Shown: positions 1 to 43,323 of the stretch, one piece after another
How positions within the stretch are numbered: position 1 is the stretch's first letter
How the letters are laid out: the number at the start of each line of letters is the position of its first letter
Assembly (NCBI GenBank): GCA_002869695.1
Contig: PKUD01000200.1
Span: 1-43,323 of the forward strand
Length of the DNA stretch: 43,323 nt
Origin: Desulfuromonas sp.
GTDB taxonomy: Bacteria; Desulfobacterota; Desulfuromonadia; Desulfuromonadales; Geopsychrobacteraceae
Direction of reading: 5' to 3'
Position numbers and translations under genes: made by a program
The notes under the pieces: generated by a model
What the model saw: the letters and a program-made list of their open reading frames with translations, nothing else
Databases searched by the model: none
What the model was told of the DNA's origin: nothing

Positions 1-25
1 CCATTCCCTGGATGAGATATACAAG

Positions 26-65
26 AGGAAGGCCCCACTCAGTGATTTTCAGGTGGGGCCTTCCT
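26..65. terminator. Strong hairpin, possible terminator
   Basis: A perfect 13-bp inverted repeat (26-38 with 53-65) encloses a 14-nt loop. It lies about 120 nt beyond the end of the ABC permease gene on the minus strand. Neither side has a long U-tract (plus side reads tgtttctgt), so termination is likely but not certain. It could also serve a plus-strand gene left of the window. Confidence 0.5.
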
Positions 66-184
66 GTTTCTGTACTCCGTTCACATCCGGTCCATATTTT
101 TCACAGCACTTACTTCCGGGACATAGGGTTTGTTGTCTCAACCACCATCACATCCCGATTACCGCTCAAAGGCGATGCCTATGT

Positions 185-1873
185 CTACTTATTTACAACC
201 TCCAACTTGGTCATTTTGTTCCCGAGGAGATTCGCGGTAATGACAAGGGTAGAAGAAATCGCGATCATAATGATTCCGAGTGCGGACAGCTCACCCCACA
301 GTCCATCCTCAGCTAAATGGAGGATTTGAACGGCAAGAACTTCGGTGCCTGGCCTGGAAAGAACAACCGAAAGGGTAAGTTCGCGCAAAAACATGGTCGC
401 CATAAGGATCCAGCCGGAAATAATTCCGGGAATGAGCAGGGGAATGACAATGCGTCGCATTGTATAGAATGGACTCGCCCCGCAAACTCGTGAGGACTCT
501 TCTAGATGACTGTGAATCTGGACAAAAGCACTTGAGATCGGCCGGATTCCATAAGGAAGGTAGGTGGCAATATAGCCGATCAGCAGGGCCGTGATCGTTC
601 CGTAGAGTGGTGTGCGTACAAAAAACCACATAAAACCAACGCCAATGACGATCCCGGGAAAGGAGAATGACAGGAAACTGAGGGATTCCAGAACCCCGGA
701 GGCCGTGGAGCGAACCTTGACGATGACATAGGACACAAATATTGACAGGGCCGTGCCCAGGGTGGCGCCTGCAACGCCGAGAAAAAGGCTGTTTTTCAAC
801 GACAGAAGCGATATGGGATCACGGAGAACCTCAATCCAGTTACTCCATGACATCATGGAAAACGCCTTGGCGCTCGGAACCATCGAATAGGGAAGCATAG
901 ATGTGTAAAACAGAACCAGAACCGGCAGGATAATCAGGATAAAGGAGAGGACCCCCACCAGAAAGAACATAGGGTATTTGACGCTTTTCAGCTTGATCAA
1001 GGTCGGCTTGAACCCCCGACTGGAAATGGTCACAAATTTCCCGCTTTCGGACGTCAGATAGCGATAGAGATAAATCAGGGTGATTGACGCAGCCAGAGCA
1101 CTCATGCCGATCGCGGCCGCTTTCCCATAATCCGCAGCAAAACCACTGGAGATACTCCGGTAGATATGGGTCGATAGAACATAGATGCGCCCCGGCATGC
1201 CCACCACTGACGGTACGGCAAAAGAGGCAAGGCTCCGCACAATGACCAGGATGGCGGACGCCAGAATGGCCGGTCTCAAGACCGGCAGCGTGACCTTGAA
1301 CAGGGTCCTCAGGTTGGATGCGCCACAGACCTTGGACGACTCTTCGAGAGAAACATCAAACGCGCTCATGGCCGTGGCGATGATCAGGTAGGCAATCGGC
1401 AAATCAAGCAAGCCTTCAACCAAGATCATTCCAGGCAAGGAATAGATATTGAACCAGGCGCTCTTGAGCCCGAACAGGTCCATGAACAACTTGTTGAGAA
1501 TACCGTTACTCGGGTTGAGCAACAAAACCCAACTGACCGAAAACAGGATGTGCGGGATCATCATCGGAATGATGGAGATGATTTTAAAAATAAACTTAAA
1601 GGGCAGATCGGTGCGCGTGTTGGTGTAGGCGAGGAACAGAGCGAGCAAAGTGGCCAGCAGGGCTGACCCAACAGTAAAAATCACCGTATTGATCAGAATA
1701 TCCGCAAAGTCGGGATCCGTATAAACTTCCAGATATTTGCGGAGGGTAAATTGCCCGAAGGAGACAAAATCCTGGGAAAAGCTGCCGATCAGCAGCATAA
1801 CCACCGGACAAAGGGTCAAGAAGCCAACAATGACAATCAACGTTGTCGTCAGGGTCGGTTTTTTAAGCATCAT
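185..1873 (-). CDS. ABC transporter permease, fused double-domain (FbpB-like)
   Basis: This 562-residue inner-membrane protein forms the translocation channel of an ABC importer. It contains two tandem permease halves, each with about six hydrophobic segments. Each half carries an EAA-type loop that contacts the ATPase: residues about 177-205 (EESSKVCGASNLRTLFKV) and 457-485 (EESSRVCGASPFYTMRRI). The two-in-one layout and length are typical of the ferric-iron/thiamine/polyamine permease class. The start ATG lies 5 nt after the stop of the ATPase gene, with a GAGGGA ribosome site, so the two are co-transcribed. The substrate cannot be read from this subunit. Confidence 0.9.
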   Translation of the reverse strand: MMLKKPTLTTTLIVIVGFLTLCPVVMLLIGSFSQDFVSFGQFTLRKYLEVYTDPDFADILINTVIFTVGSALLATLLALFLAYTNTRTDLPFKFIFKIISIIPMMIPHILFSVSWVLLLNPSNGILNKLFMDLFGLKSAWFNIYSLPGMILVEGLLDLPIAYLIIATAMSAFDVSLEESSKVCGASNLRTLFKVTLPVLRPAILASAILVIVRSLASFAVPSVVGMPGRIYVLSTHIYRSISSGFAADYGKAAAIGMSALAASITLIYLYRYLTSESGKFVTISSRGFKPTLIKLKSVKYPMFFLVGVLSFILIILPVLVLFYTSMLPYSMVPSAKAFSMMSWSNWIEVLRDPISLLSLKNSLFLGVAGATLGTALSIFVSYVIVKVRSTASGVLESLSFLSFSFPGIVIGVGFMWFFVRTPLYGTITALLIGYIATYLPYGIRPISSAFVQIHSHLEESSRVCGASPFYTMRRIVIPLLIPGIISGWILMATMFLRELTLSVVLSRPGTEVLAVQILHLAEDGLWGELSALGIIMIAISSTLVITANLLGNKMTKLEVVNK

Positions 1874-1878
1874 TCCCT

Positions 1879-2967
1879 CTATGCCGAAAGCAGGAAGCAG
1901 TGATCGGGATCGAAGGAAATGGTGATGGTATCTCCTTCAGAAATGTCTGCCGTTGGTTCGATGGTGGTCGTCAGCAACCTTCCGCCGACACGGATTTCCC
2001 CTTCATAGGCCTCGCCGATAAATATCAGGGTTTCCATCTTGCCACTGAAGGCGTTCTGTCCTTCTGGTTCCTGCCGGGGCGCCAGCCTGATAAATTCGGG
2101 ACGGACGCAGAGCATCGCCTCCTGGCCAACGGCAATGTTCTGGGTGTTCAGAGCCTTAATTGAACCGATCTCCGAAGCAAACAGAGCATGTTGCCCATCC
2201 TGCCGCGTGACACTGCCCTTAATCAGGTTGGCGCGACCGATAAAGTCGGCCACGAATTGATCATCGGAATGAAAATAAATTTTCTTCGGGTCGCCAATTT
2301 CGACAATTCTCCCCGCCCGCATCACCGCAATCAGGTCTGAAAGTGCCAGTGCCTCGATCAGGTCATGGGTGACGTAGATCGCGGTAATTTCCAGTTCACT
2401 GAGAAAATTACGCAGTTCTTTGCGGGTTTCTTCACGAAGTTTTGCATCCAGGTTACTCAGTGGTTCGTCAAACAGGATCACCTTGGGCTCAGCGACCAAT
2501 GCCCGGGCCAGGGCCACCCGCTGCTGTTGCCCTCCGCTAAGCTTGGTTGCTGGACGGTTTTCAAAACCATCCAGCTGAACGAATTGAAGAGCCTTGGCTA
2601 CTTTTTGGCGAATCTCTGCCGGTGGCGTGGCGTTGGTTTTAAGCGGATAGGCCACATTGTCGAAAACGTCCATGTGCGGCCAGATCGCATACGTCTGGAA
2701 AACCATGCCCAGTCCCCGTTTTTCCGGCGGCACGAAAACTTTTTGTTTATGGGACCAGACAAGTTCGTTGCCGATGTAGATTTCACCGCTGTCAGGAACC
2801 TCGAGTCCCACAATGCAGCGCAACAGGGTGGTTTTGCCGCAACCACTGGGGCCCAATAAGGTGAAAATTTTATTCGCCGGAATTGTCAGATCGACATTAT
2901 CCAGAGCCTTGATCTGTTTGCCCTCGGTGTAATAATGCCTGCTCAGGCCAGATATACGGATCTCCAT
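1879..2967 (-). CDS. ABC transporter ATP-binding protein (FbpC/PotA class)
   Basis: This cytoplasmic ATPase of 362 residues powers the importer encoded by its neighbours. The Walker A motif GPSGCGKTT is at residues 39-47, followed by the Q-loop region, the signature LSGGQQQR, Walker B VILFDEP and the switch histidine in YVTHD. The region after about residue 235 is a C-terminal TOBE-like domain, as expected for the FbpC/PotA/UgpC group. It is the middle gene of a binding protein-ATPase-permease operon. A hairpin separates it from the binding-protein gene, which probably lowers its expression relative to that gene. Iron, polyamine and phosphonate importers all share this subunit type. Confidence 0.92.
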
Positions 2968-2978
2968 AACACCTCAAC

Positions 2979-3017
2979 CAAGGATCCGGAGCGGGAGGTA
3001 GCGGCCCCGGATCCTTG
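2979..3017. repeat. Intercistronic hairpin between binding protein and ATPase genes
   Basis: An 11-bp perfect inverted repeat (2979-2989 with 3007-3017, caaggatccgg) sits between the binding-protein stop and the ATPase start. No U-run follows, so it is more likely an mRNA-stabilising or partial attenuation element than a full terminator. Confidence 0.6.
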
Positions 3018-3038
3018 CATCATGATGGGAAGGAACCT

Positions 3039-4028
3039 TTAGTTCGCGTAGAAAATTTCCTGGAACTTTTTACCCCATTCGCGAATCTCTTCATCCGAAA
3101 GTTGCCGGATCGGCAGGACCTTTGCCTTATTCATTCCTTCGATGGGCGGGAAAACTCCCGGAGCCAGGACATATTCTCCGACTTTGTCAGCCAGAAGTTG
3201 CATGGCGTTGGTGCTTAACCAATAGTCGACAAATACTTTCGCCGCTTCCGGATGCGGAGCATTGGCAGCTACGGCAATGGCCCGGGTGGTTCCGAGCAGG
3301 GTGTCAACCTTTGCCCAGGCCAGGGGAGCGGGAGCCTTGGTGATGATGTATTTGGGCATCGATATCCCGATGAGCTTTTCACCACTTTCGATTGGAGCCG
3401 GGCTCGGGCCAAAGGACCTGACGAACATCGGCTTGTTGGCGGCAAGACCTTTGATAAATTTCATCCAGTCATCTTCGGTGGCGAAAATCTTTGCTTCTTT
3501 AAGCCCCACCAGCCATGAAATCGTGGTCGCATGTGATGCCGGATCGGGCATAACAATCTTATCGAACCACTTCGGATCGGTCAGATCCTCGTAGCGTGTC
3601 GGAACATCCTCTGGCTTTACCAGATCTTTATTGTAGATCGGCGCGACGTATTCGATTCCGAACTGAACAATCGTGTCATCCTGTTTCGCCCAGTCAGGAT
3701 AACCAGCCGCTGAAGGGGACGTGTAAGCCGTCAGCACCCCTTTATCTTTAAGCATCTGGATGATCGGCAAGGGACCCTGAAGAACATCAGCCTGCAATTT
3801 CCCGGCAGAAAATTCTGTTAGCACGGTCGCCAGATATTTCGATGTGGAGATACGGGTATAGACACCATCGATATTATGACTGGCGTTAAAGTCACCCATG
3901 ATCGGTTCTATGGCTGTAATGTTTGCGTAAAAGCTAACCTTCCCCTCCTGCTCTGCTTTTTGCACATTCGCAGCCCAAACGCCTGTAGACAGAGAAAGAA
4001 CCAGTAGAAAAGCGAGAAAATTTTTCAT
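3039..4028 (-). CDS. Extracellular solute-binding protein of ABC importer (FbpA/AfuA-like)
   Basis: This is the periplasmic binding protein (329 residues) that captures substrate for the ABC importer encoded downstream. A Sec signal peptide covers residues 1-19 (MKNFLAFLLVLSLSTGVWA, cleavage before ANV). The remainder has the two-lobe family 1 binding-protein style, with segments such as PAPLAWAKVDTLL and PHPEAAKVFVDYWLS typical of FbpA/AfuA relatives. A paired-tyrosine motif like that binding Fe3+ in classical FbpA is not visible, so iron is not proven as the substrate; phosphonate or another small solute is possible. The start is supported by AAAGGAG 7 nt upstream. An A+T-rich stretch (TATAAATATTAT on the minus strand) may hold the promoter. 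Confidence 0.88.
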   Translation of the reverse strand: MKNFLAFLLVLSLSTGVWAANVQKAEQEGKVSFYANITAIEPIMGDFNASHNIDGVYTRISTSKYLATVLTEFSAGKLQADVLQGPLPIIQMLKDKGVLTAYTSPSAAGYPDWAKQDDTIVQFGIEYVAPIYNKDLVKPEDVPTRYEDLTDPKWFDKIVMPDPASHATTISWLVGLKEAKIFATEDDWMKFIKGLAANKPMFVRSFGPSPAPIESGEKLIGISMPKYIITKAPAPLAWAKVDTLLGTTRAIAVAANAPHPEAAKVFVDYWLSTNAMQLLADKVGEYVLAPGVFPPIEGMNKAKVLPIRQLSDEEIREWGKKFQEIFYAN

Positions 4029-4495
4029 GGTTTAGCTCCTTTAGGATGGGTGTTAAGGGAATCGCCATAATATTTATAAGAACGGCCCCGGATGTGTTGT
4101 GGAGGATTTGTCCCCCAAATTAGTGTGATGAAAGAGATACACAATGAATAGTGCCAGATTATTTATCCTTTTCAATTCCCGGGGCGCATTTTGATGTGCA
4201 CTTGATATGAATTCCCGCAAAACAGACCTCGTATTGAAGAGCGGGATGACATTGGAACGTTGGGGCTGGCCGGGGACAGGTTGTACGCATGAACTCATTC
4301 ATGTGCTCTATAAATGAAGTTTACCTTTCTCACTGATCCCGAATTCCTGAATATCGCTTTTTTGTCTGGCCGAGATCAAAACGACCGTACCAGCCGGAAA
4401 ATAAGATAAACTTAGAGGCACAGTTCCCTGTTACGTAAACAAGAACAGACTATTTGAGGGACACCTCTTCAGCGGAGGACAGTTAAGGAGGCAGT
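4029..4495. other. Divergent intergenic region, no supported gene
   Basis: This 467-bp spacer lies between the minus-strand ABC operon and a plus-strand lipoprotein gene. It should hold both promoters. An A+T-rich block near 4066-4078 fits a -10 region for the binding-protein gene. I see no convincing Fur box, RNA gene or conserved reading frame. Confidence 0.5.
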
Positions 4496-5053
4496 ATGAA
4501 GAATCACATGCTTGTCCTTAGCCTCATTGCGATCTCAATAACCGCCTGTTCAACCAAGCAGTACCCTATAGCCACAACACTCTCGCCCGCGGAAATAAAT
4601 CTAATGACATGCCACGATCTTGAGTTGGAAGTGCTCAGGGCAGACCAGACAGAGCGCAAGATTATTGAGACGGGAGAATTTGACGGCAAGTCGGTTCTGG
4701 GCTGCCTGGGGGATTTCGGGATCGGCAATGCAATGGCAAAAGACGAGGCCCAGGCGGCCATTTTCGCTCGCAGGGTATCGATCCGTGACGCCCAGATAAG
4801 CAAGGGGTGTCAATATATCGCACCAGACGAACCACCGAAAACAACAGATGGCAATGGCCTGTCACAATTCCAAACAGGAGATATCGTTTTGGTTGAATTC
4901 ACCAATGGGAGTAAGCACCAAATGACGATAACACACGTTACAGAAAAAACATTTAATGGCTACTACAGCGGCATTGGAGAACCTCAGATGACGTCAAGAA
5001 CGTTTGACAAGAGCCAGGTAAAGAGTCTGATCATTCTAAAAAAAGCAAATTAA
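4496..5053 (+). CDS. Hypothetical lipoprotein
   Basis: This is a predicted lipoprotein of 185 residues, function unknown. The signal peptide ends in the lipobox ITAC, so Cys18 would be lipidated. Residues about 30-105 look helical and end in the pattern EAQAAIFARRVSIRDAQISKGC, which resembles a helix-turn segment seen in many small proteobacterial lipoproteins. The C-terminal 60 residues (from FQTGDIVLVEF) look like a small beta-barrel of SH3 type. A strong AAGGAGG ribosome site precedes the ATG. It stands alone between two minus-strand genes, so it is probably a monocistronic unit. Confidence 0.75.
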   Translation: MKNHMLVLSLIAISITACSTKQYPIATTLSPAEINLMTCHDLELEVLRADQTERKIIETGEFDGKSVLGCLGDFGIGNAMAKDEAQAAIFARRVSIRDAQISKGCQYIAPDEPPKTTDGNGLSQFQTGDIVLVEFTNGSKHQMTITHVTEKTFNGYYSGIGEPQMTSRTFDKSQVKSLIILKKAN

Positions 5054-5189
5054 GCACTTAATTTTATTCAATAACGGCCTTGAAACGGAGCATCGCCCAC
5101 TCCTGGTGAAGCAGAGGCAACCTTCATCCTGTGTGCAGAAGGAGAAGAGAAGGCATCACTGAATGATCAGCTGCAGGGGGGGGATAAAA

Positions 5190-5621
5190 TCAGTGCATGG
5201 TGGGCGACCCTTCATAGATGATTGTCGCGCGTCGTTCCACCCAGTTAGCGACGTCATATGCATTGAACGGTTTTTTGATGAACCCGCAGCCGAGATTTTT
5301 AATCGCCCGTTGCTGTTCAGCCGTAATCTCTTCGCCAAGCAACAACTTGTTTCCATCGGGGGTCTTACAACCCTTCTTGCGCTGATGCTCAAAGAACTCA
5401 AGGCCGGACATCTTCCCCATCTGCATGTCGGCTATAAGCACATCGGCACAAGGTGAATCCTTCGGGCAGTCACATTGCATATCGGTGAGAAGGGGGCAGG
5501 TGTCTGGCTCAGAATAGGACAGCACGTCGTGACCTTTAAAATTGAACAGGCCCTTGAAGCGGTTCAAGATCGTCTGATCATGTTCAAAGATGATGACCTT
5601 GAGTTTCTTATCGTCTGCCAC
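5190..5621 (-). CDS. Stand-alone receiver protein with cysteine cluster
   Basis: This is a single-domain response regulator of about 143 residues. The frame is open to 5732, but a GTG at 5621 with GGAGG 6 nt upstream is the better start because the receiver fold begins just after it. Numbered from that GTG, the phosphoacceptor is Asp65 in the strand DVLIADMQMGKMSG, and the conserved lysine is in GFIKKPF. An unusual insert between beta-2 and beta-3 carries Cys42, Cys50, Cys52 and Cys58 (CPLLTDMQCDCPKDSPCAD), which could bind a metal or act as a redox switch. There is no output domain and no adjacent kinase. I have an impression that similar cysteine-bearing receivers occur in other deltaproteobacteria, but cannot verify it. 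Confidence 0.85.
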   Translation of the reverse strand: MADDKKLKVIIFEHDQTILNRFKGLFNFKGHDVLSYSEPDTCPLLTDMQCDCPKDSPCADVLIADMQMGKMSGLEFFEHQRKKGCKTPDGNKLLLGEEITAEQQRAIKNLGCGFIKKPFNAYDVANWVERRATIIYEGSPTMH

Positions 5622-5900
5622 GGCCAACCTCCTTCTGTGCAAAGCAACCCAAGAATGCGTATGTTTTATTATACATAACAAAAAAGTCAGCATTGTTCTT
5701 CTGTTAGTGAAAACATGGCCATCCCGCGCCAACAGCGGCAGGCAATCATCGTCGATGCCCGATCAGGGAGCCTTACAACTGAACAGGAGATCAACCTGAG
5801 TGACGGTCCGCTTCTCTAAGGCGTGTCTGTTCTCTCCTGCAGGGACCGATCAATGTGTGTTAAATTGATTTACTGTCAATATCAATAGAAAGGGATGAAC

Positions 5901-6176
5901 ATGAAGATATTACTGGTTGTTTTTCTGCTGAACGTCTCCCTGCTCATGGCCGGATGTGAGAGCACCCAGCAGAAAGCTTATGATCTGAAGGCTGATACCG
6001 TCGGCACCCACCGCGTTGTTGAGGTCTACACCGAGGCAGGCACTAAAGTCGCCACCATAGAAGACGAGCGGATGCGATTCGAATTGGTGGGGGAACGTTC
6101 GGTCCGGCTTTGGCTGGGGGACAAGAATGAAAAAGTGATGATCGGCAACATGGGCTTTATCATTCGCGACATGTGA
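5901..6176 (+). CDS. Small hypothetical lipoprotein
   Basis: This predicted lipoprotein has about 91 residues. The hydrophobic leader MKILLVVFLLNVSLLMAG is followed by Cys in the lipobox LMAGC. The mature part is short and beta-rich (THRVVEVYTEAGTKVATIE, then RFELVGERSVRLWLG), and no family is recognised. An earlier ATG at 5895 is in frame, but the ribosome site AGAAAGGG ends right against it. The ATG at 5901 has proper spacing of 6 nt and is preferred. ATCAAT-type repeats upstream (5849-5886) may be regulatory. Confidence 0.7.
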   Translation: MKILLVVFLLNVSLLMAGCESTQQKAYDLKADTVGTHRVVEVYTEAGTKVATIEDERMRFELVGERSVRLWLGDKNEKVMIGNMGFIIRDM

Positions 6177-6251
6177 CCTCCGACGATGAACCGACAGGCA
6201 GACACCAGAAATTCAGCAATCGGAGAGGGGCTTTCGCGGCAAGAAAAGGGC

Positions 6252-6278
6252 TTGGAGGATGACCGTTTTTTCTATAAT
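6252..6278 (+). promoter_or_regulatory. Candidate sigma-70 promoter
   Basis: TTGGAG at 6252-6257 and a perfect TATAAT at 6273-6278 are separated by 15 bp, which is short. It would give a leader of about 50 nt for the small gene at 6335. Confidence 0.4.
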
Positions 6279-6334
6279 ATTGTCACCCGGCAAAGAAACC
6301 GACCCTTCAACCCTTTGCGGCACAGCCAGATTTA

Positions 6335-6538
6335 ATGAAAATACCCGTCATATTAAAAGACTGTGAAGAACTGCGGGTCAGCAAAGACGAACTGCAGTCT
6401 CTCCTGTCGGCCAATCTGGTCATCTGTTTCAGGCGTTCTGACGGTTGGGCGTTTGTCGGCTATGACAAGATGCGCGGTCTTGGCTCTCCTTTTTTGGGAC
6501 CTGACCGGCGCCAAAGTGAGTCGCTCCTGGTTTCCTGA
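6335..6538 (+). CDS. Small conserved hypothetical protein
   Basis: This 67-residue soluble protein begins MKIPVILKDCEELRVSKDEL. It contains FRRSDGWAFVGYDKMRG and a near-terminal GPDRR. From memory, this pattern (an N-terminal MKIPV strand, a central FRRSDGW, a late GPERR-like motif) recurs in short proteins of Geobacter relatives, which is why I treat it as real. The function is unknown. The ribosome site is weak, but a TATAAT-containing promoter lies upstream. It precedes plsY by 167 bp, and co-transcription is possible. Confidence 0.6.
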   Translation: MKIPVILKDCEELRVSKDELQSLLSANLVICFRRSDGWAFVGYDKMRGLGSPFLGPDRRQSESLLVS

Positions 6539-6705
6539 CCGCCGTTTCTGGTCAACACAGCACCTGTTCCATGTACGGCAACATTTCACCCCCATCATCA
6601 GCGTGTTCCCTGCAGACGCCCCTGCCATTTCTTGCTTCGCCTCATAAAACATGGCAAAATGCGACTCTTTTATCTTCAAGTGAAATAGATGCTGGAGCGG
6701 CACTG

Positions 6706-7293
6706 ATGACAAATTTTTTCCTGGTTTTTGCTGCCTACCTGATCGGGGCGATCCCCACAGGAGTGATTCTCACCAAGTTAAGTGGCAGCGAGGATATTCG
6801 CCAGAAGGGCAGCGGAAACATCGGTGCCACGAATGTCTACCGGGTGGCAGGGCGGACCCTCGGCATCCTGACTCTGGTCGGTGACTGCCTGAAGGGTCTG
6901 TTGCCGGTCCTGCTGGCGGCCCAGTTCTTTAACCTGGCCGAGATCCCCTTGGCACTGGTCGCCCTGGCGGCCTTTATCGGGCATTGCTATCCGGTCTATC
7001 TTGGCTTCAAAGGGGGCAAGGGAGTTGCCACGGCGTTGGGTATTTTCCTGGTCATCTCGCCCCTTTCGGTTCTCTGCGCCCTGGTCCTGTTTCTGCTGGT
7101 CCTCTGGAAATGGCGCTTTATTTCCCTGGCATCGATCAGCGCCGCAGCCGCCGTCCCGTTTCTGGCTTTTTTCTTCGACCGATCCTGGCCGATTTTCTGC
7201 GCCTCCCTGCTGATCGCAGCCGTCGTTATCTGGCGACATCGCAGTAATATCGGTCGACTCCGCTCCGGGGAAGAGTCCCGCTTCTCTCTGTAA
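6706..7293 (+). CDS. plsY: Acyl-phosphate glycerol-3-phosphate acyltransferase PlsY
   Basis: PlsY is an inner-membrane enzyme that moves an acyl group from acyl-phosphate to glycerol-3-phosphate, the first step of phospholipid synthesis. The 195-residue protein has multiple hydrophobic segments. It shows the family loops GSGNIGATNVYR (residues about 35-46), KGGKGVATALG (about 104-114) and, near the C-terminus, WRHRSNIGRLRSGEE. The frame is open upstream, but the ATG at 6706 with GGAG 8 nt before it gives the normal family length. mltG starts 10 nt after its stop, so the two form an operon linking lipid and cell-wall synthesis. Confidence 0.95.
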   Translation: MTNFFLVFAAYLIGAIPTGVILTKLSGSEDIRQKGSGNIGATNVYRVAGRTLGILTLVGDCLKGLLPVLLAAQFFNLAEIPLALVALAAFIGHCYPVYLGFKGGKGVATALGIFLVISPLSVLCALVLFLLVLWKWRFISLASISAAAAVPFLAFFFDRSWPIFCASLLIAAVVIWRHRSNIGRLRSGEESRFSL

Positions 7294-7303
7294 AGATCGG
7301 CTG

Positions 7304-8302
7304 ATGGGTATTTTTTCGCTGAAATCAATCCTGCTGACAACATTCCTTCTGGCCATGGCAACCTTCGCCCTGCTCGGCTACTGGTTTCTTCCCGTCACCC
7401 CGCCGGCAGCGGTTCTGCTGAACGTCGAAAGCGGGGCATCCCTCTCCCGCATCGCCCAGCAACTTGAGCAGCAGGGTGTTGTCCGCTCGGCCACGGCCGT
7501 GAAATTGCTGGCGCGCCTGCGCAACCAAAGCAGGGAGATCCACATCGGGACCTACCGTTTTACCGATACCGCCGCTCCCGCCGAAATCCTCTCCCGACTG
7601 GTCAGCGGTGACGTCGAGCAGGTCAGCCTGACCATCCCGGAGGGGTTCACCCTTGAGCAGATTGGCGACCGGCTCGAAGAACAGGGGCTCGCTGACAGAG
7701 AACGTTTCCTGCAGCTCTGCAGGGACCCACAGCTGATCGCCTCCTTCGATATTCCGGCGGCAAACCTGGAAGGCTATCTGTTTCCGGAGACCTATCGCTT
7801 CACTCCGGGCCTTTCTGAAAGAGAGCTGATCCGCATGATGGTTCAGCAGCTGTTCACCCGGTTGGACGAGAGGTTGCTGAGCGCAGCCAAGCAACGAGGG
7901 CTGAACCGGCATCAGCTCGTGACCCTGGCATCGATCATTGAAAAGGAGACCGGCCAGGCCGATGAAATGCCACTGATTGCGTCGGTCTTTCACAACCGGC
8001 TAGAGCGCAAGATCCCACTGCAAACGGACCCGACAGTGATATACGGCATCGCCGACTTCGATGGCAACCTGACCCGCCGTCACCTGACAACGGCGACCCC
8101 CTACAACACCTATTTGATCCGCGGACTACCGCCCGGGCCGATCGCCAGCCCGGGGATTGGCGCCCTGTACGCCGCTGCCCATCCTGCTGAAAGCAACTAT
8201 CTCTACTTCGTCTCCCGGGGCGATGGACAACATGCTTTTTCCACAACCCTGCAGGAGCACAACCGCGCCGTTCGCCGCTACCAGTTAAAAAGGCGGAACT
8301 GA
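7304..8302 (+). CDS. mltG: Endolytic transglycosylase MltG (YceG-like)
   Basis: MltG is a membrane-anchored lytic transglycosylase that cuts nascent glycan strands and so sets their length. The protein has 332 residues. Residues about 10-30 form a single transmembrane anchor, followed by a LysM-like region and the YceG catalytic domain. The signature SIIEKETGQADEMPLIASVFHNRL contains the likely catalytic Glu213, and QTDPTVIYG and the proline-rich GLPPGPIASPG follow as in the family. Length is normal. It is translated directly after plsY with a 10-nt gap. Confidence 0.95.
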   Translation: MGIFSLKSILLTTFLLAMATFALLGYWFLPVTPPAAVLLNVESGASLSRIAQQLEQQGVVRSATAVKLLARLRNQSREIHIGTYRFTDTAAPAEILSRLVSGDVEQVSLTIPEGFTLEQIGDRLEEQGLADRERFLQLCRDPQLIASFDIPAANLEGYLFPETYRFTPGLSERELIRMMVQQLFTRLDERLLSAAKQRGLNRHQLVTLASIIEKETGQADEMPLIASVFHNRLERKIPLQTDPTVIYGIADFDGNLTRRHLTTATPYNTYLIRGLPPGPIASPGIGALYAAAHPAESNYLYFVSRGDGQHAFSTTLQEHNRAVRRYQLKRRN

Positions 8303-8327
8303 CTCAATAACATGCATCTGCTATAAT
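8299..8327 (+). promoter_or_regulatory. Candidate extended -10 promoter of AhpD-like/arsS pair
   Basis: CTGACT (8299-8304), a 17-bp spacer and a perfect TATAAT (8322-8327) preceded by TGC form a good sigma-70 promoter. It lies at the end of mltG and gives a leader of about 20 nt to the ATG at 8356. Confidence 0.6.
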
Positions 8328-8355
8328 CGGCATGACTGCAGACAACGGAGGAACC

Positions 8356-8688
8356 ATGTCTGACTATTACGAATCCGAAGATCTGAAAAATTTTGCCGAC
8401 ATAGGCAAGGACGCACCGGAACTGGCGGAAAAATTTTTCGACTATTATGCCAGCGTTTTTGCGGAGGGTGAATTGACGGCCAGGGAAAAAGCACTGATCG
8501 GTCTGGCCGTCGCCCATACCGTCCAGTGCCCGTACTGCATCGAAGCCTATACCGAGTCCTGCCTGGAAAAAGGTTCGAACCTGGGGGAAATGACTGAAGC
8601 CGTTCATATCGTCAATGCAATCCGCGGGGGGGCATCTCTGGTTCACGGTATCCAGATGCGCAAACTCGCTGAAAAGGTCTCACTTTAA
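8356..8688 (+). CDS. AhpD-like (CMD family) protein associated with ArsS
   Basis: This protein of 110 residues belongs to the carboxymuconolactone decarboxylase/alkylhydroperoxidase-like family. The redox CxxC is Cys58-Pro-Tyr-Cys61 within HTVQCPYCIEAYTESCLEKG, and a downstream histidine falls in the usual helix (AVHIVNAIRGG). Its pairing with the radical SAM gene 4 nt downstream matches the arsenosugar-biosynthesis-associated peroxidase-like family. It probably supplies reductive or thiol chemistry to that pathway; its exact reaction is not settled. An in-frame ATG at 8332 exists, but GGAGGAACC before 8356 makes the latter the start. Confidence 0.88.
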   Translation: MSDYYESEDLKNFADIGKDAPELAEKFFDYYASVFAEGELTAREKALIGLAVAHTVQCPYCIEAYTESCLEKGSNLGEMTEAVHIVNAIRGGASLVHGIQMRKLAEKVSL

Positions 8689-8692
8689 ACCA

Positions 8693-9685
8693 ATGACAGC
8701 CTCACGCAACAAGACCCCGGAGCTTGGTGAGCTCACCCGGTTTGCCGACCTGCTGAAAAAAAACGGTCTTACCCTGGAACGGGACAGAACCACCACCCTG
8801 CAGCTCAACCTGGGTCTGCTCTGCGATCTGGCCTGCCGCCATTGCCACCTCTCCGCCGGTCCCCAGCGGACCGAGATGATGGACTGGCACACCATGCAGC
8901 AGGTTATTGCCTATGCTGAGAGGGTCCCCTTTCAGGTTATCGATATCACCGGCGGCGCACCGGAACTGGTTCCCGACCTGCCGAAACTGGTCAGGGCACT
9001 GGCACCGTTGACGCCTAAACTGATGCTGCGCACCAATTTGACCACCCTGGCGCACCCGGACAAGGCACCACTCCTCGAGCTACTTCGTCAACAGGGCGTC
9101 GTTCTGATCGCCTCCTTCCCCTCAACCAACACCGGGCAACTGGAAGCACAGCGTGGCCAGGGGGTGATGGATCCCTCGCTCACCACGCTTAAACGGCTGA
9201 ACGAAATCGGCTACGGAATAGAGGGGAGCGGTCTTGAGCTGCACCTGGTCGCCAATCCCTCCGGAGCCTACATGCCTAGCGATCAGGAGCAGGCGGAACG
9301 CAAGTTTAAACGGGACATGGCGCGCAAGTGGGGATTGTCCTTCAACCAACTGTACCTGTTTGCCAACGCCCCGCTGGGACGCTTTCTCGGCTGGCTGAAG
9401 AGTTCGGACAACCTGCAGGACTATATGCAGAAGCTGGCAAACGGATTCAACCCCTGTACTATCGACGGGCTGATGTGCCGCAACCTGGTCTCGGTGGCCT
9501 GGGACGGCACTCTCTACGATTGCGACTTCAACCTGGCGGCTGATCTGCCGATGAGCGGCAAGAGAATTCATGTCAGTGAGCTTGACGCGCGACCCGAACA
9601 GGGTCAGCCCATCGTGGTCGGTGAGCATTGTTATGCCTGTACGGCTGGCTCTGGCTTCACCTGAGGCGGGGAAATATCGACCTAG
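8693..9685 (+). CDS. arsS: Radical SAM arsenosugar biosynthesis protein ArsS, apparent selenoprotein (UGA at 9662)
   Basis: ArsS is a radical SAM enzyme thought to join a 5'-deoxyadenosyl group to methylated arsenic on the way to arsenosugars. The CxxxCxxC cluster motif is Cys44, Cys48, Cys51 (CDLACRHC), with more cysteines in NPCTIDGLMCRN, YDCDFN and EHCYACTAG. The frame reaches TGA at 9662-9664 right after CTAGSGFT. ArsS proteins normally end in a CTAGAGSSCGG-like motif, so this UGA falls exactly at that last cysteine. The next codons read GGEIST and then TAG (9683-9685), restoring the Gly-Gly. A SECIS-like hairpin follows the UGA. I therefore annotate Sec324 and a 330-residue product; if the UGA stops, it is 323 residues. 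Confidence 0.85.
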
Positions 9686-9704
9686 TTCAGGTCGACGAGG
9701 GTCC
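9665..9704 (+). promoter_or_regulatory. Putative bacterial SECIS element
   Basis: A 7-bp perfect stem TCGACCT/AGGTCGA (9677-9683 with 9689-9695) closes the loop AGTTC, with a possible outer GGG/CCC stem (9668-9670, 9702-9704). The apical loop starts 20 nt after the UGA and has G in its second position. Both fit the bacterial SECIS rules of spacing (roughly 16-37 nt) and a loop G. Confidence 0.7.
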
Positions 9705-9713
9705 CATAATAAA

Positions 9714-9755
9714 AAAAGCCGCACAGGTGATGATTTCGACACCTGGGCGGCTTTT
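9714..9755. terminator. Bidirectional intrinsic terminator (arsS / tatC)
   Basis: The stem AAAAGCCGC..AGGTG pairs with CACCT..GCGGCTTTT around a 10-nt loop, with one internal mismatch. A-tract and T-tract flanks allow it to end arsS from the left and tatC from the right. Confidence 0.85.
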
Positions 9756-9784
9756 CTGTTCCATCTTCCGTCAGGAGCAAAGAT

Positions 9785-10549
9785 CTAGTCTTCGGCGGAC
9801 TCGTCCTCTGCCGTGTCATCCGCGTCGGGTTTTTTCTTGCCGAACAGGCGCGCCGCGACAATTCCCACCTCGTAGAGGATGACAAACGGCAGGGCGATCG
9901 AGGCCTGCGAGAACAGGTCCGGGGGAGTCAGGATGGCCCCGAATACGAATGCCAGCAGCAGGGCAAACTTGCGGTTCTTGGCCAGCCACTTGTGATCGAC
10001 CACGCCCATCCGGGCCAGGAAAAAAATCACGATCGGCAGCTCAAAGACCAGGCCGAAAGCGAACAGCAACCGGGTCGACAGGGTCAGGTAGGCGCCCATC
10101 GAGAGCATCGCGCTGATCTCACCGGTGCCGGTCCCGAACTGCACCAGAAAAGTGAAAACCATCGGGAAGACAAAATAGAAACCAAAATAGGTGCCGACCC
10201 CGAAGCAGAGGCAACTGACCAGCACGAAGGGGATGGCAAAACGCTTTTCAGTGCTGTACAGGCCGGGAGCAATGAAACGCCAGATCTGCCAGAGGATCAC
10301 CGGCAGCGCCACCAGAACAGCCGCCACCGCTGCGACCTTGAGATAGGTGAAGAAAGGTTCGGTAGCGCTGATAAAGACCAGCGAACTCCCTTCGGGTAGC
10401 GCCGCCCGGACCGGCCTGGAAAGCTCCTCGAAAATCCGCTCGGCGACACTGTAACAGGCCAGAAAAGCCACCAGCCAGGCGCCGGCCGCATACATCAGCC
10501 GTTTACGTAGTTCCTCCAGATGGGAGGTCAGCGGCATCGACTCAGACAT
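9785..10549 (-). CDS. tatC: Twin-arginine translocase subunit TatC
   Basis: TatC is the multi-spanning receptor of the Tat pathway, which exports folded proteins carrying RR signal peptides. The protein has about 254 residues and six hydrophobic segments. The N-terminal [14 protein letters not shown] is the hallmark cytoplasmic segment, and the family residues FxxxF and P ([10 protein letters not shown]) follow. The frame is open to 10630, but ATG 10549 immediately precedes that hallmark and overlaps the TatB-like stop by 8 nt (ATGTCTGA), implying translational coupling. The C-terminus is an acidic tail ([13 protein letters not shown]). Confidence 0.95.
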
Positions 10550-10916
10550 TGTCACCCCGCTTGCCGGACTCGGGGGCGTCTTCTGCCACCGTTTCAGCAC
10601 TCTCCGCGGCAGAGACCGAAGCCGGTTCATCGGAGGAAGCAGGCTTCCGGCGCGGTGTATTTACTCCGCCCTGAATATCGGCGCCTAACTGATCGCCATT
10701 CGGCGGTGTCAGCTTGCCCTCTTTCAGCAATTCTTCCTTGGTTTCAGCAATCCGGGTCTCTTCCTGGATGGTGTTCTTGAAATCATCGGTTGCCCGCTTG
10801 AATTCGGCGAACCCCTTGCCCAAGGCACGGGCCAAATCGGGCAATTTTTTGGGGCCAAGCACGATCAGGGCCAGTCCCATGATCAACAGCAGTTCGGTCA
10901 TACCGATTCCGAACAT
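10542..10916 (-). CDS. tatB: Twin-arginine translocase subunit TatB-like (TatA/B family)
   Basis: This 124-residue protein has an N-terminal transmembrane helix ([21 protein letters not shown]) and an amphipathic helix ([20 protein letters not shown]), then a charged, disordered tail. Glu8 in the helix is a TatB trait, whereas TatA usually has a non-acidic residue there; the GPKKLP hinge is shared. It would form the TatBC receptor with the overlapping tatC. No separate TatA gene is in the window, so this copy may serve both roles or TatA lies elsewhere. Confidence 0.88.
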
Positions 10917-11018
10917 AAATATTATCCTCTCAGAGCAGTCATCTGTCAGTTGTTACAAGCTCGGCGAGAATAGCCGTATGCCCCCCTCTCTGTCAAGCAT
11001 CCCGGCAGGGTGAAAAGA

Positions 11019-11047
11019 TTGACATATCAGGGGCTTTGGTCTAGCAT
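11019..11047 (+). promoter_or_regulatory. Candidate sigma-70 promoter of nadA
   Basis: A perfect TTGACA (11019-11024), a 17-bp spacer and TAGCAT (11042-11047) lie about 77 nt upstream of the nadA start. Confidence 0.65.
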
Positions 11048-11123
11048 TCCGAGTTCATTCCGTATCCCTGATCCTGGATTCGTCAGGTGATGAATTCAAG
11101 GGTCTATCCAGCGAGAAAGACAG

Positions 11124-12041
11124 ATGGAACAAGAACAGTTGAAACAGCGCATCAAAAAGCTGGTCAAGGAGCGCAACGCGCTGCTGATGGCCCATAATTA
11201 TCAACGTGATGAAATTCAGGAAATTGCCGATATCACCGGAGATTCCCTGGCCCTGTCGATGGAGGCGGCGAAAACCGACAAGCAGGTGATCGTCTTCTGC
11301 GGCGTTCATTTCATGGCCGAAAGCGCTGCGATCCTGGCTCCGGAAAAGACCGTGCTCTTGCCGCGCGAAGATGCAGGTTGCCCGATGGCCGACATGATCA
11401 CCGCCGACCAGCTGCGCGAGTTCAAAGCGCAGCACCCGGGTGCCACCGTGGTGACTTATGTCAACTCGACCGCGGCAGTCAAAGCCGAGAGCGATATCTG
11501 CTGTACCAGCTCCAACGCGGTCAATGTGGCCCGGTCGCTGGATGCTGATCAGCTGCTGATGGTGCCCGACCGCAACCTGGGCCGCTACATCGCCAAACAT
11601 GTTCCGGAAAAGGACTGTATCTGCTGGGAGGGCTACTGCCCGACTCACGACCGGCTCAGGGTCGAAGAGATCGTACAGGCCAAGGCGAAGTACCCGGAAG
11701 CCCTCTTCATGGCTCACCCGGAGTGTACCCCGGAAATTCTCGAACTGGCCGATCATATCTGCTCGACCAGCGGCATGTACGAATTTGCCAAACAGAACCC
11801 GGCACAGACATTCATTGTCGGCACCGAGAACGGGATTCTCTGGCGACTGAAGAAAGAGAACCCGGATAAGGAATTCATCATGCCGAGCCGGTCGCTGGTC
11901 TGCCCGAACATGAAGCTGACCTCGCTGGAGGATATCCTCACGTGTCTGCAAACCATGGAACCACGCATCACGGTTCCTGAGGATGTCCGCGCACAGGCCA
12001 AACTGACTCTTGACCGGATGCTGGCTGTTCCTCGGTATTGA
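11124..12041 (+). CDS. nadA: Quinolinate synthase NadA
   Basis: NadA condenses iminoaspartate with dihydroxyacetone phosphate to quinolinate in de novo NAD synthesis, using a 4Fe-4S cluster. The 305-residue protein has the family segments [20 protein letters not shown] and [11 protein letters not shown]. The three likely cluster ligands are Cys86 (GCPMADM), Cys172 (EGYCPTH) and Cys260 (SLVCPNM), spaced as in the short NadA type. The ATG follows a GAAAGACAG leader after a TTGACA promoter. A hairpin terminator after the stop makes it largely monocistronic. Confidence 0.96.
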
Positions 12042-12072
12042 GCTTTAGCGACAATTTGAACTATCATGTCAG

Positions 12073-12102
12073 GGGCGTGCGAACTGCACGCCCTTTACTT
12101 TT
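12073..12102 (+). terminator. Intrinsic terminator after nadA
   Basis: The 8-bp perfect stem GGGCGTGC/GCACGCCC with a 5-nt loop is followed by tttactttt. It lies between the nadA stop and the mfd start. Confidence 0.8.
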
Positions 12103-12117
12103 GCCCATGGACCACTG

Positions 12118-15100
12118 ATGGATCAGGATTTCTCCCAAGATATCAAGCACGCAACATCCAAGAGTTTTGTCGATGAAGCATGCTCCGGTCGACAGACCTG
12201 TGAAGTGCTCGGCCTTTACGGCTCGGCGGATGCCTACCTTCTGGCCCAGTTGCTGGCCGAGACCAGTACGCTGCAGGTGATGCTGACCGCTGATTTGACG
12301 CAGGCCCGTCAGTTGATCGCCGATCTGCAATTCTATCATCATCGCCCCGCCGAAATTGCCCTGTTGCCGAACTGGGAACTGTCTCCCTATGATCCGTTGA
12401 CGCCGCACCCGGAACTTGAAGCGACCCGGGTGTCCACCCTCGCGGCACTGGCGCGTGGTGACTTGAAAGCGCTGGTGGTTCCGGTGCGTGCGTTGATGCA
12501 GAAGATGATCCCGCGCCAAGTTCTGGAAAACATCGCCCTGGAACTGATCGTTGAAGAGGAATATCCCCACGCGCAACTGATTGAAGCCCTCCTGCAGCTT
12601 GGCTATCAGCCGGTTCCACTGGTCGAAGAACGGGGCTGTTTTGCAGTCCGTGGCGATATCATCGACCTGTTTCCACCTGACGCCGAGCAACCGCTACGCC
12701 TCGATTTTTATGGTGACTGGATCGAAAAAATCCACCCTTTCGATCCGCTCAGCCAGCGATCAGTCGAGGGGAACATCAACCGGATCACACTGATTCCGTC
12801 GAAAGAAATGATCCTTCACGGTCCTTGCCTCGAAACCTTCGCGCAGCGGCTCAAGGAACGCTGCGACGAGCTGTCGCTGCCGCGTACCGAGCGGGAAGCA
12901 ATCATGGAAGAGGTTCGCGAGGGGATTCTTGCTCCAGGGCGTCACTTCCTGCTGCCGTTTAACTACCCGGCTCTCGACGCGCTGTTTACGTATCTGGACC
13001 GGCACCGCTGGGTGCTGCTAGATCCGCCCGCCATTGAGCAGGCGATCGATCTGATGCACCGCGAGGTCCGCGATGGCGAAGCGCGGATGCACGATCAGCA
13101 GCTGCCGCATGCTGCACGCCGCGAACTGTTCCTCGACCCGAGCGAGCTGCAACCGCTGCTCAATTCTGCGGGCAGAATCGAGATTTCACAGCTGCGGGTT
13201 TTTCAGCTGGATGACGAACGGGAGCGCTTCCATTTCAATTGCCTCGGCAACGCCGAGTTGCGTGCCCATCCGGGCGACGGACAGGATGGACTTGAGCCGT
13301 TGGTCGACAAGCTGCGCCAGGCAGAAATCGACAACTGGCGGATTCTGCTGGTTTGCCACCGTTACAGCCAGGCCGAACGATTACAGGAACTTCTTGCCGC
13401 ACACGATATCAAACTGAACATCAATCCCGCCCTGCGGCTTAACAACCTGCACCCCGGCTATCCGCAATTGACCGTTGGCGAACTCTCCAGCGGGTTCTGC
13501 CTGCCGGAAGAGAAGTTGTTGCTGATCAGCGAAGAAGAGATTTTCGGCAAGCGCAGCCACCGGCAGAAAAAAACCGGCCAGCAGCGCGTCCGCAAGCTGA
13601 TGAGCAGTCTGGCCGAACTCAGAAACGGTGACTACATTGTTCACACCGATCACGGCATCGGCAAATACCTCGGGCTGACTCACCTGACAACCGGACCGAT
13701 CGAGGGGGATTTCCTGCACCTCCAATATGCAGGTGGAGACAAGCTCTATTTGCCGATCGACCGGATTGAAAAGGTGCAGAAGTATGTCGGCGGCGAAGGA
13801 TCAACACCCAAGCTCGATAAAATGGGCGGTCAGGGTTGGGAAAAAGCCCGCCTGAAGGCCCGTGCCGCCGTTGAGGAGCTGGCCCGGCAGCTGCTGGATC
13901 TCTACGCCAAGCGGGAACTGCGCAAGGGCTTTGCCTTTTCCCCTCCCGACCAACTCTATCGCGAATTCGAAGCAACCTTCCCGCACGAAGAAACCGAAGA
14001 TCAGCTTGCTGCGATTGAAGATACCTTGAGGGACATGCAGTCGGCAAAACCGATGGACCGCCTGATCTGCGGTGATGTCGGCTATGGCAAAACCGAGGTT
14101 GCGCTGAGGGCGGCGGTTAAAGCAGTCCTCGACAACAAACAGGTCGCCGTGCTGGTACCGACGACGGTGCTGGCCCGGCAACACTGGGAAAGTTTCAAGC
14201 AGCGCCTGACAGATCTTCCGGTCCGGGTGGAGATGATTTCACGTTTCCGCAGCCCGGCGCAAAACAAGAAAACTCTCGGTGCCGCCGCCGAAGGAAAAAT
14301 CGATATCCTGATCGGTACGCACCGGATCCTGCAACGCGACGTGTGCTTCAAGGACCTGGGGCTGCTGATCGTTGATGAAGAACAGCGCTTCGGTGTCAGT
14401 CACAAGGAAAAACTGAAGCAGCTGCGCGCCGAGGTCGACATTCTGACTCTGACCGCGACCCCGATCCCGCGAACCCTGCATATGAGCCTGGCCGGCATGC
14501 GTGACCTGTCGGTAATCGAAACCGCTCCGATCGACCGTCTGGCGATCCGCACCTACGTGACCCGCTTTGATGAAGAACTGCTGCGTCAGGCGATTCTTCG
14601 CGAGCTGCGCCGTGGCGGGCAGGTCTACTTTGTTCACAACCGGGTTCAGACCATCGATGCCATGGCGGAGCAACTGAAAGCGCTGGTCCCCGAAGCGAGC
14701 ATCGCGGTCGGACACGTACAGATGGCGGAAAAAGAGCTGGAACAGGTGATGCTCGACTTTATCGATGGAAAAAGCAACCTGCTGCTCGCGTCCACCATCA
14801 TCGAAAACGGGCTCGATATACCCCGGGCCAACACCATCATCGTCAACCGGTCGGACTGTTTCGGCCTTTCACAGCTCTACCAGCTGCGCGGGCGGGTTGG
14901 GCGCTCGGATCGGCGAGCCTATGCTTATCTGCTGATTCCCGGTGAAGCCTCGTTAACCAAAGAGGCCCGTGAACGTTTGAAGATATTGCAAGAGCTGACC
15001 GAACTGGGGGCCGGCTTCCGTATCGCCAGTCATGATCTCGAACTACGTGGGGCGGGCGATCCCCTCGGCAGCAAACAGTCGGGCCCGATAGCGGCGATCG

Positions 15101-15606
15101 GCTTTGAACTCTACACCGAACTGCTGGAAGAAGCCGTCGACCGCTTGCGCGGCAAGGAACGGGAAGAGAAAATCGATCCGGAAATCCGCCTTGGCCTGTC
15201 GGCCTTCCTCCCGGAATCCTACCTGCCCGACCCCAATCAGAGATTGCAATTTTATCAGCGGATGGCTGCCGCCGAGGAAGAAAGCGATCTGCTCGACCTG
15301 ACCGAGGAACTGCGTGATCGCTACGGCGAACTGCCGGCAGCAGCGGAGCTGTTGCTCGGCACCATGAAGCTGCGCATCCTACTCAAGCGGCTGCAGATTG
15401 AATTGATGGAGTATGACGGGCATCGCCTGAGTCTGCTCTTTCATGCCAACACAGGGGTGTCAGTGGAGCGGATCCGCGAACTGCTGACCAGCCAGCCCCG
15501 CCGTTACGGCTTTTCCACGGACTATCGGATGACCATCGATATCGGACGCTGGCGGGAGAGGGAGCTGCTGGTTCAGATCAGAAAAGAACTGCAGCTGTTC
15601 GCCTAG
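12118..15606 (+). CDS. mfd: Transcription-repair coupling factor Mfd
   Basis: Mfd displaces RNA polymerase stalled at DNA lesions and recruits UvrA, and so acts with the uvrA gene found further along. The 1162-residue protein has the normal length. The N-terminal third is the UvrB-like module; the RNA polymerase-interacting region follows ([17 protein letters not shown], near residue 503). The helicase core carries Walker [10 protein letters not shown], the DEEQ box (VDEEQRFG), TATPIPRTL and QLRGRVGRS; the C-terminal TRCF domain completes it. The ribosome site is weak. It opens a plus-strand run with the two foldase genes downstream. Confidence 0.96.
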
Positions 15607-15683
15607 AGACGTGCAAAAAATGTCGTTTCCGGAGACAAACTGTGCTAGCGTTTCCCCTTGACTCGACAAGGCATACGGGACCC

Positions 15684-16634
15684 ATGCGGATACTGACCAA
15701 CACCATACCGACAGCCCTTTTGCTGCTGGCCCTGTTGTTCGCCCAAGGCGGCTGCAAAAACCAGGAACCGCCCCCCCCTCTGGTGCAGATCGGGGATCTG
15801 GAAATCAGCATTGAACAGTTCCGTAAAGAAACCGGGCCGGCCCTGGATGCCGTCAGTGAACAATCGGCAGCGGAGCAGCAACTGCTGCAGCGCAGATTGC
15901 TGGCGCAGCTGATCGACCACGAGCTGATCCTGCGCGAAGCACAACGTCTTCAACTGCGGATCGAGCCCGACGAACTGGAGACGGCCCTGGCCGATCTGCG
16001 CGGCGCCTATAGTGCAGAAGAGTTCGAGGACGTTCTGCGCACCTCCGGGCAAAATCCGGAGCGATGGCGCCAGCAGCTCAAACTGCGTCTGCTGACGGAA
16101 AAGGTTGCCGAACAGGTCACCGCTGAGGTTGCGGATGTTGCTGCGGACGAGGCGAGCAACTACTACCGGGAAAACAAGGAGCAGTTTCGCCGGCCCGCCC
16201 AGTTAAGGGCTCGACAGATTTTGGTAACAACACGGGAGGAGGCGGAACAGATTCTCGCCCGCCTGGAGCAGGGAGAAGCTTTTGCCGAACTGGCACAGGA
16301 GGTTTCGCTGTCACCCGATCGAGAAAATGGCGGCGATCTCGGTTTCTTCGCCCAGAATCAGCTGCCCAAAGAGTTCGATGAGGTGCTTTTCAAAATGCCT
16401 ACCGGCAGGGTCAGTGAGCCTGTCGCAAGCCCGTACGGCTATCACCTGTTTCTTGTCGAAGAGAAACGCAAGGCGGGGATCGAACCTTTTGAACGGATCA
16501 AGGGTCAGCTGATCGAACGCCTGCACCGGGAGCGAAAAGGAAAAGCGTTTGCCGAATGGCTCAATGAATTACGTCTGAAGACTCCGGTCTATATCGACTG
16601 GGGACAACTGCAACCTGAACCCAATGCGAAATAG
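15684..16634 (+). CDS. Parvulin-type peptidyl-prolyl isomerase lipoprotein (PpiC/PrsA-like)
   Basis: This is an envelope foldase of about 316 residues. The leader MRILTNTIPTALLLLALLFA precedes QGGCKNQ, where Cys is a plausible lipidation site, although Gln at -3 makes the lipobox atypical. A SurA-N-like helical domain follows, then one parvulin domain (QLRARQILVTTREEAEQIL to PYGYHLFLVEEKR) with the usual GGDLGFF motif. The start chosen is the ATG before the leader; an in-frame ATG 42 nt upstream has no leader logic. The gene overlaps the upstream part of the surA-like frame and precedes it, as in Geobacter-type mfd-ppiC-surA clusters. Confidence 0.88.
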   Translation: MRILTNTIPTALLLLALLFAQGGCKNQEPPPPLVQIGDLEISIEQFRKETGPALDAVSEQSAAEQQLLQRRLLAQLIDHELILREAQRLQLRIEPDELETALADLRGAYSAEEFEDVLRTSGQNPERWRQQLKLRLLTEKVAEQVTAEVADVAADEASNYYRENKEQFRRPAQLRARQILVTTREEAEQILARLEQGEAFAELAQEVSLSPDRENGGDLGFFAQNQLPKEFDEVLFKMPTGRVSEPVASPYGYHLFLVEEKRKAGIEPFERIKGQLIERLHRERKGKAFAEWLNELRLKTPVYIDWGQLQPEPNAK

Positions 16635-16662
16635 CGAAAAGCAGAGAGCAAGAAGGAGAACC

Positions 16663-17607
16663 ATGAAACTGATCATAACGTTAACCCTGCTGATATCCAT
16701 CCTTGCCGGCCCCGTCTGGGCAGAACCGGTCAGCAGAATTGCTGCCATCGTCAACAACGACATCATCACCACTTTTCAGCTGGCGCAGGCGATGGCCGTT
16801 GAACAGCCCGGCATTCACGGACCAGAAACCTCTGAAGAAGCCAAGCAGAAGCTGCGCAAACAGGTGCTGCAGCAGATGATAGATGAAAAACTGCTGAAGC
16901 AGAGAATCAGCGAACTGGGACTGAGTGTCGCAGAAACCGAACTGGACGCGGCCATTGACGACGTGCAGCGGCAGAACAATCTGACCCGCGAACAACTGAT
17001 CGATGCGCTGCAGGCACAGGGGATGGATTTCGCCAGCTACCGGAAGAATCTGCAGGAAGAGATCCTCCGCTACAAACTGATCGGCCGTGAGGTCAACAGC
17101 AAAGCCGAAGTGACCAACAAGGAAATCCGCGAGTACTTTAGAGAACATATCGACGAATACCGGGTCGCACCGACGGTTCACCTGCGCCGGATCAGCTTTG
17201 CACTCCCGGCCGATCCCGGCAGCGAACAGGCAACGGCCGTTCGCGAACTGGCCGCAGCGGTTCGGGACAAGCTGATCCTCGACCGCCAGCCGTATGATGC
17301 CGTGCTGGCATCTCTCGGTAACGCGGCAGAAGGTGCCGACATGGGATTCCTCGCGGAACCAGAGCTGCTGCCGGTCGTCCAGCAAGCGATCCGGGGCCTT
17401 GAAACAGGTCAGGTCAGTGACCCGGTTGCAGCCGCGGATCAGCTCCACCTGTTTCTGGTTGCGGAGCGAAACCCGGGGGATCCTGAGCTGTTCGACCGGG
17501 TCAGCGGGGAGATCAAAGAGATCCTGATGAAGGAAAATACCGAGAAGCGCTTTCTTGAATGGTCGCGGGAGTTGCGCGAGCAGGCATATATAAAGATTCT
17601 CCTGTAA
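16663..17607 (+). CDS. surA: SurA-like periplasmic chaperone / peptidyl-prolyl isomerase
   Basis: This 314-residue protein has a Sec signal peptide (MKLIITLTLLISILAGPVWA) followed directly by EPVSRIAAIVNNDIITTFQLAQAM, the classic SurA N-terminal chaperone segment. A single parvulin-type domain (residues about 180-280) lacks a clean GGDLGFF; it reads GADMGFLAEPEL, so isomerase activity may be reduced. E. coli SurA has two parvulin domains, so this is the short form. It would escort outer-membrane proteins across the periplasm. AAGGAG lies 5 nt before the ATG, and the gene starts 28 nt after its paralogous neighbour. Confidence 0.88.
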   Translation: MKLIITLTLLISILAGPVWAEPVSRIAAIVNNDIITTFQLAQAMAVEQPGIHGPETSEEAKQKLRKQVLQQMIDEKLLKQRISELGLSVAETELDAAIDDVQRQNNLTREQLIDALQAQGMDFASYRKNLQEEILRYKLIGREVNSKAEVTNKEIREYFREHIDEYRVAPTVHLRRISFALPADPGSEQATAVRELAAAVRDKLILDRQPYDAVLASLGNAAEGADMGFLAEPELLPVVQQAIRGLETGQVSDPVAAADQLHLFLVAERNPGDPELFDRVSGEIKEILMKENTEKRFLEWSRELREQAYIKILL

Positions 17608-17667
17608 GCGCGATGATTCAACACCCGGCCTGACAAGTCGCGGAATCCTGGAGGCGGACAATCCTTT

Positions 17668-18033
17668 ATGCCTGTAGCGATCAGATACCTTCAGTTCTGG
17701 CTGTTCCTGCTCTATTGCAGCTACCTCAGCCTGACCCCCTCGCCGCATACTGAACTGATCGAAACCTTTTCCGATAAGTTTCTGCATTTTTCCGGTTATC
17801 TTCTGCTGTTCGCCTCCTGTAACATCGCATATGCGCCCAGCCGCCGCTTTCCGGTTAAAATAGCGCTGCTGTTCGGTTATTCGCTGCTGATAGAGAGCGC
17901 CCAGCATTTCATCCCCAATCGCTCTTTCTCGCTCGGGGATCTGTGCGCCAATCTGCTCGGCCTGTTGGTCAGCGGCGCCTGTTTGCTTATCGTACAACGT
18001 CTCCGTAAACCGGACTTTCGCCATACGGGCTGA
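17668..18033 (+). CDS. VanZ-like membrane protein
   Basis: This is a small inner-membrane protein of 121 residues with about four hydrophobic segments. The motifs DKFLHFSGYLLLF and ESAQHFIPNRSFSLGDLCANLLG match the VanZ-like family (a His in the first, then E..Q...P.R..S..D...N..G). The family is named for a teicoplanin-resistance gene, but most members have no known function. GGAGG lies 16-20 nt before the ATG, which is long. It lies 60 nt after the surA-like gene on the same strand. Confidence 0.85.
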   Translation: MPVAIRYLQFWLFLLYCSYLSLTPSPHTELIETFSDKFLHFSGYLLLFASCNIAYAPSRRFPVKIALLFGYSLLIESAQHFIPNRSFSLGDLCANLLGLLVSGACLLIVQRLRKPDFRHTG

Positions 18034-18130
18034 GCCCCCCCCTGGAAGATGGTTCCTTTGACAGACCGCTGAAGAACCACTAGACTTTTCAGGTTGGCTG
18101 TGACAACCGGGCCAGCGAAAGGAGAATATC

Positions 18131-18667
18131 GTGAAATCGATTTTTTTTGCCCTACTACTGCTGCTGGCCGGATGTTCGGCCATGCCACTCGACCTCACCG
18201 AACACATCTCCGTGAACAGTCCACAGACCCTGCAGCTTGTGGCTCCGCCACCGACCAGCCTGAACCTCGCATGGCAGCCCCAGCCGATTGACGATTTTAT
18301 TATTTCCCAGAACGCCGACGGTGTGATCGGACACACCCATTACCAGGATGTTGCCATCGGCCGACTGATCTCCAGACGGGTCGAAACTCTGCTCAGAACA
18401 GTCACCAGCATCGATTCACAGAGTGACAGCCTGGTCACTGTGTCCGTCGAGGAAGCCCGGCTGGGCTATAAATATGGCGTCAACCGTCTCGCCTACGCCA
18501 ACCTGCTCCTCAATGTGGCAATCGCTGCCGAGGGTCGCTCGCACAGCAAAATCTACTACCGCCAGAGCACCGACCAAGCCGGACTTTCCGCGTCGGAGTC
18601 GCTGGAAATGCTATTCGACAGTCTCGCCATTGAGATCGCCCAGGACGTCCTGGCGTCCCTGATTTGA
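18131..18667 (+). CDS. Hypothetical lipoprotein (YajG-like size and layout)
   Basis: This predicted lipoprotein of 178 residues starts with GTG, seven nt after AAAGGAG. The leader MKSIFFALLLLLAGC has a textbook lipobox (LAGC). The mature part contains SRRVETLLRTVTSIDSQSD and an alternating strand/helix pattern like the YajG/auxiliary lipoprotein class, but I cannot identify the family firmly. The function is unknown; it is probably anchored in the outer membrane. It sits between the VanZ-like gene and pdxA. Confidence 0.75.
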   Translation: MKSIFFALLLLLAGCSAMPLDLTEHISVNSPQTLQLVAPPPTSLNLAWQPQPIDDFIISQNADGVIGHTHYQDVAIGRLISRRVETLLRTVTSIDSQSDSLVTVSVEEARLGYKYGVNRLAYANLLLNVAIAAEGRSHSKIYYRQSTDQAGLSASESLEMLFDSLAIEIAQDVLASLI

Positions 18668-18717
18668 AGCCGCGATCGGGCAGGAAGCAAGCCCGTTTCG
18701 CTTCTGACACCGACAGG

Positions 18718-18747
18718 TTGTTCTCCTCCCCCTTCTTCCGCTATACT
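18718..18747 (+). promoter_or_regulatory. Candidate promoter of pdxA
   Basis: TTGTTC (18718-18723), an 18-bp spacer and TATACT (18742-18747) lie 36 nt upstream of the pdxA GTG. Confidence 0.45.
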
Positions 18748-18782
18748 GGCAGATTATCCAGCTGAAAAAGGGAAAGGTCTTT

Positions 18783-19769
18783 GTGACTCCGATCATCATC
18801 TCAATGGGCGACCCGACCGGGATCGGTCCTGAAATCATCGTCAAAGCACTGTCAGCCGGTGACCTTGACGGGTTCTCCCGGCCGCTGGTGGTGGCCGGAG
18901 ACCCGGGGGTCCTGCTGCGCGCTGCCCGGCTGTTCGAGCCCGGGGCGGTGCTTGAGTCGCCGGAGCGGACCGAGTGCTGCCTGCAACTGGGACCCCGCAA
19001 ACTCCGGATTCAGTCTCTTTCCAGGCTTGAAGCAGAGCGGATCCGCTATGGCCAGCCCGACCTTGCCTGTGGCGTGGCGATGGCTGACTATATCGACTGG
19101 GCAGCGAACCAGTGCATCCGCGGGGACGCGGCAGCCATTGTCACCTGTCCGATCAACAAGGCGGCGATCAATGCTGCCGGGATTCGATTCCCCGGGCATA
19201 CCGAACTGCTGGCCCAGCGCTGCGGTGTTGACAGGGTCGTGATGATGCTGGCCGGAGAAAAGCTCAAGGTCTGTCTGGTGACCACCCACCTGGCGCTAAC
19301 TCAGGTGCCTGCGGCTCTGAGCAGCGAGGGTATCCTGGCGACAATTCGCATTGTCGATAACGCCTTTCGGCGCCAGTTTCAGCTTGCCCGACCGCACCTG
19401 GCAGTCCTGGCCCTGAATCCTCACGCGGGCGAGGACGGCCTGTTCGGTGACGAGGAGCAGCGCCTGATCGCCCCCGCCATCGCAACCGCCCGCCAGGAAA
19501 GGATCGAGGCGAGCGGGCCGCACAGCGCCGACACCCTGTTCCATTTTGCCGCCCGGGGAGACTATGACGCGGTGATCTGCATGTACCACGACCAGGGGCT
19601 GATTCCCCTCAAGCTGCTTCATTTCGAAGATGCGGTCAACGTCACCCTGGGCCTGCCGATTGTCCGCACGTCGGTGGACCACGGCACTGCTTACGACCTG
19701 GCGGGGACCGGCAGGGCCTGCACGAGAAGCCTGCTGGCAGCCCTCAGGATGGCTTCGCGGATGATTTGA
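18783..19769 (+). CDS. pdxA: 4-hydroxythreonine-4-phosphate dehydrogenase PdxA
   Basis: PdxA oxidises 4-hydroxythreonine-4-phosphate in pyridoxal phosphate synthesis (DXP-dependent route). The 328-residue protein begins with a GTG start followed by [21 protein letters not shown], the family opening. The three metal-binding histidines are expected in [24 protein letters not shown] and [13 protein letters not shown], all present. Length is normal. It lies near surA, as in many proteobacteria, here with two small envelope genes between. AAAGGGAAAGG precedes the start. Confidence 0.95.
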
Positions 19770-19844
19770 AGCGAGATTCGAGGTTCGGATCGCAACTCTG
19801 TTTGAACTGTATTGATTATTCCCTTTACCCTTGAGCCTGACCCT

Positions 19845-22661
19845 ATGATCGACAAGATAAAAATTCGCGGGGCCCGCGAACACAACCTGAAGAATATCGA
19901 TATCGATATCCCGCGCGACAAGCTGGTCATCATCACCGGCGTCTCCGGATCCGGCAAGAGTACGCTGGCCTTCGACACCATCTACGCAGAAGGTCAGCGT
20001 CGCTATGTGGAAAGTCTGTCGGCCTATGCCCGGCAGTTTCTCGAGCAGATGGAAAAGCCTGACGTCGACCAGATTGACGGCCTCTCTCCTGCCATCTCCA
20101 TTGAACAGAAGACCACTTCGAGAAACCCCCGCTCCACGGTCGGCACGGTCACTGAAATCTACGACTACCTGAGGCTCCTCTATGCCCGGGCCGGTCAGAT
20201 CAGCTGCCACCGCTGCGGCCACGAGATCAGCTCGCAAACGGTTCAACAGATGGTTGATCAGGTGCTGCTGCTGCCACAACGGAGCAAGCTGATGGTCATG
20301 GCGCCGATCGTCCGGGAGCGCAAAGGAGAGTATCGCAAGGAACTTGCCCAGTTGCAGGCCGATGGTTTTGTCCGGGTGCGGATCGATGGCGAGATGCAGG
20401 AACTTGGCAGCACCGGCGCACTCGAGAAGAACAAAAAGCACACCATCGAAGTGGTTGTCGACCGGTTGGTGATCAAGGAGGGGATCGAAACACGCCTGGC
20501 GGACTCCATCGAAACCGCCCTGCGCCTTGCTGACGGACTGGTTCGGATCGAGATCCCCGGCGGCGAAAGCCTGCTCTATTCGTCAAAGCATGCCTGCATC
20601 GAATGCGGCCTGTCCTATCCCGAGGTCACCCCGCGAATGTTCTCCTTCAACAACCCCCACGGAGCTTGCAACGAATGTTCCGGACTGGGCACCCGCAACT
20701 ATTTCGATGCTGAGCAGGTTGTTCCCAATCCCGAGCTGTCCTTGCGTGAAGGAGCCATTGTCCCGTGGGACAGCCGCACCGGGTATTACTACCAGGCACT
20801 GTTGGAAGCCCTGGCGACCCACTATCAGTTTGATATCCGCACCCCGTTTATCCGCCTGCCGAAGAAGCTGCAGGACATTCTGCTGTATGGCTCCGGCACT
20901 GAAAATGTCCGTTTCTTCTTCGACCAGGGAGATCGCCGCCATTACTACGAGAAACCGTTTGAAGGCGTTCTAAATAACCTGGAACGCCGCTACCGGGAGA
21001 CCGATTCCGATGCGGTCCGGGAGAATCTGGAACGCTTCATGAGCGTCGTTCCCTGCCCGACCTGCGAGGGAACTCGGCTGCGTCCCGAATCCTTGCACGT
21101 CCATATTGCCGGGAAAAATATCCACCAGACCTGCATCATGTCGATCGCCGAGGCGGAGGGCTTTTTTCATAACCTGCAACTGCCTCCCAAACAGGCCACC
21201 ATCGCCCGTCGCATTCTCAAAGAGATCTGCGAACGTCTCTCCTTCCTCAGTCATGTCGGCCTCGACTACCTGAGCCTCGACCGTTCTGCCGGCACTCTCA
21301 GTGGTGGAGAGGGGCAGCGGATTCGCCTGGCAACCCAGATCGGGTCGTCGCTCATGGGGGTTCTGTATATTCTCGATGAACCGTCCATCGGCCTGCACCA
21401 GCGGGACAACCAGCGGCTGCTGAAGACATTGAAGCGGTTGCGCGACCTGGGCAATACGGTGCTGGTGGTTGAGCACGACGAAGAGACAATCCTGGCCGCC
21501 GATCACCTGATCGACATGGGCCCGGCCGCCGGCATGCATGGCGGCGAAGTGGTGGCCGAGGGGACGCCACGGGAGGTTCTGAAAAATCCGCACTCCCTGA
21601 CCGGTCAGTACCTGTCCGGAGAACTGGAAATACCGATTCCGGAGAGTCGCCGGCAGAGTGACCGATTGCTGCAGATTTTCGGCGCCCGCGCCAACAACCT
21701 GCAGGATGTCGATGTCGTCATCCCGCTGGGAATCCTGACCTGTGTAACCGGCGTCTCTGGTTCGGGCAAGTCCTCTCTGATCATAGAGACCCTCTATAAG
21801 GCCCTGGCGCAAAGGCTGCACCGGACACGCGAAAAAGCGGGCCCGGTCAGGGACATTGTCGGCCTCGACCAGCTTGACAAAGTGATCGACATCGACCAGT
21901 CCCCGATCGGTCGCACTCCCCGCTCCAACCCGGCCACCTATACAGGGGTATTTACCGAGATCCGTGAGCTGTTCGCCCGCCTGCCGGAAGCGAAAATCCG
22001 CGGTTATAAGCCGGGCCGCTTCTCCTTCAATGTCAAAGGGGGCCGTTGTGAAGCCTGCCGGGGAGACGGGATCATCAAGATTGAGATGCACTTCCTGCCT
22101 GATGTTTATGTCCAGTGTGAGGTCTGCAAGGGTGCTCGCTACAATCGCGAAACCCTCGAAGTGAAATACAAGGGGAAGAGTATCGCCGACGTTCTCGACA
22201 TGACCGTCAACATGGCCAGCAGGTTCCTGGAGAACATCCCGCGGATCAGCAATAAACTGGAAACAATCCGCGATGTCGGTCTCGGCTACATCAAGCTGGG
22301 ACAGAGCGCCACGACCCTCTCCGGTGGTGAAGCGCAACGGGTCAAGCTGGCTAGGGAACTGGGGAAACGGGCGACCGGAAGGACCATCTATATTCTCGAC
22401 GAGCCAACCACCGGCCTGCACTTTGCCGATATTCAGAAGCTGCTGCAGGTGCTGAATCGGCTGGTCGACGCGGGGAACACGGTGGTGGTTATCGAGCACA
22501 ATCTCGACGTGATTAAAACCGCCGACCACATCATCGACCTCGGCCCGGAGGGAGGGCGGAAGGGAGGCGAGATTCTGATTGCAGGCACCCCCGAAGAGGT
22601 CGCGCGCTGTAAGCGTTCCTATACCGGACAGTTTCTGCAACGCTATCTGCCGGTGGGTTGA
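19845..22661 (+). CDS. uvrA: Excinuclease ABC subunit A (UvrA)
   Basis: UvrA recognises DNA damage and loads UvrB in nucleotide excision repair. The 938-residue protein holds two ABC modules. Walker A motifs are GVSGSGKST (residues 32-40) and a second GVSGSGKSS; signatures are [12 protein letters not shown] and [12 protein letters not shown]. Zinc-binding cysteine pairs are CHRCG, CIECG/CNECSG and [14 protein letters not shown]. The start ATG 19845 begins [17 protein letters not shown], the family norm; an in-frame upstream codon adds 11 residues without homology. No clear ribosome site is seen. With mfd in the same run, transcription-coupled repair genes are close together. Confidence 0.97.
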
Positions 22662-22933
22662 TCTATTGATGGGCCTTCTCTACAACCGGATGCGGTGTTT
22701 TCACCACAACCCTTGTCGATAGGCCTCACTTTTACCCCTGGCGGCATCTCTCGTTGTCCTGCCAGCTGGTCACGAGTGTCTAATATTTGTCCCCTTTTTT
22801 CTGACACTTAGCTGTTATCACAGGTGTTTTTTCACGGCGGCAGAAAATTATAAAAATCCTACCCCGATTTTTTAAAACCGGTACAGCGATTGCATTTCAG
22901 AATCATGCTCTCCAGCAGAGGAAGGATTTTATC

Positions 22934-23341
22934 GTGACACCGCAACTCATGAAAAAGCTGTTTGCCCTACTCATTCTCATCACCTTTACCACGGCCTGTG
23001 CTCCGCACCAGGCGATGATCCATTCTGAGCCCCCCGGGGCAACGGTGATGATCGACGGTAAAGAGGTCGGGGCAGCGCCGGTGGCTTACGACTATCGGCT
23101 CAGTAATGGCAAAGAGCATCAAATTAGCGTGGTTCGTGATGGGTACGAGACAGTCGACCTGACCATCTCTGCTGACAAAACCGACCAGAGTGCCATGAAA
23201 CGCTGGATGATGGCCGGTCTGGTCTGGAGCCCCCTCTGGCTGGGGACAGTGTTCACCAAAAAGCTCAAGGAGAGTTATCGGTTTGTGATGAAACGTAGCG
23301 AACCTCAGATGACTGCGAAACTGGAGACACCGCAGGACTGA
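22934..23341 (+). CDS. PEGA-domain lipoprotein
   Basis: This 135-residue protein starts at GTG 22934, seven nt after AAGGA. The in-frame ATG at 22949 has no ribosome site. The leader ends in FTTAC, a probable lipobox. The core is one PEGA domain (IHSEPPGATVMIDGKEVGAAPVAYDYRLS), a surface beta-sandwich often used in carbohydrate or protein contacts. A C-terminal hydrophobic patch (WMMAGLVWSPLWLGTVF) may be a second membrane contact. The precise role is unknown. It is followed by a strong terminator. Confidence 0.82.
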   Translation: MTPQLMKKLFALLILITFTTACAPHQAMIHSEPPGATVMIDGKEVGAAPVAYDYRLSNGKEHQISVVRDGYETVDLTISADKTDQSAMKRWMMAGLVWSPLWLGTVFTKKLKESYRFVMKRSEPQMTAKLETPQD

Positions 23342-23368
23342 CACCCCGTTCTGCTATGATTTATACAT

Positions 23369-23402
23369 AAAAAGAGACGGCTGGAATCAGCCGTCTCTTT
23401 TT
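23369..23402. terminator. Bidirectional intrinsic terminator
   Basis: A 15-bp perfect stem (23369-23383 with 23388-23402) closes a GAAT tetraloop, with A-tract and T-tract on either side. It lies between the convergent PEGA lipoprotein and the two-repeat hypothetical gene. Confidence 0.92.
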
Positions 23403-23424
23403 TGTTCTGTCCCGCCATCTGTCA

Positions 23425-23874
23425 TCACGAGCCCATGACAACCCCATGAATCAGGTTCATGTTGACCAGATAGTCATGTCCGCCCGACTGCATGGCAAAA
23501 TATTTGTCGCTACTGTTGAAAAAATCCTGAATCCGATTCTTGCCTGCCGGCAGGTCAATCCTGACGGTTCCCTGCAATTCCTCACCACCGAGAAAGGTGA
23601 TCTTGACCTCCCGTTCAGGAAGTTCAATACCCGACTCTTCACGGACATCATAACGCAGATGGCTGATCATGCTTTTTTTGACCAGGTGAAATTCGCCCCC
23701 GGTAGTTTTCAACGGCAGAAAGGGCTGATCTTCGAGAAGCAGGTCAGAAACACTCTGCCCACCAGTACGATGCTGCGCAAACGGACTGAGAAAGAGATCT
23801 CCTTCATAGACAATACCATCAGCAATGAAGATCACGACAGGCTCTTCTCGTTTCTCGATTCTGAATTCACTCAT
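23425..23874 (-). CDS. Hypothetical protein with two tandem beta repeats
   Basis: This 149-residue cytoplasmic protein has no signal peptide. Two halves of about 60 residues resemble each other: VVIFIADGIVYEGDLFL...SVSDLLLEDQPFLPL...EFHLVKKSMISHL and EVKITFLGGEELQGTVRI...RIQDFFNSSDKYFAM...HDYLVNMNLIHGV. Each has strand, glycine turn, a D(L/F)(L/F)-type helix and a final LV..NI/SMI strand. This looks like an internal duplication of a small domain related to a DUF found in deltaproteobacteria. The function is unknown. AGGAG lies 9 nt before the ATG. It is a single gene in reverse orientation to its neighbours. Confidence 0.75.
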   Translation of the reverse strand: MSEFRIEKREEPVVIFIADGIVYEGDLFLSPFAQHRTGGQSVSDLLLEDQPFLPLKTTGGEFHLVKKSMISHLRYDVREESGIELPEREVKITFLGGEELQGTVRIDLPAGKNRIQDFFNSSDKYFAMQSGGHDYLVNMNLIHGVVMGS

Positions 23875-24137
23875 TTCTCGTGACTCCTAAAAAAATCCCC
23901 TCGCGCATGTTGGTTACAGATAGTAACAGGAATCAGCTCAATTATTCAAGGCTTTCTTTGCTTTTGCCAATTAAAAAAATTTAACCAAACACAGTTATGT
24001 CAATCTTGCATGAAACCTCCCTGCAATACCTGCCAAATCCCCCCAAGGTCGGGACTAAGGATGGTTGGTTGTGGACATCCATCAGAACGTCTGCTAACCT
24101 CCCAGAGAAATTGATCTTTATCAGTTGAGGACATCCT

Positions 24138-25547
24138 ATGCTGACCCTGCTGATTGTCTTTATCTGGGGCATATCGATCTTTTCTGCCGGGCATGCGCTG
24201 CTCTCCAAGCGCGATCCCCGGGCCGGACTGGGCTGGATAGTAACCTGCCTGGCCCTGCCTGGCTTCGGCGCCTTCTGCTACTGGCTGCTCGGAGTCAATC
24301 GCATCCGCACCAAGGCCCGCGAACTGCAGAGTCAGGGGCAGGGGATGCACTGGATGGAAACCTCACCCCCGGAATCCGCAGGCACCACCGAAGTTGTGGG
24401 CTGCGGTTGCCTGCTGAACCTGTCTAATGAAGTCACCCGCCGGCCGTTGACATTCAAAAACAGCGTTGAAGTGCTTTACAACGGCGAACAGACCTATCCC
24501 GCCATGCTGGAAGCAATCCGCACGGCGCAGGAGCATATCTTCCTTTCCAGCTATATCTTTCAGGCCGACAAGACGGGACGACTTTTCGTCCGGGAATTAA
24601 CCGCGGCGGCAGAGCGTGGCGTGGATGTCCGGGTCCTGACGGACGCATTCGGCGAGCGCTACTCTCTGCCGACAGCGCGCCGCCTGCTGCGGGGCAGCAA
24701 GGTTAAAACCACCAATTTCCTCCCTCCATCACTCTCCAGACGCAGTTTCTATCTGAACATGCGTAACCATCGCAAACTGCTGATCGTGGACAGCCGCTAC
24801 GGGTTCACCGGCGGGATGAATATCTGGGACCGGCACCTCGCGGCGATAAAGAACAATGCCCGGCGGGTCATCGACATCCACTTCCGCCTGGAGGGGCCTG
24901 TCTGTGCCCACCTGCGCGATGCCTTCATGGAGGATTGGCACTTCGCCACCAATGAGGTCCGCCACCACAGGGATTGGCCCGAAGCCCCGAGCAGCGGGAC
25001 AGCCATTTGCCGCGGAATCAGCGCCGGTCCGAACGAAATCCACGAGAAGCTCAACTGGATTCTGATTGGAGCCCTCAGCTGTGCTCGGCACAGGGTCAGA
25101 ATCATGACACCCTATTTTATTCCCACTCGTGCCCAGTTGGCGGCAATCAACGCAGCTTCCTTGCGCGGCGTGCAGGTCGAAATTCTGCTGCCGGAAAAGA
25201 ACAACCTGCCGTTTGTCGACTGGGCCTCCCGTGGCTACCTTTACGAGCTGCTGGAATACGACACCATGGTGTATTATCAACCCCCTCCCTTCGTCCACAG
25301 TAAAATGCTGCTGATTGACGATGAGTACGCTCTCGTTGGTTCAGCCAACCTAGATCCGCGCAGCCTGCGGCTAAATTTTGAATTTAACGTGGAAATTATC
25401 GACCGCAACCTGGTTGGCGAATTGATCCGGCATTTCGATCATGCCCGGCAGCATTCTTCGGAAGTCTCTATGGAACAGCTGGAGCGACGCTCCATCCCCG
25501 AGCGCATGCGGAACGCGTTCTGCAAACTGTTCTCCCCCTATCTGTAG
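24138..25547 (+). CDS. cls: Cardiolipin synthase (phospholipase D family)
   Basis: This membrane enzyme joins two phosphatidylglycerol molecules to form cardiolipin and glycerol. The 469-residue protein has two N-terminal transmembrane helices (residues about 3-20 and 30-52). Two PLD domains carry HKD motifs: HRKLLIVDSRYGFTGG (His211) and HSKMLLIDDEYALVGSANLD (His387). Length fits the bacterial Cls type. TGAGGA lies just upstream of the ATG. The stop is only 6 nt from the end of the convergent EamA gene with no terminator visible between, so transcripts probably overlap. Confidence 0.93.
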   Translation: MLTLLIVFIWGISIFSAGHALLSKRDPRAGLGWIVTCLALPGFGAFCYWLLGVNRIRTKARELQSQGQGMHWMETSPPESAGTTEVVGCGCLLNLSNEVTRRPLTFKNSVEVLYNGEQTYPAMLEAIRTAQEHIFLSSYIFQADKTGRLFVRELTAAAERGVDVRVLTDAFGERYSLPTARRLLRGSKVKTTNFLPPSLSRRSFYLNMRNHRKLLIVDSRYGFTGGMNIWDRHLAAIKNNARRVIDIHFRLEGPVCAHLRDAFMEDWHFATNEVRHHRDWPEAPSSGTAICRGISAGPNEIHEKLNWILIGALSCARHRVRIMTPYFIPTRAQLAAINAASLRGVQVEILLPEKNNLPFVDWASRGYLYELLEYDTMVYYQPPPFVHSKMLLIDDEYALVGSANLDPRSLRLNFEFNVEIIDRNLVGELIRHFDHARQHSSEVSMEQLERRSIPERMRNAFCKLFSPYL

Positions 25548-25553
25548 CCCATC

Positions 25554-26444
25554 TCAGGAGGAAAATTTCGGCCGCAAACCGTTATTGTTAGTAATCCAGG
25601 CCCCCAGGATAACCAGGACCCCACCCTTCACAAGTCCTGCCGTCAACGGTTCCCCGAGCAGAAGAAATCCGAACAGCAGCGCAAAGAGCGGCACGAAATT
25701 AATAAACACTCCCGCCCGAACCGCACCGATCTCGCGAATCGACTGGTAATACCAGAAGAAGGCTACAACGGTGCCTAGCGCCGCGAGGTAAAGGAGCCCG
25801 CACCAGGCCTTGGTCCCGTAACCCAAAGCAGCGGGAACAACCCCCTGAGCCAGGGCCAACGGGGCCAGCATGAGGGCTCCGATCACTGCCGACCCGGTCA
25901 CCGCCGCCAGCGGGGTGAGCGTCCCCATCACCCGCCGCCCGATCACCGAATAGAGCGACCAGCAGAGAACACAGCCAAGCAGCACCAGCTCTCCTTCAGT
26001 CATTTTGGAGAAAAGCAGCGCCAACTGGCCGTCACTGATCACCAGCATCGCCCCGACGACCGACAGCAGAATGCCGAGACTTTTAATCGGGCGCAACGGC
26101 TCGCCGTCAAAAAGGGCTGAAACCAGCGCAATGCCAACCGGATTCAGGGCAATAATCAACCCGGCCCGCCCGGCGGAAACTGTTTCCAGTCCCTTAAAAA
26201 AGGCGAGATTATAGCCCACCACACCAGTCAGGCCGAGCAGCAGAACTGCACCCAGTTCGCGTCGGTTAAACCGGGGGAAACGGCCTTCATAACGATACAG
26301 CAACAGCATCAGCAGGAGCCCCGCCACAGCAAAACGGAGAAAGGCCGCAGAAAAAGGGGGGACCACCCCGGCCAGCATCCGCCCGGCGATGAAGGTTCCG
26401 CCCCAGAATGCCATGGTGGCCAGCAGTTTCAGATAGATCAACAT
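25554..26444 (-). CDS. EamA/DMT-family transporter
   Basis: This inner-membrane exporter has about 296 residues and ten hydrophobic segments made of two EamA repeats. The first begins FWGGTFIAGRMLAG, and the second spans from GELVLLGCVLCWSLYSVIG. The substrate is unknown; family members export amino acids, metabolites or drugs. The frame is open to 26570, but ATG 26444 has GGAG at proper distance and begins right at the first membrane helix. It stands alone on the minus strand. Confidence 0.88.
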   Translation of the reverse strand: MLIYLKLLATMAFWGGTFIAGRMLAGVVPPFSAAFLRFAVAGLLLMLLLYRYEGRFPRFNRRELGAVLLLGLTGVVGYNLAFFKGLETVSAGRAGLIIALNPVGIALVSALFDGEPLRPIKSLGILLSVVGAMLVISDGQLALLFSKMTEGELVLLGCVLCWSLYSVIGRRVMGTLTPLAAVTGSAVIGALMLAPLALAQGVVPAALGYGTKAWCGLLYLAALGTVVAFFWYYQSIREIGAVRAGVFINFVPLFALLFGFLLLGEPLTAGLVKGGVLVILGAWITNNNGLRPKFSS

Positions 26445-26550
26445 CAATGCTCCAGACGCAAAAAAACAGCGCAAGTATGCACCATCCGCCGGTGTTGATA
26501 AATAACAAAAGAAGTCATATGTTGCTGCGTCCCTGAAGCTTCGGACAAAG

Positions 26551-26584
26551 AAAGGCGGCCGATTATCCATAACCGGCCGCCTTT
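26551..26584. terminator. Intrinsic terminator of the small-protein/kinase region
   Basis: An 11-bp stem AAAGGCGGCCG/CGGCCGCCTTT (26551-26561 with 26574-26584) lies 65 nt beyond the 28-residue gene. On the minus strand it continues TTTCTTTG. Confidence 0.8.
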
Positions 26585-26649
26585 ATATTCTATTCCGTTT
26601 CTTCCGGAGTCTTGCTTCCCTCACGGGGAAGTTCGCAACTGCTGGAGAG

Positions 26650-26736
26650 TCATGTCTGGACCCCCATGCGTGGCAGGACCCAGCGGTTCAATACATACCA
26701 GATAACCACAATACCGATAAGCAGAAAAATGTCCAT
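26650..26736 (-). CDS. 28-residue single-pass membrane protein
   Basis: This short gene encodes MDIFLLIGIVVIWYVLNRWV followed by LPRMGVQT. Residues 3-20 form one transmembrane helix, followed by an aromatic/basic interface and a short tail. AAGGAG lies 6 nt before the ATG, and a promoter (TTGCAG, 17 bp, TATATT) and a downstream terminator frame it. From memory, similar 28-30 residue proteins with a W(V/L)LP(R/K)(L/M)GV tail occur in Geobacter relatives, but this could not be searched. It lies 61 nt after the histidine-kinase gene on the same strand, so it could act on the kinase or another membrane complex. Confidence 0.7.
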   Translation of the reverse strand: MDIFLLIGIVVIWYVLNRWVLPRMGVQT

Positions 26737-26765
26737 GTGCGGCTCCTTTATTATATTCAAATATC

Positions 26766-26794
26766 AATATATATAATCCGTACTTTTACTGCAA
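26766..26794 (-). promoter_or_regulatory. Candidate promoter of the 28-residue gene
   Basis: Minus strand: TTGCAG (26794-26789), a 17-bp spacer, TATATT (26771-26766). It falls in the gap after the kinase gene. The 17-bp block at 26759-26775, which overlaps the -10, recurs exactly at 35203-35219 in another promoter. Confidence 0.5.
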
Positions 26795-26797
26795 CCC

Positions 26798-28207
26798 CTA
26801 TTTTAGCCGCCCGCTTCCCGCGGCCGAGATCGGCAGCACGATGCTCACGAGCAACCCTCCTCCGACGGCATTTTCTGCGCAGATCGTTCCACCACTGAGG
26901 CGAATCGCCCGATCGGCGATCGCCAGCCCGAGACCGGTGCCGCCACTCTCCCGGTCGCGCGCATCAGCCACCCTGAAGAAGGGCTCAAACAGCTTTTCCA
27001 AAGACTCCTCAGGAACTCCCGGGCCCCGATCACGAACAGCAATCCGAACCTGGCCTTGCTGAGGATCGGCAATTTGAGAGACCTCGACGGTTGTCCCTTC
27101 TCCGGTATATTTCACCGCATTGCGGACCACATTCTCGATTGCGCGGCGCAACATCACTTCGGCGCCTTCAACAAATACCGGATCGCAAGCAGTCAACGCC
27201 ACATTTCGCCCATGACCTCCGGCTTCAAAGTCGGCATCCAGCACTACCGAGCGGAGCAGGGCCCTCAAGTCAAACCTCTCCACCCGGTAAGAGCCGATGC
27301 CGCTTTCCAGCTGGGTCAGCCGCAGCAGCTGCCCGATCATTTCGTTGAGCTGACCGGCCTCCATCTCGATCCGTTCCAGTGCACCGCGGCTCTCATTGCC
27401 GGAGCGCTGACGGGCCAGCTCCAGGGCAACCGCCATCCGTGCGAGAGGTGAGCGGAGTTCATGGGAAATATCCTGCAGCAGGCGCTTCTGAGTGGTAATC
27501 AGGGTTTCAATCCGCTCCGCCATGAAGTCAAAATCCCTGCCCAGGTCGCTGAATTCTCCCTTGCCCTGAATTTCCGGACCGATCCGGGTCGTCAGGTCGC
27601 ATCCGGCAAACTGGCGGGTCGCCTGCCTCAGCTTACGGATCGGCGACGTCAGGGAACGGGCCAGGAAGAAGCAAACCAGTGCCGCGACGGCGAGGATCAC
27701 CAGCGCCCTGGAGCCGAAGATTGCCGGGGGCATGGCCTTGAAAATATGCCGGAGCGCAGGGCGCTCAGGAAGCCCGACAACAATGACATAGCGATTCCCA
27801 GAGCTGCTGCTCAGCGGACTGGCCATCCAGGGAAGTTCTCTGCGCTCGGAAAAAATCAGCTTGTCGGTGATAAAAGCGCGCTCCGCCATCCGCTTGATCA
27901 GCCTGCCGATTCGTTTCGGCACACTGAACGTCGCCAGGGTTTCGCCGCGCGCCGAAAACAGAAAGACATGCACATCGGCCGTTTGGCGCAACTCTTCCAT
28001 ATATGTCTCTAACGCAGGGGACCCTCCCTGTTCATAAATCTGCACGGCAGCACGCCCGTATTCAGCCAGCGCCTGTTTGGCAAAGTGCTTATGACCCATC
28101 GGGGGGAATTCATGATCCCGGGAATAAGTCAGAACGATGCCGATCACCGCTGAAATGACGATAATCAACAAAAAATAGAGAAATATTTTTACAAAAAGGC
28201 TGCGCAT
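26798..28207 (-). CDS. Sensor histidine kinase (CpxA-like)
   Basis: This inner-membrane kinase of about 469 residues has TM1 at residues about 3-26 and a periplasmic sensor of roughly 140 residues. TM2 (about 162-183) leads to a HAMP domain (ARSLTSPIRKLRQAT). The DHp helix carries phospho-His249 in DISHELRSPLARM. The ATPase domain has the N box (NVVRNAVKYT), G1 (RDRGPGVP), F (FEPFFRV) and G2 (GGTGLGLAIA). The TTG at 28234 overlaps the regulator stop, but ATG 28207 begins the first helix and is preferred. The layout and its downstream Spy/CpxP-like gene suggest envelope-stress sensing. Confidence 0.9.
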   Translation of the reverse strand: MRSLFVKIFLYFLLIIVISAVIGIVLTYSRDHEFPPMGHKHFAKQALAEYGRAAVQIYEQGGSPALETYMEELRQTADVHVFLFSARGETLATFSVPKRIGRLIKRMAERAFITDKLIFSERRELPWMASPLSSSSGNRYVIVVGLPERPALRHIFKAMPPAIFGSRALVILAVAALVCFFLARSLTSPIRKLRQATRQFAGCDLTTRIGPEIQGKGEFSDLGRDFDFMAERIETLITTQKRLLQDISHELRSPLARMAVALELARQRSGNESRGALERIEMEAGQLNEMIGQLLRLTQLESGIGSYRVERFDLRALLRSVVLDADFEAGGHGRNVALTACDPVFVEGAEVMLRRAIENVVRNAVKYTGEGTTVEVSQIADPQQGQVRIAVRDRGPGVPEESLEKLFEPFFRVADARDRESGGTGLGLAIADRAIRLSGGTICAENAVGGGLLVSIVLPISAAGSGRLK

Positions 28208-28230
28208 GAGACGAATTCCACTGACATGGG

Positions 28231-28938
28231 TCAAGACTGATCCGAAAAGGAATAGAGATAACCGACCCCGCGGACGGTCTTTATCCGCTCGCTCCCTTCC
28301 GGCAGGGGGCCGAGTTTCTTCCGCAGGGCACTGATATGCACATCGATACTTCGATCGTAAGGTGACAGCTGTCGCCCCAGAACCTGTTGCACCAGGTCCT
28401 CACGGGAGATAACCTGTCCAGCTCGCTGCAGCAAGGCCTCGAGCAGGTTGAACTCAACCGAGGTCAATTCTTGCTCCACCCCCTGACAGAAGACATCCCG
28501 GCTCCTGCTCTTCAGCACCAGATCGCCGACCTGAAGATCCCCCACTGCTGATTCCTGCTGCTGCAGCACACCCGCATTTTCGGCCCGTCGCTGTATGGCC
28601 CGAATCCGCGCGACCAGTTCGCGGGGATTGAACGGTTTCGGCAGATAGTCATCGGCGCCCATTTCCAGCCCGACGATCCGGTCGACATCGTCCCCCCGCG
28701 CCGTCAGCATGATGACCGGAATCCGTGACTTCTCCCGGATATGCCGCAGGACATCGAATCCGCTCATCCGCGGCAACATCACATCCAGAACGACCAGCCC
28801 GTACTCTTCGCTCAGTGCAGACTCGGCCCCCTGTTCTCCATCGTTCACGGTCTTGACTTCAAACCCCTCCGGCACCAGATACTCGACCAGTAACTCGCAG
28901 AGAGCCAGATCGTCATCTATGACCAGTATACGATTCAT
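28231..28938 (-). CDS. OmpR-family response regulator (CpxR-like)
   Basis: This DNA-binding regulator of 235 residues is paired with the kinase encoded downstream. The receiver domain has the acidic pocket DDD (residues 8-10), phosphoacceptor Asp52 (VVLDVMLPRMSG) and Lys in DDYLPKPF. The C-terminal winged helix (about 130-230) ends in RIKTVRGVGYLYSF, the OmpR/PhoB class signature. The start has AGGGG 6 nt upstream. The gene is divergent from the Spy/CpxP-like gene across 196 bp that contains a GTNAA tandem box. Confidence 0.93.
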   Translation of the reverse strand: MNRILVIDDDLALCELLVEYLVPEGFEVKTVNDGEQGAESALSEEYGLVVLDVMLPRMSGFDVLRHIREKSRIPVIMLTARGDDVDRIVGLEMGADDYLPKPFNPRELVARIRAIQRRAENAGVLQQQESAVGDLQVGDLVLKSRSRDVFCQGVEQELTSVEFNLLEALLQRAGQVISREDLVQQVLGRQLSPYDRSIDVHISALRKKLGPLPEGSERIKTVRGVGYLYSFSDQS

Positions 28939-29002
28939 TGCTACCCCTGTCTGAATTGATCCAATGTTATCAACAGTCTAACCCAGATCGGTGTGGCTGA
29001 CT

Positions 29003-29017
29003 GTTAAGAAGTGTCAA
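29003..29017 (+). promoter_or_regulatory. Candidate CpxR-type operator
   Basis: GTTAA, 5 nt, GTCAA forms a direct repeat with 10-bp period, matching the GTAAA-N5-GTAAA layout of CpxR boxes with one change in each half. It lies 16 bp upstream of a TTGACA (29033-29038) facing the spy-like gene; no clear -10 follows. Confidence 0.4.
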
Positions 29018-29134
29018 ACACGCCTCCCGATCTTGACAAAACTTTACACAACCTGCGGTCATCTTAACCCCTTTTTGCCATCATTTCTCTTAAACTGGCT
29101 TCCATCAAACAAGATCATCAAAAAGGAGCCCGAT

Positions 29135-29635
29135 ATGAAAAAAAACAAACTGCTGACAATCCTGACGACCTCAACCCTCTTAACCGGCTTGGCTCTCTCG
29201 CCGGCAATTGCCGGATTCGGTCCCGGCAGGTGCAACGATTCCGACAGCAACGCCCGGCAGGAAAAGAGGGCCGAGCGCATGGAACATCACCTGACAAAGA
29301 TGGTAACGGTTCTTGATCTCACCGAAGCTCAACAGACCCAGATCAGAGGAATCCTGGAAAACAGAAAAGAGCAGCATCAGGACCTGTTCCAGCAACGCAG
29401 AGCCGACCGCGAACAAATGCGTGAACTGAAATCGGCGAGCACGTTCGACGAAGCTGCGTTCCGGGTCATGGCGGAAAAGCGCGCGGCACAGCGTATCGAT
29501 ATGCAGGTCGAAAAGATGAAAACCAAACAGCAGATTTTCGCCCTGCTGACCGCCGATCAACAGGCAAAAGCCGACATCTTCTTTGAGTCGATGGACAGGC
29601 GCGGCCCCGGCCATGGACACGGCATGAGACACTAA
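29135..29635 (+). CDS. Spy/CpxP-family periplasmic protein
   Basis: This periplasmic chaperone-like protein has 166 residues. The signal peptide is MKKNKLLTILTTSTLLTGLA with cleavage near SPAIA. The mature protein is all-helical and highly charged. It carries the two hallmark LTxxQ motifs: LTEAQQTQIRG and LTADQQAKAD. The C-terminus is glycine/histidine-rich (GPGHGHGMRH) and could bind metal. AAAAGGAG precedes the ATG. Being divergent from a CpxR-like regulator implies it is a target and perhaps a feedback inhibitor of the kinase, as CpxP is in enterobacteria. Confidence 0.9.
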   Translation: MKKNKLLTILTTSTLLTGLALSPAIAGFGPGRCNDSDSNARQEKRAERMEHHLTKMVTVLDLTEAQQTQIRGILENRKEQHQDLFQQRRADREQMRELKSASTFDEAAFRVMAEKRAAQRIDMQVEKMKTKQQIFALLTADQQAKADIFFESMDRRGPGHGHGMRH

Positions 29636-29794
29636 CCAAGAGACACTTAGCCGGGGGTGGCAATGTCAATCATTCCGCACCCCCTCGACAGCTTCGTTAC
29701 CTCCTCCTACGAAGACCCTGGAAAGCAGCAGCAGACTGCTTTTCAACCCCTTGCCCGCCCCTGTTAATTGCCTCCGACGGGGGCGGGTTTTTTT
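29636..29794 (+). ncRNA. Possible 3'-UTR small RNA of the spy-like gene
   Basis: Three hairpins follow the spy-like stop: GGGGGTG/CACCCCC (29653-29684), AAAGCAG/CTGCTTT (29722-29742) and the terminator CCCGCCCC/GGGGCGGG plus seven T (29754-29794). This resembles a processed, structured 3' UTR such as CpxQ from cpxP. It is an inference from structure and context only. Confidence 0.35.
29754..29794 (+). terminator. Intrinsic terminator of the spy-like gene
   Basis: The 8-bp G+C stem (29754-29761 with 29780-29787) is followed directly by TTTTTTT. Confidence 0.88.
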
Positions 29795-29821
29795 CAATAT
29801 GCGCAGAAAGCGGGTGCAACA

Positions 29822-30208
29822 ATGCAAACCATTTTGCTGATCGACAACAGTTCGCACTTCTTTAGCTTGAAGCAGTCTCTAGAGTGTGGCGGATTCCGAG
29901 TGGCGTATGCCAATAATGACCTGGAAGGGTTGGAAGCTCTACTCCATGCCGAATTCGACCTGATCCTTTTGGCAAAGAAAAAATGCGGCATCGATACAAA
30001 GCTTCTCGGCGAATACCTTGCAACCTTTGCGGTTGATACTATTCTGGTAACAATCTCTACGAAAAACGAGCTGGAAGTCTCCCAACTGCCGGAGGGAGAA
30101 CTGCCGGCCTATTTCACCCGTTTCTTCATCGAGACGATCCAGTACCTGCACAACCGGCAACAACCGCAGAAAACCTTCTTGCCCCGGCTGCGTACCGCGA
30201 CAGGCTGA
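29822..30208 (+). CDS. Degenerate receiver (pseudo-receiver) protein
   Basis: This 128-residue protein follows the receiver fold: ILLIDNSSHFFSLKQSLECGGFRVAYANNDLEGLEALL matches beta-1 to alpha-2. The strand that should end in the phosphoacceptor Asp instead reads DLILLAKKKCGID, with Lys/Ala at the site, and a clear C-terminal KP motif is absent. It is therefore unlikely to be phosphorylated and may be a docking protein. The start ATG 29822 lacks a good ribosome site. It begins 28 nt after the spy-like terminator and ends before a long hairpin, so it may be read-through dependent. Confidence 0.65.
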   Translation: MQTILLIDNSSHFFSLKQSLECGGFRVAYANNDLEGLEALLHAEFDLILLAKKKCGIDTKLLGEYLATFAVDTILVTISTKNELEVSQLPEGELPAYFTRFFIETIQYLHNRQQPQKTFLPRLRTATG

Positions 30209-30240
30209 ACTCCAACGGCGTCAACCTGGCACACACATAG

Positions 30241-30290
30241 CCCTGCAAATAAAAAAGCGAGCCCTTAGGTTCGCTTTTTTATTTGCAGGG
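30241..30290. terminator. Long bidirectional terminator
   Basis: A 20-bp perfect inverted repeat (30241-30260 with 30271-30290) extends by three more pairs (one G-U) to a 4-nt loop. Internal AAAAAA and TTTTTT arms make it a terminator for both the pseudo-receiver and uspA genes. Confidence 0.93.
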
Positions 30291-30304
30291 GTGTTCCTGA
30301 CGCC

Positions 30305-30730
30305 CTAAAACAACAGAACCGGGCACTTGACATTGTGCAGCACGTAGTTTGCCACCGAACCGAACAGCACATCGCGAATCTCTCCGGTACTGGGATGCCG
30401 GCCGATCACCAGCAATTGAAAATCCTGATCATTGGCGACCCTGGGAATGACCTCCCGGGGGGAGCCCAACTCCAGCAGAAGTTGCAGATCAAACCCGGCC
30501 TCGCGGAAGGGTTCCGCCTGTTTTTCCAGCAGAACCTGGCCCGCCTTGCGTGCATTCTCCCTGACCATCTCCAGCTGAAAATCAGGAATCATCCGGTAGG
30601 CCAGCTGAATATCGACCACATGCAGCAGGCTGATCTGCTTGGGAAAACGCTCCTTCTGCTCGATGATGGCCTTGATGGTCTTCTGCGAGGTTGTCGAGCC
30701 ATCCACCGGAACCAGAATTTTCGGATTCAT
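30305..30730 (-). CDS. Universal stress protein (UspA family)
   Basis: This is a small cytoplasmic stress protein of 141 residues with the alpha/beta Usp fold. It opens with PKILVPVDGSTTSQKTIKA, and the C-terminal segment LLVIGRHPSTGEIRDVLFGSVANYVLHNVKCPVLLF carries a G-2x-G-9x-G-like nucleotide motif, so ATP binding is plausible. AGGAGG precedes the ATG. It lies between the long terminator and the TRAP genes and appears to be a separate unit. Confidence 0.92.
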   Translation of the reverse strand: MNPKILVPVDGSTTSQKTIKAIIEQKERFPKQISLLHVVDIQLAYRMIPDFQLEMVRENARKAGQVLLEKQAEPFREAGFDLQLLLELGSPREVIPRVANDQDFQLLVIGRHPSTGEIRDVLFGSVANYVLHNVKCPVLLF

Positions 30731-30818
30731 GCTCTCCTCCTGTTCAAGACAATGGAGCCTCTATCTCTACATACAAACAAAACGGGTATCAGGGCGGTTG
30801 TCAACCGTTTCAGTATTT

Positions 30819-32105
30819 TCAGCCATAAACCAGGCGCGGCAGGAACAGCACCAAGTCTGGCCAGTAGGTTAGGACCATCAGGATGGCAACCTGGATCAGC
30901 AGAAACGGAATAACGGCCTTGGAGACATAGATCAGGTCACGGTCGGCCACCGCACCCGAAATATACAGGCTGACACCGAGCGGCGGCGTGCAGTACCCGA
31001 TCCCCAGGTTGAGCGTCATCAGCAAGCCGAAATGCATGGTATCGATGCCGAACTTGGAGAGCAGCGGCAGAAAGATCGGCGTCAGGATCAGGGTTGCCGA
31101 AATGATATCCATGAACATGCCGATGATCAGCAGCAGGATATTGACCGCCAGCAGGAACACCCAGGGGCTCTGAATATTGTCGACCACTGCATTGGCGATC
31201 TGGTTGGGTATCTGCTCGAAGGTCAGATATTCTCCGAAGACCGAAGCTCCGGCGACGATCACCAGCAGCGTAGCCGAGGTCATTGCCGAGGAGACGATGA
31301 CCCTTTTGATGTCACCAAAACGCAGGTCCCGGTGGATGAACAGTTCGACAATAAAGGCATAGAAACAGGCGACTACCGCCGCCTCATTGGCAGTGAAGAA
31401 ACCGGAATAGATCCCGCCGAAAATAATCACCGGTAGCAGCAGCGCCCAGACACTCTCTTTCAGGGTCGCCACGACCTCACTGAAGGGCGGTTTCGGCATG
31501 GTTTCCAGATCGGTCCGCTTGCAGAAGAAATAGGCGTACAGCGACATCCCGATGATGATCAGGATCCCCGGGATAAACCCGGTCAGAAACAGCGCCTCCA
31601 GGGGGTCGTTGGAGACCATCGCATAAAGAATCATCGAGATCGACGGCGGGATAATGACACCGAGGATCGGGGCCGTGGACATGATGCCGACGGTAAATTT
31701 TTCATCGTAACCATGCTTCAGCATGGACGGAATCATGAACCCGCCGATGGCGACCACGGTCGCCACCGTCGACCCGGAGATCGCGCCAAAGAAGCCACAG
31801 GCGAGGACCCCGGCCATTGCTAGGCCGCCCGGCAACCACCCGACGATGATATTGGCGGTTTTGATCAGCTTCTCGACAATACTGCCGGTGGTCATGATGT
31901 TGCCGCAGAGGACAAAAAACAGCACTACGATCAGGGCGAATTTGTCCATGCTGCGATAGAGCACCTCAATGGCGATCATCGGATCGATTCCGGCGATCCA
32001 GACCAGGCCGACCAGCCCGGTGAAGAAAAGTGACATGAAAACCGGTACGGTGCCGGCCAGGCAGCCAATCAGCAGGGCGACTATGAGCAGGGAGTTGTTA
32101 TCCAT
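30819..32105 (-). CDS. dctM: TRAP transporter large permease (DctM)
   Basis: DctM is the 12-helix membrane channel of a tripartite, sodium-driven TRAP importer. The 428-residue protein opens MDNNSLLIVALLIGCLAG. It contains family segments such as FFGAISGSTVATVVAIGGFMIPSM, GVIIPPSISMILY and LNLGIGYCTPPLGVSLYISG. The frame is open to 32189, but ATG 32105 starts the first helix and follows the dctQ stop by 10 nt. It takes the last position in the dctP-dctQ-dctM order on the minus strand. The substrate is unknown. Confidence 0.93.
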   Translation of the reverse strand: MDNNSLLIVALLIGCLAGTVPVFMSLFFTGLVGLVWIAGIDPMIAIEVLYRSMDKFALIVVLFFVLCGNIMTTGSIVEKLIKTANIIVGWLPGGLAMAGVLACGFFGAISGSTVATVVAIGGFMIPSMLKHGYDEKFTVGIMSTAPILGVIIPPSISMILYAMVSNDPLEALFLTGFIPGILIIIGMSLYAYFFCKRTDLETMPKPPFSEVVATLKESVWALLLPVIIFGGIYSGFFTANEAAVVACFYAFIVELFIHRDLRFGDIKRVIVSSAMTSATLLVIVAGASVFGEYLTFEQIPNQIANAVVDNIQSPWVFLLAVNILLLIIGMFMDIISATLILTPIFLPLLSKFGIDTMHFGLLMTLNLGIGYCTPPLGVSLYISGAVADRDLIYVSKAVIPFLLIQVAILMVLTYWPDLVLFLPRLVYG

Positions 32106-32115
32106 AACGAGCGGC

Positions 32116-32649
32116 CTATTCGGCCTCCACCTCCCCCTTGAGCGGCTCCGCGCAGAGATCGACGCCGAACCAGTCCTCGAAGGCGACAATCAGGGTCCTG
32201 ATGAACATCATCATCCCCATGATCGGCAGAACAGCGTAGAAATACCACTCGGGAATCTGCAGGGAGGCGGTCTTGGCAAACTGGTCCTCGTACACCATCA
32301 GGGTCATCGTGTAACCGAACCAGACCATGCACCCGGAAAAAATCAGGACTGCAAGGTGGCTGAACAGGGTCAGCGGCTTCTTGAGCGCCGGCATCAGCTG
32401 CGGCAGGGCGTCTATCCGGATCAGCGAGCGTGCGCGGATTGCCGAGATACTGCCGACATAGGTGCTGAAGAAAATGACTTTGCGGACCACTTCATCCGAC
32501 CAGTAGAGGTTGACGTCGTTGGTCAATTTGCGCAGGGCAACATTCGCCATGGCGACGACCAGAGCCACCGAAACCGAAATAAACAGGCTCCAGTCTTCAA
32601 CAAAAGAAAAGACACGATTGATATTTCTGATGAGTTTTTTCATAGACAT
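32116..32649 (-). CDS. dctQ: TRAP transporter small permease (DctQ)
   Basis: DctQ is the four-helix small membrane subunit that accompanies DctM. The protein has about 177 residues: MSMKKLIRNINRVFSFVEDW, then membrane segments around SLFISVSVALVVAMANV, KVIFFSTYVGSIS, LTLFSHLAVLIFSGCMVWF and WYFYAVLPIMGMMMFI. RARSLIRIDALPQLMP is a typical inter-helix motif. The start is uncertain: ATG 32649 or 32643 or an upstream TTG, none with a good ribosome site. It lies downstream of a terminator that follows dctP, so its level probably depends on read-through. Confidence 0.88.
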   Translation of the reverse strand: MSMKKLIRNINRVFSFVEDWSLFISVSVALVVAMANVALRKLTNDVNLYWSDEVVRKVIFFSTYVGSISAIRARSLIRIDALPQLMPALKKPLTLFSHLAVLIFSGCMVWFGYTMTLMVYEDQFAKTASLQIPEWYFYAVLPIMGMMMFIRTLIVAFEDWFGVDLCAEPLKGEVEAE

Positions 32650-32740
32650 GCCGGTCGCGCGGGACAACTCCCTGGCGTGCGCAAGCCGTAATCCTTCTCG
32701 ACAATTAGCTGTTTAACCCCGCACAGAGGCTGGGCACAAA

Positions 32741-32770
32741 AAAAGGCCGGGGAGAGCATTCTCCCCGGCC
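32741..32770 (-). terminator. Terminator between dctP and dctQM
   Basis: The 11-bp stem GGCCGGGGAGA/TCTCCCCGGCC (32745-32755 with 32760-32770) has a GCAT loop and, on the minus strand, a U-run of seven. It lies just after dctP. Confidence 0.9.
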
Positions 32771-32803
32771 GCCAAGCATATCGGTTTTCACCAAAAGAAT
32801 CAA

Positions 32804-33832
32804 TTATTTGAGCGCAGCCTGGACCTTTTTGAAGTAATCCATGCCGATCTTCTCCCCCCACTTCTGGTAGACCGGTGCGGTCAGGTCAATCAGCTTCTGC
32901 TGCTCGGCGTCGGAGAGCTTGAAGAAACTTACCCCGGCTTCCTTGGCCTTGGCCACCTGCGTCGCATGCTGCTGCTTGGTCAGTTCGCGGGTCTTGGCAC
33001 TCTCTTCAGTGATCGCCGTCATCAGAATCTGCTGCAGGTCGGCGGGCAGTTTGTCGAACCAGCGCTTGTTCATCAGGTGGATGAACAGGCCCTGGGCGTA
33101 GTCGAGTTCGGTGAAGTTCTTGGCGATGGTGAATTTCTTGGTGATGTTGCAGACGATCGCGGTATGGTCAAGGCCGGTGATGACGCCGGTCTGCAGCGCC
33201 TGGGGAACGTCCGGCCAGGGCATAACCGTGAACTTCATGCCCCACGCCTTGTAGAAGTCGGCATTGAGAGGGGCCTGGGCAATACGGAAGTTGATCGACT
33301 TGGCATCCTCAATCGTCCCGACCGGGTTGTTGGTCGCCCAGCCGTAGGGGCCGTAACCGGTGACGTCAACCGTCATGATGCCACCCTTGAGGGTGCTCTC
33401 GACAAAAGGATTCCAGAGTTCGGGGTTGTTGCGGAACGTGTCGAGCTTGTCGAAGGTGTCGACAACATACGGCATGTTAACGATGCCCAGGGTATCCGCA
33501 ACGTTCTGCGCGGCGACCGAGGAGCTCAGCATTCCGTGCACGGCACCCAGCTTGAGCTTGTTGATGACGTCTTTCTCGCCGCCCATCTGGGCCAGGGGAC
33601 GGAAGTCGACATAGAGCCGCCCGCCGGAGTCCTCCCAGACCCGGTCGCGCAGACGATAACCGAAACCGACGCCCTCGATAACCGGATGAGAGATATTGGA
33701 GAGAATGTAACTGTACTCTGCACCGGAAGGATCGAATTTCGGCTTCCAGGCCGCCAGTGGGTCTTTCTTTTCAGCAGCAAGTGCAGGTGCCGCCAGGCAA
33801 AGGGCCAACAACAGTACGAGCAGTTTTTTCAT
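32804..33832 (-). CDS. dctP: TRAP transporter substrate-binding protein (DctP), copy 1
   Basis: This periplasmic binding protein of 342 residues belongs to the TRAP importer encoded by dctQ and dctM downstream. The signal peptide is MKKLLVLLLALCLAAPALA. The mature region has DctP-family features such as GGRLYVDFRPLAQMGGEKDVINKLKLG, FRIAQAPLNADFYKAWG and the MPWPDVPQALQTGVITGLD segment, whose conserved R/F region binds the ligand carboxylate. AGGAGG lies 9 nt before the ATG; an open frame upstream lacks a leader. Copy 2 lies 212 bp upstream and is a close paralogue. Confidence 0.93.
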   Translation of the reverse strand: MKKLLVLLLALCLAAPALAAEKKDPLAAWKPKFDPSGAEYSYILSNISHPVIEGVGFGYRLRDRVWEDSGGRLYVDFRPLAQMGGEKDVINKLKLGAVHGMLSSSVAAQNVADTLGIVNMPYVVDTFDKLDTFRNNPELWNPFVESTLKGGIMTVDVTGYGPYGWATNNPVGTIEDAKSINFRIAQAPLNADFYKAWGMKFTVMPWPDVPQALQTGVITGLDHTAIVCNITKKFTIAKNFTELDYAQGLFIHLMNKRWFDKLPADLQQILMTAITEESAKTRELTKQQHATQVAKAKEAGVSFFKLSDAEQQKLIDLTAPVYQKWGEKIGMDYFKKVQAALK

Positions 33833-33984
33833 CGTAGTAAACCTCCTGTAAAGTATGAAGAAACAAACAGCGTTTGGCATTATCAACTTTTTGTTAATTA
33901 TCAGTAAATACAGATACTTAGAAAAGAAATATAGCCTTTAAAGATTCTTTTGGTCAAGGAAATTGCTCCCAGAATAAAATAAAA

Positions 33985-34014
33985 AAGCGCCGGAGCAAAT
34001 CTACTCCGGCGCTT
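33985..34014 (-). terminator. Terminator of dctP copy 2
   Basis: The 11-bp stem AAGCGCCGGAG/CTCCGGCGCTT has an 8-nt loop. On the minus strand it is followed by TTTTTTATTTTATT. It separates the two dctP genes. Confidence 0.9.
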
Positions 34015-34044
34015 AAAACAGGATTTCAAAAAACGCTCATGCCG

Positions 34045-35079
34045 TTATTCGGCAAGGTACTCGCGAACCCGCTTCAAATAGTCCTGGCCGATCTTCTCCC
34101 CCCACTTCTGCACAATCGGTTCGGCCATGTCGGTCAACTTGGCAATCTCCGCCTCGGGCAGCTCGACAAAGTTGACCCCCGCCGCCCGCGACGTGGCGAT
34201 TTCGTCCTGCTGCTGTTTTTCGGTCATCGCCCGCGCCTTGGCACTCTCTTCGCGAATCACCCTGATGAGGATCTGTTGCAGGTCCTGCGGCAGCTTTTCA
34301 AACCAGCGCTTGTTCATCAGGTGAATGTACAGACCCTGGGCGTAATCGATGCTGGTAAAGTTTTTTGCAACGGTAAACTTCTTGGAGATGCTGCAGACGA
34401 TCGGGGTGTGGTCCAGCCCGGTGATGACCCCGGTCTGCAGCGCCTGCGGCACATCCGGCCAGGGCATGACCGTGAACTGGAGACCCCAGGCCCGGTACAG
34501 GTCGATATTGACCGGCGCCTGGGCGATCCTGAAGGTCATTTTCTTGGCATCCTCAAGCGACGTAACCGGAGAATTGGTCGCCCAGCCATAACTGCCGTAG
34601 CCGGTAAAATCAACCACCTTGATCCCTTGCTTTTCCGCTCCGGCGCCATACTCAGCGAACAGCGCCTCGTTATCCCGGAACCGGTTGAGCTTATCAAAGC
34701 TGTCAAACAGGAACGGCAGGTTGACCAACCCGAGCCGCGGATCGACATTGGGCGCCATGACCGAAGAAGACATCATGCAGTGGATCGCGCCCAATTTCAG
34801 CTTCGCCAGAACGTCCTTCTCACCACCCAACTGGGACAAAGGGCGATAATCAACATACAGCCGGCCACCAGTCTCTTTCCAGACCCGGTCACGGATGTTG
34901 AAACCGACAGTGACCCCTTCAATCGCCGGATGACCGACATTGGACACCAGATAGGTATACTCCGCTCCGCTCGGATCGAAAGCCGGCTTCCACGCCGCCA
35001 GAGGGTCAGTCGCAGCCAGCACCAGCCCGCCGGACAGACAGAAGGACAACATCAGACACAGGAAAAATCGTTTAAGCAT
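34045..35079 (-). CDS. TRAP transporter substrate-binding protein (DctP), copy 2
   Basis: This periplasmic binding protein has 344 residues, with signal peptide MLKRFFLCLMLSFCLSGGLVLA. It is a tandem paralogue of the next gene: many blocks are the same, such as DPLAAWKP.FDPSGAEY, GGRLYVD.RPL.Q.GGEKDV, MPWPDVPQALQTGVITGLDHT and LMNKRWF.KLP.DLQQIL. Differences cluster in the middle region, so ligand preference may differ. It has its own terminator and no membrane subunits of its own, so it would share DctQM or use another set. The start has GGTAGAGATG with a weak ribosome site. Confidence 0.92.
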   Translation of the reverse strand: MLKRFFLCLMLSFCLSGGLVLAATDPLAAWKPAFDPSGAEYTYLVSNVGHPAIEGVTVGFNIRDRVWKETGGRLYVDYRPLSQLGGEKDVLAKLKLGAIHCMMSSSVMAPNVDPRLGLVNLPFLFDSFDKLNRFRDNEALFAEYGAGAEKQGIKVVDFTGYGSYGWATNSPVTSLEDAKKMTFRIAQAPVNIDLYRAWGLQFTVMPWPDVPQALQTGVITGLDHTPIVCSISKKFTVAKNFTSIDYAQGLYIHLMNKRWFEKLPQDLQQILIRVIREESAKARAMTEKQQQDEIATSRAAGVNFVELPEAEIAKLTDMAEPIVQKWGEKIGQDYLKRVREYLAE

Positions 35080-35189
35080 CTCTACCTCCCCAAAAAAAGT
35101 CTCTCACATAGACAACACGCGAGTCAGCATAACCCGCAAAAATACTGGAGTATGCTACTTTATATGCTAAAATTTCACAATCGAAAAGC

Positions 35190-35218
35190 TTGACAAGAAT
35201 AGAAATATCAATATATAT
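35190..35218 (+). promoter_or_regulatory. Sigma-70 promoter of RND operon with embedded repeat
   Basis: A perfect TTGACA (35190-35195), a 17-bp spacer and ATATAT (35213-35218; TATATA is available one base to either side) give a leader of about 30-35 nt. The 17-bp block aaatatcaatatatata (35203-35219) overlaps the -10 and recurs at 26759. Confidence 0.7.
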
Positions 35219-35254
35219 ACTTTTTAGAATATTTATTAGGAGGACAACCCACTG

Positions 35255-38200
35255 ATGAAACTACGCCTGACCGATGTGAGTCTGCGCTTTCCCCGCTCCG
35301 TGCTGCTGCTGGTGGCTCTGCTGACCCTGCTGTTTGCCTGGCAATTCCCCAAGGTCAAGTTCGACAACGACCCTGAAAATATGCTCTCCGCCAAGGAGCC
35401 TGTTCGGGTTTTCCACCATGAGGTGAAAGAGAAATACGCCCTCTACGATTTCGTGGTCGTCGGCATTGTCAACGAGGCTGACCCCGAAGGCATCTTCAAT
35501 CCCGCAACACTGACCCGCATTGATCACCTGACCCGTGAACTGCTGAGCCTGCGCCTGGGTGAAAACGGCCTGCCGGAAGTCAGCGACTTCAACAGCGGGG
35601 AACCAAGCTCCGGCGGCTATCGCAGCATCGACCTGAACCCGGCAAGGTCATGGCAACAGGCTCTCAATGTTGCCTTTAATCACCAGCCGAACAAGCTGTT
35701 TGACGAACAGGGGCAGAGCGTCATCATCGGTCGCGAGTTGATCGCGCCCAGCGTTGTCGACAATATCAAGCAGGCCGACCTGGGCTCGCTCAAACTCGAA
35801 TATCTCATGGAGCAGGCCCCGACCACCCGTGAAGAGGCCATGGTCATTCGTGACGACGCGATGAGCAACCCGCTTTACGCGGGAACCCTGGTCTCCGAAG
35901 ACGAAAAAGCCATCTGCCTCTACATCCCGATCATCAAAAAGACCTACAGCCACAATGTTGCCAACCTGGTCCGCAACCTGACCGGAGACTGGCCAGAAAC
36001 GGACAAGGTCTACATTACCGGGCTGCCGGTGGCAGAGGACACCTTCGGCATCGAAATGCTGGTCCAGATGGCCACCTCAGCGCCGCTGGCCGGGCTGGCC
36101 ATCTTCATCCTGCTGCTGCTGTTCTTCCGCAATCTGAGCCTGATCATTGCCCCGATGATCGTCGCTATCGTCAGCGTTATCTGCACCATGGGACTGCTCA
36201 TCGGCCTGGGCTATGATGTGCACATCATGAGCTCGATGATCGCCATTTTCCTGATGCCGATTGCGGTCGCCGACTCGGTCCATATCCTCAGCGAGTTTTA
36301 CGATACCTATCCCCGCTTTCAGGACAAGCGGGAAACGATCCGCTATGTCATCGGCCACCTGTTCCGCCCGATGCTCTATACCAGCCTGACGACAATGGCC
36401 GGTTTCGCCTCGCTTGCGACCACCCCGATCCCGCCGGTCCAGGTATTCGGCCTGCATGTTGCCTTCGGCGTCGGCCTGGCCTGGATGCTGAGCATGACCC
36501 TGATACCGGCCTACATCATGCTGCTGGTCCCACAGAAACAGCTGCAGAAAATCACCCCGAAAGACGCTAAAGAGATCCCGGCCGGTGGCCTGCTCAATCG
36601 TATCGTGGAAAATCTGGGCAGCTTCAGTACGCGGCGCTGGCGGCCGATCCTGCTGCTGGCTTCGGCGCTGGTGGCGATTGCCGTCTTCGGGATCAGCCGG
36701 ATCCAGGTCAACGACAATCCGGTCAAATGGTTCAGCCCCAAGCATGAGATACGGGTCGCTGACCGGGTTCTGAACAGCCACTTCGGCGGCACCTATACAG
36801 CCTACCTGACGCTGGCTGAAACCCAACCCGGAATCTGCGACTGTGAAGCAAACTCCAATGCCATGCACGTCGAAGTGGAAAAACGATTCGCAGAAAAATA
36901 CCCTGAGGCTGTTGCCACATTCCAGGAAAAACTGGCGGAGCTGAAAAAGCGCTACGGGCAGATCAGTGGTCCGGATGTCAGCCGTGCCTTCGTCGAGCTG
37001 GTGGAACTGGCGGAAACCCTGGACAACAAGACCACCGCGCTGTGGTGGGAGCTGGCTGACGAAATCAACTATCTCGACCCGGCCGGGCTCAACGCGCGCA
37101 CCTTGCATGAGAGAATCGCACCGCTGGAAGAGATCCCCCGGGAATATAAGCGGATCCTGCACGACGCCGTTGCCCCACTGAACGACCTTCAAGGAGAGGA
37201 CCTGCTTGAGGCCGCGCTGGAGATCACCGATCTCTATACCGCCGACTCGTTTGTCGACTTCGTCTACGAAATGCAGGCGGAACTTACCGCGCCACTGTTC
37301 AAAAAACCGAAAATCCTCGCCTACCTGGAACAGCTTCAGGCGCATCTGGTCGAAAACCCGGTCGTCGGCAAGACCTCTTCGGCGGTCGATTCGCTGAAGA
37401 AAGCGGCCTACGAACTGAACTACCTGGAACCGCCCGGCGGCCTCAGCCAAAGCGAACAGGCGGCCTACCGGCAGCGCAACCAGTCATTCAACGCGATCCC
37501 CGAGACCGCCGCTGCGGTGGCCCAGGTTTTTGTTCAGCTGGAAGGAATGAAAAAGAAGGACAGTCTGTTTCACCTCATCACCCGCAACTACCAGGAAGCC
37601 AACGTCTGGGTCCAGTTGACCAGCGGCGATAACCAGGACATGGCGGCCGTGGTCAAGGATATGCAGGTCTATATGCAGGAGAATCCACCGCCGACTCCGA
37701 TGAAAATCGAATGGGCCGGACTGACCTACCTCAACGTCGTCTGGCAGGACAAGATGGTCAAAGGGATGATGACTTCGCTGGGCAGCTCCTTTGTCGTGGT
37801 CCTGGTGATGATGATGATGCTGTTCCGTTCCGTCCTGTTCGGCATTCTGGCGATGATTCCACTGAGCATTACGATCACCCTCAGCTACGGGATTATTGGC
37901 CTGGTCGGCAAGGAGTACGACATGCCGGTGGCTGTCCTGTCCGCACTGACCCTCGGCTTGAGTGTCGACTTCGCCATTCACTTCCTGGAGCGGGCCCGGG
38001 AGATTCAGCTGAAGACCGGCAACTGGCTCGAAACAGCCAAACAGATGTTCAAGGAGCCGGCCATGGCCATCAGCCGCAACGCCATCATTATTGCGATCGG
38101 GTTCACCCCGCTTCTGCTGGCGCCGCTGGTCCCCTACCAGACCGTTGGCTTCTTCCTGGCCACCATCATGGGCGTCTCCTGGCTGGCAACCCTGTTCATT

Positions 38201-38263
38201 CTGCCGGCCCTGCTGACGCCGCTGCAGAACATTGCGTTTCGCAAGCCTGAAGATGAGGCTTAA
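35255..38263 (+). CDS. RND superfamily exporter, MMPL/HpnN-like
   Basis: This is a large inner-membrane proton-driven exporter of 1002 residues. The first TM is at residues about 14-30, with a periplasmic loop of about 230 residues and then TM2-6 (about 270-430). TM7 is near 460, a second periplasmic loop of about 360 residues follows, and TM8-12 span about 840-985. Typical RND membrane motifs include GYDVHIMSSMIAIFLMPIAVADSVHIL and LTLGLSVDFAIHFLERAREI, where the buried Asp residues probably carry protons. The second loop is unusually long and helical (EKLAELKKRYGQ...). It lacks an adaptor (MFP) gene; a LolA-like gene follows. AGGAGG lies upstream of the ATG. Confidence 0.9.
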   Translation: MKLRLTDVSLRFPRSVLLLVALLTLLFAWQFPKVKFDNDPENMLSAKEPVRVFHHEVKEKYALYDFVVVGIVNEADPEGIFNPATLTRIDHLTRELLSLRLGENGLPEVSDFNSGEPSSGGYRSIDLNPARSWQQALNVAFNHQPNKLFDEQGQSVIIGRELIAPSVVDNIKQADLGSLKLEYLMEQAPTTREEAMVIRDDAMSNPLYAGTLVSEDEKAICLYIPIIKKTYSHNVANLVRNLTGDWPETDKVYITGLPVAEDTFGIEMLVQMATSAPLAGLAIFILLLLFFRNLSLIIAPMIVAIVSVICTMGLLIGLGYDVHIMSSMIAIFLMPIAVADSVHILSEFYDTYPRFQDKRETIRYVIGHLFRPMLYTSLTTMAGFASLATTPIPPVQVFGLHVAFGVGLAWMLSMTLIPAYIMLLVPQKQLQKITPKDAKEIPAGGLLNRIVENLGSFSTRRWRPILLLASALVAIAVFGISRIQVNDNPVKWFSPKHEIRVADRVLNSHFGGTYTAYLTLAETQPGICDCEANSNAMHVEVEKRFAEKYPEAVATFQEKLAELKKRYGQISGPDVSRAFVELVELAETLDNKTTALWWELADEINYLDPAGLNARTLHERIAPLEEIPREYKRILHDAVAPLNDLQGEDLLEAALEITDLYTADSFVDFVYEMQAELTAPLFKKPKILAYLEQLQAHLVENPVVGKTSSAVDSLKKAAYELNYLEPPGGLSQSEQAAYRQRNQSFNAIPETAAAVAQVFVQLEGMKKKDSLFHLITRNYQEANVWVQLTSGDNQDMAAVVKDMQVYMQENPPPTPMKIEWAGLTYLNVVWQDKMVKGMMTSLGSSFVVVLVMMMMLFRSVLFGILAMIPLSITITLSYGIIGLVGKEYDMPVAVLSALTLGLSVDFAIHFLERAREIQLKTGNWLETAKQMFKEPAMAISRNAIIIAIGFTPLLLAPLVPYQTVGFFLATIMGVSWLATLFILPALLTPLQNIAFRKPEDEA

Positions 38264-38291
38264 CATGAAAGAACCTCGGAGGAACACCACG

Positions 38292-39083
38292 ATGAAGAAG
38301 ATCCTGATGCTACCAATCGCGCTGCTCGGCCTGCTTCTGGCTACGGCGCCACTCCATGCCGCCGGACTGAGCGCAGATGAGATCGTCGCCAAGGCCAACC
38401 AGGCCTCTTATTACGCCGGTGCCGACGGCAAGGCCGACGTCACCATGACCATCAAGGCGGCCGATGGCGGAACCCGCGAACGGCAGTTCACCATCCTGCG
38501 CCTCAATGACGGGGCGGAGGATCAGAAATTCTATGTCTATTTCCAGGCACCGGCCGACGTCCGCAAGATGGCGTTTCTGGTCTGGAAAAACGCTGATCGG
38601 GACGATGACCGCTGGCTCTGGCTGCCGGCGCTCAACCTGGTCAAACGGATCGCTCCCGGCGACAAACGCACCAGCTTCGTCGGCTCGGACTTTTTCTACG
38701 AGGATGTCTCAGGACGCGGGCTCGACGAGGACGCCCATAGCCTGGTGGAAGAGACGGCCGATACCTACCTCGTTCGCAACGAGCCAAAGGACCCGGGCAG
38801 CGTGGAATTTGCCCATTACCTGGTCTGGATCGACAAGACCGACTTCCTGCCACGCAAGGCCGAGTATTATAACAAGCAGGGAGATCTCTACCGCCGGGTC
38901 GAGGCGCTGCGTGTCGAAAGCGTGGACGGGCACCCGACGGTGATGGAATCGCAGGCCAGTGACCTGAAAGCAGGAACCAGCACCATCAACAGCTTCAGCA
39001 ACGTCAGCTACGACATCGGCCTCAACAAGCGGATTTTCAGTGAACGTTTCCTGCGCCGTCCGCCACGTGAAGTCTCCCAGTAA
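38292..39083 (+). CDS. LolA-like outer-membrane lipoprotein-sorting protein
   Basis: This periplasmic protein has about 263 residues and signal peptide MKKILMLPIALLGLLLATAPLHA. The mature part begins GLSADEIVAKANQASYYAGADGKADVTMTI and contains KFYVYFQAPADVRKMAFLVWKN, WLWLPALNLVKRIAPGDKRTSFVGSDF and DKTDFLPRKAEYYNKQGDLYRR. These are typical of the LolA/DUF1329-like fold with a hydrophobic lipid-holding cavity. GGAGG lies 9-10 nt before the ATG. It comes 28 nt after the RND gene and before an outer-membrane barrel, which suggests a hydrophobic-substrate shuttle across the periplasm. Confidence 0.88.
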   Translation: MKKILMLPIALLGLLLATAPLHAAGLSADEIVAKANQASYYAGADGKADVTMTIKAADGGTRERQFTILRLNDGAEDQKFYVYFQAPADVRKMAFLVWKNADRDDDRWLWLPALNLVKRIAPGDKRTSFVGSDFFYEDVSGRGLDEDAHSLVEETADTYLVRNEPKDPGSVEFAHYLVWIDKTDFLPRKAEYYNKQGDLYRRVEALRVESVDGHPTVMESQASDLKAGTSTINSFSNVSYDIGLNKRIFSERFLRRPPREVSQ

Positions 39084-39122
39084 CCGGACGCGCTAGACAA
39101 CTCTCGAAAAGGAAGATGACCC

Positions 39123-40388
39123 TTGAATACGTGGCGACAACTGCTGCTCCTGATTGCCCTGATTCTCGGCGTTCCAACCAGCGGACTGGCACTGGAGCTG
39201 ACGGAAGGTATCCCGCTGCACGGCTTCCTCGATGCCCGCGGCGGCATGCGCACCGGCAACGATCCGGGACAGCGCTCCACCAGCCTGCTTGAAACAAGGT
39301 TGCAACTGGCGTTGGAACATTACGCCGAGCGGAGCACGCTGCAGCTACGCGGGGACTTTGTTTACGACAATGTCGCCGAGGAAAGGACCCCCGACCTTGA
39401 AGAGGGGGTCGGGGCGTTCGATCTGCGTGAAGCAAACCTGACCTTCTCACCGATCGACATCGCCGACGTCAAACTGGGCAGACAGATCCTGACCTGGGGT
39501 ACCGGAGATCTGCTGTTCATCAACGACCTGTTCCCCAAGGACTGGCAATCGTTTTTTACCGGCCGCGACGAGGAATATCTCAAGGCCCCCTCCGATGCTC
39601 TGCTCGTCAGCCTCTTTCCTGGCTTTGCCAACTTCGACCTGGTCTATACGCCGCGTTTCGACAGCGACCGTTTCCTGACCGGCGAGCGCCTCTCCTTCTA
39701 CGGCGCCGGCAGTGAACCGATCGGCTATGACAAACCGGATGACTGGTTCGAGGACCACGAGATCTCCCTGCGCATATCGCGCAATCTTCGTGGCTACGAG
39801 CTGGCGGCCTACGCCTATCGCGGCTACTGGAAGCGCCCCCAGGGGTTCGACCCAGCCAGCGACCGCTATATCTTTCCGCGTCTCAACGTTTTCGGCGCCA
39901 GCCTGCGCGGCGGATTCAAAGGGGGGATAGTCAACCTCGAGAGCGGCTACTATGATTCCCGTAACGACAGCGACGGTAGCGATCCCTGGACACCGAACAG
40001 TGAGATGCGCCTGCTCGTCGGTTACGAACGGGAACTTCTCCAGGAGCTGACCGGCAGCCTGCAATTTTACCTCGAGCAGTTGCAGGACTACTCCGCCTAC
40101 CGGCAGTCGCTGGCCGCAGGGCAACCCATCCGGGATGAACATCGGCAGGTCTGGACGCTGCGGCTGACCAAGCAGTTGCTCAGCCAAACGCTGACCCTCA
40201 GCCTGTTCAGCTACTGGTCCCCGACGGATGAGGACTACTACCTGCGCCCCCAGCTGCGCTACAAGCTGAGTGATGCCTGGCTGCTGACCTGCGGCGGGAA
40301 CCTGTTCGATGGGGACAGGTCCGAAACATTTTTCGGTCAACTGGAAGACAACTCAAACATTTATGCCGGAGTCCGCTACAGTTTCTAA
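39123..40388 (+). CDS. Outer-membrane beta-barrel protein (DUF1302/porin-like)
   Basis: This 421-residue protein starts with TTG 39123, with AGGAAG upstream. The leader is MNTWRQLLLLIALILGVPTSGLA. The mature protein alternates polar and aromatic residues in strands (LQLRGDFVYDN, ANLTFSPIDIADVKLGRQIL, LRGYELAAYAYRGYW) and ends in a C-terminal Phe (AGVRYSF), the outer-membrane barrel insertion signal. GRQILTWGTGDLLFINDLFPKDW is similar to DUF1302-type proteins often found beside RND/LolA-like genes. It is the likely outer-membrane end of the export route. Confidence 0.85.
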   Translation: MNTWRQLLLLIALILGVPTSGLALELTEGIPLHGFLDARGGMRTGNDPGQRSTSLLETRLQLALEHYAERSTLQLRGDFVYDNVAEERTPDLEEGVGAFDLREANLTFSPIDIADVKLGRQILTWGTGDLLFINDLFPKDWQSFFTGRDEEYLKAPSDALLVSLFPGFANFDLVYTPRFDSDRFLTGERLSFYGAGSEPIGYDKPDDWFEDHEISLRISRNLRGYELAAYAYRGYWKRPQGFDPASDRYIFPRLNVFGASLRGGFKGGIVNLESGYYDSRNDSDGSDPWTPNSEMRLLVGYERELLQELTGSLQFYLEQLQDYSAYRQSLAAGQPIRDEHRQVWTLRLTKQLLSQTLTLSLFSYWSPTDEDYYLRPQLRYKLSDAWLLTCGGNLFDGDRSETFFGQLEDNSNIYAGVRYSF

Positions 40389-40421
40389 GGGACTCCCTAC
40401 TGAGAGGAAAGGATATCAATT

Positions 40422-40613
40422 ATGACAGTCAATCGTTACCTGCGTATGATTGCCGGATTTTTTGTGATGCTCAGCGTCGCTCTCGGCTATTTTCATTCGC
40501 CCTACTGGTTCTTCTTTACCGCTTTCGTCGGCCTCAACCTGTTTCAGAGCGCCTTCACCAACTGGTGCCCGATGATTACCATTTTGCGGAAGATCGGGGT
40601 CAAGGAAGGATAA
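40422..40613 (+). CDS. DUF2892 small membrane protein
   Basis: This 63-residue protein has two hydrophobic segments (MIAGFFVMLSVALGYFH and WFFFTAFVGLNLFQSAF) and the family tail TNWCPMITILRKIGV. Members are often fused to or beside rhodanese and redox genes. Its role in this operon is unknown. AAAGGA precedes the ATG. It is the last gene before the operon terminator. Confidence 0.88.
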   Translation: MTVNRYLRMIAGFFVMLSVALGYFHSPYWFFFTAFVGLNLFQSAFTNWCPMITILRKIGVKEG

Positions 40614-40614
40614 T

Positions 40615-40649
40615 AAACAGAGGGACTGTCTTGGGCAGCCCCTCTGTTT
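40615..40649 (+). terminator. Terminator of RND operon
   Basis: The stem AAACAGAGGG..CTG pairs with CAG..CCCTCTGTTT around a TCTTGGG loop, with one internal mismatch, and is followed by atttaag. Confidence 0.8.
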
Positions 40650-40682
40650 ATTTAAGCGCTATTTAAATTTTGTCTTTCGGAA

Positions 40683-40724
40683 AGGCAATTCGCGGCGTCC
40701 GACCGTTTGATTTGTTTGTTAGGT
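40683..40724 (-). repeat. Half attC-like site at the array boundary
   Basis: Minus strand: ACCTAAC (40724-40718) follows the membrane-protein stop by 12 nt and continues AAACAAATCAAACGG then GACGCCGCG. The matching GTTRRRY half is absent, so the site is truncated where backbone DNA begins. Confidence 0.5.
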
Positions 40725-40736
40725 GCGTTGAAGCAG

Positions 40737-41141
40737 CTATCCCTGCTTAATGCTTCCGTGGACCGGCCGTGAAAATATTGTGTCTTTGAAATATTGAAAT
40801 GAAAATTTTTCTTCCCTGTTCCATGGGAACATTGAAACACAACGTGCCATAAGGCAGTAGCCGACAAGAACCTGTGCCCACGTGCCGATAGTTGGAACCC
40901 AATAAAGCCACTGAAGTATTTCAGGCTGAGAAATTAAGAGTAAGCCGAAGTAGCAAACTCTCACCTGTATTGGAAATGAAATTATACTTTTCAACTTAAT
41001 GGAAAAATAGATCGCTTGGATGACCGTTAGGAAAATCGCAAGTTTGAAAAATATGGGCGCACCCAAGACGCCGAATGAAAGAAAAATAACGGTGACAAGC
41101 CAAAACCACCAACTGTCTTTTTTATATTCCAACATCCACAT
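40737..41141 (-). CDS. Conserved membrane protein in an integron cassette
   Basis: This inner-membrane protein of 134 residues has about three to four helices. Distinct segments are MWMLEYKKDSWWFWLVTVIF, FPIQVRVCYFGLLLIS, GTWAQVLVGYCLMARCVSMFPWNR and a terminal GSIKQG. I recall similar proteins (WMLGYKPDSW..., PVQVR, YCPLARMLSLMPWNRR, GSILQG) in other bacteria, so it is a real family of unknown function. It starts 25 nt after a GTTAGGT core, with AAAGGT upstream, and is followed 12 nt later by another attC core. Lower G+C than the chromosome suggests acquisition. Confidence 0.72.
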   Translation of the reverse strand: MWMLEYKKDSWWFWLVTVIFLSFGVLGAPIFFKLAIFLTVIQAIYFSIKLKSIISFPIQVRVCYFGLLLISQPEILQWLYWVPTIGTWAQVLVGYCLMARCVSMFPWNREEKFSFQYFKDTIFSRPVHGSIKQG

Positions 41142-41165
41142 TTGGTTACCTTTTTATTATTTTGC

Positions 41166-41274
41166 ACCTAACGGACCAAGCGAAGCGGGCTGGTGCTGGT
41201 CCTTTTCACGTGTGCAGAAACCTTAACGCGAACCACTGACGTATCACCCAGGCCGCTTGAGGGTTTGGTTAGGC
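41166..41274 (-). repeat. attC recombination site between two cassettes
   Basis: Outer cores ACCTAAC (41166-41172) and GTTAGGC (41268-41274) are 6/7 complementary and fit RYYYAAC/GTTRRRY. Inner arms 41181-41195 (CGAAGCGGGCTGGTG) and 41245-41260 (CACCCAGGCCGCTTGA) are imperfectly complementary. The 109-bp length and long central loop are within the known attC range. Confidence 0.72.
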
Positions 41275-41293
41275 AATCTACCCGTAATCACTC

Positions 41294-42190
41294 TTAACTC
41301 AAAAAGTATAAACCCTCTACCTTCAGAACGGCTCCGCCCCCAAACCACACCCGGGTACCAGTAGGGTCGTTTTGTTTGGAAAAAAGCTGTACGAAGTTCG
41401 GAGTATCACGACATTCATTTTGCTCTATTCCGATCAACTCTCCATCCCACATACCGAGGTTCATCAGATAATATCCAAAAGCGGAGTTGCCGGACCCTGT
41501 TGCCGGGTCTTCCAGATAACCGAAAGTCGGAGCGAAGACCCTTGTCCTGTAGTTGCTGCCCTGAGTCACGGTTTCTGGAGTATAGAGAATGATAATGTCG
41601 ACTCCAATGTGTAGACAGAACTCATTGAGCCTCTGAAGATCAGGCATAACGGAAAGGGTAGATTCCAGTCCCGCCATTGGTACAACGAGCGTCTCAAGGC
41701 CTCCATTGACTATTTGAACGGGTAGCTCTTTGTTGAGGTTGTTGGCCGGGCAATTTAGTGCCGAGGCAATTTCGGCCCTGTCGATTTTCCTGTCGGAGAA
41801 TTTGGGGGGTGGCGCGCAGATGTAAACGCTCTTCTCCTCTTTAAAGCGATTTTCGACCAGTAAACGATCCGTTTGTGTCGCTATGGACAACATTGGTTTT
41901 TCTTGCATTGATTCATTGTTTGAAACGATATCGTTGAGAATGGCAATAGTTGCATGCCCACAGAAGGCGACTTCACGCTCAGACGAGAAATACCGCAGTT
42001 GGTAATCCGTGTCAGTCCCGGGGCTGACATACCCGACTTCGCTCACAAACCCCTGCAGCTCTTTTGCGACCTGAAGCATTTCTGACTGAGAAAGTTCATT
42101 GAGCGTATCAAGGTAAACCACTGCGGCAGGATTGCCGGAGGAGGTGGCAGAGGCAAAAGCATCTATTTTTTTAAAACGTATTGTGCGCAT
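41294..42190 (-). CDS. PhzF-family isomerase/epimerase in an integron cassette
   Basis: This 298-residue enzyme is of the PhzF/diaminopimelate-epimerase fold. The N-terminus KIDAFASATSSGNPAAVVYLD and the catalytic-region EVGYVSP (the Glu expected to act as general acid/base) are present. FSSEREVAFCGHATIAIL and the second-domain DPATGSGNSAFGYYL motif also match the family. Most PhzF-like proteins outside phenazine clusters have unknown substrates. The start lies 15 nt from a GTTAGGC core, and a full attC follows its stop by 19 nt. It has lower G+C than the main chromosome part. Confidence 0.9.
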   Translation of the reverse strand: MRTIRFKKIDAFASATSSGNPAAVVYLDTLNELSQSEMLQVAKELQGFVSEVGYVSPGTDTDYQLRYFSSEREVAFCGHATIAILNDIVSNNESMQEKPMLSIATQTDRLLVENRFKEEKSVYICAPPPKFSDRKIDRAEIASALNCPANNLNKELPVQIVNGGLETLVVPMAGLESTLSVMPDLQRLNEFCLHIGVDIIILYTPETVTQGSNYRTRVFAPTFGYLEDPATGSGNSAFGYYLMNLGMWDGELIGIEQNECRDTPNFVQLFSKQNDPTGTRVWFGGGAVLKVEGLYFLS

Positions 42191-42204
42191 TATCTGCCTT
42201 TCAG

Positions 42205-42277
42205 GCCTAACGGTTCATGATAACCGGCGGCGACGCGAATGTTCGACCACCACCGCAATTTATAGAATTTGTTTTTG
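42205..42277 (-). repeat. Degenerate attC-like site upstream of phzF cassette
   Basis: GCCTAAC (42205-42211) is intact. Inner arms CGGCGGCG and CCACCACCG pair with G-U wobbles, but the far core reads GTTTTTG (42271-42277), not GTTRRRY. It may be a decayed site of 73 bp. Confidence 0.4.
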
Positions 42278-42415
42278 GGCCAGCGCAGAAGCATATTCCG
42301 GCCGGTTGATTGTTTTTTTAGCAGGTTTTTTTCAGTGCCGTGCTTTACAAAACTTAACTCAAGTTCCGCAAGAGTTAACAATTTGTAGCTATTTTCTGTT
42401 GTATATTGCTTGAGT

Positions 42416-42432
42416 CGGAAGTGTCACTTCCG
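42416..42432. promoter_or_regulatory. Palindromic operator-like site
   Basis: CGGAAGT-GTC-ACTTCCG is a perfect 7-bp inverted repeat 36 nt upstream of the SHOCT gene start. Confidence 0.4.
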
Positions 42433-42467
42433 CGCGCCATTTAACCAATACAAAAGGAGTAGGACCA

Positions 42468-42737
42468 ATGCATATGAACTCATTCGGTAACTGGTTCTGT
42501 GGACCCAACGGCTTTTTTTCTGGGTTTCATTTTGGTGGTTTTATGCCCTTTTTGTTTTGGGGCATTGTTCTTTTTTTTCTGTACAAAATTTCACAGGGCG
42601 TCGTTTCGAAGAATCGAGATAACAACTTAAATATGGGACGCCCCGATTCAGCTATTTCTGTTCTTGAAAAGCGGTACGCCTCTGGAGAAATTGACCAGGA
42701 TGAATTCCTGCAGAGGAAAAAAGACCTGAACGGATAG
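42468..42737 (+). CDS. Small membrane protein with C-terminal SHOCT domain
   Basis: This 89-residue protein has an N-terminal glycine/phenylalanine-rich stretch and one transmembrane helix (MPFLFWGIVLFFLYKI). A linker is followed by a SHOCT domain (ISVLEKRYASGEIDQDEFLQRKKDL), a short helical oligomerisation module. Function unknown. AAAGGAG lies 8 nt before the ATG. It is oriented opposite to its cassette neighbours and has no attC of its own on its 3' side, so it may be an independent insertion or ancestral gene. Confidence 0.85.
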   Translation: MHMNSFGNWFCGPNGFFSGFHFGGFMPFLFWGIVLFFLYKISQGVVSKNRDNNLNMGRPDSAISVLEKRYASGEIDQDEFLQRKKDLNG

Positions 42738-42778
42738 TTTCCACCCCTCCATTTTTATTCTTGCCTGCTAACAGGGAT

Positions 42779-42924
42779 TAGACGGATCCGTGTAGCACCC
42801 TGAAATTGATTTCAGTCCGTGTAGCACCCCGCGTTTAAAGTTCAGACTATTCTTTATTCACAATATTATCAATACGTTAAAACTAAACTCCAATGAGTGA
42901 GGTATTATAGACGGATCCGTCTAT
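42779..42924. repeat. Short direct repeats and palindromes beside the intI relic
   Basis: TAGACGGATCCGT occurs at 42779-42791 and 42908-42920, the latter inside an 18-bp palindrome (42907-42924). TCCGTGTAGCACCC occurs at 42787-42800 and 42816-42829, separated by the dyad CTGAAATTGATTTCAG. This cluster could be an att site remnant or scars of insertion. No gene is seen here. Confidence 0.6.
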
Positions 42925-42943
42925 TTCCCATCCTATGAATGTT

Positions 42944-43315
42944 TTATAGACCGTCAATTGGGCTATTTACAGCACAGCCCCCCTTGTTCAATACATGCGT
43001 ATAAATCATCGTTGTTTCGACATCTCTGTGGCCTGGCAGTTCCTGTACTGTCAGAATGTCTTACCCTGCCTCCAGCAAATGAGTTGCAAACGAGTGCCTG
43101 AAGGTGTGACAGGTCGCATGCCTGGTTAAGCCAGCACGTCTGACAGCCGACCTAACCGCTTTTTGAATGATTGTCTCGTCAATATGATGTCGTCCCTGTT
43201 CTTTTGTCCTGGCGTTGACCCAGTGGCAGTACGCCTCTTCCGTCCGCAGGGCATAGTGGCGTACCCGCATCAACTCTCGCAGTTGGTCTAGCAGCTTCGG
43301 TGAAGAATTGGACAT
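42944..43315 (-). pseudogene. intI: Integron integrase IntI, internally deleted and with a nonsense codon
   Basis: The first 33 residues ([29 protein letters not shown]) are an IntI N-terminus. The frame then jumps to the C-terminal region: [21 protein letters not shown], from the IntI-specific domain, then [16 protein letters not shown]. About 200 residues, including the first catalytic arginine, are missing. A TAA at 43061-43063 replaces the usual Tyr codon in LEAGYDI. The same frame goes on with [22 protein letters not shown], including the catalytic His and Tyr, to TAA at 42944. The protein is therefore inactive. Confidence 0.85.
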
Positions 43316-43323
43316 TGCCCCCC

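Follow-up and report, generated by a model that had tools for sequence, protein, structure and literature searches.

The window analysed here, a 43,323-nt stretch of a Desulfuromonas sp. genome, carries a two-gene unit made up of a gene for a peroxidase-like protein and, downstream of it, arsS, which encodes a radical SAM protein. The pair is flanked upstream by PlsY and MltG and downstream, on the other strand, by TatC and a TatA/B protein; it sits between mltG and tatC, outside any arsenic island. The features of the locus are:

8299–8327, plus strand: promoter-like pair, CTGACT-17-TATAAT, ahead of the two genes, matching 10/12 positions in a consensus scan, a resemblance that says nothing of function
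8356–8688, plus strand: gene for an arsenosugar-biosynthesis-associated peroxidase-like protein of the CMD family with a CPYC motif (TIGR04169, 180.3 bits, cut-off 120; PF02627), containing no in-frame UGA
8693–9685, plus strand: arsS (TIGR04167 and translation), radical SAM selenoprotein of 330 residues if UGA 9662 is selenocysteine (Sec)
8822–8845, plus strand: CX3CX2C radical SAM cluster motif (C44, C48, C51), invariant in 56 aligned relatives
9476–9640, plus strand: CX9GX4C...CX2C twitch/SPASM-like auxiliary cluster motif (C262, G272, C277, C313, C316), invariant in 56 relatives
9662–9664, plus strand: UGA codon at residue 324, the family's Cys column, read as Sec
9677–9695, plus strand: putative bacterial SECIS hairpin of 7 bp with loop AGTTC and with the UAG stop (9683–9685) in its top
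9714–9755, plus strand: terminator-like hairpin between arsS and tatC, bordered by A-rich sequence on the 5′ side and T-rich sequence on the 3′ side (-24.2 kcal/mol, z -4.97)

The last of these was missed by a simple terminator scan; lying between the convergent arsS and tatC, it is possibly a two-way terminator.

The radical SAM open reading frame starts at ATG 8693 (an alternative start is at 8615) and meets TGA at 9662–9664. On the 3′ side of this codon the frame continues as GGC GGG GAA ATA TCG ACC TAG, giving a tail of Gly-Gly-Glu-Ile-Ser-Thr that is closed by the TAG at 9683–9685. When the UGA is read through, the protein matches TIGR04167 with 374.9 bits over positions 2–303 of the 303 in the profile; when cut at the UGA, it scores 365.3 bits over positions 2–297 (cut-off 300 in both cases). 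The C-terminal motif of the window protein is CTAGSGFT-U-GG, and column 324 is invariantly Cys or Sec across the 56 rows of our alignment A2, in which G326 is also invariant. Gly-Gly directly follows the UGA in 28/28 aligned Sec forms, the first Gly being encoded by three different codons and the second by four. Because the pair is kept despite its varied codons, these sequences indicate that protein-level selection extends past the UGA in Sec forms. In a later set of Sec forms from the phylum, Gly-Gly is found in 31/36, the first Gly being replaced by Val in L250 and L266, by Ala in L245 and L271, and by Thr in L246.

The in-frame TGA recurs widely among relatives. At the family level, ArsS exceeds the cut-off in 12/44 genomes, and ten of these twelve have one in-frame TGA. 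In the order, ArsS is matched at 1e-60 in 54/136 genomes, and 22 of the 55 places concerned contain one TGA; in a sample of the phylum, 121/395 genomes have a match (125 places), with one TGA in 40 places from 38 genomes. The TGA falls exactly at the last Cys column in 22/22 places of the order and in 36/36 further phylum places that were fetched, the remaining four of the 40 being already among the order's 22. Eight further Sec forms were found among 78 parsed named loci, which come from the best 80 of at least 595; two of these 80, L097 and L102, were left out, their C-terminal motif not being shown. The TGA-less places of the order number 33, of which four are unread (G064 and the partial matches G124, G110, and G095). 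Those of the phylum number 85, and the 32 loci inspected (L216–L244 and L281–L283) have Cys in 28 of L216–L244 and in L283, and no motif in L242, L281, and L282. In G182 (C300 and C248) and in G472 (C138 and C55), UGA-type ArsS is present in duplicate.

In a tree of the order, the 22 Sec forms are split from 29 Cys forms by a branch with 100/100 support. A wider tree of 93 proteins (like the 56 sequences of A2, a subset of those collected) uses a branch with 100/100 support to set apart a group of 52 Sec forms with the motif GF[T/S]-U and three Cys forms. These nested sequences, which have Cys at the UGA column, are L091 (Geobacter sp. OR-1), L098 (a Nitrospinota MAG), and L283 (genome G335); they sit at separate places, with moderate support of 90/70, 89/77, and 94/84 at their nearest forks, and the well-supported branches still force three Sec/Cys changes inside the GF[T/S]-U side. 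Two other Sec forms, which have the motif GST-U (L245 from G298 and L246 from G431), pair with 100/97 support within the Cys-type side, and a selA match is absent in both of their genomes (73% and 90% complete). The midpoint root of the tree is a drawing aid only. By parsimony, the Sec history of ArsS would comprise two gains and three losses, although Sec may instead be ancestral and have been lost more often. The nested Cys forms and the second small Sec lineage offer a natural comparison of what selenium contributes to a radical SAM enzyme.

Downstream of the UGA, the hairpin at 9677–9695 reads TCGACCT-AGTTC-AGGTCGA; its second loop base is G, and its loop lies 19 nt from the UGA. Bacterial SECIS elements, by published rules, have a loop of 3–9 nt, a stem of 4–16 bp, a G in the first two loop bases, a distance of 16–37 nt from the UGA, and an MFE of at most -7.5 (PMC13188914). 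The arsS hairpin agrees with these rules throughout (loop 5, stem 7, AG, 19 nt, -9.5 kcal/mol). A 25-nt stretch chosen around the hairpin has an energy of -9.5 kcal/mol (z -3.0), with 0/200 shuffles as good; a longer stretch of 57 nt, taken from around the UGA, has an unexceptional energy (z -1.28, 27/200 shuffles as good), and when the sequences downstream of Sec forms are base-shuffled, about 3.7% contain a hairpin that conforms to the rules and reaches -7.5 kcal/mol or lower. An Rfam scan of the window gave no match at gathering scores, which has no bearing on a SECIS. Judged in this single sequence, the hairpin is moderate evidence for a SECIS.

The evidence becomes strong because the hairpin is conserved and covaries across relatives. 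The comparison used 30 Sec forms (22 from the order and eight named) and 99 Cys forms. A rule-conforming hairpin at 18–20 nt is present in 29/30 Sec forms versus 10/99 Cys forms, and the -7.5 kcal/mol limit is reached in 18/30 and 7/99, respectively (named loci from the best 80 of at least 595). Of 210 stem cells in the 30 Sec forms, 193 are paired; when the 3′ stem sides were dealt at random 1000 times, a mean of 164.3 cells and a maximum of 176 were paired, relatedness among the sequences still being included. The fourth and fifth stem pairs are of several types in this set (G-C, C-G, A-T, T-A, G-T, and T-G). A MAFFT alignment left the loop unopened, and the pairs were counted in register by a script that took the best right-arm offset of 3–8 nt for each sequence and handled the shuffles alike; the hairpin alignment (A3) holds 28 of the 30 Sec forms, L093 and L095 being omitted there and included in the pair count. 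There are two exceptions: L099, one of the 30 Sec forms, has a stem mismatch and no perfect rule-conforming hairpin, and L247, one of the 36 later Sec forms, has a weak hairpin of -0.4 kcal/mol. The stop codon overlaps the hairpin in 28/30 Sec forms (UAG in 21 and UGA in seven, counted by reading the rows), and falls outside it in L093 and L095, which have longer tails. The same bases probably serve as SelB-binding RNA and later as the stop, and a stop codon that doubles as part of a SECIS is a neat detail of this gene.

The genome itself has the selenocysteine machinery: selA (594 bits), selB (368 bits), and selD (355 bits) lie on one contig, and a tRNA-Sec with anticodon UCA scores 76.6 bits. 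By these matches the genome is able to make selenocysteine. In the window itself, ARAGORN found no tRNA. Its selD match (L018, C196:631-1554) contains one in-frame TGA, and selD is probably a selenoprotein as well. Matches to selA are present in 114/136 genomes of the order and 355/395 of the phylum; being near-universal in these genomes, selA is a necessary but non-discriminating companion of the Sec form. Among the genomes with UGA-type ArsS, selA is found in 21/22 of the order and 33/38 of the phylum. The six UGA-bearing genomes in which it is missing are G024 in the order and G298, G431, G483, G213, and G333 in the phylum (62–90% complete), the cases of G431 and G483 being told from absence in the full match list.

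Two other readings of the TGA have to be weighed. If it were an ordinary stop, the protein would end in ...AGSGFT, with Gly-Gly and the hairpin as leftovers or a transcription signal; seven residues are at stake, and the 57-nt context folds with an ordinary energy. However, Gly-Gly stands in all 28 of the aligned Sec forms while its third bases vary, the UGA is replaced by Cys in three nested relatives, the hairpin is conserved in position and covaries, and a distinct terminator-like hairpin is already present at 9714–9755, which leaves an ordinary stop very improbable. The genome is a draft of 219 contigs, and a TGC or TGT cysteine codon could have been altered by a sequencing or assembly error. 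Such an error is contradicted by the recurrence of this TGA, which is found in 21 further places within the order and in the 36 fetched phylum places, nearly all of which carry the hairpin, and we consider its probability negligible. Reading UGA 9662 as Sec, which makes the product a Sec-type ArsS (TIGR04167), is by contrast close to certain on the sequence comparisons. Sec insertion at this codon and the exchangeability of Sec and Cys at residue 324 are, on the same comparisons, strongly supported. In the mechanism that we propose, translation would arrive at UGA 9662, where SelB bound to the hairpin would bring Sec-tRNA-Sec; six more residues would then be joined, and the ribosome would melt the hairpin and halt at the UAG at 9683–9685.

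This outcome agrees with the original prediction, made from the letters of the window, which had placed a TGA at the family's last Cys, Gly-Gly and a short tail to TAG behind it, and a 7-bp hairpin with loop AGTTC, a loop G, and a spacing typical of bacterial SECIS elements. The translation and the published rules bear out each of these points, and the range that it gave, 9599–9704, spans all three elements (UGA, tail, and hairpin). It had also proposed checking homologues for a Cys at the UGA column and the genome for sel genes: the column holds Cys or Sec in 56 rows, L091, L098, and L283 among the Cys, and selA, selB, selD, and tRNA-Sec are all in the genome.

The suspicion that the family names hint at selenocysteine was right, as NCBIfam lists TIGR04167 as rSAM_SeCys, ArsS (seleno)protein, and TIGR04169 as perox_w_seleSAM. 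The published example of the family, AAR34688.1, is presumably the Geobacter sulfurreducens protein. As had also been guessed, the variant is a known one: AAR34688.1 appears in one table of selenoproteins, under the predicted ones, as a radical SAM domain protein of TIGR04167, with Zhang and Gladyshev 2005 cited as the source (PMC9312934), and another table gives a TIGR04167 protein predicted with high confidence, with the motif GxxU (PMC13188914). An annotation that treats the UGA as a plain stop drops Sec and the tail of ArsS, and the warning of such a trap in the original prediction has a precedent: a 2005 study counts a radical SAM protein of Geobacter sulfurreducens among the known selenoproteins and explains that its own method overlooked this protein, whose Sec lies very close to the C-terminus (PMC1242214). 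The Sec form of ArsS is an already described selenoprotein family and no new kind of system, and recognizing it here is well founded but unsurprising because the family stands on published selenoprotein lists. What is added here is the arrangement of the branches, with three Cys forms nested among the Sec forms and Sec present in a second lineage, the placing of Sec beyond seven probable cluster Cys, and the comparison of ArsM, additions that were not found in the open-licence literature searched.

The window protein shares with the TIGR04167 family a match to the full profile, but its motif is CTAGSGFT-U-GG, whereas most of the Cys forms inspected have GSSC; the GSSC rows of alignment A2 are 38–46% identical to it. 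The biochemistry of ArsS was reportedly addressed by Cheng et al. 2021, and the enzyme studied is said to be Cys-type; it belongs to the same family and has the same column, with Cys in place of Sec. SkfB, SuiB, EpeE, and BlsE share the radical SAM core and a C-terminal auxiliary domain with ArsS but act on other substrates, namely peptides and a nucleoside precursor. The TrsS radical SAM (seleno)protein (NF045646) is a weak match (28.2 bits, cut-off 490) and a different family.

Twitch/SPASM motifs have the form CX9-15GX4C followed by CX2C and bind an auxiliary [4Fe-4S] cluster, and we take the CX9GX4C...CX2C of ArsS to be of this type. From the familiar CX3CX2C motif, C44, C48, and C51 would hold the radical SAM [4Fe-4S] cluster, and C262, C277, C313, and C316 would probably hold a twitch-type auxiliary cluster. 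With the seven invariant Cys assigned to two clusters by the twitch motif, residue 324, which lies eight residues beyond C316, would be an additional thiol or selenol, and Sec324 would be a further residue for redox chemistry or for binding a metal(loid), not a cluster ligand. An AlphaFold model built from the 56-sequence alignment has a mean pLDDT of 91.9 and a pTM of 0.90; the mean falls to 47 for residues 321–330, with residues 325–330 below 50. This low pLDDT, in a model that contains no cofactors, is weak evidence that the Sec324 tail is probably flexible. The best solved fold among the matches listed is SkfB (6efn, Z 20.1, rmsd 3.1 over 238 residues); no ArsS structure is among these matches, and a PDB sequence search gave five distant radical SAM sequences. 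The idea that a second active-site Cys (in SLPCY) was lost in Sec forms was rejected because Cys forms themselves have differing residues at this position (C, Y, H, F, S, and A).

In arsenosugar synthesis, arsenic is reported to be adenosylated by a radical SAM enzyme (PMC12159101, citing Cheng et al. 2021). In the GFT-U subfamily, Sec324 might bind or reduce the soft arsenic(III) substrate that ArsS would couple to the 5′-deoxyadenosyl group, a role to which we give slightly less than even chances. The Sec form would probably work in the same kind of system as Cys forms. A relative of the partner peroxidase-like gene accompanies 28/30 Sec loci and 58/99 Cys loci (named loci from the best 80 of at least 595); in the phylum it accompanies 30/36 Sec loci, and in longer stretches of the order 0/19 Cys loci.

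It is also conceivable that Sec is real and that the GFT-U branch makes no arsenosugars, either adenosylating another substrate or serving another arsenic route, its name having been carried over from Cys forms. Several observations lean this way. The draft genome itself holds no convincing ArsM (the best NF008823 match is 48.8 bits against a cut-off of 263, and NF038099 has no match at E <= 1e-30), by models fitted elsewhere. NF038099-like proteins occur in 2/38 phylum genomes with UGA-type ArsS versus 23/83 whose ArsS has no TGA (Fisher p 0.004, which related genomes make optimistic), and in 37/274 phylum genomes without ArsS. ArsM adjoins ArsS in 27/70 named Cys loci and 0/8 named Sec loci (best 80 of at least 595), and in the order in 1/22 Sec loci, these counts resting on flanks of about 4 to 6 kb that differ in length and are sometimes ended by contig ends. 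The position of the pair between mltG and tatC, with no arsenic island, is in keeping with these counts. On the other hand, ArsM adjoins none of the Cys loci of the order either (0/19), and the partner gene is common to many Cys forms, as the 58/99 above indicates. The NF038099 cut-off is passed by 0/395 phylum genomes, and the genomes are drafts. NF008823 at E <= 1e-40 is matched in 8/22 genomes of the order with UGA-type ArsS (one over the cut-off) and in 6/32 with only Cys-type or unread ArsS; an across-the-board lack of ArsM in Sec-form genomes was not upheld, because the model is at least as frequent there. The link of the GFT-U branch to arsenosugars is weaker and its evidence mixed, and we regard a function away from arsenosugars as unlikely, though to be taken seriously. 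The broadest scenario, namely that Sec was gained at least twice at the same ArsS column (GFT-U and GST-U, each with its own SECIS) and replaced by Cys three times inside GFT-U, and that GFT-U, often without recognizable ArsM, may use Sec for another substrate or for arsenic(III) handling, is as a whole rather doubtful.

Some ArsM-like matches contain one in-frame TGA themselves (G001:C6:36735-37385, G054:C47:6323-7006, G056:C78:5001-5678, G029:C67:30954-31628, and G102:C55:56513-57088). Arsenite methyltransferase selenoproteins are listed in PMC13188914, and the TGA-bearing matches are possibly the same proteins. In two genomes, ArsM-like and ArsS matches lie within single ORFs (G262:C1:725686-727260, 692 aa, whose tail, L282, does not display the usual ArsS C-terminal motif; and G497:C60:314-2149, 685 aa), which makes them possible ArsM-ArsS fusions. 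Long ORFs in which a radical SAM domain and an ArsM-like methyltransferase domain are combined also occur: L038:1-2139 on the minus strand, which was scanned, and, seen as matches, ORFs of roughly 1,000 aa from genomes of the order and the phylum. In the neighborhood of ArsS, one protein (L190:3841-6018) combines a membrane domain, which we take to be TVP38-like, with an FAD-containing domain of the disulfide-oxidoreductase type. Relatives of it lie near 10/22 Sec loci and 3/19 Cys loci of the order, those beside Sec ArsS being in the flanks of L183–L191 and L212.
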